Shown in pieces: positions 1 to 64,000 of a stretch of 64,000 nucleotides of DNA. The notes beneath the pieces were generated by a model. The model saw only the letters and a list, made by a program, of their open reading frames with translations. It was not told where the DNA came from and searched no databases. The translations under genes were made by a program, and so were the position numbers. Source of the DNA: Sphingobacteriales bacterium. GTDB lineage: Bacteria > Bacteroidota > Bacteroidia > Chitinophagales > CAIOSU01. Position 1 is the stretch's first letter. Each line of letters begins with the position of its first letter. The DNA is taken from contig JAIXUD010000010.1 in the NCBI GenBank assembly GCA_027483645.1, forward strand, positions 250,001 to 314,000. The letters run 5' to 3'.

Positions 1-9
1 ATTTGGATA

Positions 10-531
10 TCAATTTAACCGATACCTTCCCTGCACAACCCCACCACCAAAATCCTTCAACTCCAACAACTCCAATTTCGCCTCGCGAGTGGAGGTGTGC
101 CAAAGCGGGATGCCATCACCCAAAAGCACCGGTATCTGGGTGAGGATAAGCTCGTCAATCAATTTGGCTTCGTAGAGGGTTTTGATGATTTCGCCACCGC
201 CGATGAGCCAGATGTCTTGTTGGGCGTTGGTTTTTAGGTGGCGCACAAAGTCGGCGGGGTGGTCGTTTATCCAAGTGATGTTGTCCTCGGGTGCGTTCGC
301 GTTGCGGCTGAAGACGTAGTTGGTTAAATCGGGGTATATCGGGTCGCCGAAGCCTTTTACTACTTGATAAGTTTTGTTACCCATTAAGGTGGTGCTGATG
401 CCAGCGAGAAACGCTTTGTAGCCGAAGTCGCTGCCATCTTCGGGTATTGGTGGAAGCCAATCAAGGCTATCATCTTTACGGGCGATGTAGCCGTCCATAC
501 TGGCGGCTATGTAGAGGATTACTTTGGCCAT
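10..531 (-). CDS. Dihydrofolate reductase / RibD C-terminal domain family protein
   Basis: MAKVILYIAASMDGYIARKDDSLDWL start and ..WLIGGGEI..ELILTQIPVLLGDGIPL motifs typical of RibD_C-type reductases; start trimmed to the internal Met because the upstream codons overlap an intergenic repeat. Confidence 0.85.
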   Translation of the reverse strand: MAKVILYIAASMDGYIARKDDSLDWLPPIPEDGSDFGYKAFLAGISTTLMGNKTYQVVKGFGDPIYPDLTNYVFSRNANAPEDNITWINDHPADFVRHLKTNAQQDIWLIGGGEIIKTLYEAKLIDELILTQIPVLLGDGIPLWHTSTREAKLELLELKDFGGGVVQGRYRLN

Positions 532-600
532 GTGGTTCGGTTGAACCACAAAGAACACGAAGTTTGGTCACAAAGCGCACAGAGAAGAGCGGTTTTTTAT

Positions 601-1446
601 CTACAATTCAAACACCTTCTCCTCCTGCAACTTACCATTGAGCTTTAGGCGCACGTAGTATTTACCCTCTTCATATCCGCGCACCTCAATGCGGAATTTC
701 ATAGTGCTTTTGCCGCTTTTTACCATCATATTTTCTTGTATCACCATTACTGTTTCGCCCCCTTCGTTGTAGATGGCTAGGTGGGCGGTGCCTGCCATGG
801 GCAGGGCAAACTCAAAGTTGGCGTGTATGATGGCAGGTTCTTGTGTAAAAACTTGGCCTGGTGGCGGTGTTGCTTTCTCTACGTTGTACCATGTTAGTGG
901 CTTGCCTGTTAGGGTGTGCATGTAGTTTACCAAGTCTTTCATTTTGGCTGGGTCGATGCCATATACGTTTTCTAGCCCATCACCGTTGATGATGGCCCAT
1001 ACGGCTGATTGACCGAGGTCATCGTGATAATTTTTCTGGGCGATGTACTGGGCCAGTTTCAATAGTGTATCGCCAGCCATAGCCCCCAATAGATAACTGC
1101 TGCCCATACTGGGCGAACCGTTGCTGGGTTGTATGCACATGGCGTTTATTACCACCTTGCGCTTGGTGCCGCTAGCTAGCACTAGTTGGCGGTCTTCTGT
1201 AATGATAAGGTCTTGCTCGGTGCTGTCCTCACTATCTAGGGTAAGTCCGGCGGGTATATCAATGGTCAGTTCTTTCTTGGATAGGCTCTCAATGTTAAGC
1301 GCCATTACCTTGCCGGTAAAGCCACCTTCACCAACGGCTTTCACGGTAATGTAGCCTTTGGTCATGGCTTCCTTCAAACTTATAGGGGTTGCACCCAACA
1401 CAGGCAGCGTAGCACAAACCAGCAACAATAGCAGTAGTTGTTTCAT
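601..1446 (-). CDS. Secreted hypothetical protein
   Basis: 281 aa ORF with signal peptide MKQLLLLLLVCATLPVLGA; no family recognised. Confidence 0.7.
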   Translation of the reverse strand: MKQLLLLLLVCATLPVLGATPISLKEAMTKGYITVKAVGEGGFTGKVMALNIESLSKKELTIDIPAGLTLDSEDSTEQDLIITEDRQLVLASGTKRKVVINAMCIQPSNGSPSMGSSYLLGAMAGDTLLKLAQYIAQKNYHDDLGQSAVWAIINGDGLENVYGIDPAKMKDLVNYMHTLTGKPLTWYNVEKATPPPGQVFTQEPAIIHANFEFALPMAGTAHLAIYNEGGETVMVIQENMMVKSGKSTMKFRIEVRGYEEGKYYVRLKLNGKLQEEKVFEL

Positions 1447-1947
1447 ATTGCGAAATTTACAATAAAAACGGAGAAACTGCTAAGGCTATTATATGGTGGG
1501 GATAAAATACGGGTTGGTACGGATGGGGGGAGGGGTTTGCAGATTGCAACATTGCTGTTAATATTTCTAAAATGCTGGAAGAACGGTTTTAATAAGGGAC
1601 TATTGTTTTTTTAATTTTTTTTAATTTGAAGCACGGAGCGGTTTGCGGTCAGACGGCTACGGTAATGCGGGTAGAGGTTAAAGAATCGTGGTGCTTAAGC
1701 TCGTAGTGGCCGTTCGACCGATATGCACCGATTGGATTTTGCCAAAGGGCTATAATTATTGTAAATACAGGATGAACAGGGCAGCGGTATTTGGGAGTTC
1801 GGAGCGTTAGCGGTCGGACGCCCTTTCCGAATAGAAGGTCCTGATACAGCTTAGTTTAGTGCCCGCTCCATCGTAGTCGTCTGACCGCTTCCAACATATA
1901 GGAGGTAACAGTTTACATTAGATTCGATAGCGCCCTGCCCTTCCCCC

Positions 1948-2955
1948 TCAATTATCCCCGCTCAAATCAATCTCCGTATTATCGCCAATGTTTAGGCTTT
2001 GGCTGAGGCCTTTGATGTAGGCATCGCTACCGATTACGGAGCGCTTGAGTATTACATGGTTTAGCCGAGCAAAATCGCCGATGATGGAGTTGGTGAGGAT
2101 GGAGTAGTGTATCTCCGCATCTTCGCCGATGGTTACGTTGGGGCCGATGATGGAATTGGCGATACGGGCGCCCTTGGCAATACTTACTGGTTGTATGATA
2201 ATGGTGTTGTCGTAATCGGGTAAGGGCTGCGCTGCAAAGTTGTGCTTTTTTAGCAGTGTCGCGTTGGTTTCCAGCAATATTTCTACCTTGCCGCAATCGT
2301 ACCAGTGGTCTACCTTAAAGCTAGTGAAGTAGATGCCTTGGTCAATCATTATTTGGATGGCATCGGCTAGGTGAACTTCGGTACCATCGTCAGGGCGGCT
2401 TGCTACCAAACCATCCAGCGCAGTAAACAGCGCATCGCTCTCCTTTATTTTATATACACCTACCAGTGCCAGGTTCGATTTCGGGAACTTAGGTTTCTCC
2501 ACTACTTTCAAAATGTGGCTATGGTCTGGGCTTAGTTCTGCCACGCCGAAGTTCCAAGGGTCTTCCACCTTTTTTACCCCCAACGATGAGTGTGCCGACT
2601 CCACTACTGCCTGCAAGTCCACCTCAATAATGGTATCGCCCAGTACTATCAGTATTTCCTCATTATCGCCTATTTGCTGTTTGGTGGTCCAGATGGCGTG
2701 GCCCAAGCCTTCGCGCTTCTCTTGTATGGTAAAGTGCGCCTTAATGTGCGGGTGCTTCTCCTCCACATAGCTGCGTATTTTATCACCCAAGTAGCCCAGT
2801 ACAAACACAAACTCCGTAACGCCAACGCCCTGCAACTGCTCGATAATGAAGCCCAAGATGGGCTTGCCCGCAACGGGTATTAGGGCTTTGGGCTGAGTGT
2901 AAGTGTGGGGGCGCAGGCGGGTACCCGGACCTGCAACGGGGATAATGGCTTTCAT
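1948..2955 (-). CDS. Sugar-phosphate nucleotidyltransferase (glucose-1-phosphate thymidylyltransferase-like)
   Basis: MKAIIPVAGPGTRLRPHTYTQPKALIPVAGKPIL nucleotidyltransferase signature plus C-terminal left-handed beta-helix-like repeats. Confidence 0.9.
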   Translation of the reverse strand: MKAIIPVAGPGTRLRPHTYTQPKALIPVAGKPILGFIIEQLQGVGVTEFVFVLGYLGDKIRSYVEEKHPHIKAHFTIQEKREGLGHAIWTTKQQIGDNEEILIVLGDTIIEVDLQAVVESAHSSLGVKKVEDPWNFGVAELSPDHSHILKVVEKPKFPKSNLALVGVYKIKESDALFTALDGLVASRPDDGTEVHLADAIQIMIDQGIYFTSFKVDHWYDCGKVEILLETNATLLKKHNFAAQPLPDYDNTIIIQPVSIAKGARIANSIIGPNVTIGEDAEIHYSILTNSIIGDFARLNHVILKRSVIGSDAYIKGLSQSLNIGDNTEIDLSGDN

Positions 2956-3156
2956 GCAACGTAGTTTCTAGCCTTAAAATTAAGGCTTTTATGGCAAAGG
3001 CATGGCAGTAAACATGCATTTAATCACATCTTAACCACCCGCTGACTGTTTATGCCATTTTGGTTGCGCACTTCTAGCAGATATACCCCTTGCTAAAAAG
3101 ACATACATGCTGCTATCGCTTTGTCATAGTTTCGTAAAAATAATTATAAAAGGTGC

Positions 3157-3738
3157 TTACTTCACCCACTGTACCTTGTCGGCAATTGGCTTGCGAGTGC
3201 CAGCGAGTAGATCGCCATCGTAGTTGCCTACGTACAGAAAGCCTAGCAGCTTATCCTTCTCGCCCAGGTTAAAGAAGGCTTTGCCCTGATGCTTAAATGT
3301 AGGGCCACCCGTGCTCCAATAGGTACCAATGCTATAGGCGGTGGCGGTAAGCCACATGTTCTGCACGGCGCAGGCTACAGCGGATACTTCCTCTACTTCG
3401 GGTATCTTCTCAATTTCCTGGCGCTTCATAATAATGGCTATTACGTGCGACGATTGCAAAATGCTCTCACGCTGCTTTTCGTATTTGCCCTCATCGTAGC
3501 TCTCTGCGGGGGTATTCTCCTTGTAGTTGCGTTGAAACAAATCGGCTAACTGCTCCAGGCCCGTTCCAGTGAATACCACAAACCGCCAAGGCTCTGTGCG
3601 GCCATGGGTGGGTGCCCAGTTGGCATTCTCAAGCATCTGCTCCACTATCGCGTCGGCCACAGGTGTGCCATTGTATTGCTTAGGATATACCGAGCGGCGG
3701 TTGGCTATCAGGCTGTTGGTATCGGTAGGATTGTACAT
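3157..3738 (-). CDS. Nitroreductase family protein
   Basis: NRRSVYPKQYNGTPV..NANWAPTHGRTEPWRFVVFTG..AVACAVQNMWLTATAYSIGTYWSTGG motifs. Confidence 0.9.
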   Translation of the reverse strand: MYNPTDTNSLIANRRSVYPKQYNGTPVADAIVEQMLENANWAPTHGRTEPWRFVVFTGTGLEQLADLFQRNYKENTPAESYDEGKYEKQRESILQSSHVIAIIMKRQEIEKIPEVEEVSAVACAVQNMWLTATAYSIGTYWSTGGPTFKHQGKAFFNLGEKDKLLGFLYVGNYDGDLLAGTRKPIADKVQWVK

Positions 3739-4011
3739 GCGGCTTGGTTACGGGTTACGAGTTACGGGTTACGGGTTACGGGTTTTGATTTTCAAAAATA
3801 GATAATGAAGGCAAGAACCTTATGATTCTTTATCCCCATTATGTTAATGGCGGCTTTAAATCACTAAAATCAACTCTCAACCCGTAACCCGTAACTCGTA
3901 ACTACAAACCTTCCCTCCATCGGCTGTAGTGTTGCATCTGCCGAAATCCAGTTGGCTTTTCATTAAAAATTTGGCTACCGCCTGTAACCTTGATTGCTCA
4001 TTTGCGTAAAC

Positions 4012-5820
4012 ATGGGTACTTATAAAACCTCAAAAATTAATAGAATGGCCAGCAGGAGAGATTTGCAGCGAACGATTGCCAAAAGTTTAGGAGTGATTAT
4101 GGTGTGCCTAGCATTACCTTTCTACACTTCAGCACAAACCAATTACGCACCAGCACAACATTTAAAAGCCAACATTTGGTACTTTGGCGATAGGGCCGGG
4201 CTCGATTTTAGCCTAGGGCACCCAACACCGATTACCAATAGCACCATGCAAGCATTTGAAGGTACAGCAGCCGTTAGCGATGATAATGGCCAAGTACTGT
4301 TTTACACCAACGGGGGCAGCCTGCCCTACGCTGGCGGTGTATGGAACCGTAACCACCAACTAATGCCCAATGGCAATATGGCCCAGGCAGGCGGTTGTGG
4401 TAGCTCTTTCCAGTCATCAATGGTGGTGCCACTGCCGCGCAGCAATGGCAACTTGTACTACCTGTTTACTACCGATTGCATTGAGAACGGTGCCGTGGGA
4501 GGCCTGCGCTACAATGTGATAGATATGAACATGGACGGTGGCTTGGGTGATGTGGTGGTAAAAGGCCAACAGCTTACTACCCGCACCGATGAGTCGCTTA
4601 CAGCTATACAACACGCCAACGGCATCGATTTTTGGATTGTAACGCACAAAGTACGTACTGATTCGTTTTACATTTACCACCTCAACCATACTGGTATTGC
4701 TGGGGTAATCAAGCAAAGGATTGGTAAAGTAACCCCTGATTATGCAGGTACAATTAAAGCTTCTAACAACGGTGAAAGGCTGGTATACTCTGGCCTAAAC
4801 TGGACTTCACTTTTCGATTTTGATGCGGAGACCGGTATGCTAAGCAACCATGTAGACTTGGGCATTGCTAGCTATTCAGCGGCATTCTCTCCAAACTGCC
4901 AGTATTTGTATGTAGCAAATGGCATCGGCAAAAAAATCTATCAATTCAACATGCATCACTTCGATCCGGCTTCAACCATCAAACAGATTGGTACTACTGG
5001 CTCGTTAGGCGTTGGTAGTATGGAGCTAGGTCCTGATGGCCGCATATATGTTGCCCGGTTTACTACATCTGCTCATTTGGGTGTAATTATGGACCCTGAT
5101 TATGATGGCATACAGAGCAACTATGTTGACAATGGCATCCACTTGGGTGGTAAAAACAGTAAGGGTGGTCTACCTTCATTCCCTAACAGTTGGTTGGGTG
5201 CTTGCACCAGCTACCCTGAAGAGAACAGCAGCGACCACATTAACCACATGGTGAACCTGCGCGTAACCGACCTGGAGGCTACCACTACACAATTGAACTG
5301 GGATGCCGTTGCTTACAATAGCTTTCTAGTAATGTCTCGCCCATTTGGTGAGCAAGAGTGGACAGCTACTGAAGTATCTGGACGCCAGCATGTGCTAGAA
5401 AACTTGACCCCTAATACTGAGTACGAAGTACGTGTAATCCCGGTTACCATTAACAACTTTGAGTATGAAGTAATGACGGAGCACTTTACTGATGTGGTAA
5501 TAGCGCAAGCCATGGGACAAAAAGTAAACGGCGACAACAGCGCCCAGCTTCACACCCCGAGCATGCTAGAGTTTGATGTGTTCCCTAACCCTACCCAGAA
5601 CTATGCTAAACTAAGTGTGAACGTAGGCGATGAAATGACCAATGTATTGGTTCGTGTAATCGACATCAGTGGCCGTGTAATGGAAGAGCGCAACTACACA
5701 TCAGTAGAAGGCACCCAACAGTTTGACTTGAACTTTGGTGGCTATGGCAACGGCATCTACAATGTGTACGTAGCGAGCAACAACACTAGCAGTGTAAAGA
5801 AATTGGTGGTGATGAAATAG
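4012..5820 (+). CDS. T9SS type A sorting domain-containing secreted protein with fibronectin type III-like domain
   Basis: Signal peptide, WD/NHL-like body, FnIII-like RVTDLEATTTQLNWDAV, C-terminal VFPNPTQNYAKLSV..GIYNVYVASNNTSSVKKLVVMK. The track ORF starts at TTG 3994; ATG at 4012 or 4045 is more likely. Confidence 0.85.
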   Translation: MGTYKTSKINRMASRRDLQRTIAKSLGVIMVCLALPFYTSAQTNYAPAQHLKANIWYFGDRAGLDFSLGHPTPITNSTMQAFEGTAAVSDDNGQVLFYTNGGSLPYAGGVWNRNHQLMPNGNMAQAGGCGSSFQSSMVVPLPRSNGNLYYLFTTDCIENGAVGGLRYNVIDMNMDGGLGDVVVKGQQLTTRTDESLTAIQHANGIDFWIVTHKVRTDSFYIYHLNHTGIAGVIKQRIGKVTPDYAGTIKASNNGERLVYSGLNWTSLFDFDAETGMLSNHVDLGIASYSAAFSPNCQYLYVANGIGKKIYQFNMHHFDPASTIKQIGTTGSLGVGSMELGPDGRIYVARFTTSAHLGVIMDPDYDGIQSNYVDNGIHLGGKNSKGGLPSFPNSWLGACTSYPEENSSDHINHMVNLRVTDLEATTTQLNWDAVAYNSFLVMSRPFGEQEWTATEVSGRQHVLENLTPNTEYEVRVIPVTINNFEYEVMTEHFTDVVIAQAMGQKVNGDNSAQLHTPSMLEFDVFPNPTQNYAKLSVNVGDEMTNVLVRVIDISGRVMEERNYTSVEGTQQFDLNFGGYGNGIYNVYVASNNTSSVKKLVVMK

Positions 5821-5881
5821 AATAGACGATGGACCATGGACGATGGACCATGGACAAAAAATTAATAATCATGATTTGCTA

Positions 5882-5918
5882 GCGCGGCGTCACTTAATTG
5901 GGGCGCCGCGCACTTTTT
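5882..5918 (+). terminator. Rho-independent terminator downstream of the T9SS protein
   Basis: gcgcggcg..cgccgcgc stem followed by a T-run. Confidence 0.75.
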
Positions 5919-5920
5919 TA

Positions 5921-6754
5921 TCACGGTTTCACACTTATCGAAATCTTGCTGGGGTCAATAACCAGCGCTGGCATATTTACCTTCAGGGTATCTTTTATTT
6001 GTGCTTTAGCATTTAGCGGGGTTACAAAACTTACCGGCAGGTTGTTCAGCACTTCCACTTTAGCATTAAACTGATTAAGCACCGGAACCTTGATGGTTTC
6101 CCGAAGCGGTACAATGATGATACCCGTAACTGCTACCCCTTGGTTAAGCGGTATGCTGGCATCAACAGGTATAATGGTTTTCATAGGGATGGTGTAGTTG
6201 GTGGGGTTGAGTATCAAGGTGTCGCGCACTTGAAGGTGTTGCTTAATAGGTACTCTAGTAGACACAGGTATTTCGCCTTTTACGGGCACTGATACATTGG
6301 GCAAGCCCTTAAAATTGGTACTGATGCGCGTATCCAGCGGTATTACTATGTTCAGTATCAGTTCATCATCAATATAGAGTTTCTCGTTAAAGGGGATCTC
6401 TAGGTTTTTCAAGGCAAGTTCATCTGCCGAAAGCAAGATATCCACCGGCAGGTCGAACTTTACCCGTAGGGTGTCGTTCATAAATATCTCTGTATTCAGC
6501 GGTACTTCTACATCCAGGTTAAGAGGTATGCGCATACTGTCGGTAACCGTAATTCGGGTAAGCAGGTTGTCCATCATTTTTATTTGTAAGCCTTCCTCCA
6601 CTTCTGCCGAGAGCAGTAAGTCATTATTAACATGGATGCCCAAGTTATCTTCCAGTGTAAGGTGGAAGCGGATAATAGACCATGGGCTGAATACCAGTAT
6701 AATGATTACCAATACCAACACGGTTATTATGAGTACGTAAAAACGTTTTAGCAT
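5921..6754 (-). CDS. Membrane-anchored hypothetical protein with repeated IPLN/VPLNxxI beta-strand-like motifs
   Basis: N-terminal TM helix FYVLIITVLVLVIIILVF then periodic IPL-x-(T/V)-x-I motifs. Confidence 0.7.
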   Translation of the reverse strand: MLKRFYVLIITVLVLVIIILVFSPWSIIRFHLTLEDNLGIHVNNDLLLSAEVEEGLQIKMMDNLLTRITVTDSMRIPLNLDVEVPLNTEIFMNDTLRVKFDLPVDILLSADELALKNLEIPFNEKLYIDDELILNIVIPLDTRISTNFKGLPNVSVPVKGEIPVSTRVPIKQHLQVRDTLILNPTNYTIPMKTIIPVDASIPLNQGVAVTGIIIVPLRETIKVPVLNQFNAKVEVLNNLPVSFVTPLNAKAQIKDTLKVNMPALVIDPSKISISVKP

Positions 6755-6938
6755 AATAAATATATAATGATAATAGACGGATTAAAAATACGCTAAAATA
6801 TAGTAATGGCCTTTACTTCCTGAATTGCAGTTACAATGCTTAGAAAACGAAAATGCAATTATGTTGCAACAGCGCTAAACAAAATAAAAACATCCCTGTT
6901 AATACACCAACAAGACACTTAATTACTTTACCTATTTG

Positions 6939-9900
6939 ATGAACTCACTTTCATTTAACCAAAAATCTCAAAAAACCATGAATCGCTTATTATCCTTAAC
7001 CATGTTGCTCTTGCTGGGCGCATCTGTGCTCCGAGCGCAGACAGCCAATGTGCAGGTCATACACAATGCAGCCGACCCAGCAGCCGCTTCGGTTGATGTG
7101 TATGTTGGTGGCAATCTTGCTCTAGCATCTTTCGATTTTAGGGATGCAACATCTTTTCTGCAATTACCTTCGGGCCTAGCATTGCCGATAGAGGTGCGTG
7201 TTGCCGGAGGCGCTACTGCAGTATATACCACTACAGTAGGTCCTTTAGTTTCTGGGCAAAGCTATGTACTGATAGCTAATGGGGTAATTACTCCAGCCAA
7301 CTTTGATGCCAACCCCGATGGTATCAATATCAGTTTCGATCTGTTTGCAAATGGTGGCCGTCAAAGTGGTCAAAATGGATCCGGCAATGTTGATTTGCAA
7401 GTATTCCATGGAGCTACCGACGCGCCTTATGTGGATGTGGTAGCGCGTGGTGTGGGTACCCTAATCAATAATTTGGGATATACCGATTTTCAAGGCTATG
7501 CTACAGTTCCAACTGGTACTTATATATTAGATGTATATGATAGTACTCAAACTACTTTGGTGGCCAGCTATGTAGCCGACCTTTCTGTCTTCGGCGGTGG
7601 CGCAGGTACCATTTTGGCTTCAGGCTTCTTAGATGGTTCACAAGGTGAGAATTTCGGTTTGTTTCTAGCACCGGGAAATCAAAGTGGAACTAATGACCCA
7701 ATGGTGCAATTACCGTTATTTGCCCCTACTGCTAACCTGCAAGTAATACACAACGCTGCCGACCCTGCTGCTGCTAGTGTGGATGTATATGTAAACGGTG
7801 CTTTGGCTATCCCAGGTTTTGATTTCCGCGATGCTACCCCGTTTATCGAGTTGCCTGCCGGTGTTCCTGTTGAAGTAGAGATCACCCCTGCTGGAAGTGC
7901 CACAGTGGTGTATACTTTGAACCTTGATTCATTGCAGACTGATGTAAACTACATTGCTATTGCCAATGGAGTATTGACCCCTGCCAACTTTACCGCCAAC
8001 CCTGATGCAGTGAGCATCGGTTTTGATTTGTTTATCAGCGGAAGCGGCCGTCTTACAGGCCAAAACGGCTCTGGTAATGTTGATTTGCTAGTATTCCATG
8101 GTGCTACCGATGCCCCGTCAGTAGATGTGGTAGCGCGTGGCGTTGGCACCCTAATCAATAACTTGACCTATACCGATTTCCAAGGGTACGCTTCGGTGCC
8201 AGCTGGTGCATACATACTAGATGTATATGATAGCACCCAAACTACTTTAGTAGCTAGCTATGTAGCTGACCTAACTGGCCTGGGTGGTGGAGCTGCCACC
8301 GTATTTGCCTCTGGCTTTTTAGATGGTGCACAAGGTGAAGATTTTGGTTTGTTTGTAGCCTTGGGCGGTCTTACCGCTGTGGGTCAAACTTTGGAGTTGC
8401 CGCTATTCGCCCCTACTGCCAACCTACAAGTAATACACAATGCTGCCGACCCTGCTGCTGCTAGTGTAGATGTATATGTAAACGGTGCCTTGGCTATTCC
8501 AGGCTTCGATTTTCGCGATGCTACCCCGTTTATTGAGTTGCCAGCTGGTGTTCCGGTAGAAGTAGAGATTACCCCTGCAGGTAGTGCTACAGTAGTATAT
8601 ACTTTGAACCTAGATTCATTGCAGACTGATGTAAACTACATTGCTATTGCCAATGGAGTATTAACCCCAGCCAACTTTACTGGTAACCCTGATGCTGTAA
8701 GCATCGGCTTCGACTTATATATTAGCGGTATTGGCCGTCTTACAGGCCAAAACGGCTCTGGAAGTGTTGATTTGCTAGTATTCCATGGTTCTACCGATGC
8801 CCCGTCAGTAGATGTGGTAGCGCGTGGCGTTGGCACCCTAATCAATAACCTTAGCTACACTGATTTCCAAGGCTATGCTTCAGTGCCAGCGGGTAGCTAT
8901 ATTTTGGATGTGTACGATAGCACCCAAACTACTTTGGTAGCTAGCTACGTAGCCGACCTAACCGGTTTAGGCGGTGGTGCTGCCACAGTATTTGCTTCAG
9001 GTTTTTTAAATAGTGGCCAAGGTGAAGATTTTGGTTTGTTTGTAGCCTTGGGCGGCCTTACCGCTGTGGGTCAAACTTTGGAGTTGCCGTTGTATGTACC
9101 GACCGCCAGCGGCACAGCACGCTTACAAGTGATACACAACGCTGCTGACCCTGCTGCTGCAAGTGTAGATGTATATGTAAATGGTGCATTGACTTTGGAT
9201 AATTTCGACTACTTGGATGTATCATCTTTCTTGACTGTACCTTCTGGTTTGCCAATCGAAATTGAGATTACCCCAGCTACCAGCACTACAGTGGTATATA
9301 CCCTGAACTTAGACTCGCTGGAAGTTAATAAAAACTATGTGGCATTTGCCAATGGTGTATTGACCCCAGCTAACTTTACTGCCAACCCTGATGGTGTAAA
9401 CATTGCTTTTGATTTGTTTGCTTATGACCAAGCCCTTACTGGTGGCACTGGCGGTACTGGTACTGCTGATATCCTTATCTTCCATGGCTCAACCGATGCG
9501 CCTACTGTAGATATTGAAGCTCGCGGCGTGGCAACTTTGGCTGATGACCTGAGCTACACCGATTACAACCCAGCCGGTTACATCAACGTACCAACTTCTG
9601 ATTACATTATTGATGTGTTGAATGGTGCGGGTACTACTACATTGTTGAGCTACTATGCCGACCTATCAAGCGCTGCCAATATACCTGGTGGTGCAGCGGC
9701 CATAGTATTTGCATCTGGCTTCTTAGATGCATCTCAAGGTTCAGGCTTTGGCTTGTATGTGGCTATTGCTGGTTTGCCAACAACATCGGCTGCTATTGCC
9801 TTACCATTGATTGAAGAGGCCCGTGTACAAGTGATACACAATGCCGCCGACCCAGCTGCCGACTCAGTAGACGTATATGTAGTAAGCGCCGCCGATGGCG

Positions 9901-10784
9901 AAGTGATTGCAACTTTGAATGACTTTGCTTTCCGTACTGCTACCCCATACCTTACTTTGCCATCAAACATTCCATTGGAAATTGCCGTGGCACCAGCCAA
10001 CAGCACCGATGAGAATGATGCCATTGCTACCTTCCCTGTAGAATTGACTACCGACGAAACGTATGTGGTAATTGCAAACGGTGTATTGACCCCAGCAAAC
10101 TTTACTGCCAACCCTGACGGCGAGAGCATTGCTTTTGACCTATTTATTGAGAGTGGCAAAGAAGCTGCCGATGTAGCTACCAACACTGAGTTGTTGTTGT
10201 TCCACGGCGCTACTGATGCACCAACAGTTGATATTGTTGCCCGTGGTGTAGCCACTATTGGTGATGATTTGGTATATGGTGATGCTACTGCTTACTTGCC
10301 AGTACCTGCAGCATCTTATATTATTGATGTAGATGTAGCTGCTAGCGGCGCTACCGCAGCATCTTACACTGCCGACTTATCTACTTTAGCTGGTGGTGCA
10401 GGTGTGGCTTTTGCATCAGGCTTCTTGGATGGTACCCAAGGCCCAGCATTTGGTGTATGGGTAACTTTGGCTGACGGTACTACCTTCCCGCTGCCTGCTT
10501 ATGTAGGTATCAATGAGAGCACCTTCACCGGAAAATTGAACCTGTATCCTAACCCTGCCATCACCAATGTAACGCTTTCTTTGAGCCTAGATGAAGCCCA
10601 AACTGTGGAAGTAAGGGTGATGAACACACTGGGCCAAGTAGTATCCCTGAACAACTTGGGTGTACTTGCTAGTGGCGATAACAACATCGGCCTACAAGTA
10701 GCTGACTTGAATGCAGGCGTATACACTGTGAACATTGCTTTCGGCAATGGCGCGCAAGTTAACCGCCAATTGGTTGTTGAATAA
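6939..10784 (+). CDS. DUF4397 repeat protein with T9SS type A C-terminal sorting domain
   Basis: Five ~229-aa units beginning (V/L)QVIHNAADPAA(A/D)SVDVYV; C-terminal LNLYPNPAITNVTLSL..GVYTVNIAFGNGAQVNRQLVVE. Confidence 0.9.
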   Translation: MNSLSFNQKSQKTMNRLLSLTMLLLLGASVLRAQTANVQVIHNAADPAAASVDVYVGGNLALASFDFRDATSFLQLPSGLALPIEVRVAGGATAVYTTTVGPLVSGQSYVLIANGVITPANFDANPDGINISFDLFANGGRQSGQNGSGNVDLQVFHGATDAPYVDVVARGVGTLINNLGYTDFQGYATVPTGTYILDVYDSTQTTLVASYVADLSVFGGGAGTILASGFLDGSQGENFGLFLAPGNQSGTNDPMVQLPLFAPTANLQVIHNAADPAAASVDVYVNGALAIPGFDFRDATPFIELPAGVPVEVEITPAGSATVVYTLNLDSLQTDVNYIAIANGVLTPANFTANPDAVSIGFDLFISGSGRLTGQNGSGNVDLLVFHGATDAPSVDVVARGVGTLINNLTYTDFQGYASVPAGAYILDVYDSTQTTLVASYVADLTGLGGGAATVFASGFLDGAQGEDFGLFVALGGLTAVGQTLELPLFAPTANLQVIHNAADPAAASVDVYVNGALAIPGFDFRDATPFIELPAGVPVEVEITPAGSATVVYTLNLDSLQTDVNYIAIANGVLTPANFTGNPDAVSIGFDLYISGIGRLTGQNGSGSVDLLVFHGSTDAPSVDVVARGVGTLINNLSYTDFQGYASVPAGSYILDVYDSTQTTLVASYVADLTGLGGGAATVFASGFLNSGQGEDFGLFVALGGLTAVGQTLELPLYVPTASGTARLQVIHNAADPAAASVDVYVNGALTLDNFDYLDVSSFLTVPSGLPIEIEITPATSTTVVYTLNLDSLEVNKNYVAFANGVLTPANFTANPDGVNIAFDLFAYDQALTGGTGGTGTADILIFHGSTDAPTVDIEARGVATLADDLSYTDYNPAGYINVPTSDYIIDVLNGAGTTTLLSYYADLSSAANIPGGAAAIVFASGFLDASQGSGFGLYVAIAGLPTTSAAIALPLIEEARVQVIHNAADPAADSVDVYVVSAADGEVIATLNDFAFRTATPYLTLPSNIPLEIAVAPANSTDENDAIATFPVELTTDETYVVIANGVLTPANFTANPDGESIAFDLFIESGKEAADVATNTELLLFHGATDAPTVDIVARGVATIGDDLVYGDATAYLPVPAASYIIDVDVAASGATAASYTADLSTLAGGAGVAFASGFLDGTQGPAFGVWVTLADGTTFPLPAYVGINESTFTGKLNLYPNPAITNVTLSLSLDEAQTVEVRVMNTLGQVVSLNNLGVLASGDNNIGLQVADLNAGVYTVNIAFGNGAQVNRQLVVE
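7722..9095 (+). repeat. Two near-identical 687-bp tandem units inside the DUF4397 gene
   Basis: 'gcccctactgc(t/c)aacct(g/a)caagtaatacacaa' recurs at 7722 and 8409 (period 687 bp). Confidence 0.9.
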
Positions 10785-10810
10785 GTAATTACTGATCCTC
10801 TTTAATATTG

Positions 10811-10847
10811 AGCGCCCCGGCCTGCCAGCCGGGGCGCTCTTTTTTGC
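10811..10847 (+). terminator. Rho-independent terminator
   Basis: agcgccccgg-cctgcc-agccggggcgct followed by tttttt. Confidence 0.9.
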
Positions 10848-10995
10848 TTAAGATGCAAGGTACAACCTCGGATTACATTGTTTCCCGTGGCGTTCGTTGC
10901 GTTTTTTTCTTTGCGTTCGTTGCGGTTAAGTCTTTATGGTAAATTAATTATTAGGGTTGTAAAGCAACTAAGGCGATAGTGAGCCATGCACAGCC

Positions 10996-11922
10996 TCAAG
11001 GTGCACGTAGTAAAAATGCCCGCGCATCTGCAGCTGTAACAACCGGTATCTCTTCCATAGGCACATGCCCAACGCCTTTGTACACTATCAGTTGCGAGTT
11101 CGGTATGGCCTGCTGAAATAGCGTTGCATGCTCTAGCGGTATCCATTTGTCCACTTCGCCCCACTGTATTAGGGTAGGGGTCTCGATTTCAGGTATGCGC
11201 TCCGTTTGAAACTCGAAGCCGCTATTGGTGCGCTGTACAAAAGCCTTTCGGTTACCATCCCTGAGCATCAAGTTGTAGTATCTATCTACCAATGAGTCGG
11301 TAACCAATTCGTCGTTTCCATATACATCCTTTATGCTCATCCGAAAAAGATACTTAGGCGATAGCATTTCCATTACGTCTTTTAAAACGGGGGTGGTAGC
11401 TATTTTGAAGATAAATGGTTTTGCTTGGTTTTTGGTGTAGCCTGCTGCATCAATCAGGATCAGCTTCTTTATTTGGTGAGGGTAGGAGAGCGCGTAATTC
11501 CAAGCGATAAGTCCACCCAGCGAGTTTCCGGCTAAATGAAATTCGTGGATACCCAGTTTATCCATAAACCGGTGCACGAAATCAAGGTAATATTGTATAC
11601 TGTAGTCGCCGGAGGGGTTTGGCCCAGTTAAGCCAAAGGCAGGCAAATCAAGCGATATCACTTTAAAGTCGCCCTTAAGCTCTTTTACCCAACCTTCCCA
11701 AGTGTGCAGTGATGCTGCCATGCCGTGCAGCAAAACCAAAGGCGGTCCGTTGCCTTCAATGCGGTAATGCACCTGCATATTATCAACTTCGATAAATTTT
11801 GACTCCGCATTGGTGTATAAGGGTTTCAAATCATCTACAGGAATATTGCAGCGCAACTGGCTAAGTGTGAGCACTAAGAGTAGTATCGTAAAATAGCCTA
11901 GGTATTTTAGAGTCTTTCGCAT
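10996..11922 (-). CDS. Alpha/beta hydrolase
   Basis: PPLVLLHGMAASLHTWEGW, HLAGNSLGGLIAWNYAL nucleophile elbow, C-terminal GVGHVPMEE. Confidence 0.9.
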   Translation of the reverse strand: MRKTLKYLGYFTILLLVLTLSQLRCNIPVDDLKPLYTNAESKFIEVDNMQVHYRIEGNGPPLVLLHGMAASLHTWEGWVKELKGDFKVISLDLPAFGLTGPNPSGDYSIQYYLDFVHRFMDKLGIHEFHLAGNSLGGLIAWNYALSYPHQIKKLILIDAAGYTKNQAKPFIFKIATTPVLKDVMEMLSPKYLFRMSIKDVYGNDELVTDSLVDRYYNLMLRDGNRKAFVQRTNSGFEFQTERIPEIETPTLIQWGEVDKWIPLEHATLFQQAIPNSQLIVYKGVGHVPMEEIPVVTAADARAFLLRAP

Positions 11923-12153
11923 GATGTTTTTGTTTAAGTTGTAAATTATTACTAAATTATTTGCAAATAGTAAAAATGTAGCTATTTTTGTACAGCAATC
12001 TGGACGACGGTACTTTATCTCTCCTTTTTAGCCCTTCTAATAATAGTCTCTTTTACAAAATGATACTTAAACTTTCGTTTACCTTCGGGTAAATGGTAGC
12101 GCCCTGCTTGGTTTCGCCCTTTTCCAAGTAGGGCGTCTTCATTTTAGGTAAGC

Positions 12154-12576
12154 CTAATCTGCTTTCCGGCTTAGTATGGTCACCAGTACGCTTAGCAAGG
12201 TTCCACCTGCCAATGAGAGTGCTACATCTATCATCCAATCATCGTAAAACTCCATGGTATCCCTGTCTAATATGTATAGCGTAATGCGCAGCAAGGCTTG
12301 CATTACCACATAAACACCAAAGCAAATAAGCACACCGGTGCGTACATCTTTTGCTGAGTTTTTCTTTTGGTAATAAAAGTTGAGCGTGGTGTTCATCATA
12401 ATCATGGCCAGCAGTATAGACAGAATGAGCTTTACGGAGAAGCTGCTATAAGGTGCCATTATAGTGAATACAATTTTTACCGTACCTGCCGCCAAACCAC
12501 CCAATAGCACATATGGCCATATGGGTGTAGGCTTTACATACTTGCGCTCGTGGTCTAGTATTTCTTCTTCTTCCAA
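12154..12576 (-). CDS. Hypothetical integral membrane protein
   Basis: 140 aa with about four hydrophobic helices. Confidence 0.6.
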   Translation of the reverse strand: MEEEEILDHERKYVKPTPIWPYVLLGGLAAGTVKIVFTIMAPYSSFSVKLILSILLAMIMMNTTLNFYYQKKNSAKDVRTGVLICFGVYVVMQALLRITLYILDRDTMEFYDDWMIDVALSLAGGTLLSVLVTILSRKAD

Positions 12577-12746
12577 AGGGTGGGTGTTTAAGGGGGATTG
12601 TTTTTATAAATATACCCTCTTTTTTAGTATTGGTAAATGAATGGGCTAATTGCAAAGAAACAGCATTTTCTAAGATACCTGCCAGTATGCTCACTACTTG
12701 ATACTTGATACTCACTACTTGATACTATCTGCTCTACCTTTGCCGC

Positions 12747-13607
12747 ATGAAAGTACGCAACCAAGCCGACGTAGAACGCACCTTGAAGCGGGTAAAGTAT
12801 TTGTTCGGTATTTTGGAATTTGTGGCTAAGCCTTTGGCTGCGCGACTGGCGGCATACTGGTTCTTTAAGCCACTACGCTATGATGCGCCTAGAAGGGAGG
12901 TTGCCGCTGCCAATGAAGCGGAGCGGTTTACGCTTACTGTAATGGGCGTACCGATACAAGTATATACTTGGGGCGAAGGCCCTGCAGTGGTCTTTCTGCA
13001 TGGGTGGAGCGGGCGCGGCACGCAGTGCAGGGAGTTTATTGCGCCCATTACCCAAGCAGGCTACAAGCTGGTGGCGGTTGATGTGGAGGGGCACGGAGCT
13101 TCGCCGGGCAAAACATCGGATGTTACCCGGTTTAGTGGTGCGCTGGAGGCCATACACCAGCACTATGGTGGCCAAATAACTGCTGCCATTGGGCATTCGC
13201 TGGGCGGGGCGGCAATATTGCTCTCTATTAAAGAAGGGCTGCACTTACCTAAGGTAGTGGTCATTAGCACCCCATCGATTGCTACCGATATACTTACTGA
13301 GTTTTTGCAAAGGGTAGGGGGAAGTGAAACCACGGGCCGGTATGTGAACGGGCTGATACAGAAGCGCTATGGCCGCACACTCGAAGAGCTTAGCGCTTAT
13401 CAATCGGCTAAAGGCCTGCCCGCTGTGCCCGTTTTGTTAGTGTATGACCGTACCGACGTGGATGTGCCCTTCTACCATGCGCAACCTCTGCTGGATACCC
13501 TCAAGAATGCCCGCTTACTAGCCACCGAGGGCTATAGCCATACCCGCATCCTCCGTAGCCCCGAAGTGATTAGGGAAACAGTGGCTTTTATTAACGATAT
13601 GGCATAA
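12747..13607 (+). CDS. Alpha/beta hydrolase
   Basis: GPAVVFLHGWSGRGTQ, AIGHSLGGAAILLSI, C-terminal EGYSHTRIL. Confidence 0.9.
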   Translation: MKVRNQADVERTLKRVKYLFGILEFVAKPLAARLAAYWFFKPLRYDAPRREVAAANEAERFTLTVMGVPIQVYTWGEGPAVVFLHGWSGRGTQCREFIAPITQAGYKLVAVDVEGHGASPGKTSDVTRFSGALEAIHQHYGGQITAAIGHSLGGAAILLSIKEGLHLPKVVVISTPSIATDILTEFLQRVGGSETTGRYVNGLIQKRYGRTLEELSAYQSAKGLPAVPVLLVYDRTDVDVPFYHAQPLLDTLKNARLLATEGYSHTRILRSPEVIRETVAFINDMA

Positions 13608-13666
13608 TTATATCAATAAAGTCTTCAATTTTCATCAGTTTTGCAGTCCCAACCACAGCGTTAGCC

Positions 13667-14395
13667 ATGAGCGTTTCCATTACTAAGCTTTCCATTATCA
13701 TACCTGCCTACAATGAGGAGCGCACCATCCATTTAATATTGGATAAGATAAAAGCCGTAACGCTGGCCAACAACATACAGAAGGAGATTATCATTACCAA
13801 TGATTGCTCAAAAGATAATACCGAAGGGGCGATATTGGCCTATATTGCAGCAAACCCAGCGTTGGAAATAAAGTATTACAAGCATGAGGTAAACCAAGGT
13901 AAAGGCGCTGCGCTGCATACTGGCATTAGTAAGGCCACTGGCGAATACCTAATAATACAAGATGCCGACCTTGAGTACGACCCTGAGGAGTACAACAAGC
14001 TATTGAAGCCTGTGCTGCTGGGCTTTGCCGATGTGGTGTTTGGCTCCCGGTTTATGGGGGGAAGCCCTCACCGCGTATTGTTCTTTTGGCATACTATCGG
14101 CAATAAGGTACTTACCTTCCTATCCAACATGTTTACCGACCTTAACCTTACGGATATGGAAACGTGCTATAAATTATTCCATACTGAAACACTCCAATCC
14201 ATTAAGTTGGTAGAGAAGCGTTTTGGATTTGAACCAGAGGTAACGGCTAAAATATCAAAGGTGAAGAACATTCGTATTTACGAAGTGGGCATATCATACT
14301 ACGGCCGCACTTACGAAGAGGGTAAAAAGATAGGTTGGCGCGATGGTTTTAGGGCCATTTACTGTATCTTCAAATACAACCTTTTCACTCGCTAA
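13667..14395 (+). CDS. Glycosyltransferase family 2
   Basis: KLSIIIPAYNEERTIHLILDKI, NDCSKDNTEG, YLIIQDADLEYDPEEY. Confidence 0.95.
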   Translation: MSVSITKLSIIIPAYNEERTIHLILDKIKAVTLANNIQKEIIITNDCSKDNTEGAILAYIAANPALEIKYYKHEVNQGKGAALHTGISKATGEYLIIQDADLEYDPEEYNKLLKPVLLGFADVVFGSRFMGGSPHRVLFFWHTIGNKVLTFLSNMFTDLNLTDMETCYKLFHTETLQSIKLVEKRFGFEPEVTAKISKVKNIRIYEVGISYYGRTYEEGKKIGWRDGFRAIYCIFKYNLFTR

Positions 14396-15178
14396 TTAGC
14401 TTACCTTTTTGATTATACCAGCTATCTTTTGCAAGGTACCGGTATCTTTGCTAGGCTTGGCAAAGCAGTTGAAGTGATGTCCTTTTAGGCTAAAAGAGAA
14501 ATTGATTGCAGCACCATCCGTTATCGCTTGCTTTATCTGTTTTTCGGCCAGTTGGGCTGCCTCGGCGGGCAATAGGTTAAGCAAAGTGGTAAGGTTGGTA
14601 GCACGCTTTGGGTCTGCTTCGGCAAACAAGGTATATAAGTTGCTACTCCAGTGCATGCTGTTATCTTTCACGTTAAGTTCCCAATAGCCAAACTCGCACG
14701 CCTCTTGCGCTAGATCAAACTTGTTATTGCTTTCGTTAAGTTGTAGCGAATAGCTCAATACCTGTTTTTGCAACTGGTACCTTTCAAAAGCATAGCGAAC
14801 CGATGAAGTGAGCACTTTTCCATCAAACTGGCCTTTCACCAAGAAATCCTGCGCGCCCTTCTTTACCGTTTGCAGGCCCAGCTCTTCATCATTGAGGCCG
14901 GTAAGCACAATTACCACGCTGCCCTGTGAGGCTTCTAGCACGGTTTCTAGGGTTTCTATACCCTTGCTGTCGGGCAGGTTCAAATCCAATAGCACCACAT
15001 CAAATTCATTGTTCTGTAGCAGGTCTATGGCAGTTTTCAAAAACTCGGCATGTAGCAGCCTAGCATATTTAAGTACCGATTCCTCCAAGTAAAACTTAAT
15101 CAAAAAAGCGTCGCCTGGGTTATCTTCAATTAGTAGTATGTTCAAATTTATGCTTGGTTCCATAATGGTTCGGCTCAT
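14396..15178 (-). CDS. Response regulator receiver domain with C-terminal PAS-like domain
   Basis: NILLIEDNPGDAFLI..DVVLLDLNLPDSKG..VVIVLTGLND..KKGAQDFLVKGQ receiver; C-terminal FDLAQEACEFGYWELNVKDNSMHWS PAS-like. Confidence 0.9.
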   Translation of the reverse strand: MSRTIMEPSINLNILLIEDNPGDAFLIKFYLEESVLKYARLLHAEFLKTAIDLLQNNEFDVVLLDLNLPDSKGIETLETVLEASQGSVVIVLTGLNDEELGLQTVKKGAQDFLVKGQFDGKVLTSSVRYAFERYQLQKQVLSYSLQLNESNNKFDLAQEACEFGYWELNVKDNSMHWSSNLYTLFAEADPKRATNLTTLLNLLPAEAAQLAEKQIKQAITDGAAINFSFSLKGHHFNCFAKPSKDTGTLQKIAGIIKKVS

Positions 15179-15604
15179 TCAATTAAGCAATTTAGCAATA
15201 GAAAACCAAAATTTCTCAATATTGTTGACAACTTTAAAGTATTCGTCAAAATCTACTGGCTTGGTGATGTAGGAATTGGCTCGCCGCATGTAGCATTGCT
15301 CAATATCATGGTCGGCTTCTGACGAAGTAAGCATCACTACTGGTATTAGCATTAGCCTCGGGTGGCTCTTTACCACTTCCAGCACTTCTATTCCGTTTCG
15401 GCGTGGTAGGTTCAGGTCTAGTATTATCAAGTCGGGCAGGTGATTTTTCTCAACCGAACTCATCAGGTAATCAATGGCTTCCTCTCCATCATAGGCCACT
15501 TTCAGTTGCGATTGGTATAGGCTGGTTTTCAATATCTCTTGGGTTAGGCGCACATCGCCTGGGTTGTCTTCTACCAGCAATATATTATAAGGCGCACTAG
15601 CCAT
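15179..15604 (-). CDS. Rcp1-like single-domain response regulator
   Basis: NILLVEDNPGDVRLTQEILK..DLIILDLNLPRRNGIEVL..VVMLTSSEADHDIEQCYMRRANSYITKPVD. Confidence 0.92.
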   Translation of the reverse strand: MASAPYNILLVEDNPGDVRLTQEILKTSLYQSQLKVAYDGEEAIDYLMSSVEKNHLPDLIILDLNLPRRNGIEVLEVVKSHPRLMLIPVVMLTSSEADHDIEQCYMRRANSYITKPVDFDEYFKVVNNIEKFWFSIAKLLN

Positions 15605-18600
15605 TATGCTTGGGGTTTTTCTATGTCAAAATAGAAGGTAGTTCCATTGCCCGGTTCCGAATCTACACTTAGTTTGCCGCCGTGGCGCTCCACTATTTTC
15701 TTACAAATAGCTAGTCCAATACCGGTGCCTGCATACTCACTTCTGCTATTTAACCGCTGGAATATGATAAAGATACGCTCAAAATATTTTTTATCTATGC
15801 CGATGCCATTGTCTTTAACAAAAAAAGTATACCTATCCGTTTCTTGTTTGTACCCAATGTGTACCCTAGGTGTTTCCAAGCCATGAAATTTGATGGCATT
15901 TTCCAATAGGTTTTGGAAAAGGCTTATAATCTGTGGCTGATCGCCCACCACATCGGGCAATGGGTCGGAGGTTATTACAGCTTGGGTTTCGGCAATAGCC
16001 CTTTGAAGGTTTATCTTTACAAACTCCACCGTCTTGTTCATGCTTATGGTGCGGAAGGTATTACCTTTCCTATCAACCCTGGAGTATTCCAACAGGGCGT
16101 TTATCAGCTCTTGCATGCGCTTTACACCGTCAATGGCATAGTGCATAAATTCGGCAGTGTCCGCATCCAGTTGGTCTTTAAGTCTACGCTCAATTAAGTG
16201 CACATAGCTACTCACCATACGCAGGGGCTCTTGCAAATCGTGAGAGGCTGCGTAGGCAAATTGCTCCAAGTCTTCATTTGAGCGGGTAAGCTCTACCGTG
16301 TGCTCCTCTAGTTTGCGCTGTATCTCCTTTAAATCCGATATATCGAGCGACATAACCATACCGGCATATATCTCGTTGCGCTCGTTGCGTACTGGCAAAA
16401 AGTTAATGAGGTAGTGCTTCTTATTAAACTCACGCTCCATAATGTGTTCCTTACCGTTCAAAGCACCTCGATACAAGGGTTCTAGCAGCTTCAGCGTTGC
16501 AGGCGGTAGCGTTTGGTTGATGGTTCGGCCTTCCATACTATCCTTATCGTAGCCTTGGTTTTCCAGCTCGGCACCTTCTACCAGGCGATAGCGCAGGTCG
16601 CGGTCATATAGAAAAACAGCCGATTTCGGTATGTTGCGTGCCAAGGTACGGTACAGCTCTCGGGTTTCGCCTATTTCTTCTTCTTGCTTGCGGCGTTCCA
16701 AGGCATTTGCTACTATTTGGCCGAATATTTTGAGTAGCGGTACCGCCTCTGCATGCCAAAACCGCTCTAACTTAAACGAAGCGATAATCAACAAACCCCT
16801 GAACTCATTCTTCGACATAATGGGCACCCCAATCATTGACTTGATGCCGTTTTTAGTAAATAGCTCTTGCAATTCCACAGCCTCCTCGGGCATCTTATCA
16901 ATCGATTCGATGCTTACCAGTCCGTGCTTTTTTACCTGCCGGTACACCCAAACAAACTTTTTTGCCTCTACTAGGCTTACCATTTCTGGGTTGGGGGTTA
17001 GGTTGTTATCTAGCCAATGGTGCGACAGCTTAAAGCGCCTGCCTGTGCTATTGGCCATGAAAATGTAGCTTTGGTCTACCCCTAGAAACTCGGCCACATA
17101 GCGCAACGATGCGGTAATCTCTGCATTAATATCTTTCGGCGCGATGTTAATGAAGTTGGCAGAGATAATGGTAATGATGTTCTCAAACTGCAAGGTAAAG
17201 TTCAGTAACGCCTCGGTAGTTTTACGCTCGAGCGCGCTGGAGATAACTTGTGCCGTAATGCGCAGCAGGGCTATGATATCCTCGCTCCAAGTAAGTTCAT
17301 TTTGGGTGGAGGTAAGCGACATCAACCCAATAAGCTCGCCCTTGGATTGCAAAGGCAATACTATCGAACTCTTAATCGAGGCCATCTCAACAAACTCCTT
17401 TAGGTAAGTTCCTTTTGGTATCTGTTCGGTATTCTGCATGTATAGGTAGCCGTATTCTTTAATCTGCTCGGCCTCCCAAGTGTTATTGTTATAGGGGTGT
17501 ATCAGTTTCATTACTGCCCTATGCTTGGCATTGTCATTTCTTAGCCAATAGTAGCGGGGCTTGAATCCTTGGTTTCCCTTTAGGTTGATTACCACCCTAT
17601 CTACATTGTTCAGTTCGCCAAGTATTTTAATGCTTTCGTCAATAGCTGCATCAATTTGGTGGTAAGGGGTGTTGATGAACCGTGTGGCAATGTTCGAAAT
17701 CATTTCCTTTAAGCGCAGTTGTAGCTTAAGCGATTGCTCAACTAACTTTCGCTGTGTAATGTCGGTTGATATGGCCAGTACCTGTATTTTGCCATCGGGG
17801 GCCGGTAAGGGTTTTTTTATCGTTGAAAACCAATACTCCTTATTATCAATTGGGCTGATAATCCTTTGTTCGGGGAAGAAATGCTCTTCGTTGGTGGCAA
17901 TTACGTTTTGATCTTGTAAGATGTATTGTTTGCCTAGTGGTATGTTTTTAACCACTTCATTATGCTTCCTACCTGCTATATGCCTCACATCTTTTCCGAT
18001 AAAGTCGGCAAATGCCTTATTGATGAGCTTATAATGCCCTTCTCCATCCCTAACAAAAACGAGGTTCGGTATCGAGTCGATAATCTGCCGTAGGTATAGC
18101 TCTTGTGTTTTTAGTTCTTGCTCTACTCGCTTTCGGTGCGAAATGTCTAGACCTATCAAATTCACATAATCATACTCCGGCACCGGTACCAGCTTCAGTT
18201 CAAAAGTCACCTTGCCACAAGTCAATTCAAATTCTTGATAGAGGCCTTGTTTTAAAATACTTGTCACTATTTTTTGCCATGGCAAGGGTAGTTTTTTCCC
18301 TATCTCGGTTGCCCAATGCTCTAGTAATATACCGCTGGCAGGGTTGGCATATTTTACGACACCATTACGCGAAATGCGCATTAGTGGCGAGGGTTGCTCG
18401 TGTGGCATACGGGCCAATATGGCCATTTTGCGATCAAGTTTTTTCGATTCTGATATATCCCTGCCAATGCTGGCAAAGTACTCTACCTTGCCGTCGGCGT
18501 TGCGTTTGGTAATAATCAGTTGTGAAATAGGTATAATTTTTCCACCCTTTTTCATCACGTTCATTTCCCCTTGCCAAGTACCATATTTTATAGCATGTGG

Positions 18601-19641
18601 CACTGCCACGGTGTAAAGCTTGTTTAACGACTCCGTGGTATAGTAGCGGCTCACTACCAGCTTTTCAGCTGCCATACTTAGTGAGGCACTTACAGCTTTT
18701 CTTACAGCCGCGTTCGCATACAGCACGGTACCATCAATGCGTATCATGGCGACAAAGTCGGTAGTTGATTCTACGGTAATCAGCAGCCGTTCGCGCTCTT
18801 CGGCAAGCTTTTTTTCAGCGGTCATATCGCTGTGTATCAGCATCAGTCCCGCTGGTTGGTTTTTGCTAGCTTGGTACTTAGTTATGCTTATATAGTGCCA
18901 GCGCTCGTCGCCTTTTTTGTGGCGTATACGCAGCTCAGCTTCGCCGGGCTTACTAAATGGTTGACTTACTTGTAGCAGTGTCGCATAGTTAGACCCTATT
19001 ACTGCTTGATGATTATAACCAATAAGTTTGCAAAACCGCTCGTTCGCAAAGCTTATATTGCCTTGGTCATCTAGCAGCACCACGCCCTCGTTCATGTGCT
19101 CCACCAAGCTCTTGTAGCTCGCTTCGCTTTGCTTTAGTTGTCTATTTGCTTGATGGCGTTCACGCTCCATTAAAGTGCGGAGTTGGCTTTCGTTCTCCTC
19201 TATTTTGCGTTTTTGGGTTATTTCTAGGGTAATGTCGCTGTAGGTAGCTATGCAGCCAACCATAGTGCCATTGGCATCTTTATGGGGCCGGGCATGTACG
19301 TTAATGTAAGTATCGGTTTGGTTGAATTTGAGGCAGATGGCAATTTTACACTCCTTACCCGTGGCTAAAACCTTTGCAATCGGCAGTTTATGAGGCGGTA
19401 GTGGCTTTAATGTGTTGGCATCCCGAACTTGGTAATGTTGGTGCCAGTTGAGGGGGCTTATGACTTCGGTCTGTTTGCCTAAATCTTGCTGGGCTGCCTT
19501 GTTGAGGAAAACAAAGTTGCTCTCCAAGTCAGTAACAACTACCCGCTCCTGCAACAAATCAAGGTATCCTACCAAATCTGCCGATAAGGTCAATGGATTG
19601 TTGATCTTTTTGGCTTTAGTCAATTTACCCTGCTCGGCCAT
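15604..19641 (-). CDS. Multi-PAS/GAF sensor histidine kinase
   Basis: About 6 PAS segments, 2 GAF-like segments, HisKA [25 protein letters not shown], HATPase [33 protein letters not shown]. Confidence 0.93.
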   Translation of the reverse strand: [1345 protein letters not shown]

Positions 19642-19722
19642 AATTATAAAAATGTGGCGTTCCTACAATACGCTATCTTGAAGGTACTAAAGCCTGCTCA
19701 CATTTTAAAGCACAAATTAATA

Positions 19723-20562
19723 TTACGATATTTCGTATATCGGTTTTATGCCTGCCAAAAGCAGGTCTTTTTGGTCGAAAAGTTCCATGCCGCAGTGGTT
19801 GCAATTGAAACCATAGGCAATATAATGTTTGCTGCCAGGCTCTATCTCTTCATAGCCGTGCAATGGCGCATAGCTGCCGCACTTTATACAGGGTATCCGT
19901 TTATTGGTTAGGTCTAGCTTAGTATTGTCCACATCAAAGTTACCTTCCATCAAAGCTTCATCAATACTCATTACCCGGTTTTGGTTGTATCGTAGCAGCA
20001 GCTCAGTATCCATCTCGCTGGCGCGATATACGGCATCATGTAGCAGGCCTTGGTCAACCATCATTTCAACCAAGTTTAGCGTGCCATAGGCCAGCCGTTC
20101 CAACACCCGTGCCGAAGGGGATAGCTTACTTTCTGCTACCTTTAGCCAAAGCTGGAAGTATGGCTCAAAAAACGGACGTTTCAAGGCAAAATGTTTGGCA
20201 AATACGGCAAGTGTATGCTCTGGGCTGCTAATGTGATTTTTTTCGTTGAGCAAAGTAGCTTTTAGCAATTCATATAAGTGGTGATGCTCATCAGCTGGCA
20301 GTTCTTTGCCCAAAGCGAGGTCTTTGGCCTCCCTTGGGAAATGCCTAAAACAACCTTGAAAGTCTTTTTGCAAAGCCAATACACCCAGCAAACCGCCTAT
20401 GGCGCTGCACAGGTGTTGCGCAGCAGCAGTACCTTCGTAGTTATTTGCTAGTTGCCTGTGCGTGCTTTCCAGGCCTTCGTTAAGGTGGAAAATAAGGTTA
20501 TCCACCTTTTCGTCTAGTATCTTGTGTTGCACCTTTACGAGCAGTATATGCATACCCCCCAA
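19723..20562 (-). CDS. Hypothetical protein with C-terminal zinc-ribbon-like motif
   Basis: 279 aa; CIKCGS...CNHCGMELF two CxxC knuckles. Confidence 0.7.
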   Translation of the reverse strand: MGGMHILLVKVQHKILDEKVDNLIFHLNEGLESTHRQLANNYEGTAAAQHLCSAIGGLLGVLALQKDFQGCFRHFPREAKDLALGKELPADEHHHLYELLKATLLNEKNHISSPEHTLAVFAKHFALKRPFFEPYFQLWLKVAESKLSPSARVLERLAYGTLNLVEMMVDQGLLHDAVYRASEMDTELLLRYNQNRVMSIDEALMEGNFDVDNTKLDLTNKRIPCIKCGSYAPLHGYEEIEPGSKHYIAYGFNCNHCGMELFDQKDLLLAGIKPIYEIS

Positions 20563-20668
20563 ATTTAACCTTTAAGATAGGTATTTTTACAATTTGAAAA
20601 AATGGGGCAGCAGATAATTCGGCTGGGTCACTCGTTTAGGGTATTCCAATCACCAATTGGGCTTCAAT

Positions 20669-20699
20669 TTGGATTCGTTCTAAACAAGGCGTACTTTTG
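20669..20699 (+). promoter_or_regulatory. Bacteroidota-type promoter candidate (TTTG-N20-TACTTTTG)
   Basis: TTTG (ending 20671) and TACTTTTG (20692-20699) match the TTTG/TAnnTTTG consensus, 16 bp before the ATG at 20716. Confidence 0.5.
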
Positions 20700-20715
20700 T
20701 TATGAAATTATAGCC

Positions 20716-20904
20716 ATGATGGGTCAACCCAACGACCATACTACCCCACAAACTGAGAACCCTGTCGAGAAGAACTTATCTCGCAAGGAAAAAATGATTT
20801 TCTGGTTCAAACGCTTGGGCTGGCTTGGGTTTCTCTTTTTCCTTGCTAAAGGAATAATATGGTTGGTTGTAGCGTATTTCGCTGGCGATGCCATTTTTAG
20901 CTAG
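20716..20904 (+). CDS. Small single-helix membrane protein, hypothetical
   Basis: MMGQPNDHTTPQTENP..LGWLGFLFFLAKGIIWLVVAYFAGDAIFS; start trimmed from the track ORF (20602) because of the promoter-like box inside it. Confidence 0.65.
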   Translation: MMGQPNDHTTPQTENPVEKNLSRKEKMIFWFKRLGWLGFLFFLAKGIIWLVVAYFAGDAIFS

Positions 20905-20912
20905 TTTCCAAA

Positions 20913-22409
20913 TTACCGCAGTTGCCTGCGTTCCTTCCACTTACTTCCCGCACCTTCATTATTATTGCAGGTAGCTGCTTGTGTGGTGTTTTTCTTGGCT
21001 TGTTCCAACACTTTTATACCTAGCAACGCCGCTATCAAGGCTTCGTCTTCAAGGCGCTCTTGCAGCATTTCAGGTTTAAAATAGCGAGCGATAAAGTGCG
21101 TATCGAAGTTGCCGGTTACAAAAGCTTCATGCTGCATTACCCACTTGCCAAACTGCAGCGTGTTTTTAATACCCACAATATCATACTCCTCAATGGCGCG
21201 TACCATACGCTGAAGCGCCTCGGTGCGGTCTTTGCCGTGCGTGGTCAGCTTGGCTATCATGGGGTCGTAATAGATAGGGATGTCCATACCTTGTTCAAAG
21301 CCATCATCTACTCTTACGCCTGGGCCGTTCGGGCGGCTGTAGGTTCCCAGCTTGCCAATATCGGGCAGGAAGCCATTGGCTGGATCCTCCGCATATACGC
21401 GCAGCTCAACCGCATGGCCAATGATTTTAAGGTCTTCTTGGGTAAACGATAATTTCTCGTCCCGAGCCACTTTTATCTGTTCTTTTACCAAGTCCACGCC
21501 AGTGATAAGCTCGGTTACCGGGTGCTCTACCTGCAAGCGGGTATTCATTTCCAGGAAGTAGTAGTTCAGTTGTTCATCCACCAAAAACTCCACCGTGCCG
21601 GCGCCGCTGTAGTTACAGGCTTTGGCTACCATTACGGCACTTTGGCCCATTTTCTCCCGTACTTCAGGGGTCAATACGCTCGATGGCGCCTCTTCAATAA
21701 CCTTTTGGTGGCGACGCTGTATGCTGCACTCGCGCTCAAAAAGGTGTACCACGTTGCCATGGTTATCTGCCAATACCTGTATCTCAATATGCCTTGGGGA
21801 ACCAACGAATTTCTCAATAAACACTGCACCATCGCCAAAAGAAGCCACTGCTTCGCTCACCGCGCGCTGCATTTGCTCTTCAAACTCCTCTACATGCTCC
21901 ACTACCCGCATGCCTTTGCCACCGCCACCAGCAGCAGCCTTAAGCAATACGGGGAAACCGATGCTCTGTGCCAGTTTCTTGGCCACTTCTATATCATCAA
22001 TTGCGCCTTCGCTGCCGGGCACCATCGGTATGCCGAAACCCTTTACCGCATCCTTTGCTGATAGCTTGTTGCCCATCAATTGGATAGAGTAGGGGCTAGG
22101 CCCGATAAACGTAATACCCGCTGCGGCCACCTTCTCAGAGAAAGCGGCGTTTTCGGACAAAAAGCCATAGCCCGGATGGATGCCATCCACGCCCAGTTTC
22201 AATGCCTCGGCAATAATCTTGTCCGCCAACAGGTAACTTTGGTTGCTCGGCGGTGGGCCTAATAGTATGGCTTCATCAGCATAGCGCACATGCGGCGCAT
22301 TGCGGTCGGCCTCGCTATATACGGCAACGGTTTTAATACCCATTTCCTTTGCACTGCGCATCACTCGCAACGCTATCTCACCACGGTTGGCAACCAGGAT
22401 TTTTTTCAT
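20913..22409 (-). CDS. accC: Acetyl-CoA carboxylase biotin carboxylase subunit
   Basis: MKKILVANRGEIALRVMRSAKEMG, GGGGKGMRVV, FLEMNTRLQVEHPVTE. Confidence 0.93.
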   Translation of the reverse strand: MKKILVANRGEIALRVMRSAKEMGIKTVAVYSEADRNAPHVRYADEAILLGPPPSNQSYLLADKIIAEALKLGVDGIHPGYGFLSENAAFSEKVAAAGITFIGPSPYSIQLMGNKLSAKDAVKGFGIPMVPGSEGAIDDIEVAKKLAQSIGFPVLLKAAAGGGGKGMRVVEHVEEFEEQMQRAVSEAVASFGDGAVFIEKFVGSPRHIEIQVLADNHGNVVHLFERECSIQRRHQKVIEEAPSSVLTPEVREKMGQSAVMVAKACNYSGAGTVEFLVDEQLNYYFLEMNTRLQVEHPVTELITGVDLVKEQIKVARDEKLSFTQEDLKIIGHAVELRVYAEDPANGFLPDIGKLGTYSRPNGPGVRVDDGFEQGMDIPIYYDPMIAKLTTHGKDRTEALQRMVRAIEEYDIVGIKNTLQFGKWVMQHEAFVTGNFDTHFIARYFKPEMLQERLEDEALIAALLGIKVLEQAKKNTTQAATCNNNEGAGSKWKERRQLR

Positions 22410-22573
22410 AGGGTATAAAGATAGGGAGTTAGCAAGGAGTTACAAACGGCTGTTGTTTTCAATTTTCCTTGAAAATTTGAAATTCAACGCCAGATTTACA
22501 AGAAATCAGTCACATCGTTACCACTGTAAATCGTACTTTGTACATCGTACATTGTACATCAACAAAAAAACCC

Positions 22574-23533
22574 TCATTCCCCCGCCGTTTCCCCAGCATT
22601 TACTGGCACAGGCAACACCACCCGCATCAGTATGGCATTGTGGTCGCTTAGGCTGCAGAACTCGGCGCACCAGCGCTCTTGGTATAGGCGCACGTAGCGT
22701 TTCATCATGATGGGCTGCACCCCGTTCGGTCGGTACAATATAAAATCTATAAGCCTGCCGTTTTTCGCATTGTTGGTCATGTCGTTCACGTTTCCATCGG
22801 CAGAAAATTTTTCTTGGCTGTGTATCGTGTCATCTACCGCATCTAGCACCTTAAGCATCATAGGGTACTTAAGGGTATCGCTTTGATAGGTGTTGAAATC
22901 GCCAGCCAAAAACTGCGGTACGCCGGTTTCGGCATTTGGCAGCACGATGGAAGCCATATCAAGGTATTGCGACAATTTAGTGCGCCAGCTGCCACCCGCT
23001 TGCATATGGGTGCCAGCCACTTGTATGCGTTGGCCCGATGGCAATGTAGCCTCCACTAGCAAGGCACCCTTGTGTGCCCAACGATCAATCTCTTCCCGTT
23101 TTTTATATCGCACCCGATCAATCTTTTTAAGCGGATATTTGCTATAGATTACAACGCCACTGTTGGTTTTAAAGGGGATTAACGATCGGTTGGCAGGCCC
23201 AATTTTGTAAGGGTATTCCTTTCGCATCCTGCGCTTGATAATGCGGCGGCTTCGCACATCAAATAATTCCTGGAACACTACGATATCAATGCCGTCATCT
23301 TTTAGGTGTTGAGGGATCAGCCTAGCACGCTTCATGGGGCCACGGCGCACTGGCAGCAACAGTCTTGGTAACATTTGTATGTTGTAGGAAAGGATGCGTA
23401 CCTCCCCCGGTTCGCGAACCGCCAATTCGGGTATTTCTTGTTTTACAATCTCTAGCGTTTGCGCTTTGCTTGTAAGCGAAAGAAAACATAAAACCGCTGT
23501 TATCAGCAAGGGGAAAGACTTTAAATAACTCAT
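22574..23533 (-). CDS. Endonuclease/exonuclease/phosphatase family protein (sphingomyelinase-like), secreted
   Basis: ILSYNIQMLPRLL, VVFQELFD, AGTHMQAG, LAGDFNTY, LSDHNAI motifs; signal peptide. Confidence 0.88.
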   Translation of the reverse strand: MSYLKSFPLLITAVLCFLSLTSKAQTLEIVKQEIPELAVREPGEVRILSYNIQMLPRLLLPVRRGPMKRARLIPQHLKDDGIDIVVFQELFDVRSRRIIKRRMRKEYPYKIGPANRSLIPFKTNSGVVIYSKYPLKKIDRVRYKKREEIDRWAHKGALLVEATLPSGQRIQVAGTHMQAGGSWRTKLSQYLDMASIVLPNAETGVPQFLAGDFNTYQSDTLKYPMMLKVLDAVDDTIHSQEKFSADGNVNDMTNNAKNGRLIDFILYRPNGVQPIMMKRYVRLYQERWCAEFCSLSDHNAILMRVVLPVPVNAGETAGE

Positions 23534-23554
23534 AGCCTCTAAGATAATAAAAAA

Positions 23555-23711
23555 GTTACGAGTTGCGAGTTACGGGTTACGGGTTGAAATAATGATAGCT
23601 ATTACTCCAATTTGGGGAGACGAGCACTGCAATTCACGGATTTGTATTGTCAATTTTTTTACTATGGACATTAATCTGATAACTCGTAACCCGTAACTCG
23701 CAACTCGTAAC
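23555..23711. repeat. Inverted pair of ~7-bp-period arrays (gttacgg family), 31-bp arms
   Basis: gttacgagttgcgagttacgggttacgggtt (23555-23585) vs aactcgtaacccgtaactcgcaactcgtaac (23681-23711); 30/31 complementary. Confidence 0.95.
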
Positions 23712-23740
23712 TTGTTCTCGCAACCATTTTTGTATATTTG
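23712..23740 (+). promoter_or_regulatory. Promoter candidate for pdhB (TTG-N18-TATATTTG)
   Basis: TATATTTG at 23733-23740 matches TAnnTTTG; TTG at 23712-23714. Confidence 0.5.
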
Positions 23741-23763
23741 CCTCGGAAAAAATCAGTTTTGCT

Positions 23764-24747
23764 ATGAGACAAATCCGGCTTAGAGATGCCATCCGCGAGG
23801 CGATGGCCGAGGAAATGAGGCTTGACAAGAATGTTTTCTTGATGGGCGAAGAAGTGGCCGAGTACGATGGCGCCTACAAAGTAAGCCAAGGCATGCTGGC
23901 CGAGTTTGGCCCTAAACGCATTATTGATACCCCCATTGCCGAGCTGGGTTTCACCGGTATCGGCGTAGGTGCCGCCATGAACGGCGTACGCCCAATCATT
24001 GAGTTTATGACCTGGAACTTTGCCGTATTGGCATTCGACCAAATTGTAAACTCGGCTGCCAAAATGCTATCCATGTCGGCTGGTGAGTTTGGTTGCCCTA
24101 TTGTGTTCCGTGGGCCATCGGGCGCTGCTGGTCAGCTAGGTGCACAGCACAGCCAAAGCTTCGAAAGCTGGATGGCGAATACCCCAGGCTTGAAGGTGAT
24201 TTCTATCTCGAACCCTTACGATGCTAAGGGCTTGCTGAAAGCGGCCATCCGTGATAACGACCCGGTTTGCTTCTTTGAGAGCGAAGTGTTGTACTCTGAA
24301 ATGGGTGATGTGCCTGAAGAGGAATATATCCTGCCTATCGGTAAGGCGCGCATCGACCGTGAGGGTAAGCACGTTACCATTGTTTCCTTCAACAAGATGA
24401 TGAAAGTAGCCCAAGGCGCTGCCGATGAGTTGGCCAAGGACGGCATAGAAGCTGAAATCATCGACTTACGCACTATCCGCCCATTGGATATCGATACCAT
24501 CATCACTTCGGTAAAGAAAACCAATCGCTTGGTAATTGTGGAAGAGGCTTGGCCGTTCGGCAACGTATCTACCGAAATTACGTACTTGGTGCAGAAGTTG
24601 GCGTTCGACCATTTAGATGCCCCTATCTTGCGCATCAACACTCAAGATACCCCGCTGCACTACGCCCCAACCCTTATCGATGTTTGGATGCCCAACCCTA
24701 AGCACGTAATACAAGCGGTGAAGGATGTGATGTACGTTGGTCGATAG
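23764..24747 (+). CDS. pdhB: Pyruvate dehydrogenase E1 component subunit beta
   Basis: MRQIRLRDAIREAMAEEMRLDKNVFLMGEEVAEYDGAYKVSQGML..RIIDTPIAELGFTGIGVGAAMNG. Confidence 0.96.
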   Translation: MRQIRLRDAIREAMAEEMRLDKNVFLMGEEVAEYDGAYKVSQGMLAEFGPKRIIDTPIAELGFTGIGVGAAMNGVRPIIEFMTWNFAVLAFDQIVNSAAKMLSMSAGEFGCPIVFRGPSGAAGQLGAQHSQSFESWMANTPGLKVISISNPYDAKGLLKAAIRDNDPVCFFESEVLYSEMGDVPEEEYILPIGKARIDREGKHVTIVSFNKMMKVAQGAADELAKDGIEAEIIDLRTIRPLDIDTIITSVKKTNRLVIVEEAWPFGNVSTEITYLVQKLAFDHLDAPILRINTQDTPLHYAPTLIDVWMPNPKHVIQAVKDVMYVGR

Positions 24748-24754
24748 ACGTAAT

Positions 24755-25273
24755 AGACCACGGACGACAGACCACGGACAACGTAACTTATTTGCGGATT
24801 AAATTTTTACTGGTATGTTTATCTGCTAAATATTCATACGGTAGTATATGGGATTTAAGTTTGAACAGCTAGAAGTTTGGAAAAGAGCTCTTGATTATTC
24901 TGAAGCTATACATAGTATAACACTAACTTTCCCGAAGGAAGAACTATTTATTTTAACAGCGCAAATCAAAAGGGCTGCGGATTCTATTGATTTGAATATT
25001 GCTGAAGGTTCTACAGGCCAATCCAATCCTGAACAAAGTAAATTTCTGGGCTATGCACTGCGTTCTGCAATTGAAGTGGTATCCTGCCTTTACATTGCCC
25101 GAAAACGTTCATTGATCAAAGAGGAAAAATTCTTGGTGCTTTACAGTGAAGCTGAAACGATTGTAAAACAAGTACAAGCTTTCCGAAAGACATTGAAGTA
25201 AATTGCGCTTTGTCTGGAAAAGGTGATTCCTTATTTATAGTACATGTCGTCCGTCGTCTGTGGTCCGTCGTCT
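24755..25273. repeat. Inverted arrays (GACCACGGACGA family) flanking the four-helix-bundle gene
   Basis: 24755-24782 agaccacggacgacagaccacggacaac vs 25246-25273 gtcgtccgtcgtctgtggtccgtcgtct; 24/28 complementary. Confidence 0.85.
24848..25201 (+). CDS. Four-helix bundle protein (23S rRNA intervening sequence protein family)
   Basis: FEQLEVWKRALDYSEAIHSIT..LTAQIKRAADSIDLNIAEGSTGQSNPEQSKFLGYALRSAIEVVSCLYIA. Confidence 0.93.
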   Translation: MGFKFEQLEVWKRALDYSEAIHSITLTFPKEELFILTAQIKRAADSIDLNIAEGSTGQSNPEQSKFLGYALRSAIEVVSCLYIARKRSLIKEEKFLVLYSEAETIVKQVQAFRKTLK

Positions 25274-28058
25274 ACTTTACCACCGTCACCTGCCCACTTT
25301 CAATCACCTCTTTTCCATCACTTAGGCGCAGTGTGAAGATGAAACTGTACACGCCCATATCCACTGGTTGGCCTTTACTGCTGCCATCCCAAGGGAAAAC
25401 ATTGTCGTAAATAAGCTGCCCCCAGCGGTTGAATATCTTGAAATCAGTAACCGTCACACCACTTTCTTTAATGATATAGAAACGGTCGTTCAGCCCATCT
25501 TGGTTGGGTGTAAAGGCCCGTGGAATCCAGTATGTATTGGGGAAGGTAACATTGATAAAGATGGAATCCAGCAACCTACAGCCTTGCGAGTATACCTCCA
25601 GCACATAAAACTGGTCGTTTACGGGCGTCACCACAGGGTCTGGGCAATCCAAGCAGTTAATGTTGACCGCAGGCCCCCAGCTAAACGAATCCACTGGTGG
25701 GGCCTCTAGATTTATGGTAGCACCCAGCGCCGCGCTTTCGCCCAAGTTGAAGGCCGAATCTGGTGTAGCGAACAAATCAAAAGTAGGTAGGTTGGGTCTT
25801 AAGGTGGTTACACTATTGCTGGTTCCGGTACATCCGTTACCGTCGGTTACCACTACATCAAAGTTATCAATGTCGAACGTGGTAAGCTCGGCATTGGTGC
25901 TGCCGTCGCTCCAGTTGTAGCTTACAAAAGGCTGGGTGGTGTTAAAGGTCGCTCCCTCGCCAGGGCAGATGTAGGCCGTATCGGGCACCACTACCGGCAC
26001 TGGGTTAGCACCTGAATATACCACCACGGTATCCCTACGGAAACAACCTTGATCGGTAACCCGCACAATGTACAGAATGGTATCCAAGGTGCCCGCTGGT
26101 ATATTGGCAATAGGGTTAGCCGAACCCGGAGCGGTTAGGAAACTTGCGGCCGCCGGCGGTTCGGCTGTCCAATTATAGGTTGGGGCAAAGCCGCTGCTGG
26201 TAGGGCTACCCCCTAGGTTTGCCGAACCACCTTCGCATAGGCGGGCGGTATCGCCGGCATCCGCGGTAGGGCTAGGCAGGGCAGTTATAAATATATCCTG
26301 CGGCACAGCAGGGTTATCGCAAAAATCGAACGCGGTGCAACTGATAAATAAGTCGGTTTCAGTAGTAACGGTGATGATAGAATCGGTCTGGCCATCGCTC
26401 CATTCGTAGCGGTATGGCGGCACGCCCCACTCTGGGTAGGCGGTAAGGCTCACCGTGTCGCCTGCGCAAATGGTATCGCGGCTCAGGGTAATGACGTTTT
26501 CTATGGTCAGCGCCTCAATGGTAACGGCCCAATAATGCCCACGGGCGCAGTTGTAGCCGCACACATCGCCATCGCACTGCATCTCCATATTGCGCAGCTC
26601 AAAGTTCAGGAAGTAGTTGGGGCACTGTGGCGGTATGCACGCCAAGTAGCCAGGGTAGCGCAGTGCGCTTGCCCCTGGTACCAAGTTTGGGTCGGTAGTA
26701 CAGGTGCCTATAAACGGTGGTGCGGCTGGGTCGCAGGTAAGCTGGCCGGTGGTGGTGCCGCACTCCACGCTACGTACTTCCATCCTTACATCACTAAACT
26801 GGCAAAACGGCGGCTGCAGCGGTGGTGTACCGCAAGTAGCGGAGAAGGTGTTTTCGTACTCAATGTCGATATACGTATCCTGTATATCGCTCATACCCGG
26901 CACCTCCACTTCTAGTTGAAAGTTACAGGTTAGGGGCATATTGCTAAAGCCCATATTCGCCCCGAAGTTGTTCTGCGGGTCGGCTTGCGAGAACCTGCCC
27001 AAGCTGTCTTTGCCTTCCACCAATGGGTCGATGTATACAGGGTACCGTAGGTTGGGGTCGTTTAGATAGGAGACTGGCACGTAGATTTGGAGGGTGTAGT
27101 ACTCTCGGTAAAGTGCGCTCCACGATGGTGGGGTTTGATGTTGCGTAAGTTTATATCTCCCCGATGTGCCATAGCCATATCCATCATAATACTTAGCCTC
27201 ATGTATCTGGAAAAGGATATCGCCAGTGGTATTAGTTATATTGATATCTCCAACAAATAATCCATCGGTGGTATAGCTACCATTACTTGCATAAGCAATT
27301 TGATTCGAAGAAGCTTGATAAAGATGGGGGATGATTAGCTGCTCAAAGACCATATACTTTACCCCATTCGGTATATTGGGTTTTTGATGTAAAACAAAGT
27401 TTGTTTTTATTCCCTCCCTCTTAAAGATGTGCTGTATGGTTACATTAGGCCATGCATTAGTAATTTGCACTCCATCACTACCTTTGGTTTCCCCCGTAAG
27501 AGCAATTGGGCTCAATGAGGTGTTTTGACCGTTTGCATCCACAAAATAGCAATCAAGCTGCGAATTAAATTCTAACCATCCTTTGCTGGTCGTAATGCCC
27601 GTAAAATTACTTGCCGGATTATAGCTATGCTGGGTAGGATAAGCGATAGTTGTATATCCTTGTTTCAATGGCTTCATCCTATGGTCCAGCGTCACCCAAA
27701 ACCCATCCTTGTTCTTATAATGTAGTGGAAAGAACGATTTCTGGCTATAATGGTGCTTGCCATTGGTACCCGGCTCTACGAAGTGGCGGCTGTAGGCGGT
27801 GCGCTTGCCAATTTCCTCATAGCAGTTTTTACACTGGGTATTATAGGGCAACACGCCAAACTCGGGGTGCTCGCGCAAGCTATCGGGAAACAGCTTCGGA
27901 TCTTTGCTCACGTCCATCTTTACTTCGGGCGTAAAGGTGTAGAAGTTGTAAACCTTAGGCTGCATCAAGGGTTTATCGTCTCCTTGGTCGCTATTCTTTT
28001 GGGCCGCCAACGGCAATGTTATACCCAATACTAAACAAAACAAAATTAGCCTCTTCAT
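25272..28058 (-). CDS. Large secreted protein with gliding motility-associated (T9SS type B) C-terminal domain
   Basis: Signal peptide; C-terminal IPRAFTPNQDGLNDRFYI..FKIFNRWGQLIYDNV..PVDMGVYSFIFTL. Confidence 0.92.
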   Translation of the reverse strand: MKRLILFCLVLGITLPLAAQKNSDQGDDKPLMQPKVYNFYTFTPEVKMDVSKDPKLFPDSLREHPEFGVLPYNTQCKNCYEEIGKRTAYSRHFVEPGTNGKHHYSQKSFFPLHYKNKDGFWVTLDHRMKPLKQGYTTIAYPTQHSYNPASNFTGITTSKGWLEFNSQLDCYFVDANGQNTSLSPIALTGETKGSDGVQITNAWPNVTIQHIFKREGIKTNFVLHQKPNIPNGVKYMVFEQLIIPHLYQASSNQIAYASNGSYTTDGLFVGDINITNTTGDILFQIHEAKYYDGYGYGTSGRYKLTQHQTPPSWSALYREYYTLQIYVPVSYLNDPNLRYPVYIDPLVEGKDSLGRFSQADPQNNFGANMGFSNMPLTCNFQLEVEVPGMSDIQDTYIDIEYENTFSATCGTPPLQPPFCQFSDVRMEVRSVECGTTTGQLTCDPAAPPFIGTCTTDPNLVPGASALRYPGYLACIPPQCPNYFLNFELRNMEMQCDGDVCGYNCARGHYWAVTIEALTIENVITLSRDTICAGDTVSLTAYPEWGVPPYRYEWSDGQTDSIITVTTETDLFISCTAFDFCDNPAVPQDIFITALPSPTADAGDTARLCEGGSANLGGSPTSSGFAPTYNWTAEPPAAASFLTAPGSANPIANIPAGTLDTILYIVRVTDQGCFRRDTVVVYSGANPVPVVVPDTAYICPGEGATFNTTQPFVSYNWSDGSTNAELTTFDIDNFDVVVTDGNGCTGTSNSVTTLRPNLPTFDLFATPDSAFNLGESAALGATINLEAPPVDSFSWGPAVNINCLDCPDPVVTPVNDQFYVLEVYSQGCRLLDSIFINVTFPNTYWIPRAFTPNQDGLNDRFYIIKESGVTVTDFKIFNRWGQLIYDNVFPWDGSSKGQPVDMGVYSFIFTLRLSDGKEVIESGQVTVVK

Positions 28059-31000
28059 TAGCGTATCAGGGTTAGGTGCCCTTGTTTTTCAATGGGCTGT
28101 CCGTTCACATCCTTGGCTTGGATGTAGTAAACAAATGTACCGAAGTTTTGCAACGCGCCTTTATGCCTGCCGTCCCAGCCTTGACCCAGGTCGTTCAGTT
28201 CCCCTAGGTCGCTGCTTTCGTATACCAGCTCGCCCCAACGGTTGTAAATTTTGATGGTATAATCCGTTAGGTTTTGGGCGAATACGGTAAAGAAGTCGTT
28301 CAGGCCGTCGTTGTTTGGGGTAAATGCTGCCGGTACTTTAATGATGTTGTCGCAATCAAAATTCTCGGCATTAAACACATACAGCGTGGCGCAGCCTTGC
28401 CCTGCCGGTAGGTACTGGGCGGTGTAAGTACCTGACTCAGTTACCTGTATATTGCTGGTAGTTGCGCCAGTACTCCATAGGTATTGGTTGCCAGTACCTT
28501 CGGGTAGTTGCAATACCAAGTCTTTATTGATGCAGATAAATACGGTGTCTTCTTCCGTTTTTTCTACAGTCACCTCAATCGCTATCGTATCCTGCGCTTT
28601 ACAGCCAGTGGTAAGGTTTTCTGAGGCCAATATATAGGTTATGCTTTCGTTCGGGCGGATGCTTTGGGTCAAGGCTGTGGAATCCGACAAACCCGCAGTC
28701 GGCGTCCAAACGATGTTGCTACCATTAGTGGTGGCTTGTATATTTACCGTTTCGCCTAAGCAGATGTTGGCATCGGTGCCCGCATTGATGGCTGGGGCTG
28801 GTAGTACGCCAAGGTTCACCTTGCCGGTGTTGCCGCAGCCGGTTGGGTTGCTCACAATTACCTCGGCTACCTCGCTTTGGGTAGGGTAGTAGGTGGTACT
28901 GCGGGTACTATCACCATTGCTCCATTGGTAGCCAAGGCCCGAAGTGGTGGAATAGAACACGCTACCCGCCCAAACACGTGGCTGCAATGGGGCGCTAAAC
29001 AGCCCACCCATCACCGCGCAAGGGTGTAGGTTAATGATGCCATCAGTATTGATGGGGTTACCAAAGCCCGTTATGGTGCGGAATTTCAGGTTGTTATTGT
29101 TTGTAACGTGTACATACACGCCCAAGGTATCGCCTGCAGGTAATGGTAGCGAAATGCTTACCGGTATATTGGTAACGGCACTGGTAGGCTGCGGCGTGGT
29201 AATAGTTGCCGAACCCCAGAACGACCAATCGGCCTGAACGGTTTCATGGCCTTGAAACGAACCTTGCCTTACATAAACAGTCACATCCATTTGAGTGGTC
29301 TGCGCCGCCACTACCGCAATGGAGTCGATGGTGACTTCGGTAATAGCCGTAACATCAAACATAAAACCCTTCGTGTTGCTGGAGGCGGTTAGCGTAGTGG
29401 TGCGTAGCTCTCGCGGTGCCGATTGGAAACTGGCGGTAAGGCGAACCGGTTCGCCAGCGCAAACGGTGGTGTCGTTGCCAGCTTGTACTTCCAATAGTGA
29501 TACTACTTCAATATCATACGATACGGTGTTACCCCCACAATCGTTCAAAGCAAAGTTGGTAAGGGTGGCCGTTCCTACAGAATCAAACACTACCAAAATC
29601 TCGTTGTTTGATGTATCTACTATCCGCCCAAAGGATGCCGTCCATTCATAGAAGGTTGCTTTGAGGAAAGGTACGCTGAACACCGCCGTATCACCTAAAC
29701 ATACTAGCTGCGGTCCCGATATGTTGCCTGTAGGGGTGCTTATTACATCCAATTCATATGGTGCTGAGAATGGGCCGTAGCAGCCATAATTGATTTCTCG
29801 AACTAGTAGGGTATAATTGTTTACTGCTGCGCCTGTCCAGTCTACCAATAGTGTATTGCCCGGCCAAATAAAAGCATTACCATTGTTAATACCATTAGAT
29901 GCCCACTCATAATCTGAGTCGGGGTTGTACGGGTTGATTACAAATGCTTCGACCCCAGCATTGCAAATAATTGAATCTGGCCCCAATATCTGCGGTGGCA
30001 CGCTGCTCGGCGCACCGATAGTAATACGGATAAGGGTACCAAATTGGTTGGTAGTTACTGATGAACTATCGGAAATGATGCGGGCGTAGTAAGCGCCTGG
30101 AGCAATGCCCAGTGTGGTCAATACATTCAGCCCAGGTATGGTAAGGGTCATTACATTACTTACGGTATCATACTCCGCAGCCAGTCCACCGGTATTAACA
30201 ACCGCTAAGGTTTGCATACTGAGCAGTTGCAGCTGGAACAGGTTGCCATTGCCATACCTCGCCACGCTATCCCAATAGTTAATATCCACATTTATGGTAG
30301 TATCCACGCCTACGGTTTCGCTTATGCAAAAGCTCATATCCAGCGTTTGGTTGGTTTCCATATCGCAATGCTTAATGCAGAATGGGCCGTAAACGGTACT
30401 TTGGGCAATAGGGTTGGTTGAGCGCACACGAATAAGATAGCCACAACCCGGTGGGGTACGGGGTATTTTGCCAGAAATATTCCCAGGGGGCGAACCCAAT
30501 AACGGGTCATAAGTGGTTGTGCTGGCAAGGCTGCCCACGAACTGCGGGTTTAAGAAACTACCGCTACTATCTGAGAGCTCTGCTATGTAATTGTTGCCAT
30601 TGGTAAACACCCCCGAGGAGGTAAATTTAATATCTATCACACTCTGGCTGCAGAGCGTATCGGGGTCGGTTGTTACTACTGCCGATTGTACATTAACGGT
30701 GTTGGGGCAGTTTTGTATTACAAAGCAAACGCTGGCTGTACCCGTAATGGTGGGTGCGGGCGACACCCGATTAAGGCGGATGCGGTAGCAAGTGCCCGGT
30801 GGAATGTTGCCCGGTATAGTGGCTGCAATAAAGCCGTTTGCTTGATTGGAGATGTTAAACACTCCGAGGTCGGTAGGGTTGTTGAAGTTGCCTATGCCGT
30901 TGGAAAGCTGAATCCTAAAGGTACCAAAGCACATTGGGGTGGAAAGTTGCCACTGGATAATAAGATTGTTTAATTGGCAGATAGGGTCAGGGAAAACGTC

Positions 31001-31705
31001 AACGGCGGTGATTTCTACCGGGTTGTTCACATCATCGTAAGTACCTACTACTTGTATATCATCAATACCAAATGAGGAGGTGGTGGCTTGTGCGGTGCCA
31101 TTGTTCACCCAACGGAAACCGATGCGCAGGTTTGATACGTTATCAAAAGCTGGGTTGCTTACTTGCTCATATTTCCAACGTTTTTGGCTGCGGTACTGCG
31201 TGCCAGTGGATGTCCAAGGGCCATTGTCGATACTGTAGAGCAATTCGCCGTAAGCATTTGGGTTGGCATTGATGCTGTCGGCTTCGGCAATGTAAAAGAA
31301 CACCACTTTTACATCTGTCATGGCTAGGGTACAAAAGCCGTTAGTAAGGTGCGCAAAGCGGTCAGAAGCGGCATTGGGGTTAAAGTTGCAGTTGGTAATG
31401 CCGCTAACCGAATCATGTATGTGTAGGTATCGGCTATCAGGCGCCCCGAATATGGTACCGAAGTTGGTACTATCCTGGCTGATGGTGTTGGGGTAGGTGG
31501 GTGCACCTGTGTAGTTGTCGTTAACTATCCATTTGTTGGTGCCACTGTTAGTGCCAATGCCCGTATCATTAAGGGCAAACGGCGGGTTCACTCCCTCAAA
31601 ATCTTCTACATACAACTGTATCTGCTGTTGCGCCAGCAGTGGGCTTGCCGATAGCAGTAGGGCTAGCAGCAGGGGGAGGAGGAGTTTATGTAGCATTTGG
31701 TTCAT
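28058..31705 (-). CDS. Large secreted protein with gliding motility-associated (T9SS type B) C-terminal domain
   Basis: C-terminal VPAAFTPNNDGLNDFFTVFAQNLTDYTIKIYNRWGELVYES..NFGTFVYYIQAKD. Confidence 0.93.
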   Translation of the reverse strand: MNQMLHKLLLPLLLALLLSASPLLAQQQIQLYVEDFEGVNPPFALNDTGIGTNSGTNKWIVNDNYTGAPTYPNTISQDSTNFGTIFGAPDSRYLHIHDSVSGITNCNFNPNAASDRFAHLTNGFCTLAMTDVKVVFFYIAEADSINANPNAYGELLYSIDNGPWTSTGTQYRSQKRWKYEQVSNPAFDNVSNLRIGFRWVNNGTAQATTSSFGIDDIQVVGTYDDVNNPVEITAVDVFPDPICQLNNLIIQWQLSTPMCFGTFRIQLSNGIGNFNNPTDLGVFNISNQANGFIAATIPGNIPPGTCYRIRLNRVSPAPTITGTASVCFVIQNCPNTVNVQSAVVTTDPDTLCSQSVIDIKFTSSGVFTNGNNYIAELSDSSGSFLNPQFVGSLASTTTYDPLLGSPPGNISGKIPRTPPGCGYLIRVRSTNPIAQSTVYGPFCIKHCDMETNQTLDMSFCISETVGVDTTINVDINYWDSVARYGNGNLFQLQLLSMQTLAVVNTGGLAAEYDTVSNVMTLTIPGLNVLTTLGIAPGAYYARIISDSSSVTTNQFGTLIRITIGAPSSVPPQILGPDSIICNAGVEAFVINPYNPDSDYEWASNGINNGNAFIWPGNTLLVDWTGAAVNNYTLLVREINYGCYGPFSAPYELDVISTPTGNISGPQLVCLGDTAVFSVPFLKATFYEWTASFGRIVDTSNNEILVVFDSVGTATLTNFALNDCGGNTVSYDIEVVSLLEVQAGNDTTVCAGEPVRLTASFQSAPRELRTTTLTASSNTKGFMFDVTAITEVTIDSIAVVAAQTTQMDVTVYVRQGSFQGHETVQADWSFWGSATITTPQPTSAVTNIPVSISLPLPAGDTLGVYVHVTNNNNLKFRTITGFGNPINTDGIINLHPCAVMGGLFSAPLQPRVWAGSVFYSTTSGLGYQWSNGDSTRSTTYYPTQSEVAEVIVSNPTGCGNTGKVNLGVLPAPAINAGTDANICLGETVNIQATTNGSNIVWTPTAGLSDSTALTQSIRPNESITYILASENLTTGCKAQDTIAIEVTVEKTEEDTVFICINKDLVLQLPEGTGNQYLWSTGATTSNIQVTESGTYTAQYLPAGQGCATLYVFNAENFDCDNIIKVPAAFTPNNDGLNDFFTVFAQNLTDYTIKIYNRWGELVYESSDLGELNDLGQGWDGRHKGALQNFGTFVYYIQAKDVNGQPIEKQGHLTLIR

Positions 31706-31845
31706 CTGTTAATCGGTTGATCAGTTAATCAGTTATCTGTTAATCTGTTCTACTTTGTTTATTCGCCCGCACTTTTGGTTAGGTATGCCTACTTGTAATT
31801 TTTTGCCTATTAGTTATTACTGATCAACCGATCAACCAATCAACC
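31706..31845. repeat. GTTAATC/GTTGATC short-period array with an inverted partner
   Basis: 31706-31750 array and 31821-31845 tgatcaaccgatcaaccaatcaacc; shared 12-bp perfect core atcggttgatca. Confidence 0.75.
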
Positions 31846-31849
31846 ACAC

Positions 31850-33895
31850 TCAGTCCTCATAATTCACCTCAATCTGCTTATCGCTCAATATCTTAAACTC
31901 TGTTCGGCGGTTCTTTTGGTGGCAAGGGCAGTCTTCGCTGTTGCTCTCGTTGCTGCAACCTTCTTGTCCCGTGCAACCCTCCACCGGTTTGCCTTCACCA
32001 TAGCCTTTGGCCGTCATGCGGGCTTTGTCGATGCCTTTACCAATCAAATAGGCTACGCAACTTTCCGCACGTTTTTGGCTCAGCGTTTGGTTGTAGGTCT
32101 CGCTGCCGCGGCTATCCGTGTGCGAGCTTAGCTCGATAGTGATGCCTGGGTTTTCTATTAAAATCTGGTATAGCGAATCGAGGGTAGGTTTCGACTCCTC
32201 GCGGATGTCCGACTTATCATAGTCATAGTAAATGTTGCGCAGGCTGTAGCTCTTGTCTTTTACGATGCGTTTCAGCAAGATGTCTACCGTCAGCGTATCC
32301 GATGTGGTAAGGCCCATGGTACTGAATGCCGCCGAGCCTTTCAAGTAACCCGCCATGCCCCCTACCAGTTTGTAGTTGGCATCAGGGTTTAGGGCGAAGA
32401 AATAGGGTTTATTGGCGCCTAGGGTGAATTCGCTGACCAATATATCTTGATCCAAACCTTTATAGCCCGATAGGTATAGCGATACCTTGGCCCCGTTAAG
32501 CGGCGTACCTAGGTCGGCCTCATCTAGCACAAAGCCTTCCACACCCAAGTTGAGTACATTGTATGGCTCGAAGGTAAAGATGTCATCGCAGCAGGTAATG
32601 CTTTTTAAGGCTATAACACCCACGCGGTTGCTTACAAAATACCCATTACGGCTATTGGCAGTAAAGCGGTAATACATGTCATCCACAGGTGAGTTTACAG
32701 GGTAGCCCACGTTCTTTGGCTCCTCCCATTTAGGCCCAGCACCAGTGGAATAGAACACATCATACCCGCCGCAACCCGCATGACCTGTGGAGCTAAAGTA
32801 TAGCGCGCCCGTGCTAGCGTCATAAAAAGGCGTCGCCTCGTCGCGGTCGGTATTGATTTTGGCGCCTATGTTCTTCGGCGGGCCAAACTTGCCATTTTTG
32901 CCAAGGATGGTATACCAAATATCCTTACCACCACGGCCGCCTGGGCGGGTGCTGGTGAAGTATAGTACATCGCCTTCCACTTTGTAAGTGCCTACGGCGG
33001 GGTGCGTATTGGTGTAGCCGGCCAGGTTTATCTCTGGGCCAAGGTCAACCGGTTCGCTCCATACGCCGTCCTTCAACTCGCTTAAGTAGATGGCGCAATA
33101 GATTTCACTTACGGTTACCTCTTTGCAAATAGTAAAATAGAAGCGCTTTTTATCTGGCGATAGGTTGCCGTTGGCCACGTGTGCACCCGCAACGTTAAAC
33201 TGCTGGAAAGGCACTGGCTCGTCATACCCGTTGCCAGTAATCTTGGCTTCGTAAAGCTTTAGCATGTGTGCGCCGTTATCCGCTTTAATGATAACGGTAT
33301 CGGTAGGCAAGGTGGCAAACAACAAGGTATTGTCGTTCCATATCATCGGCGAAATATCGGAGTATGCAGAGTTTACACCCGCCCCCAAGTGCTTTATGTT
33401 TACCAAAGCAGGGTTATCGATGCTCTTTAGAGCCAGTTCGCAACCTTCGGCTTCAATCTTTGCCCAACGTTTGATGTTGGTCATGTCCTCGCCGCTGTAT
33501 TTTTTAGCTATTGCCGCAAACTTCGGCATGGCATCAAAGTACTTGCCGTTCATCTTCATCATCATCGCCTGCCAGTATTCGGCTTGGGGGTATTCGGTTG
33601 CTTGCTTTTCTACTAGATAGGTAAACCACTCTTCGGCTTTTTGGTAGTCGCGGGCTTGGTAATATACATTGGCCAGTTTCCACGCCACGGCATAGGCCTC
33701 GGGCTTTTTACCAATGATGGTTTCGTACATTTCGTAAGCACCGTATAGGTTGCCAGCAGCTAGGCGCTTTTCGGCAATCTTAACGCTCTTTTTGTACTTA
33801 AATTTGGCTGGCTTTTTGTTGGCAGTACTATCCTGTGCCCACAAAGCGCTTGCAGCAAGTGTTAGTATTAGTAGTATCGTAATAGGTCTGTACAC
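31850..33895 (-). CDS. OmpA family protein with TPR-like N-terminus and WD40/PD40 repeats
   Basis: C-terminal IYYDYDKSDIREESKPTLDSLYQILIENPGITIELSSHTDSRGSETYNQTLSQKRAESCVAYLIGKGI. Confidence 0.93.
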   Translation of the reverse strand: MYRPITILLILTLAASALWAQDSTANKKPAKFKYKKSVKIAEKRLAAGNLYGAYEMYETIIGKKPEAYAVAWKLANVYYQARDYQKAEEWFTYLVEKQATEYPQAEYWQAMMMKMNGKYFDAMPKFAAIAKKYSGEDMTNIKRWAKIEAEGCELALKSIDNPALVNIKHLGAGVNSAYSDISPMIWNDNTLLFATLPTDTVIIKADNGAHMLKLYEAKITGNGYDEPVPFQQFNVAGAHVANGNLSPDKKRFYFTICKEVTVSEIYCAIYLSELKDGVWSEPVDLGPEINLAGYTNTHPAVGTYKVEGDVLYFTSTRPGGRGGKDIWYTILGKNGKFGPPKNIGAKINTDRDEATPFYDASTGALYFSSTGHAGCGGYDVFYSTGAGPKWEEPKNVGYPVNSPVDDMYYRFTANSRNGYFVSNRVGVIALKSITCCDDIFTFEPYNVLNLGVEGFVLDEADLGTPLNGAKVSLYLSGYKGLDQDILVSEFTLGANKPYFFALNPDANYKLVGGMAGYLKGSAAFSTMGLTTSDTLTVDILLKRIVKDKSYSLRNIYYDYDKSDIREESKPTLDSLYQILIENPGITIELSSHTDSRGSETYNQTLSQKRAESCVAYLIGKGIDKARMTAKGYGEGKPVEGCTGQEGCSNESNSEDCPCHQKNRRTEFKILSDKQIEVNYED

Positions 33896-33916
33896 GTGGT
33901 AGTATCGCTTTAGTGG

Positions 33917-34930
33917 TTATAGCCTAGGGCAAGGCACTAGTACCGGACCTGGGTCGCTGCTTGCGCCAAATTTGCCGGTATATATCAACGCTATCTCAAA
34001 TCCTCCAGTAGGTTTGGGGGCAGCCTGTAGGCCCGATGTGGTTACATCGTAAGCCAAGCCCAACCGAATACCCTTAAACTCAGCGCCTGCGGATATGATG
34101 CCCGCATCGCTAGTGCGCCACCAGCCACCTGCGCTCAATATCACAGGGTCGTTTATGGAGCCTAGGTGGTACTCCACCGCTGTGCCCAGGTTCACTTCCA
34201 TGGCTTTGTTCTGGTTCATTACTATGTAGTTGGGGGTAAGGTACCAACGCTGGTGCAGCTTTATGCGTAGGCCGCCATGTATGGTGTAGCGCATTTTTAG
34301 GCGTACATCTTGGTTCATAAAGCTCTCCTTGGGCTGTGTAAGGTGGAACACGCTCACGCCTTGGTAAAGCCCAATGCGCTCATGTGGCGTAGCGCTCCAT
34401 AACAGCCCAGCGTTCATATCAAAATAGCCAATGCTGGTGTTGGTAAAATTTTCGCCACTCATCAAATTTGGGTCAAAATCAACACCATTGAACACCGAAG
34501 GGAATGTAAGCCCAGTGGTACGTAGTTGACGTTGTACATAGCCTGCCTGAATACCAAGGCCCAGAAAATGATTGCCCTTTTTGCTGAGGAGCTTGTGGTA
34601 CGAAGCGGAAAGATAGCCTGAGAGCAAACTCACCGTGCCATCACCGGAGCGATCGTGTACGGCTACTACACCAACGCCGAATACATCTTTTTTGAGCTTG
34701 TTTTTCAGCAATTTCATATCATAACCGGCTGCAAACGTAACGTATGGTGAGGTTACGGTAGCCCACTGGTTGCGGTAGATGCCCGATACCCTATAATCGC
34801 CCTGCGAGAACCCAGTTAAGCTAGGGTTAAGGGTGAGCGGCGAGGCGTAAAACTGCGAAAAGTGTATATCCTGCGCGGCAATACACAAGGGAAACAAGAG
34901 CGAAAATAGGAGGAGGTAAACGTTCCGCAA
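33917..34930 (-). CDS. PorP/SprF family type IX secretion system membrane protein
   Basis: AQDIHFSQFYASPLTLNPSLTGFSQGDYRVSGIYRNQW signature. Confidence 0.95.
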   Translation of the reverse strand: MRNVYLLLFSLLFPLCIAAQDIHFSQFYASPLTLNPSLTGFSQGDYRVSGIYRNQWATVTSPYVTFAAGYDMKLLKNKLKKDVFGVGVVAVHDRSGDGTVSLLSGYLSASYHKLLSKKGNHFLGLGIQAGYVQRQLRTTGLTFPSVFNGVDFDPNLMSGENFTNTSIGYFDMNAGLLWSATPHERIGLYQGVSVFHLTQPKESFMNQDVRLKMRYTIHGGLRIKLHQRWYLTPNYIVMNQNKAMEVNLGTAVEYHLGSINDPVILSAGGWWRTSDAGIISAGAEFKGIRLGLAYDVTTSGLQAAPKPTGGFEIALIYTGKFGASSDPGPVLVPCPRL

Positions 34931-35120
34931 GGCTGGTTATTTTGTGTACGTTAAGATAGTTTTAAAAGTAATGAAAAATTTGGAATTGCGAAGCAGGAAT
35001 TTTTATGGAGGAGTGTGGAAAAGAGTTGGACGATGGACGATGGACCATAGACCATCGTTGTTTATATGCCCTCTTATCCATTAATCTGACGCACTCTCTC
35101 ACGCTTTAGCGTAACCCATA

Positions 35121-35153
35121 AAAAAAGGGGGACACCTTTCGGTATCCCCCTTC
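35121..35153 (-). terminator. Rho-independent terminator of rpsA
   Basis: Minus strand gggggataccgaaaggtgtccccc followed by a T-run. Confidence 0.85.
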
Positions 35154-35175
35154 GTAACTATAGCTAACGAAAAGC

Positions 35176-37311
35176 TTAAGCTTGCTCGTCGCCTTCGGCA
35201 GCTTCGCCTGCTTCATCGGCCGCTGGGGCTTCTGCTGCTGGTGCTTCTGCTTTTGGCGCGGCGGCTTTACCACCTTTTTTGGCGGCAGCTTGCTCGCTTT
35301 GCTCCATCTGCGATTTCAGTTGGCTCAACACATCCAAGTCGCCAAGGGTGTTTTTCTCAACTTTCGAGTTGGAGGCCTTCACTGCTTTGCTGGTTTTATC
35401 CTTCTCAACAGTTTTGGCTTTTTCGCCAGCTTTCTTCTCTTCGTACTTCACTTCTTCGTGCAAGCGGGCGTGAGAAAGGATGATACGCTTGTCCTTACGA
35501 TCGAACTCGATCACTTTGAACTCAATCGTTTCTTCCACTTCTACGTTTTTGCCATCTTCCTTCTTCAGGTGCTTGTTCGGCGCGAAGCCTTCCAAGCCGT
35601 ATGGCAACTGAACGATAGCACCGGCGTCTTCTTTACGTACTACAGTACCTTCGTGTACTGAGCCTTCTGGGAAAATGCTCTCGAAAGTATCCCAAGGATC
35701 TTCTTCGATTTGCTTGTGGCCCAAAGTCAATTTACGGTCGTCGGTATCAATGTTCAATACCACTACTTCCAACTGCTCGCCAGCTTTGGTAAACTCGTTC
35801 GGGTGACCGAAACGCTTGGTCCAGCTCAAGTCGCTGATGTGAACCATGCCGCCGATGCCGTCACCTAGCTCTACAAATACACCGTAAGGGGTGATGTTTT
35901 GTACTTTGCCAGTGTGGCGACTGCCAACAGGGAATTTATCAGCAATTTTGCCCCAAGGGTCTTCTTGCAAACGCTTCAAGCTCAATGACATTTTGCGCTC
36001 GTCGCGGTTCAAAGTCATGATAACAGCTTCGTAAATCTCGCCTGATTTGAAGAATTCTTTGCTGTTTACCGGTTGGTTGCTCCAGCTTACTTCACTTACG
36101 TGAATCAAACCTTCAACACCTGGGGTAATCTCCAAGAATGCGCCGTAATCTTCGATGTTTACGATTTTGCCTTTCACGGTAGAGCCGATTTCCAACTCGC
36201 CGCTCAATACGTCCCAAGGGTGAGACTGCAATTGTTTCAAGCCTAGGCTGATACGTTTTTTCTCGTCGTCGAAATCCAACACTACCACGTTCAACTTCTG
36301 GTTCAATGCTAGAACCTCGGTTGGGTGGTTTATGCGGCCCCAAGAGATATCGGTGATGTACAACAAACCATCTACGCCACCAAGGTCGATAAACGCGCCA
36401 AAGTCGGTGATGTTTTTGATAGTACCTTCCAATACTTGGCCTTTCTCCAACTTGCCGATGATTTCTTGGCGTTGAGCCTCCAAATCGCTCTCGATAAGTG
36501 CTTTGTGAGATACCACGGCATTCTTGATGGCTTCGTTGATTTTCACAACTTTGAACTCCATCTTTTGGCCTACGTACTGGTCGTAATCCAAGATAGGTTT
36601 CACGTCGATTTGTGAACCTGGCAAGAAAGTCTCCAAGCCATATACGTCCACAATCAATCCGCCTTTGGTTTTGCTGGTTACGCGGCCTGTAACAACGGTT
36701 TCGTTGGTGTACGCGTCCACAATGTTGTCCCAAGCTTTGATAAGCTTCGCATTTTTGCGAGACAATACCAACTGGCCACGGAAGTCTTCCTTCTCAACAA
36801 CAAATACGTCATAAATTTGGCCAACTGCCAGCTCTTCCACATCGCGGAATTCTGAAAGTGGAACCAAACCGTCAGATTTGAAGCCAATATTCAATACTAC
36901 GTCGCTGCTAGTAATACCAACAATGGCACCTTTCACAATCTCGTTCTCGCTAACAGCCTTAAGGGTACTGTCGTACAAGTCTTCCAGCTCTTGCCTACGC
37001 TCTTCAGTGTAGTGGCTAAGGCTGCGTTTGCCTTGGTCCCAGTCAAACTCGTCATGCGGGCCTGCAGGCAATTCTTCTTCAACGGCCACATCGGTGTCGT
37101 CTTCAGCAATTGCTTTAGCAGCTGCGGCGCCGGTTTGTACGGTAGCGGCTGGTGTTTCTTCAACACTGTTTTCAGCAGTATCGTCGGTTTGGGTTTCTTC
37201 AACACTGTTTTCGGCAGCGTTGTCTTGAGCTTCTTCACCTACTTCGGTGTTACCCTCAGCTTGTGGCTCCAATTGCTCTTCATTTTCTTGAGGAATTTGT
37301 TCTTCAGTCAA
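35176..37311 (-). CDS. rpsA: 30S ribosomal protein S1
   Basis: Multiple S1 domains (GxVxNITDFGAFIDLGGVDGLLYITDISWGRINHP etc.); long acidic N-terminus; apparent TTG start. Confidence 0.96.
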   Translation of the reverse strand: MTEEQIPQENEEQLEPQAEGNTEVGEEAQDNAAENSVEETQTDDTAENSVEETPAATVQTGAAAAKAIAEDDTDVAVEEELPAGPHDEFDWDQGKRSLSHYTEERRQELEDLYDSTLKAVSENEIVKGAIVGITSSDVVLNIGFKSDGLVPLSEFRDVEELAVGQIYDVFVVEKEDFRGQLVLSRKNAKLIKAWDNIVDAYTNETVVTGRVTSKTKGGLIVDVYGLETFLPGSQIDVKPILDYDQYVGQKMEFKVVKINEAIKNAVVSHKALIESDLEAQRQEIIGKLEKGQVLEGTIKNITDFGAFIDLGGVDGLLYITDISWGRINHPTEVLALNQKLNVVVLDFDDEKKRISLGLKQLQSHPWDVLSGELEIGSTVKGKIVNIEDYGAFLEITPGVEGLIHVSEVSWSNQPVNSKEFFKSGEIYEAVIMTLNRDERKMSLSLKRLQEDPWGKIADKFPVGSRHTGKVQNITPYGVFVELGDGIGGMVHISDLSWTKRFGHPNEFTKAGEQLEVVVLNIDTDDRKLTLGHKQIEEDPWDTFESIFPEGSVHEGTVVRKEDAGAIVQLPYGLEGFAPNKHLKKEDGKNVEVEETIEFKVIEFDRKDKRIILSHARLHEEVKYEEKKAGEKAKTVEKDKTSKAVKASNSKVEKNTLGDLDVLSQLKSQMEQSEQAAAKKGGKAAAPKAEAPAAEAPAADEAGEAAEGDEQA

Positions 37312-37400
37312 AATACTGACCCTCGGTTTTAAAAGGTTAAGAAATAAATTTCGAACGCCGTGATAGTCAAGGTGTTACCACCCATCCGCGCACGGGAATG

Positions 37401-37408
37401 CAAAGGTA
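37401..37408 (-). promoter_or_regulatory. -7-like box (TACCTTTG) upstream of rpsA
   Basis: Minus strand TACCTTTG matches TAnnTTTG. Confidence 0.4.
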
Positions 37409-37526
37409 CGCTTTTCTTTTTAATGTAGCAATGTGCAGGTGGGATAATGTGGTGATGGAGTTGCGGGTTACGGTTTGCGAGTTTGGAGTTGCGGTCGTTT
37501 TGTTGCCTCGGCAACAATGCAGGTCA

Positions 37527-38163
37527 CCCTGAGCCTGTCGAAGGGCGCGAGCTATTGCCGTGCACTGCGAAGTTTTTCACGTAGCAGTGCAGGGGACGGG
37601 TGCTAAACTCCCTTCTCGAAGATGTTCCATGCGACCAAAGAATTAACACATTACTCCTCGGTCCCCTTCTTAATCCGCCGACTATCATTTTTGGATTTCG
37701 CCAGTTCCGGCAAAACATCCCATTCCCCAGCAATTACAGCTTCCTTCTTTTTCCTGTTCCAGCCTTTTACTTGTTTCTCCCAAGCAATAGCTTGCTCAGG
37801 GTCGTTGAATATCTCCCGATATACCAATTCCACCGGCCTTCTAAAAAAGGTATACGCTTTTGGGTCGAGGCCATTGATGTGCTCTTGCAACCTACGTTCA
37901 AGGTTATTGGTGATGCCAGTGTAATAAGAGTTGTCAGCACACCTTAATATATAAACGTAGAAGAGGTTCACAAGTTGAAAATAGGGAATTTTTGTTGTGC
38001 GGGTTTGTGGGTCGCAGGGCGAGTTTTATGGGCTGCATTTTTGGTGGGCAGTACTTCGCATGGGAAGTTAGCGGGCTGCAAAGGCACCACCCGCCCGCAG
38101 CTCGCCTACGTGAAAAACTTCGGCTCGCTTAGCATTCGCTCGCGCCCTTCGACAGGCTCAGGG
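37527..38163. repeat. Inverted REP-like sequences flanking the GIY-YIG gene
   Basis: ccctgagcctgtcgaagggcgcgagc (37527-37552) is the exact reverse complement of 38138-38163; an inner 15-bp pair gaagtttttcacgta / tacgtgaaaaacttc is also perfect. Confidence 0.95.
37651..37971 (-). CDS. GIY-YIG nuclease family protein
   Basis: MNLFYVYILRCADNSYYTGITNNLERRLQEH..AIAWEKQVKGWNRKKKEAVI. Confidence 0.96.
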   Translation of the reverse strand: MNLFYVYILRCADNSYYTGITNNLERRLQEHINGLDPKAYTFFRRPVELVYREIFNDPEQAIAWEKQVKGWNRKKKEAVIAGEWDVLPELAKSKNDSRRIKKGTEE

Positions 38164-38215
38164 AGACACGCGGGCTTAGGAGTTGCAAGCGGGCACAAAA
38201 AATGATTGCAGCAAG

Positions 38216-38253
38216 TCTTGTGTCTTGTGTCTTGTGTCTCACATCTTGTGTCT
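38216..38253. repeat. tcttgtg 7-bp tandem array
   Basis: tcttgtgtcttgtgtcttgtgtctcacatcttgtgtct. Confidence 0.9.
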
Positions 38254-38257
38254 AATT

Positions 38258-40081
38258 CTACACCACCTCCCCCACCTTCATCTGCCTAGTAATCAGCGAA
38301 GCACTTCCCTCGGTATAGATAAGTACGCCTTGTGCGCCGGGCGATAGGTCGGCGGCATTGCCCTCGTCGGTGTCGATGTGCATTTCGAGCTTGTATTTGG
38401 GCGATACCCTTATCAGCACGTTGCCGAAGGTAAGGCTGCGGTCGTTGTTGGCAATGCGGACTTCCACAATGTCCTTGTCTTGTACTTTCAGTTCTTCGGC
38501 GTCTTGCGGAGTCATGTGGATGTGTCGCCAAGCGCAGATAACGCCTTGGGTAAGGCGAGCTTCGCCGTATGGGCCGATTAGGGTACAGCCGGGTGTGTTG
38601 TCTATCTTGCCCGATTCGCGCACGGGAGCATCAATGCCGAGGAAGAATTCATCGGTACGGCTTATCTCTACTTGGTCTTCGGGGCGGGTAGGCCCGAGGA
38701 TGCGTACCCGCTCAATGCGGTTTTTGGGGCCAACCACGGTCACGGTTTCGTTACAAGAGAACTGGCCGGGCTGGGAGAGGGGCCCGCGCTCGGTGAGCTG
38801 ATAACCTGGGCCAAACAGCAGCTCTACCGTCTGCTGCTTTAAGTGCACGTGGCGGGCCGATACGGCAATGGGGATACTGGTAATACGGTTCACTTGGTCT
38901 TGTGAGGAGGCTACCTGTGCAGTTTGCCTAGCTATGGACAACTGCTCATCGGTTTTTATTGCGAAAAGCTTTACACGGCTATGTGGCATGGCAAACTCGG
39001 CCACGGGTTTATTGGTGGAGAGCTTCAGGTCGCGGTTTAGGTCTTCGTCGATTACGGCACCCAGATAATCCAACCGTTGGCTGGCGCGGTGGCGTATTAC
39101 GGAACTGTTCTCGCCAATACCGCCCGTGAAGACAATCGCATCTACGCCGCCCATTATGGCGGTATAGGCACCAATATATTTGCGCAACCGGTGGCTAAAT
39201 ACGTGCAACGCCAAGCGGGCATCCTCATCGTTGCCCGAAGCTTTTTCGATAATATCGCGCATATCGTTGCCCACGCCTGAGAGGCCTTTTAGGCCACTTT
39301 CGTTATTCAGCAACTTATCCAATCCTTCACCATCTAGGTTTTCCTGTTTCGCCAACAACACCAACACGCCTGGATCAATATCGCCAACGCGACTGCCCAT
39401 TACCATGCCTTCCAATGGGGTCATACCCATGGAGGTTTCAACACTTCTGCCAAACTCCACCGCCGCTACCGAGCAACCGTTGCCCAAGTGGCAGGTAATG
39501 ATGCGCAGGCTGCGGATGTCGGTTTTTAAGTATTCGGCGGCCTTGTGCGCCACATACTCGTGGCTGGTGCCATGGAAACCGTAACGGCGGATGCCATGCT
39601 TTTCGGCTAGTGCCTTGGGCAGCGCATAAGCCTGCGCCCGCTTCGGCAAAGTATGGTGGAAGGCAGTATCAAACACGGCCACGTGCGGCACTTCGGCCAG
39701 CACGGCACGCGCAATGCGGATGCCTTCTATATTCACAGGGTTGTGCAGTGGGGCAAGGTGGTTGAGGCTTTCGCAGGTGGCTAATACCTCATCGGTAACG
39801 AGTGTGGCTTGGGTAAAGTGCTCGCCGCCATGCACCACGCGGTGGCCTACGGCATCAATGCCAAGGTTGCCGTTGCTGGCCAACAGCCGCTCCAACAAAA
39901 AACCGATGGCCGCCTTGTGCCCGCTCGGGCAGCTATCCACCGCTTCGCCATTAATGGTGAGCACTGGGCTTACGCCGGCAATACGCTCTGTAGTGGCGGT
40001 GGCAACGTGCTCGCCCGTAACGGAGTTAATGATATCGGCCTTTACGGATGAGCTACCGGAATTGAGGACAAGGATGTACAT
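38258..40081 (-). CDS. Acetate kinase - phosphate propanoyltransferase (PduL-like) fusion protein
   Basis: N-terminal MYILVLNSGSSSVKAD..GHRVVHGGE..YGFHGTSHEYV..CHLGNGCSVAAV acetate kinase; C-terminal IPIAVSARHVHLKQQTVELLFGPGYQLTERGPLSQPGQFSC..CAWRHIHMTPQDAEEL PduL. ATG at 40081 chosen over the track start. Confidence 0.93.
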   Translation of the reverse strand: MYILVLNSGSSSVKADIINSVTGEHVATATTERIAGVSPVLTINGEAVDSCPSGHKAAIGFLLERLLASNGNLGIDAVGHRVVHGGEHFTQATLVTDEVLATCESLNHLAPLHNPVNIEGIRIARAVLAEVPHVAVFDTAFHHTLPKRAQAYALPKALAEKHGIRRYGFHGTSHEYVAHKAAEYLKTDIRSLRIITCHLGNGCSVAAVEFGRSVETSMGMTPLEGMVMGSRVGDIDPGVLVLLAKQENLDGEGLDKLLNNESGLKGLSGVGNDMRDIIEKASGNDEDARLALHVFSHRLRKYIGAYTAIMGGVDAIVFTGGIGENSSVIRHRASQRLDYLGAVIDEDLNRDLKLSTNKPVAEFAMPHSRVKLFAIKTDEQLSIARQTAQVASSQDQVNRITSIPIAVSARHVHLKQQTVELLFGPGYQLTERGPLSQPGQFSCNETVTVVGPKNRIERVRILGPTRPEDQVEISRTDEFFLGIDAPVRESGKIDNTPGCTLIGPYGEARLTQGVICAWRHIHMTPQDAEELKVQDKDIVEVRIANNDRSLTFGNVLIRVSPKYKLEMHIDTDEGNAADLSPGAQGVLIYTEGSASLITRQMKVGEVV

Positions 40082-40143
40082 GGTGCCGCTTGATTGTGGA
40101 GGGCTAAAATAACAACAAATGCTGTTATTGCCATTAAAACGGG

Positions 40144-40361
40144 CGTCATTGCGAAGGCATAATTGATGTGGCGGTGTGAGATGCCTTGCAATGGCCTGAA
40201 GCAATCCGCTGCAGAGGGGAATGAAGATTACCTACCGCTAAATTAGATCATAGTATTACCGGCTCCTTGGTTTAGCAACATCATTCTTTGTAGCAGGGGA
40301 TTGCTTCAAGCCAATGCAGTTTATCACATATTGCGAGACCATGTAGGCTTTCGCAATGACG
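40144..40361. repeat. Intergenic inverted-repeat element (cgtcattgcgaa...gaagcaatc)
   Basis: cgtcattgcgaaggc (40144-40158) .. gaagcaatccgctgc and reverse-complement counterparts ggattgcttc .. gctttcgcaatgacg (40347-40361). Confidence 0.85.
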
Positions 40362-40369
40362 AGTTGTGT

Positions 40370-41197
40370 TTACTTGATACTATCAAGCCACAGCCCATGC
40401 AGTGCCCTTGCCGCCTTATTGCCATAAGTTTTGCCCCCATATTGCCCTACCCAGCGGATGCCCTGTATTGCATTAGTGAGGATAATTTCGTCGGCATCCA
40501 ATAGCATGCTCGGCTCTATGGGGCCCGAGGAAATGCCGTACCCTTCTTGCATCGCCATTTGGAAAAGCACCTTACGGGTTACCCCATCCAGCGGGCCCTC
40601 TTTTAGGGGCGGCGTGTGCAGGCTTGTCCCCTTTACTAGGAAGAGGTTGCTGCTGGTGGCTTCGATGATTTTGTTATTGGTATTGAGCAGTATGGCATCA
40701 TCCCAATTTTGGGCTTGCGCATACTGGTTTGCTAAAACATATAGCAGGGCACTCGTGGTTTTGATGTTTGAAAGTGGTCCCGTGGCTTTTAAATTTTCTT
40801 TATACAGGCCAATGGTGAGCCCCCTTTCAGTAAACTCTAAGTGCGCAGCGTCAATCGGCTGGCATTCAATTAAGAAGGAAGCATTATTTTGTAAAGATTT
40901 GTAGGTGCCTGTGCTGTCGCGGTAAACCGTAATGCGGATGCGGCCCGCTATGCCCAGTTGGTTCTTTTCGGCCAAAAAGTGCAATTGTTCCTCCAAGTAT
41001 GCTTCGGTGAAATAGGCGGGTACATCCAGCGCTAAATAGGCAATTCCTTGGCTTAAACGCTGCCAATGAAATGCGAGAAAAGGTGCTTTACCGTTGCTCC
41101 AGAGTATGGTCTCGAACAGCCCATCCCCATACCGAAATGCCCGGTTGGTAGTAGCCCATTCAGGGGCGGGTATGAGGTGGTTATTGTGGTTGATCAT
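40370..41197 (-). CDS. Aminotransferase class IV (branched-chain aminotransferase / aminodeoxychorismate lyase-like)
   Basis: RYGDGLFETILW..GRIRITVYR..NNKIIEATSSNLFLVKG..PLKEGPLDGVTRKVL. Confidence 0.9.
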   Translation of the reverse strand: MINHNNHLIPAPEWATTNRAFRYGDGLFETILWSNGKAPFLAFHWQRLSQGIAYLALDVPAYFTEAYLEEQLHFLAEKNQLGIAGRIRITVYRDSTGTYKSLQNNASFLIECQPIDAAHLEFTERGLTIGLYKENLKATGPLSNIKTTSALLYVLANQYAQAQNWDDAILLNTNNKIIEATSSNLFLVKGTSLHTPPLKEGPLDGVTRKVLFQMAMQEGYGISSGPIEPSMLLDADEIILTNAIQGIRWVGQYGGKTYGNKAARALHGLWLDSIK

Positions 41198-41206
41198 GGG
41201 GGGAGG

Positions 41207-41539
41207 TTAATCAGTAATTTCGACCAAATCTTCTCCTGAGTCTAATATGTCCAGAGCGGTTTGTAGTTGGTTTCTCAATAGAAATCCAAGCCGCTTAGTT
41301 GAGGTATTGCCACATGTTAGCCACAAAATTTTGGGTGGTGCTTTATGCCGAAGTAACAACTCTAAGAAATCTGCATCCTTGGTAAGGATGATGACATTGG
41401 TAGTTTTAGCGGCAAAAAATATCTGCAAATCATCTGCCTCTCTAAAATCCAAATCCCTTACATGCATGCAATCAATAGGAAAATTTGCCTTTATCCAAGG
41501 AGCTAAATGAGGTGATAACTGTGCATCAAGCCAAATCAT
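41207..41539 (-). CDS. DUF5615 family PIN-like protein (putative toxin)
   Basis: MIWLDAQLSPHLAPWI..VIILTKDADFLELL..PPKILWLTCGNTSTKRL. Confidence 0.9.
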   Translation of the reverse strand: MIWLDAQLSPHLAPWIKANFPIDCMHVRDLDFREADDLQIFFAAKTTNVIILTKDADFLELLLRHKAPPKILWLTCGNTSTKRLGFLLRNQLQTALDILDSGEDLVEITD

Positions 41540-41763
41540 TAAGCGGCCTTAACAACAGGGTGATTCATTCTTTGAGATGCATACAAAAGAGATGCTTTGA
41601 TATCATCTTCTTGCAAATCGGGCATCTCATCAAGAACTTCTTGCTGGGTTAGCCCATGGGCAAGCAAGTCCAGCACATCCGTAACTCGGATGCGCATGCC
41701 CCTTATACATGGCCTACCACCACATTGGGCGGGGTTGATAGTAATACGATCAAGTAATTCCAT
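41539..41763 (-). CDS. DUF433 domain-containing protein (putative antitoxin)
   Basis: MELLDRITINPAQCGGRPCIRGMRIRVTDVLDLLAHGLTQQEVLDEMPDLQEDDIKASLLYA. Confidence 0.93.
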   Translation of the reverse strand: MELLDRITINPAQCGGRPCIRGMRIRVTDVLDLLAHGLTQQEVLDEMPDLQEDDIKASLLYASQRMNHPVVKAA

Positions 41764-41792
41764 AATGAAAGATAACAATTACAAATCGAAAA

Positions 41793-42455
41793 TCAATCCA
41801 ACTTCATTTCCGGTATCTCTCCATCCACCAGCAATCTACCCGCGGTAGCTTTCACAATTTCTTCAACAGTTACGCCCGGCGCACGCTCAATGAGTTTAAA
41901 CCCGCCATCATCTGGCAGCACATCCACTACGGCCAATTCCGTCACAATACGCCTTACCACGCCCAAGCCGGTAATGGGTAACGAGCATTTTGGCAATAGC
42001 TTGCTTTCGCCTTCCTTGTTTTGGTGCATCATGGCCACGATGATGTTCTCCGTGCCTGCAACCAAATCCATGGCGCCGCCCATTCCTTTCACCATTTTGC
42101 CAGGTATCTTCCAGTTGGCAATGTCGCCGTTTTCCGATACTTCCATGGCACCGAGTACCGTCAAATCAATATGGCCGCCACGTATCATACCGAAGCTGAA
42201 TGCAGAATCGAAGAAGCTGCTACCGGGTAGGGTGGTTACGGTTTGCTTGCCAGCGTTGATTAGATCCGGGTCCACTTGATCTTCGTAAGGGAATGGGCCC
42301 ATACCCAGCAATCCGTTTTCGGAGTGCAAGGTAATATCAACCCCTTCGGGTATGTAATTGGCCACCAAGGTCGGAATGCCGATACCAAGGTTCACGTAGT
42401 ATCCATCCTTCAGCTCTTGGGCAATGCGTTTTGCTATTCCATTTTTATCCAACAT
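41793..42455 (-). CDS. scoB: 3-oxoacid CoA-transferase subunit B
   Basis: [53 protein letters not shown]. Confidence 0.95.
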
Positions 42456-42580
42456 GGGAAATCCAATTTGAAAGTGTGATGTGTTTTAACAACTAAGTGC
42501 ACTAAGGAAATTTCACTAAGGTCACTAAGTTGCTTTGTGTTCTTTGTGAATCCTTCTTTGCGCCCTTCGTGGTTCAATTA

Positions 42581-43279
42581 TTATCCGCGCTTACGGATTG
42601 TTTTTTGTTCGATTCTCTTCTCATATGCAGTCCCTTGGAAAATGCGCTGCACAAATATCCCAGGTGTGTGTATCTCATTCGCATCCAACTCACCTGGCTG
42701 CACTAGTTCTTCTACTTCGGCAATGGTAACCTTTCCGGCTGTTGCCATCAAGGGGTTGAAGTTTCTAGCGGTAGCTTTGAAAACCAAGTTGCCCATGGTA
42801 TCGCCCTTCCAAGCTTTTACGATGGCAAAGTCGGCGGTGAGGCTCTCCTCTAGTATGAATTTCTTGCCGTTGTATTCGCGTACCTCTTTGCCTATGGCTA
42901 CTTCGGTGCCGAAGCCCGTGGCAGTATAAAAGGCAGGTATACCCGCACCACCGGCACGTATTTTTTCGGCAAGGGTGCCTTGTGGGGTCAGTTCTACTTC
43001 CAGTTCGCCGGCCAATAGTTGACGCTCAAACTCGGCGTTCTCGCCTACGTAGCTGCTAATCATTTTTTTTATCTGGCGGGTTTCGAGCAGCAAGCCGAGG
43101 CCAAAACCATCCACACCGGCATTGTTGCTGATGCAGGTAAGGCCCTTTACGCCTTTCTTTACCAGCGCGGTAATACTGTTCTCGGGTATGCCGCACAGCC
43201 CGAAACCGCCGAGCATAATGGTGGCATTATCAGGTATATCGTGTATCGCCTCATCGGCGTTTTGGAACACTTTCTTCAT
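42581..43279 (-). CDS. scoA: 3-oxoacid CoA-transferase subunit A
   Basis: [53 protein letters not shown]. Confidence 0.95.
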
Positions 43280-43393
43280 AGCGGATGCATTTGCCGCTAA
43301 GATAGAAAGGTTAATTTGAAAATTGGGGATGGGAGGGGTGATTTGACAATGCCAATCGCCAACGCATTTATTAAGCGTAACCCATCAAAAAAC

Positions 43394-45787
43394 CTAGAAA
43401 CTTACCCGCATCTGTAAGGTAAAGTTACGGGGGGCTTCCAGTTTACCTGGGCGCGCCGCATACTCGTGGTTAGTAAGGTTTTTTACGATAAAGGCCAAGC
43501 GCAGAATATCGTTTACTTGATAGCCGAAGCGGATGTCGGTTACCCAATCTCCCTTTTGGTGGTCTTCTATGTATTGCGCGAAAGACTGATTGCCAGCCAC
43601 CCTATCAAGTGCTGTACGAAACACGCTGGGGATGTTCTCCGGGTAGCTGTTGTAATTTATGCTTACCCCAATAGAATACTTCTTGAAGGTAGCTTCCACG
43701 TCGCTTCTAAAAATATGTCGGCTCCTAAATAGCAGTAATGAATTAGCGGCCTCTTCAGCTGCTATACGGCTAAACATATCTTCAAAAAAACCTTTGAAGT
43801 CGTCTTTTAATTTTCCTTCCTCCGTATTCTGACGGGGGTAGGTGTAGGTATAACCGATAAGTGAGCGCAACATAACGGGGCCAATGGATCCACGGCTGCC
43901 AAAAGACACCTCATAACCCAAGATACGGGCATTATCTACGTTACTGGGCCTTAGTCCAAGGGCTAAACCACTGTTTATGCAGCTGTCGGCCTGCACCAAA
44001 ATTTGGCCCGTTTCGCGGTCGATAATGTTGCCGCACTCATCGAGTCCATTGCCGAGTACATAGGCATCAAATTGATACTCTACATAGTTTTCATACTCCA
44101 TCCAAAAAAGGCTGGCATCTACATAAGCAGCCCATTTGCCTATTTTAAGGGGTTGGTTAAATCCTATTTCGGCGCTCCACGCCCTTTCGGCTACTAGGGC
44201 AGGGTTGGGTACTATGAGTACCCCTTGGAAAAACTCCTGCCCAATGAAGCGCTCACCTATAGACGGTAAGCGATAGGCTTGACCCCACGACGCCCGAAGG
44301 AAAGTGGCCTTCCCCGCCTTGTAGTTTAGGCCAGCCCTAACTACCGGTATACCTGTTTCGAAAATAGTATCAACCGAGGTAAGCTCATAGCGCACGCCAC
44401 TAACTATTGAAAGGTTCTTATACTTATATTCCAACTGCCCATAAGCTGCAAAAGCGCGGTTTTTGCGCACTCCTTCATATAAGTTACTCACCGAGGTGCC
44501 AAAGGTAACTGGCGCACCGGTGGTAAATATCAAGGTGTTTTTCCAGTTGCGCTGGTATTGCGGTTCCATGTAAAGGGTATTGGCCGATGCATTACGGTCA
44601 TCACCGTTGCCCCTGCGCCATATATTTAGGTATCTACTGGCTATGGTAAAACGGTGGCCTTTGTCGTTTTTGTAAGAGAAGTGTGGGTCGAGCGCGGTAC
44701 GCACGTAGCGGTCGTTAGAGCCTTGCGCTATTTGGTAGGCAAACGTATCTAAGTCTTCCGAGATAAAAAACCTTCCACTCGTTTCTTGCATTACATTGCC
44801 ATTTAGTCCAAAATTGATATTCGGTTTTTTCGGCAAGGTGTAACGGGTTTTGAAGTTCCCCCTGAAACGGAATTCATCTGCTGTTTGCAGGTAGCTGTTT
44901 ACAAAATCAGCATTGGAGCCGATAATAACGTCAAAGTTCTTGATCTTACGCTGGTGGTTAATAAAGAAGCCCGAGAAGTTTGGCTGGCGGCCTGTCCACC
45001 AAATCAGTTCTTCGCGGGGTGGCTTGCCATATACACCTGCGTACATGCTGATGCTGGTAAATGGTTTTTCACTCTTGGGCCAAGCGGTGCGAACGTTTAT
45101 TACCCCGTTCAAAGCCGATGAGCCATATACTACCGATGAGGCTCCCTTGATTACCTCAATTTGTTCAACCGTTTCTAGTGGTACAAACTTAAGCTGGGCC
45201 TCGCCCAAATCAGCACTGGTTAAACTTATACCATCAGTAAGTACTGCGGTACGGCTGCCAATACCATAGCTATATGAGCTGCCGCCACGTATGCTTATCT
45301 GTCCATCCTGTATTTGAACGCCAGGTGTTTTGGCTACTATTTCACCTAAGTCGCGGCTATTGGTGTTGGTTACCAATGAGCGGCTCAGCACATCCATGCT
45401 TACGGTTTCCTCGGCTACTCTTTTCTCATATTGGCTTGATGATACTACCACTACATCCATCTCTTCGGCACTGGCGCGCAGCTGTATATTCATTTCCCTT
45501 ATCTGCCCAGCCTCTAGGGTTACGGTACGCTGCCTTATCTCATAGCCAATGTAACTGTATACTATTTTGTAGGTACCTGGGGGCAGGCTCATCTTGTACT
45601 TGCCATCAATATCGGTAGCTACCGCCTTGGTGCTATCGCTTAGTAGCACGTTTACGCCAACTATGGTTTCCTTAGTTTCATCATCTTTCACCACCCCATA
45701 AATGAGGGCGGGTTCTTGACCAAACATTTGAAGCGGAATGACGAAAAGGAAAAACAATGCAAACAGGGCTTGAATGCTCGGTTTCAT
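43394..45787 (-). CDS. TonB-dependent receptor with carboxypeptidase regulatory-like N-terminal domain
   Basis: IYGVVKDDETKETIVGVNVLLSDS.., plug VQIQDGQISIRGGSSYSYGIGSRTAVLTDGISL, C-terminal beta-barrel ending MRVSF. Confidence 0.94.
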   Translation of the reverse strand: MKPSIQALFALFFLFVIPLQMFGQEPALIYGVVKDDETKETIVGVNVLLSDSTKAVATDIDGKYKMSLPPGTYKIVYSYIGYEIRQRTVTLEAGQIREMNIQLRASAEEMDVVVVSSSQYEKRVAEETVSMDVLSRSLVTNTNSRDLGEIVAKTPGVQIQDGQISIRGGSSYSYGIGSRTAVLTDGISLTSADLGEAQLKFVPLETVEQIEVIKGASSVVYGSSALNGVINVRTAWPKSEKPFTSISMYAGVYGKPPREELIWWTGRQPNFSGFFINHQRKIKNFDVIIGSNADFVNSYLQTADEFRFRGNFKTRYTLPKKPNINFGLNGNVMQETSGRFFISEDLDTFAYQIAQGSNDRYVRTALDPHFSYKNDKGHRFTIASRYLNIWRRGNGDDRNASANTLYMEPQYQRNWKNTLIFTTGAPVTFGTSVSNLYEGVRKNRAFAAYGQLEYKYKNLSIVSGVRYELTSVDTIFETGIPVVRAGLNYKAGKATFLRASWGQAYRLPSIGERFIGQEFFQGVLIVPNPALVAERAWSAEIGFNQPLKIGKWAAYVDASLFWMEYENYVEYQFDAYVLGNGLDECGNIIDRETGQILVQADSCINSGLALGLRPSNVDNARILGYEVSFGSRGSIGPVMLRSLIGYTYTYPRQNTEEGKLKDDFKGFFEDMFSRIAAEEAANSLLLFRSRHIFRSDVEATFKKYSIGVSINYNSYPENIPSVFRTALDRVAGNQSFAQYIEDHQKGDWVTDIRFGYQVNDILRLAFIVKNLTNHEYAARPGKLEAPRNFTLQMRVSF

Positions 45788-45975
45788 AGGTAGGGGTAGT
45801 TAGTCGGTTAGTTAGCAGGTAGCAAAAGTGTGTAAATTAATCGCAAAAATTGTTCTTAGTCTTTTAAGCTATTATTAAATCAGTTGTTTTTCGGGAATTA
45901 AGTTAAGAAAAATACCAAGCAACACGCATTTTCCGTGGTTTAGTCATAACTTTTCCCGTACCTTTTATCAACTTC

Positions 45976-46788
45976 GTGCTTATGAATCACCTCCTCGCTT
46001 CAATAATCTGCCTAAGCTGCTATTTACAAACCACAACGGTAACAGCCCAGATGCTGCCTGTACCGGGCCATTCTCACAACGACTACGAGCGTGAACGCCC
46101 GCTAATAGAAGCTTTGGAGCTAGGCTATCGCAGTATTGAAGTGGATATATACTTGCATAAGAGCCAGCTAAGGGTATCGCATGAGCCATTTATGCTCGAT
46201 GGCCAACCAACCTTACAGGAGCTATACTTGGAGCCGCTGCTAAAAATTACCCGTACCGAAGCAGCCAAATATGGTCTGGATAGCCTAAGGCCCTTAATCA
46301 TCATGATTGACTTCAAAACCGATGGAGAAAAAACCTATCAGGCATTGAAGCCTGTTTTGGAGCGATATAAAGAAATGCTTACGGTTACTGGCGAAGGTGC
46401 CAAGAAAGGTTATGTGCACATCCTCATATCTGGTGAAAAACCTTATGCTACAGTAAGCAAAGAAACCACCCGATTGGTAAGCCTGGACTACAAGTTTGAT
46501 TTTTGCCGAGAGCATGCTGGCGATGCTTTTATTTCTCGAGCTAGTGATACCTACAAAGCTTACTTTACTTGGAACGGAAAAGGCGAAATACCATGGAAAG
46601 AACTAGTAATGCTGGAAGAGCTAGTGACCCTAGCACACACCGAAGGCCGTCAAATACGGTTTTGGAACGTACCTGAAACGCCCGAACTCTGGAAAACCTT
46701 TTTGGATATGGGTGTCGACTGGATTCATGTAGATGACATTAAAGCGTTTCAAGCGTTTTATGTGGAGTGGGTGGCTAAGAGACCATAG
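45976..46788 (+). CDS. Phosphatidylinositol-specific phospholipase C / GDPD-like protein
   Basis: PGHSHNDYERERPLIEALELGYRSIEVDIYLHKSQLRVSHEP, WNVPETPELWKTFLDMGVDWIHVDDI. Confidence 0.85.
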   Translation: MLMNHLLASIICLSCYLQTTTVTAQMLPVPGHSHNDYERERPLIEALELGYRSIEVDIYLHKSQLRVSHEPFMLDGQPTLQELYLEPLLKITRTEAAKYGLDSLRPLIIMIDFKTDGEKTYQALKPVLERYKEMLTVTGEGAKKGYVHILISGEKPYATVSKETTRLVSLDYKFDFCREHAGDAFISRASDTYKAYFTWNGKGEIPWKELVMLEELVTLAHTEGRQIRFWNVPETPELWKTFLDMGVDWIHVDDIKAFQAFYVEWVAKRP

Positions 46789-47024
46789 AGCAAGGACACA
46801 CCATGTGTGCTGCAGATAATGTGCTGAAGTACCAATTTGCTGATGTGCTGATGTGCTAGCAATAATGGGCTGGGCAGCAACTGTTGCCCTACAGCATTCC
46901 CCTTGTTGCCAGTGAATTTAAATTCCGTCGAAAATACCCGCTAATGTGGACAAACCCTCCACGAACATTCCATGAATTCTGCCTAATTTCACCAACTGAT
47001 TTTTTTAGCGCTGAATTTCACTAT

Positions 47025-49307
47025 ATGTTATATAAAATTTGGGTTGCCGTATTGCTCGTTATTGGCATAGCAACTATGGCAGTTGCCCAGGATAATGGAA
47101 CCATCCGCGGAACGGTGTTTGATAAAGACAATGGCGAGCCGATGATTTTTACCACCGTATCAGTACAAGGTACCACCCTTGGCACCACGACGGATATCAA
47201 TGGTTTTTACGCCATCCCAAATGTGCCGTTGGGTACCTACACCTTAACCAGTACCAATATTGGGTACGATACCATGTCGGTGGAGATTAGCATTTCACGC
47301 AATGGCCAAATTGTATCCCAAAACCTATACATTGCTCCCGTAAACATTCAACTGGGCACGGTAAACGTGTCGGCCGAGCGGGAGAAAAAACAGACCGAGG
47401 TAGAGGTGTCGCAAGTGCGGGTTACCACCAAAGAGATAAGCCAAATACCGTCAGTTGGCGGCGAGCCCGATATTGCGCAGTACCTGCAAATTATGCCAGG
47501 CGTGGTTTTCACGGGCGACCAAGGCGGCCAGTTATACATCCGCGGTGGCTCATCAGTACAGACCCGCGTATTGCTAGATGGCTTGTTAATTTACAATCCT
47601 TTCCACTCCATCGGTCTATTCTCGGTATTTGAGACTGACATCATCAGGAACGTTGACATCAGCACCGGCGGCTTTGGTGCCCAGCACGGCGGCAGGCTAT
47701 CGGCGGTGATGGATGTGCGTATGCAAGATGGCAACAAAAGGCGCATAGCGGGCAAAGTGGGCCTTAGCCCATTCCTTACCAAGTTTATATTGGAAGGCCC
47801 GTTGGTAAAACAAAAAGACAATGGCAGTAGCTTAACGTTTGTATTATCAGGCCGCTATTCTTACCTTGACAAAACATCTAAAGCGCTCTACCCTTATGTA
47901 GAAGGCGATAATGGTATCCCGTTCTCTTTTGGCGACTTTTATGGTAAGCTGGCTTACAACGGTGGCAATGGTTCCAAGATTACGGTATTCGGTTTCAACT
48001 TTAATGATAACGCCAACTTTCAAGGCATTGCCAACTATAAGTGGAACTCCTTTGGTATCGGTACCAACTTCGTTTTGGTGCCTGGTGGCTCAAACCTGAT
48101 TATGAATGGTACGGTAGGCTATACCAACTACAAGATAGCCCTACAAGAAGCGGAAGACCGCCCAAGGGAGAGCGAGGTAGGTGGCCTAAACGTAAACATG
48201 AACTTCACTTACTTCATCAGTAACGGTGAGTTCAACTATGGCTTGAATGTAAACTCCTTTAAAACGGATTATCGCTTCTTTAACAACAGCGGCCAAATTG
48301 CCAGCGAACTGCAAAATACTACCGAAATGGGCTTGTATTTCCGTTTCCGTAAGGTAATTGCCAAGAAGTTGGTGCTTGACCCGAGCATCCGTTTCGATTA
48401 CTACGCGTCGCTCGCCAATATCTCTGTGGAGCCTAGATTGGGCCTAAAATATAATGTGGCTGACTTTTTTCGTTTGAAAGCTGCCGGTGGCCTTTATTCC
48501 CAAAACCTCATCAGTAGCCGCGCCGATAGGGATGTGGTGGATTTATTCAACGGCTTCTTATCTGGCCCAGAAGAGGAGCTGATGCGCCCTGATGGCAGCG
48601 AAGCCAACCATAAACTGCAAAAAGCTTGGCACGGTATTTTCGGTTTCGAGGCCGACCTTACTTCTAAACTTGAGTTGAATGTAGAAGGCTATTACAAGGC
48701 ATTTACCCAATTAATAAGCATTAATCGTAACAAAGTTTTTGCAAACGAACCCAATTTTATGCTGGAGACTGGAGAAGCTTATGGTGTTGACTTTATGCTG
48801 AAGTACCAGAACAAAGGCCTATTTCTATACGGTACCTACTCACTGGCTTGGGTAACCCGCTTTGATGGGGAGCAAACCTACTACCCGCACTACGACCGCA
48901 GGCACAATGCCAACTTTGTGGCAAGCTATAGCTTTGGCAAGGGCCGCACTTGGCAGGCTAGTGCCCGTTACAACATTGGTACAGGCTTTCCGTTTACCCG
49001 CACCCAAGCGTTTTATGAAGAGGTTGAATTTAACAATGGCGTAAATACCGACTACACCACTAGCAACGGCAATTTAGGTATTGTATATGAAGAAAAGCTG
49101 AACGCAGGTAGGTTGCCGGCCTACCATAGGCTTGATTTGTCCATCAAAAAAGAAATTCCGTTGGGCAAAAATACCCTAATGGATGTATCTGCAAGTGTTA
49201 CCAATGCTTACAATCGTCAAAACATTTTCTACTTCGATAGGGTAAGATATACCCGTGTAAACCAGCTCCCCATACTACCTAGCCTGGCAATATCGTTATC
49301 CTTTTGA
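47025..49307 (+). CDS. TonB-dependent receptor (carboxypeptidase-like N-terminus plus plug)
   Basis: IRGTVFDKDNGEPMIFTTVSVQGTTLGTTTDINGFY.., YIRGGSSVQTRVLLDGLLIYNPFH; Met at 47025 precedes the signal peptide. Confidence 0.92.
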   Translation: MLYKIWVAVLLVIGIATMAVAQDNGTIRGTVFDKDNGEPMIFTTVSVQGTTLGTTTDINGFYAIPNVPLGTYTLTSTNIGYDTMSVEISISRNGQIVSQNLYIAPVNIQLGTVNVSAEREKKQTEVEVSQVRVTTKEISQIPSVGGEPDIAQYLQIMPGVVFTGDQGGQLYIRGGSSVQTRVLLDGLLIYNPFHSIGLFSVFETDIIRNVDISTGGFGAQHGGRLSAVMDVRMQDGNKRRIAGKVGLSPFLTKFILEGPLVKQKDNGSSLTFVLSGRYSYLDKTSKALYPYVEGDNGIPFSFGDFYGKLAYNGGNGSKITVFGFNFNDNANFQGIANYKWNSFGIGTNFVLVPGGSNLIMNGTVGYTNYKIALQEAEDRPRESEVGGLNVNMNFTYFISNGEFNYGLNVNSFKTDYRFFNNSGQIASELQNTTEMGLYFRFRKVIAKKLVLDPSIRFDYYASLANISVEPRLGLKYNVADFFRLKAAGGLYSQNLISSRADRDVVDLFNGFLSGPEEELMRPDGSEANHKLQKAWHGIFGFEADLTSKLELNVEGYYKAFTQLISINRNKVFANEPNFMLETGEAYGVDFMLKYQNKGLFLYGTYSLAWVTRFDGEQTYYPHYDRRHNANFVASYSFGKGRTWQASARYNIGTGFPFTRTQAFYEEVEFNNGVNTDYTTSNGNLGIVYEEKLNAGRLPAYHRLDLSIKKEIPLGKNTLMDVSASVTNAYNRQNIFYFDRVRYTRVNQLPILPSLAISLSF

Positions 49308-49332
49308 TTTTGTGAACTAAACTGAGGCTATT

Positions 49333-52300
49333 GTGAAGAGACTTCTGTTATTACTATTCGTGTTGGGTTCACTATTAGCCACAACCGCAGTGAAGGCCCA
49401 ACAAAGCACCGTGTATAAAGACCCTTGGGCTATGTACAACGAGGCTATCCAATTTTTCGACCAGCAGAACTACGAATCAGCCCAGCGGTTACTGCGCGAA
49501 TACAACAATTATAAAGTTACCGCTTACGATATACCAAACGGCACCGCACGCAGCCACGCCCAGTTTTTGATTGCTGTGTGCGCCATGGAACTCTTCCAGC
49601 CCGATGCAGAGAAACTGCTGCTTGACTATATATATAGTACCCCCTACGAAAACCCAGATAGGCGAATGGCTTATTATCACTTGGGCCGCTACCACTTTAG
49701 GGAGAAAAACTACAAAGAATCAATAAAATACTTTAAGGAGATAAGTACCGGCGACCTAAGCCGGGCCGAAACGGATGAGTACCGCTTTATGATGGCCTAT
49801 TCTCATTTCTTCAACAAGGATTTCAACCAGGCTTATCCGCTTTTTAAGCAAACTAGAAATGTAAATAACAAATACTACTACGCGAGTAATTATTACTATG
49901 GCTACATTGCCTTCACCAAAGGCGATGTGGATGAGGCGTTGGCTAGTTTTGAGAAGGTAAAAGAGAGCAAAACGTACGAGAAAATTATCCCGTTTTACAT
50001 AGCACAAATCCGTTTCCGCAAGGGGCAATATAAAGAGGTGATAGCCTACTTAAGCCCCATTATTAACGATACCAAGCTGAGCAACTTTGCGGAGCTGAAT
50101 CTTACCCTTGGCCAGAGCTACTTTGAGCTGGAGCAATATCCCAATGCCATTAAGTACATTGAGATATACAAAGATAAGAGCCGCACCCTACAAAAGGGCG
50201 AGCTATATCAGTTGGGCTATGCCTATTACCAAACCGGCGATTGCAAAAACTCCATTGCCAACCTTACCCAGCTTGCCGACCTAAAAGATACCGTTGGTCA
50301 AAATGCCTTATATCTGTTAGGTGATTGCTACCTAAAAACTGGCAACAAACTGAACGCTCGCAGTGCTTTCCAAAAAGCGGCATCGTTCAACTTTGACCCT
50401 GTGATTACCGAGAATGCCCGCTTTAGCTATGCCAAACTGAGCTACGAAGCCGGCTTGGACAACGAGGCGGTTACTGCTTTGGAAGCCTTTATTAAAGAGT
50501 ACCCAAAATCGAAATACGGAAACGAAGCCCGAACCTTGCTATCGGAATTGCTCATTTCATCAAGCGATTATGAGAAGGCGTTGGCCATTATTCAAGGCAT
50601 ACCCGACCAGAACCCACAGGTAAAAAAGGCATCGCAAGTGGTGGCCTTCAATCGTGGGGTACAGTTATACAATCAGCAGCAGTATGATGAGGCCATCAAA
50701 CACTTCGACCTTTCTTTGAAAAACCCCATAGTACCTAAGTTTAAGGCGATGGCCTACTACTGGAAAGGCGAGTCACACTTTGTGCTGGGTGAGTTTGAGA
50801 AAGCAGGCTGGCAGTATTCCAACTTCAACGGCATTGCTTCCACTGCAGAGCTTGATAATGCCGAATGGTACCGCATCAGCGGAAATTATGGGTTGGGTTA
50901 TGCTTTTTTGAAACAAGGCCGCTATCAAGATGCGACCATCTACTTCGAGAAAGCTGTGGCTGAGGCACGCAAAAGCAGCAATCCAGAAGTACAGAAACGC
51001 ATATTGACGGATGCCATATTGCGAAACGGCGATAGTTACTACCTCCTGAAGAATTACCCTAAAGCCATCGACAACTATGATGAGATATACACCCGCAATG
51101 CAACAGGTAAGGATTATGCTATGTTCCAGAAGGGGCTGATACAGGGCTTGCAAGGGAACTATGATGGCAAGGTGAGCACCATGATTGAAATGCACAGGTT
51201 GTTTCCTAACTCCTCTTATGCTGATGATGCATTGTTTGAAGCGGCCAACACCAACCTAGAGCAAGGAAAAAATGCCACCGCCATCGGCCAGTACCAAAAG
51301 TTGCTAAAAGATTACCCTAGCTCAGCTTACAAAGTAGAAGCTTACATGAAGCTCGGCTTGGTGTTCTTTAATGATAAGGACTACAAAAAATCCCTCGAAA
51401 GCTACGAGAGGGTGCTGCAATTGGCACCCAATACTTCTATGAGCAAAGAGGCTTTTGCCGGTATACAAGAGATTGCCATTGCCACGGGCGATAAAAGCAT
51501 TGTGCTGAACATCATGAAGAAGTACAACGTGCAAGTGGACGAGGCGGATGAGTTGAACTACCGCATCGCCGAAAACCAGTTCATCCAAAAGAACTATGCC
51601 CAAGCCATTAAGTTGTTTAATGAGTATTTGATTGGTTTCAGCAAAGGCGCTTATGCACTCAATGCCCACTATTACCGTGGCGATAGCTACTATGAGTTGA
51701 ACAAATTCACCGACGCATTGCCAGATTATGAAGCGGTAATTGACTTAGCGCCGAATCACTTCTTGGAGCCTGCTTTGGCTAAAGCATCGTGGATAGCTTA
51801 TTACAAGGCTAGGGATTATGAGAAATCTTACACCTTGTTTAAGAAGCTGTTAGAGAATACACAGGATAAGCAGAATGTATTTGCTGCCAATCTGGGCCTA
51901 ATGCGTACCACTTACCACTTGGAAAAATTCAGCGAAACGGAGAAGTATGCTAGCACGCTGCTTTCAAGTGGCCAGGCAAGCCCGCAGGAAGTGTTTGAAG
52001 CCGACTACTATTTGGGTAAAATCGCCTTCGACAATAAGAACTACACGAAGGCTGAAATCCACTTGAAGAAAATTGAGGACAAGGACAACATTGAAGGCAC
52101 TGATGCCATGTATATGCTGGCGTATATACTGTATGCCAATGGCAGCTACGATAAGTCGATTGAGAAAGCTTATGAGGTGATAAACAAACGCGGCGGTTAT
52201 GAAGAGCAGGTAATACGCAGCTACATATTACTGGGCGAAAACTACTTTAAGAAGGGTAACAACTTCCAAGCGAAGAGCACGCTGCAAAGTATTATTGACA

Positions 52301-52458
52301 ACTATGAGCCAGAAGACGAGCTGAAACAGGAAGCGCGCCAAAAGCTGCAAATGATTATCGATTCGGAGGCAGGCACCAACAAGTTGGCGCCGGATGAAGA
52401 AGAGGGCGACGAGCTAGAAGCCGACCCTGATGGAACTATTGAATTGAATCAACCATAA
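49333..52458 (+). CDS. Tetratricopeptide repeat protein, exported (GTG start)
   Basis: MKRLLLLLFVLGSLLATTAVKAQ signal peptide; many TPR units over 1041 aa. Confidence 0.92.
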   Translation: MKRLLLLLFVLGSLLATTAVKAQQSTVYKDPWAMYNEAIQFFDQQNYESAQRLLREYNNYKVTAYDIPNGTARSHAQFLIAVCAMELFQPDAEKLLLDYIYSTPYENPDRRMAYYHLGRYHFREKNYKESIKYFKEISTGDLSRAETDEYRFMMAYSHFFNKDFNQAYPLFKQTRNVNNKYYYASNYYYGYIAFTKGDVDEALASFEKVKESKTYEKIIPFYIAQIRFRKGQYKEVIAYLSPIINDTKLSNFAELNLTLGQSYFELEQYPNAIKYIEIYKDKSRTLQKGELYQLGYAYYQTGDCKNSIANLTQLADLKDTVGQNALYLLGDCYLKTGNKLNARSAFQKAASFNFDPVITENARFSYAKLSYEAGLDNEAVTALEAFIKEYPKSKYGNEARTLLSELLISSSDYEKALAIIQGIPDQNPQVKKASQVVAFNRGVQLYNQQQYDEAIKHFDLSLKNPIVPKFKAMAYYWKGESHFVLGEFEKAGWQYSNFNGIASTAELDNAEWYRISGNYGLGYAFLKQGRYQDATIYFEKAVAEARKSSNPEVQKRILTDAILRNGDSYYLLKNYPKAIDNYDEIYTRNATGKDYAMFQKGLIQGLQGNYDGKVSTMIEMHRLFPNSSYADDALFEAANTNLEQGKNATAIGQYQKLLKDYPSSAYKVEAYMKLGLVFFNDKDYKKSLESYERVLQLAPNTSMSKEAFAGIQEIAIATGDKSIVLNIMKKYNVQVDEADELNYRIAENQFIQKNYAQAIKLFNEYLIGFSKGAYALNAHYYRGDSYYELNKFTDALPDYEAVIDLAPNHFLEPALAKASWIAYYKARDYEKSYTLFKKLLENTQDKQNVFAANLGLMRTTYHLEKFSETEKYASTLLSSGQASPQEVFEADYYLGKIAFDNKNYTKAEIHLKKIEDKDNIEGTDAMYMLAYILYANGSYDKSIEKAYEVINKRGGYEEQVIRSYILLGENYFKKGNNFQAKSTLQSIIDNYEPEDELKQEARQKLQMIIDSEAGTNKLAPDEEEGDELEADPDGTIELNQP

Positions 52459-52470
52459 GCACCCGCCAAC

Positions 52471-54126
52471 ATGAAGACACTATATAGAAGCTTACTAGTT
52501 GCCGCGGCTGGATTGATGATGACCCCGCTAATGGCACAACAACCCGGTGCTAAAGATACCATCGGGCCACAATCGGTAACTGTATATACCAATACCACTC
52601 CGGTGGTACAAGATGCGGTAAAGGTGCTGTACCCTGCCGAGATACCTACCTATAAGCGCGACGTAACAGTACTAAAATACGATGTGCCTTCCCGCGAGGC
52701 AGAAGTGCCTTATGAGCCGGTTACTATTCGTCCGCTGGGTTTGTCGAAGGAGAAACCGATGGATTTCCCAAGTAGCTATGTGAAACTGGGCTTTGGTACA
52801 CAGTTGAGCCCCTTCTTGGAAGCCATGCACAATGGCCGTAAAGTAGTGAAAGACCAAGAGAAGTTTAGCTATGGCCTTTACTTAAAGCACCACTCGGCTT
52901 ATGCCAGCAAAATTGATTTCCAAGATTTTAGCGAGAACCGTGCAGCGGCCTATGGCAGTATATTCCTTAATAAGGTGCGCATAAACACCAAGCTGGAGTA
53001 CAGGCGCGATGGCCGCTTCTACTATGGTATAGATGTGCCGGATTCATTGGACATCAAGAAGAAAGATGTTCGCCAAATATTCAACCAATTTAATGCCACC
53101 ATTGAGTTGTTGAATACCAAAATCAGCGATTCGCACTTCGATCACAATACCCATATCAACTTCTATCACTTTAGTGATAGGTTTGATCAGAGTGAGTTTG
53201 GGATTATCGTTTCGGCCAAGTTGCAAAAGGCATTTGGCACTAAGCACTTCGTATCGGTTCGTTTAGATGAGGACTATACTGGCTTTAAGAGCAACACATA
53301 CACCAAAAACCGGAACCTATTTATGTTCCGCCCAACCTATGAGTATAATGACCTTACCAATAAGATCATTGGTGGCGTTGGCTTTGCTTATGAGGACAAA
53401 ACCTTCCACGTGTTGCCGCATTTGAGCTTTGAGCGCCCATTGTGGAAACAGTACTTGGTAATGTACAACGGCTGGAAAATGGAACTGCGCCGCCTAGGGT
53501 ACCGCGACCTAGCGATGACCAACCCTTGGATACAGCCAGAAGGCTTCGAGCTAAAGCACACTCGTTATGAAGAACGCTTGATTGCGGGTTTCAAAGGTAC
53601 TATTGGCAAATTTAGCTATGATGCCAGCATCCGCCAGATTGTGTTGCGCCGTGCGCCATTGTTTGTAAACGACCCTACGGACATCAGCAAATTTGATGTG
53701 CTATATGCCCGTGGTAGGCTGAACATTATGAAACCTATGGTAGAGCTAGCCTACCGGGTAAACAGCAACTTGGATTTTACCCTTTTTGGCGAATTTAACC
53801 AGTACGAGGTGGAGGTTGAGGCCCGCGCCTGGCACATGCCGCGCTGGTACACCAGCTTCACTACCCGCTTAAAGATTGGCGATAAGCTGTTCCTTAATGC
53901 CCGCGTGTACGGCATTGATGGCGTATTTGCCAAACTGCCCGATGGCTCTGAACAGAAGCTGAAAGGCACGGTAGATGTGAACCTGGGCGCTACGTACAAG
54001 TTCAGCAAGTCGTTCTCCTTCTTCGCGAACCTCAACAACATTGCCCACTTCAAGTACGAGCCCTACTACCGCTACAGCACCTACGGGTTCAACTGTATGG
54101 CAGGGGTTATATTTACGTATAATTAG
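52471..54126 (+). CDS. Outer membrane beta-barrel (TonB receptor-like) protein
   Basis: Signal peptide MKTLYRSLLVAAAGLMMTPLMAQ; alternating aromatic beta-strands; C-terminal FKYEPYYRYSTYGFNCMAGVIFTYN. Confidence 0.75.
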   Translation: MKTLYRSLLVAAAGLMMTPLMAQQPGAKDTIGPQSVTVYTNTTPVVQDAVKVLYPAEIPTYKRDVTVLKYDVPSREAEVPYEPVTIRPLGLSKEKPMDFPSSYVKLGFGTQLSPFLEAMHNGRKVVKDQEKFSYGLYLKHHSAYASKIDFQDFSENRAAAYGSIFLNKVRINTKLEYRRDGRFYYGIDVPDSLDIKKKDVRQIFNQFNATIELLNTKISDSHFDHNTHINFYHFSDRFDQSEFGIIVSAKLQKAFGTKHFVSVRLDEDYTGFKSNTYTKNRNLFMFRPTYEYNDLTNKIIGGVGFAYEDKTFHVLPHLSFERPLWKQYLVMYNGWKMELRRLGYRDLAMTNPWIQPEGFELKHTRYEERLIAGFKGTIGKFSYDASIRQIVLRRAPLFVNDPTDISKFDVLYARGRLNIMKPMVELAYRVNSNLDFTLFGEFNQYEVEVEARAWHMPRWYTSFTTRLKIGDKLFLNARVYGIDGVFAKLPDGSEQKLKGTVDVNLGATYKFSKSFSFFANLNNIAHFKYEPYYRYSTYGFNCMAGVIFTYN

Positions 54127-54170
54127 GAATTAGAAATAACCCTTCGACTTCGCGCAGGATGACAGATATG

Positions 54171-54208
54171 AGACTGCTTCAACTACAAGTTGAGGCAGTC
54201 TTTTTTTG
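54171..54208 (+). terminator. Rho-independent terminator
   Basis: gactgcttcaact-aca-agttgaggcagtc followed by ttttttt. Confidence 0.85.
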
Positions 54209-54227
54209 GGACAAAATATCGAAAACA

Positions 54228-54262
54228 AAAAGCCGCCCAGCAATTAAGCAAGGCGGCTTTTA
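54228..54262 (-). terminator. Rho-independent terminator of the acyl-CoA dehydrogenase gene
   Basis: aaaaagccgcc...ggcggcttttt; minus-strand T-run. Confidence 0.85.
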
Positions 54263-54279
54263 TCTAGCGTTCAAGTAGA

Positions 54280-55872
54280 TTATGCCAAGCGCTGGAACAA
54301 ACCGGCAAACTTCATCATTTCGCCAAGGTTGCTTATTTTAATTTTGCCCATCATTACGGCCATTTGCGGGTTGGTGCGGCCCAACTCTACGTCTTCGTAA
54401 GTGCTATCGCTAGTAGTTACTACACAGTTGGCAGTACCTACGTGGCCTTCGGATACGTTGGCATTTTGGTCCTTGATTTCCACGGTAAATTTGCCACCGC
54501 GTTCGCCGGCAATGTCAAAGTGGAAGGTAGTATCTAGGCCTTCAGCTTTGTCTTTCTTCAAACGGTTTGGTAATGAGAGGATAATTTCTTTTGCAGTTTC
54601 AGGTGCAGTTACTGACATGTTGCTTTCTTTTAGGGTTTTATCAATTGATTCATTAACATTCTCTGGTGTGGTATTAGTTTCCTGTGCTTGTTCTTTCATA
54701 GCTTGGTAAGCCGATTCGTAGGATACGCCGTCAATCACCACTTTGCTGATAATTTCGCGCATTATCTCCGAAGCGCCGCCCACTATCGTGCCTACCCGAG
54801 CGTCGCGGTACATGCGTGCCATGGGGAAGGTTTCCATATAGCCATAGCCGCCAAAGTATTGCAGGCAAACGTCTGCGGCTTTTTTGCCCAGTTCGGTGCC
54901 CAGCAGTTTTACCATGCTGCACTCCTTTACGGCAAATATGCCTTTATCAAATTTCCAACCGGTAAGGTATACCAAAGCGCGGCAAGCCTCAATTTCGGTA
55001 GCCAAATCAGATAGCGTATGCCGAATGGTTTGGAATTTCTGCAATTTCTTGCCAAAAGCCTCGCGCTCGCGGATGTATTTCAAAGTAGTTTCCAACACCA
55101 ACTCAGCACCTGCGCAAGCAGCAATGCCGCCAACCAACCGCTCCAGCTGAAAGCTTTCCATAATGTAGTAAAAGCCTTGGCCTTCTTTGCCCACTAGGTT
55201 GCTCACGGGTACTTTTACATTATCGAAAAATAGCTCGCCAGTATCGCTGCTGTGCCAGCCCATCTTCTCTAGCTTGCGAGTGGTAAATCCAGGCGTACCT
55301 TGGTCTACAACTATCAAACTGATGCCAGCAGGCCCTGCATTGGGGTCGGTTTTTACGGCTACGGTTACAAAGTCGCCATATACGCCGTTGGTAATAAAAG
55401 TCTTTTGTCCGTTAAGGATGTAGTAATCGCCTTCGCGCTTCGCAGTCATGCGTATGTTGGCCACATCGCTACCCGCGCCCGGTTCTGATACCGCTAGGGC
55501 ACCCCACTTGGTACCATCTATGGCACCGGGAAGGTAGCGCTGCTTCAACTCGTTGCTGCCAGCCTTGCTGATGTGGGCTGTGCTCATATACTGGTGAACG
55601 CTGTGTGCGGCCGAAAAGCCTGCTAAGCCACTGCGGGCGCATTCTTCCAAAAGTACTACGGAATAAAAGAAATCGTTGTTGCTGCCGCCGTACGCCTCGC
55701 TGTGGTTAATGCCCAAAAAGCCCAGCTCGCCCATACGCAACCATACTTTTCGTGGTATCTGTTGGTCGCGCTCCCACGTATCGGCATGGGGCTTTACTTC
55801 AGCCTCAATAAACTGCCTCACGCTCTGGCGGAACAGTTCATGCTCTTCGTTGAAAAACAGGGATTCGGTCAT
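54280..55872 (-). CDS. Acyl-CoA dehydrogenase fused to C-terminal SCP2 sterol-binding-like domain
   Basis: ACAD signatures GALAVSEPGAGSDVANIRMTA, QYFGGYGYMETFPMARMYRDARVGTIVGGASEIMREII; C-terminal FHFDIAGERGGKFTVEIKDQNANVSEGHVGTANCVVTTSDSTYEDVELGRTNPQMAVMMGKIKISNLGEMMKFAGLF. Confidence 0.9.
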   Translation of the reverse strand: MTESLFFNEEHELFRQSVRQFIEAEVKPHADTWERDQQIPRKVWLRMGELGFLGINHSEAYGGSNNDFFYSVVLLEECARSGLAGFSAAHSVHQYMSTAHISKAGSNELKQRYLPGAIDGTKWGALAVSEPGAGSDVANIRMTAKREGDYYILNGQKTFITNGVYGDFVTVAVKTDPNAGPAGISLIVVDQGTPGFTTRKLEKMGWHSSDTGELFFDNVKVPVSNLVGKEGQGFYYIMESFQLERLVGGIAACAGAELVLETTLKYIREREAFGKKLQKFQTIRHTLSDLATEIEACRALVYLTGWKFDKGIFAVKECSMVKLLGTELGKKAADVCLQYFGGYGYMETFPMARMYRDARVGTIVGGASEIMREIISKVVIDGVSYESAYQAMKEQAQETNTTPENVNESIDKTLKESNMSVTAPETAKEIILSLPNRLKKDKAEGLDTTFHFDIAGERGGKFTVEIKDQNANVSEGHVGTANCVVTTSDSTYEDVELGRTNPQMAVMMGKIKISNLGEMMKFAGLFQRLA

Positions 55873-55918
55873 ACGTTATCAAACGGTCGTTTGGTAAATA
55901 TACCAACCATTTTGTTGG

Positions 55919-56062
55919 GACACAAGACTTAAGACACAAGACACAAGATTATTTTGTTAAAAAGTACACCAAAACAAACTATACTAACAATCAGAACAGA
56001 TTGAGAAATGTTTTTTTGCAGCAATCTTGTGTCTTGTGTCTTGTGTCTTGCGTCTTATGTCT
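55919..56062. repeat. Inverted pair of 7-bp arrays (acacaag / cttgtgt)
   Basis: gacacaagacttaagacacaagacacaagatt (55919-55950) vs aatcttgtgtcttgtgtcttgtgtcttgcgtc (from 56023); 29/32 complementary. Confidence 0.95.
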
Positions 56063-56066
56063 ATTG

Positions 56067-56714
56067 TTAACCAAACAGCAAACTCCCAATCCGCACCATC
56101 GTTGCGCCTTCGGCAATGGCTAGGTCGTGGTCGGCACTCATACCCATGGAAAGGATATCAAACGATGGGTCATTAACGAAATGCTGGGTTTTGGTTTGAT
56201 CAAACAGCTGTTTTAGGCTGCGGAACTCTCTTCGAACTTGCTCGGTATCATCGGTATTACTGGCCATGCCCATCAATCCACGGATGCGGATGTGCTGTAA
56301 CCCCTTATAGGCTTGGTTTTGAAGTAAGGCGTTCAATTCTTCTATACTCAAGCCAAACTTGGTTTCCTCGGTGGCAATAAATATCTGTAAAAGGCAATCC
56401 ACCCTGCGGTTTGCTTTATGAGCTTGTTTGTCAATTTCTTGCAGCAATGCCAGGCTATCCACCGAATGGATGAGGTGCACAAAAGACGCAATGTACCTTA
56501 CCTTGTTGCGTTGTAAGTGGCCAATAATGTGCCAATGGATGTCTTTTGGTAATTGCTCATGCTTGCCCAACAGTTCTTGTACTTTGTTCTCACCGAAGTG
56601 CCGTTGGCCGCCGTTGTACAAGGTTTGTAATGCACTTAACGGTCGGGTTTTTGACACCGCCACCAGCGTCACGTTTTTTTCCTTTAATTTTGTTGTAATG
56701 CTTTGGTATGACAT
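56067..56714 (-). CDS. YggS family pyridoxal phosphate-dependent enzyme
   Basis: VTLVAVSKTRPLSALQTLYNGGQRHFGENKVQELLGKHEQLPKDIHWHIIGHLQRNKVRYI..LSMGMSADHDLAIAEGATMVRIGSLLFG. Confidence 0.96.
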   Translation of the reverse strand: MSYQSITTKLKEKNVTLVAVSKTRPLSALQTLYNGGQRHFGENKVQELLGKHEQLPKDIHWHIIGHLQRNKVRYIASFVHLIHSVDSLALLQEIDKQAHKANRRVDCLLQIFIATEETKFGLSIEELNALLQNQAYKGLQHIRIRGLMGMASNTDDTEQVRREFRSLKQLFDQTKTQHFVNDPSFDILSMGMSADHDLAIAEGATMVRIGSLLFG

Positions 56715-56880
56715 GTAGCAAAGGTAATGGATAGTATCAAGTAGTGAGAATCAAGTATCAAGTACAAAATCCTAAAAGAAAAAAATATAGTATTGAAACG
56801 CCCCAAAGGGGCACCAGAATGCTAGCGGGGGGCATCGCCCTCCGGACGTAACAAGTTTCCGGAAACAATAATAACCACCA

Positions 56881-57309
56881 ATGGCCAAGACTCTGCTCAT
56901 ACTACTGCTCCTCACAACCCTAGCTGCTTGCAACGAGGCGGCTCAAAAACCATCGGGCATGCTGCCAGATGAGGAGATGGTGGAGGTATTGGTGGCATTG
57001 CATTTGGCAGAGGCAAGGGCAGATTTGTTGCTAATTCCGAGGGATAGCATTACACCCTTGTTGGAGGCACGCTATGCTGAGATTTTTGCCGAGAAAAACA
57101 TTGATTCGGCAGCCTTTAACCGCTCTTTTGCGTACTACGAGCGCAACCCCGAGCAGATGGACTCACTCTATCAAAAAGTTATTGACAACCTAGTAGAAAA
57201 TGAGGCTAAATACCGCGCCGATACAACGATTGCTGATACAATGGTTGAAATGATTGATACCATCCTCGATACACCGATGCCCATAGATTCATTGCCCAGA
57301 AGGCGATAG
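56881..57309 (+). CDS. DUF4296 domain-containing lipoprotein
   Basis: Lipobox LAAC; LPDEEMVEVLVALHLAEAR..FNRSFAYYERNPEQMDSLYQKVIDNL. Confidence 0.88.
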   Translation: MAKTLLILLLLTTLAACNEAAQKPSGMLPDEEMVEVLVALHLAEARADLLLIPRDSITPLLEARYAEIFAEKNIDSAAFNRSFAYYERNPEQMDSLYQKVIDNLVENEAKYRADTTIADTMVEMIDTILDTPMPIDSLPRRR

Positions 57310-57328
57310 AAGTAAGAGGAAATGAAGT

Positions 57329-57393
57329 GTCCATGGTCTATCGTCCATCGTCCGTGGTCCTGAAGCAGTCCATCGTCCATCGTCCATCGTCCA
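57329..57393. repeat. tccatcg 7-bp array between convergent genes
   Basis: gtccatggtctatcgtccatcgtccgtggtcctgaagcagtccatcgtccatcgtccatcgtcc. Confidence 0.92.
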
Positions 57394-57399
57394 ACAAAA

Positions 57400-60300
57400 C
57401 TACCTCAATACCGTCACATTCCCTTTCAAGAATACCTCGCCACCATTTCGGCAAGTACCTTCTAGGTAGTAAACAAACACCCCTGGGTCAACCATTTTGG
57501 CTTTGTAGGTGCCGTTCCAGCCTTGGTCAATATCACTGGTTTCGAAAACCAAGTTACCCCAACGGTCGAAGATGCGGAAAATCTTGATTTCCTCAACCTC
57601 GTTGCTGCGTATGTACAGCACGTCGTTCGATTTGTCATTATTCGGGCTAAACGAATTTGGGATAAAGATGTCCTGTTCGCAGGTGGTCAATACCCTGATG
57701 CTTACAGTATCCATCGCCATACAACCATTGTCATCAGTAACTGTTACCGTGTAGGTGTTGCTGCCAAAGGCATTGAAACGCACTTGCTCGCAATTGTCGC
57801 AATCTAGGCTATCATTAGGGTACCAGTAGTACTCCGTTACACCGGCGCTGGCGTTTGCATCCAAGGTTACATATTCGCCCATTAATGCGGTGCGGTTCGG
57901 CCCAAGATCGGTAGTAGGTAGTGGATTTACCACTATATTAACCGATTGCGTATCCACCGCACATTCGCCACCAACAATAGCCACTTGCACCGTCATGCTG
58001 GTTTCAGGGAAGATGGTTTGTGAAAGGTTATGCGGCGCAGGGAACAACTCACTCGGCATCCAGGTAACCTGATAAAGCGATAGGCCGGTTTCCAAAATCT
58101 CGATACTTAGGTTTACGTTTTGGCCTTCGCAGATTATAGCGCCATCGCTTACTTGTGCCAGTATGGTTTCAATCACTTTTATCATCACCGTATCTTGGTC
58201 GGTACAGCCATATTGGTTGTAGGCTTCCACAATGTAGGTGGTAGTGGTGGTGGGGCTTACAGTAGGGCTTTGCAGGGTAGTATCGGCCATGCCGTTAGCT
58301 GTCCAATTAAAGCCAGTAGCACCAATGGCGGTAGTGGTAAGCTCCAGTGTTTCGCCGTTGCACATGGTTACATCTGCAATCGTTTCTACTGCTGGTAGTG
58401 GCCTCACCGTTACTCTAACGGTATCAACAGCGCCACAGCCAAATTCATTGAAGCCAGCCACCATATAGGTAATGCTTTGGGTAGGGTTGGCGGTAGTGGT
58501 GGTGCAATCGAGGCATGAAATATCTTGGTTTGGCCCCCAAGCATATGTCAATGCACCCGATGCTTCCAGTACCACACTCTCTCCCTCGCAAATCTCCGCA
58601 TCAGGCGATGCCACCATCAGCGGCGTTGGGTTTACCGTTAGGGCAATGCTATCCAAAGCACTGCAACCATTGGAATTAGTAACCCTCACGGTATAAGTTA
58701 TGTTTTGGTTCGCGGCCACAGTGGTGTTGGGCAACAGGGTGCTGCTTAGGCCTTGTGCTGGGCTCCACAGATATGTTACACCACCGGAGGCTTCTAGGTT
58801 AATGCTATCGCCAAGGCAAGTTACACTATCGCCCATAATGCTCGGCACAGGTAGTTGATGAACGGTTACAATTACCGTATCGGCTGCATCGCAACCATTA
58901 TTTAGGCTAGTGGTTAGGTAATAGGTAGTGGTAGTGATTGGTTTAGCAGTTGGGTTGGCAATGCTTACATCGCTAATGGTTTGGTCGCCGCTCCAGGTAA
59001 AGTTGTGACCCCCGCTTCCTTGCAATTGTGCAGTTTCGCCAAAACAAATGGCGGTATCGTTACCGGCAACGGCAATGGAGGTTTGCAGCATTTCAAGAGG
59101 CTTCATAGTAGAATCGATACAACCATAGCTATCAACAACTACTAAGCTTATCAATTTGGTACCTGCAGTATTATAGGTAGCAGCAGCGTTTTGTGTAGTG
59201 GCCACACCAGCATCGTCCATATCCCATATCCAAATGATGATAGGGTTATCGCTGGTGCTTTGGTCGGTAAGGGTAACCAGTTGTGGTGTGCAAGCTGAAG
59301 TATCTGATAGGTTAAAGGCTGCCTCAATGTTGTGTACTACTACTTCCACAGCGCCACTGCTTTCACAACCATTAAGGTCTGTAACTACCACATTGTAAGT
59401 AGTAGTGCTATCTGGCGCGGCCATTATCATATTGCAGGCATTGCTGCAGGTAATTCCTTGCGAAGGGGTCCAAGCATAATTCATCCCGCCGCTCGCCATT
59501 AATTCAATGGTTTCACCATGACAAATCGCAGTATCTGGGGTAGTGATTACTACTGGCAATTGGTTAACCGTAATGGTTATCTCGCCACGGTTAGTACAGC
59601 CGCTTGGGCCAGTAGTAACTACTGCATACGTAGTAGTAGTATCGGGCCAAGCAAGGGTGCTCGGGCAATTATCACATGCCAAATTAGTATTAGGCGACCA
59701 CTGGTACTGTAAGTTGTTTCCATTTTGGCTGCCTACCAATGTAACGGTATCGCCAGCACAAATAGTGCTGTCAGGGCTTAAATCCAATACTGGCAATAAA
59801 GTTGTGCCTATGGTAACGCTACCAGTATTTACACAGCCATTGCTATCGGTAACCAATACCATATAAGTAGTACTTAATGCTGGGTTGAAGGGCGGGCTCA
59901 CTTTAGGCGAGGCACAAGTAGCGCAATTGATTCCAGTGGCTGGTGTCCATAAGTAGCTCACGCCGCCAGTAGCGTCTAACTGTAAACTATCGCCAAAGCA
60001 TAGCGCTTGGTCAGGCGTGGTGGTTACAATGGGCAGCGAATTTACGGTTACGGTTACTTGGCTAGTGCCTTGGCAACCGTTGGCATCAGTAACAGTAAGC
60101 TGGTAAGTGGTAGTGCTCAGCGGGAAAGCCTGTGGGCTGGCCGTGTTAGCATTGCTCAAGGTGCTGGCTGGCGACCATGCATAGTTAACGCCACCAGTGC
60201 CCAGCAGGGTAGTAGTGTCGTTGATACAAATGGTACGGTCAGGGCCGGCAGCAACCGCAGGCAGGGCATTAATATTGAGTACCAAGCTAGTGCTATCAAT

Positions 60301-63300
60301 ACAACCTGTGCTAGTAATTACTTGCAAGCGAGCGGTATAAACCCCAGCCGTGGTATAAGTGTGGGTAGGGTTTTGGTTGATGGATGTATTGCCATCGCCA
60401 AAGTTCCAGTTCCAGGTTACGATGGTGCTATCCGCAACGCTTAAATCTTGGAATTGAATGGTGGTTGGGGCACAAGCAGTAGTATCAGAAGTGCTGAAAC
60501 GCGCATCCACCGCATTCAAGTTAACTGCTACGCTAGCGCTATCGATACAGCCATGTATGCTGGTAACGGTAACGGTGTACTCTGTATTTACCGTTGGGGT
60601 GGATGTAGGGTTAGCACAATTCAAGCAGTTTAAACCTGCAGATGGTCCCCAAATATAGCCCGCACCAGCACCGCCGTTGGCAAGCAACTGTACGTTTTGG
60701 CCTTGGCATAACAAAGTATCAGGTGTGATGGTGATAACAGGCAACGGGTTAACGGTGATGGTAGTTGAACCCGTGTTGATACAACCATTCGCATCGGTAA
60801 CGGTGACGCTGTAAGTAGTGGTTGCAGTCGGCGAAGCCGTTGGGTTGCTCATAGTGGCATTATCCAACGAACCTGCTGGCGACCAGATGTAACTCACCCC
60901 GCCTGTTGCATTCAATTGGCTAGACTGACCGATACAGATAGCCGCCGCAGGCGACATTACAACCACAGGCAAGGGGTTCACGGTAATAGTAGTAGAACCA
61001 GTATTGATGCAACCGTTCACATCCGTTACGGTTACGTTGTAAGTAGTGGTAACGGTAGGGGTTGCGGTTGGGTTGGCGATATTGGCTGCGCTCAAAGTTG
61101 CCGCTGGTGACCAAGCATAAGTTACACCACCGCTTGCGTTCAACTGGCTGCTAAAGCCGATACATATCGCAGCATCAGGAGAAGTAGTTACCGTTGGCAA
61201 CGGGTTTACGTTTACGATAGCTTGTGCTGTGTTCACACAGCCATTACCATCCGTAACGGTTACGGTGTAGGTAGTGGTGGTAAGTGGATTAGCCGTTGGG
61301 TTGGCGATGGCTGGGTTGCTCAAAGTGGCCGCGTTATCCCAAACATAGCTGATGCCGCCGGTGGCGTTTAGTTGGGTGCTGCCGTTGATACAGATGGTGC
61401 CGCCAGTGGTGGTTATCGTTGGTAAAGAATTTACGGTGATGGTAGTTGAACCCGTGTTGATACAACCATTCGCATCGGTCACGGTTACGCTGTAAGTAGT
61501 GGTTGCAGTCGGCGAAGCCGTTGGGTTGCTCAAAGTAGCATTATCCAAAGAACCCGCTGGAGACCAGATGAAAGATACACCGCCAGTTGCGCTCAATTGG
61601 CTAGACTGACCGATACAGATAGCCGCCGCAGGAGACATCACCACAACAGGTAATGGATTAACAGTAATAGTGGTAGAACCCTTATTGATACAACCGTTTG
61701 CATCGGTAACGGTTACGTTGTAAGTTGTAGTAACGGTAGGCGTGGCAACTGGGTTGGCGATGTTGGCCGCGCTCAAAGTTGCCGCTGGAGACCATGCGTA
61801 AGCTACTCCGCCGGTTGCGTTCAACTGTGAAGAGAAGCCAATACAAATAGCCGCATCAGGAGAAGTCGTTACCGTTGGCAACGGGTTTACGTTTACGATA
61901 GCTTGAGCGGTGTTCACGCAGCCATTGGCATCCGTTACAGTAACGGTGTAAGTGGTAGTAGTTAGTGGATTAGCACTTGGGTTGGCGATTGCAGGGTTGC
62001 TCAGCGTTACAGTATTATTCCAAGCGTAGATCACACCACCAGTGGCGTTCAGTTGGGTGTTGCCGTTGATACAGATGGTACCGCCGGTGGTGATTACCGT
62101 TGGCAGCGGGTTAACTGTGATGATGGTTGAACCCGTGTTGATACAACCATTCGCATCAGTAACGGTTACGCTGTAAGTGGTAGTTGAAGTAGGTGTAGCG
62201 GTTGGGTTGCTCAAAGTAGCATTATCCAAAGAACCGGCAGGAGACCAGATATAAGATACCCCGCCAGTTGCGCTCAATTGTGAGTTCTGGCCGATACATA
62301 TAGCCGCCGCAGGCGACATTACCACCACAGGCAGCGGGTTAACAGTAATGGTAGTAGAACCTGTGTTGATACAACCGTTCGCATCGGTAACAGTCACATT
62401 GTAAGTGGTGGTTACGGTAGGAGTAGCAGTTGGGTTGGCAATGTTCGCCGCGCTCAAAGTTGCTGCCGGAGACCAAGCGTAAGTTACACCACCAGTGGCA
62501 CTTAACTGTGAAGAGAAGCCGATACAAATCGAAGCATCAGGCGAAGTAGTAACCGTTGGCAATGGGTTAACGTTTACGATAGCCTGTGCGGTGTTCACAC
62601 AGCCATTACCATCAGTTACGGTTACGGTATAAGTAGTAGTTGAAAGTGGGTTAGCGTTTGGGTTAGCGATAGCAGGGTTGCTCAAGGTGGCCGCTGGAGA
62701 CCAAGCATAACCCACGCCGCCAGTGGCGTTCAGTTGGGTGCTGCCATTTATGCAGATAGTACCTCCGGTGGTATTAATTACTGGTAAAGGATTAACAGTT
62801 ATAACAGTTGAACCAGTGTTGATACAACCATTCGCATCGGTAACGGTTACGCTGTAAGTTGTGGTAGCCGCGGGCGAAGCTGTAGGGTTGCTCAAAGTAG
62901 CATCATTCAAAGAACCCGCGGGTGACCAAATGTAACTCACCCCACCAGTAGCATTCAATTGGCTTGATTGGCCAATACAAATAGCCGCAGCAGGCGACAT
63001 CACTACAACAGGCAATGGGTTAACCGTAATAGTAGTTGAACCTGTATTGATACATCCGTTCGCATCCGTTACGGTAACATTGTAAGTAGTGGTTACAGTA
63101 GGGGTAGCGGTTGGGTTGGCGATATTAGCATTATCCAAAGTTGCGGCAGGAGACCAAACATAGCTTACGCCACCAGCTGCATTCAACTGGCTGCTAAAGC
63201 CGATACAAATCGAAGCATCAGGTGAGGTGGTTACTGTTGGTAGTGGGTTTACGTTAACGATGGCTTGTGCGGTGTTCACGCAGCCGTTTGCATCGGTTAC

Positions 63301-64000
63301 GGTTACGGTATAAGTTGTTGTAGATAAAGGATTGGCATTCGGGTTGGCGATCGCTGGGTTGCTCAAGGTTGAAGCATTATCCCAAACATAGCCAATTCCG
63401 CCAGTGGCGTTCAATTGGGTGCTGCCGTTGATGCAGATAGTGCCGCCAATGGTAGTTACTACAGGTAAAGGATTAACAGTAATTATAGTGCTACCCGTAT
63501 TGATACAACCATTAGCATCGGTCACGGTTACGCTGTAAGTAGTGGTTGCAGTAGGTGTAGCGGTTGGATTGCTCAAAGTAGCATTATCCAATGATCCTGC
63601 TGGCGACCAAATGTAAGATACGCCGCCAGTTGCACTCAACTGGCTTGATTGGCCAATGCAAATAGCGGCCGCAGGCGACATTACTACCACAGGCAATGGG
63701 TTAACGGTGATAGTAGTTGAGCCTGTATTGATACAACCGTTCGCATCCGTTACGGTTACGTTGTAAGTTGTAGTAACGGTAGGCGTAGCAACTGGGTTGG
63801 CAATATTGGCCGCGCTCAAAGTTGCCGCTGGAGACCAAGAGTAGCTAACGCCTCCGGTTGCGTTCAACAGTGAAGAGAAGCCAATACAAATCGAGGCATC
63901 AGGTGAAGTCGTTACCGTTGGCAACGGGTTTACGTTTACCACGGCTTGAGCGGTATTGATACAACCATTACCATCCGTAACGGTAACGGTATAAGTGGTT
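57400..64000 (-). CDS. Giant repetitive secreted protein with gliding motility-associated (T9SS type B) C-terminal domain; N-terminus beyond window
   Basis: C-terminal IPNSFSPNNDKSNDVLYIRSNEVEEIKIFRIFDRWGNLVFETSD; two PKD-like domains; many ~75-aa Ig-like modules; the frame remains open to 64000. Confidence 0.93.
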   Translation of the reverse strand, partial: TTYTVTVTDGNGCINTAQAVVNVNPLPTVTTSPDASICIGFSSLLNATGGVSYSWSPAATLSAANIANPVATPTVTTTYNVTVTDANGCINTGSTTITVNPLPVVVMSPAAAICIGQSSQLSATGGVSYIWSPAGSLDNATLSNPTATPTATTTYSVTVTDANGCINTGSTIITVNPLPVVTTIGGTICINGSTQLNATGGIGYVWDNASTLSNPAIANPNANPLSTTTYTVTVTDANGCVNTAQAIVNVNPLPTVTTSPDASICIGFSSQLNAAGGVSYVWSPAATLDNANIANPTATPTVTTTYNVTVTDANGCINTGSTTITVNPLPVVVMSPAAAICIGQSSQLNATGGVSYIWSPAGSLNDATLSNPTASPAATTTYSVTVTDANGCINTGSTVITVNPLPVINTTGGTICINGSTQLNATGGVGYAWSPAATLSNPAIANPNANPLSTTTYTVTVTDGNGCVNTAQAIVNVNPLPTVTTSPDASICIGFSSQLSATGGVTYAWSPAATLSAANIANPTATPTVTTTYNVTVTDANGCINTGSTTITVNPLPVVVMSPAAAICIGQNSQLSATGGVSYIWSPAGSLDNATLSNPTATPTSTTTYSVTVTDANGCINTGSTIITVNPLPTVITTGGTICINGNTQLNATGGVIYAWNNTVTLSNPAIANPSANPLTTTTYTVTVTDANGCVNTAQAIVNVNPLPTVTTSPDAAICIGFSSQLNATGGVAYAWSPAATLSAANIANPVATPTVTTTYNVTVTDANGCINKGSTTITVNPLPVVVMSPAAAICIGQSSQLSATGGVSFIWSPAGSLDNATLSNPTASPTATTTYSVTVTDANGCINTGSTTITVNSLPTITTTGGTICINGSTQLNATGGISYVWDNAATLSNPAIANPTANPLTTTTYTVTVTDGNGCVNTAQAIVNVNPLPTVTTSPDAAICIGFSSQLNASGGVTYAWSPAATLSAANIANPTATPTVTTTYNVTVTDVNGCINTGSTTITVNPLPVVVMSPAAAICIGQSSQLNATGGVSYIWSPAGSLDNATMSNPTASPTATTTYSVTVTDANGCINTGSTTITVNPLPVITITPDTLLCQGQNVQLLANGGAGAGYIWGPSAGLNCLNCANPTSTPTVNTEYTVTVTSIHGCIDSASVAVNLNAVDARFSTSDTTACAPTTIQFQDLSVADSTIVTWNWNFGDGNTSINQNPTHTYTTAGVYTARLQVITSTGCIDSTSLVLNINALPAVAAGPDRTICINDTTTLLGTGGVNYAWSPASTLSNANTASPQAFPLSTTTYQLTVTDANGCQGTSQVTVTVNSLPIVTTTPDQALCFGDSLQLDATGGVSYLWTPATGINCATCASPKVSPPFNPALSTTYMVLVTDSNGCVNTGSVTIGTTLLPVLDLSPDSTICAGDTVTLVGSQNGNNLQYQWSPNTNLACDNCPSTLAWPDTTTTYAVVTTGPSGCTNRGEITITVNQLPVVITTPDTAICHGETIELMASGGMNYAWTPSQGITCSNACNMIMAAPDSTTTYNVVVTDLNGCESSGAVEVVVHNIEAAFNLSDTSACTPQLVTLTDQSTSDNPIIIWIWDMDDAGVATTQNAAATYNTAGTKLISLVVVDSYGCIDSTMKPLEMLQTSIAVAGNDTAICFGETAQLQGSGGHNFTWSGDQTISDVSIANPTAKPITTTTYYLTTSLNNGCDAADTVIVTVHQLPVPSIMGDSVTCLGDSINLEASGGVTYLWSPAQGLSSTLLPNTTVAANQNITYTVRVTNSNGCSALDSIALTVNPTPLMVASPDAEICEGESVVLEASGALTYAWGPNQDISCLDCTTTTANPTQSITYMVAGFNEFGCGAVDTVRVTVRPLPAVETIADVTMCNGETLELTTTAIGATGFNWTANGMADTTLQSPTVSPTTTTTYIVEAYNQYGCTDQDTVMIKVIETILAQVSDGAIICEGQNVNLSIEILETGLSLYQVTWMPSELFPAPHNLSQTIFPETSMTVQVAIVGGECAVDTQSVNIVVNPLPTTDLGPNRTALMGEYVTLDANASAGVTEYYWYPNDSLDCDNCEQVRFNAFGSNTYTVTVTDDNGCMAMDTVSIRVLTTCEQDIFIPNSFSPNNDKSNDVLYIRSNEVEEIKIFRIFDRWGNLVFETSDIDQGWNGTYKAKMVDPGVFVYYLEGTCRNGGEVFLKGNVTVLR
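60760..64000 (-). repeat. 681-bp higher-order tandem repeat (A-B-C modules of ~76/76/75 aa)
   Basis: Homologous anchor '(c/c)(c/t)gttgg' at 61191, 61872, 62553, 63234 and 63915, exactly 681 bp apart each time. Confidence 0.95.

Follow-up and report, generated by a model that had tools for sequence, protein, structure and literature searches.

REPs rank among the most frequent repeats in bacteria, and those tagged GTAG have a known enzyme, RAYT. Free-standing homing endonuclease genes of the GIY-YIG type are represented by the Seg family of phage T4. For RAYT (TnpAREP), two groups have been described, associated with interrupted and perfect palindromes (PMC8266576). CGTC-tagged REPs were defined in Proteobacteria, Chlorobi, Bacteroidetes, Spirochaetes and Thermotogae, with the dRS3 repeats of Neisseria included (Di Nocera et al. 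2013, PMC3733652). They were said to 'apparently lack a dedicated transposase', and their transposon was proposed to be extinct (PMC3733652). Transposase genes were examined in that study, a set to which GIY-YIG genes would not belong. A literature search found no paper linking GIY-YIG to REPs; preprints and most subscription journals were outside its coverage and a prior description is possible.

The window, i.e. the whole 64,000-nt stretch of DNA that was analysed, contains a GIY-YIG gene bracketed by inverted repeats (Table 1). The initial annotation had noted a perfect 26-bp inverted match (ccctgagcctgtcgaagggcgcgagc at 37527-37552, with its exact reverse complement at 38138-38163), a 15-bp inverted match (gaagtttttcacgta at 37569-37583 and 38107-38121), weaker similarity along the arms and the GIY-YIG gene as the only credible gene between them. 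All of these were reproduced. Both matches lie inside 80-bp arms separated by 485 nt, and the 26-bp repeat forms the core of these arms. The arms further exhibited features absent from the annotation, namely outward GTC tags, a stem interrupted by GA/GA and a second hairpin after each REP. Within the window, the 17-bp core (≤2 mismatches) was confined to the two arms, compared to 0.01 occurrences expected from dinucleotide shuffles.

Table 1. Coordinates of the cassette features within the window.
Feature	Position	Strand	Description
Left inverted arm, 80 bp	37523..37602	+	GTC tag outward; complementarity of 80% with 38088-38167; the genome has further, related copies
Right inverted arm, 80 bp	38088..38167	-	Tag outward; includes the 15-bp repeat 38107-38121
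Left REP hairpin	37523..37546	+	GTC tag; CCCT/AGGG stem broken by GA/GA (CCCTGAG-CCTGT-CGAAGGG)
Second hairpin, left arm	37562..37590	+	GCACTGC-GAAGTTTTTCACGTA-GCAGTGC, 7-bp perfect stem
Right REP hairpin	38145..38167	-	Outward tag TGTC (GTCT-CCCTGAGCCTGTCGAAGGG on the - strand)
GIY-YIG nuclease gene, clade I	37651..37971	-	106 aa, GTG start; Y7, Y17, G19, R27, H31 and E65 present

The protein matched PF01541 GIY-YIG in Pfam (E=3.9e-21, 75.6 bits against a cut-off of 22.6). This was the only match of the single ORF in the cassette, with no HUH or catalytic tyrosine transposase domain found. Searches of NCBIfam and PADLOC matched no family, and Rfam gave no match. Beside the cassette, at 38258-40204 (-), a single ORF was seen that, from its sequence, appears to be an acetate kinase fused to a PduL-like phosphotransacylase domain.

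The repeat had been suspected to be widespread, and this proved correct. Across the genome (4.27 Mb in 23 contigs), an 18-mer of the repeat occurred seven times (≤1 mismatch; six exact) while its reversed control gave 0, and the left arm produced ~20 matches, 15 of them with E<1e-3. When the copies were compared by eye, many had the structure TGTCACCCTGAG-loop-CGAAGGGTGC, after which came another hairpin around GAAGTTTTTCACGAA. In the REP hairpin the loop varied freely, even accommodating inserted hairpins, with TGAG and CGAA mostly kept, and the second-hairpin position was occupied by GCGAGCC..GGCGAGC or GCACTCC..GGAGTGC. Other GIY-YIG paralogues in this genome had tagged repeats of their own, different ones. 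At five of the loci analysed, another REP or hairpin was found inside the loop of a REP hairpin (in one of these, TGAGTCTCGTTTGAAACGAGATCGAA), as if the loop behaved as an insertion or template-switch point. A second clade I gene (G000:C10:171958-173570), 66% identical to the first, has an 80-bp-type repeat 1.1 kb away with a 214-aa ORF in between, and is possibly a cassette with cargo.

The genome also contains many dispersed inverted REP dimers of ~108-135 bp, whose REP subtype differs from that of the window. The ends of the ~130-bp dimers matched those of one GIY-YIG cassette (L047) over the hairpin plus ~20 bp, and on this likeness such gene-less dimers resemble non-autonomous derivatives of the cassettes. 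Many ~130-bp inverted dimers with GTCATGGTGAGC arms and a conserved inner TAATGTAGGTGGCA were recorded, on contigs C1, C2, C7, C8, C10, C11, C13-C15 and C17. As both clade I GIY-YIG genes detected in the genome have REPs of a different subtype, the enzyme matching these dimers may have been lost or may be unassembled.

To survey other bacteria, 54 relatives of the window protein were collected by protein search of a genome collection, with flanks of up to 10 kb. They came from Bacteroidota, Proteobacteria, Chloroflexi, Spirochaetes, Patescibacteria and others. The density of stem-GAG..CGA-stem hairpins was 57 per 10 kb up to 150 bp from the gene and ~1 per 10 kb at distances over 1 kb. Other GIY-YIG genes had hairpins of the same architecture as the left REP hairpin next to them, and the stems of these covaried. 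As these relatives had been chosen by similarity, two unbiased samples were drawn by Pfam PF01541 alone, comprising 118 Bacteroidota genomes and 142 genomes from the class of one alphaproteobacterial relative. The genes sampled were the best-scoring among the matches listed, and weak family members are under-represented.

A motif-free test was applied to the 250-bp flanks of 170 GIY-YIG genes (the Bacteroidota sample with its best-scoring listed matches, the own family and the 54 relatives) and 452 control genes. The two flanks shared an inverted repeat (score ≥14) for 38.8% of the GIY-YIG genes compared to 1.1% of controls, and a direct repeat (≥25) for 43.5% compared to 0.2%. Controls near the unbiased loci were few, and random regions were therefore used as background for the tagged hairpins. 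Within 200 bp of the gene, among the matches listed, GTCAY-tagged hairpins reached 1.88/kb in Bacteroidota and 1.77/kb in Alphaproteobacteria. In 400 kb of random sequence from the same genomes the density was 0.020/kb, and in its non-coding part 0.097/kb. The enrichment near small GIY-YIG genes was thus ~90x over random DNA and ~19-fold over non-coding DNA, the latter ratio being rough, with only two hairpins in the non-coding part. The initial annotation had made its proposal depend on repeat copies being enriched near GIY-YIG genes, and a strong enrichment was what was found.

The pairing was specific to part of the GIY-YIG family. Among the matches listed in the unbiased samples, 91 of 115 genes of clades I and II were flanked by REPs (52/59 in Bacteroidota and 39/56 in Alphaproteobacteria), against five of the 45 other small GIY-YIG genes (3/33 and 2/12, respectively). 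The latter figure corresponds to background, because the permissive flanking label also marks 10.5% of genes in random regions and 13.4% of neighbouring genes. Flanking exceeded background in both samples (Fisher 2.6e-14 in Bacteroidota and 0.001 in Alphaproteobacteria, among the matches listed). For the ~21% of listed clade I/II genes with no hairpin detected, this may reflect detection limits or degraded repeats.

A FastTree phylogeny of 242 proteins (101 columns) placed nearly all REP-flanked genes inside one group of 190 rows (support 96). Within it, clade II (84 rows, support 99) comprised 55 genes with perfect or shorter perfect stems, 11 with GA-type hairpins and 18 with none. Clade I, the rest of the group with the window gene included, had GA-interrupted hairpins only (85 GA, 21 none). 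The two hairpin types required 10 changes on the tree, compared to at least 38 in 200 shuffles, and the flanked and unflanked states required 33 compared to at least 56. The tree is coarse, many of its inner forks lacking resolution, and it supports the association of protein with hairpin and not the fine branching order. Every protein clade has a hairpin type that goes with it, and the tags are GTC, usually TGTC or CGTC. The perfect-stem CGTC hairpins of the other GIY-YIG clade led to the rejection of an initial view in which the TGAG..CGAA hairpin alone was relevant.

The stems were further assessed by covariation. Only the tag (GTC) and the core (GAG..CGA) were held fixed, and the three middle stem pairs were scored against randomly re-paired arms. 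All three were Watson-Crick in 39 of 77 distinct arms, compared to a shuffled mean of 3.3 and a maximum of 10. Because the middle pairs covary, these are real stems. The perfect-stem example CGTCATCCCCGCGAAGGCGGGGATCCA folded strongly as DNA (z -4.1), as did an RL dimer (-19 kcal/mol, z -5.6). Lone GA-type hairpins gave weak folds (z -1.8 to 0) with the standard energy model, which may undervalue tandem GA pairs.

The hairpins of clade II conform to the definition of a CGTC REP, having CGTCAT, a stem of 8-9 bp and CCA. At one locus, CGTCATCCCCGCG..CGGGGATCCA, which also fits the definition, flanks the gene on either side. Azospirillum lipoferum 4B has sufB and sufC as the neighbours of its GIY-YIG gene, which is flanked on both sides by a complete CGTC dimer. 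An outward CGTC pair was found at a GIY-YIG gene in Novosphingobium aromaticivorans pNL2, Rhizobium sp. CIAT894, Shinella and Aeromonas caviae, and the gene of Neisseria gonorrhoeae sits within a dRS3-type array. No clean outward CGTC pair was seen near the gene in Sinorhizobium meliloti pSymB, Photobacterium, Methylobacterium or S. parapaucimobilis. In the window, the right arm is tagged TGTC and the left arm GGTC, most copies in the genome having TGTC, and the tags of the CGTC superfamily are CGTC, TGTC and CCTC. The superfamily has an uninterrupted 8-9 bp stem starting with AT and a CCA tail, while the window repeat is GA/GA-interrupted and without CCA. Based on sequence, the window repeat is best described as a GA-interrupted relative and not strictly a CGTC REP, whereas the hairpins of its clade II relatives do classify as such.

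Two further arrangements were observed among small GIY-YIG genes. At six loci, the genes occurred in tandem arrays with repeat units between them, a pattern that unequal recombination at the flanking direct repeats could produce. A third class of 52 rows, outside clades I and II, adjoined tRNA genes. A tRNA gene was located within 400 bp in 35 of the 52, and flanking direct repeats were present in 27, many corresponding to the 3' end of the tRNA plus terminator. These look like single-gene cassettes in tRNA genes, at times in tandem.

The catalytic residues Y7, Y17, G19, R27, H31 and E65 were invariant among REP-flanked members. For an AlphaFold2 model of the window protein (pLDDT 83.7), the nearest matches were the UPF0213 structures 1zg2 and 1ywl. 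Slx1 came next, and the N-terminal domain of UvrC matched weakly. Slx1 is a structure-specific nuclease acting on branched DNA; because the modelled fold resembles it, a folded REP dimer is a plausible substrate of the GIY-YIG enzyme. GIY-YIG enzymes hydrolyse DNA and are generally understood to form no covalent protein-DNA intermediate for rejoining strands.

Two cassettes in one genome (L043 and L047) had the gene and hairpins in common and different surroundings. Presence and absence were followed at the murG-murC site in 40 genomes from the genus of Chryseobacterium takakiae, the gene names being judged from sequence. The arrangement L-GIY-R was found in two genomes, R-L-GIY-R in another two and R-L-GIY-R-L in one (G288). 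One genome (G309) had R-L alone and one had R alone, and most of the other genomes examined had no such hairpin. Positions 1-124 of G309 corresponded to 1-128 of G288, and 47-270 to 441-666, with 92-94% identity. Hence, a 78-bp RL dimer is single in G309 (flank-RL-flank) and is duplicated precisely around the gene in G288 (flank-RL-GIY-RL-flank). For this related cassette there is an intact cassette-free allele, as for homing genes. These two states fit gain and loss alike, and any direction of movement would be a matter of interpretation. A locus that was fixed and syntenic had been set as evidence against mobility, yet occupied, solo-REP and empty states were all present at this one orthologous site. 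Together with the enrichment and the hairpin type tracking protein phylogeny, such non-fixed loci support the annotation's single-gene mobile cassette. Pairwise dN/dS among four genes at murG-murC was 0.06-0.12 which, with the intact catalytic residues, points to purifying selection on the GIY-YIG genes.

For the window's own cassette, synteny of ackA yielded no clean counterpart of an empty site, rpsA and ackA not being adjacent in genomes G003 and G005. G005 was rejected as a clean empty site for L047; the flanks are adjacent there, but the indel (1.78 kb in G003/G005) is larger than the cassette. A REPIN on contig C9 of G005 was also present in G003, showing no polymorphism, and a further locus was occupied in both Chryseobacterium genomes compared.

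We consider it somewhat more probable than otherwise that the window locus belongs to widespread single-gene GIY-YIG elements whose REP dimers are both ends and targets, and that these move by a homing-like cut and repair. The nuclease would recognise a folded REP dimer, as a hairpin or cruciform, and cut it where no gene is present. If the break were then repaired with a gene-carrying dimer as template, the gene would be copied in and end up with a dimer to either side, and recombination between the flanking dimers could delete the gene again. Gene-less REP dimers would accordingly be targets, scars or non-autonomous derivatives. The presence/absence pattern is a better fit to homing than to RAYT-type transposition. 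The reading is weakened by the clade I/II genes with no hairpin detected, by the window's own site having no clean empty counterpart and by the size of the G003/G005 indel. Against homing, many cassettes, the window's included, are of the form L-GIY-R, with outward inverted REPs only and no flanking direct repeat, which is not directly predicted; and entry into existing dimers leaves the first arrival of REPs at new sites unexplained. Both would be better explained by a RAYT-like single-strand activity, in which the nuclease would process REP hairpins in single-stranded DNA (e.g. on the lagging strand), moving dimers and its own gene with no REP target needed. Dispersed copies do require some route to new sites, and the outward tags, the dimers with the cassette's ends and the parallel between the two hairpin classes and the two TnpAREP groups (PMC8266576) are in keeping with such an activity. 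It is nevertheless unlikely in view of the hydrolytic chemistry and of the gene lying between direct copies of an entire REP dimer (G288/G309 and Azospirillum), as dimer recombination would give.

Purifying selection and the likeness to Slx1, among the nearest annotated folds, would also suit a non-mobile nuclease that resolves REP cruciforms or trims REP structures for the host and is kept beside its substrate. This is improbable, as gene number varies per genome, presence differs among congeners, the insertion points are scattered (e.g. murG-murC and sufB-sufC) and an enzyme of such a role needs no linkage to its substrate. Least credible is that GIY-YIG genes and REPs are functionally unlinked and both gather in tolerant intergenic DNA. 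Both are indeed intergenic and dispersed, and REP arrays are interleaved with other repeat families (PMC3733652); however, the other small GIY-YIG genes among the matches listed stayed at background, hairpins were enriched even over the (roughly estimated) non-coding density, and hairpin class tracks protein clade with the same type on both flanks.

From these sequence comparisons, the GIY-YIG enzyme is likely to be the missing partner of the CGTC REP superfamily. The pairing gives a concrete candidate enzyme for CGTC REPs, answering a question left open by the earlier study (PMC3733652), and the cognate protein-hairpin pairs open REP movement to direct tests. A further suggestion from the pairing is that mobile elements, and not repair genes, lie behind many entries labelled only 'GIY-YIG nuclease family protein' or 'excinuclease ABC subunit C'. 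More tentatively, and at rather less than even confidence, GIY-YIG nucleases may mobilise an ancient REP superfamily, homing into and perhaps spreading hairpin dimers, with a sister class targeting tRNA genes likewise and structured DNA as the common target.

Among known systems, the element is nearest to the CGTC superfamily, RAYT REPtrons and REPINs, free-standing homing genes and MITEs or internally deleted IS derivatives. The flanking hairpins of clade II are textbook CGTC REPs, the difference being that no transposase was reported for the superfamily (PMC3733652) whereas here there is a GIY-YIG clade as partner. As in RAYT REPtrons and REPINs, the palindromes are short and tagged, they occur as dispersed copies and as dimers, a lone small nuclease gene lies between inverted REPs, and the REP classes co-diverge with the enzyme. 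The interrupted and perfect palindromes of the two TnpAREP groups (PMC8266576) strikingly parallel GIY-YIG clades I and II. The ~108-135 bp dimers of the window's genome, of the other REP subtype, are REPIN-like in having two inverted REPs, a short spacer and a dispersed distribution. In contrast, the enzyme is GIY-YIG and not HUH/tyrosine, the tag is GTC (CGTC/TGTC) and not GTAG, and the gene is often between directly repeated REP dimers. The RAYT analogy of the initial annotation therefore holds for the role and not for the enzyme: inverted tagged palindromes surround the gene, but the HUH/tyrosine domain and the GTAG tag are absent. As in free-standing GIY-YIG homing genes, there is a single GIY-YIG gene with presence/absence at a fixed site and an intact empty site; unlike them, the targets are dispersed repeat hairpins and not a unique gene, and the element carries the target at both ends. 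The gene-less dimers share termini with the gene-bearing element, as do MITEs and internally deleted IS derivatives, but there is no DDE transposase and no long TIR-transposase pair, and what is duplicated is the REP dimer. By analogy, the element resembles both a REPtron and a homing gene, and we would file it as neither.
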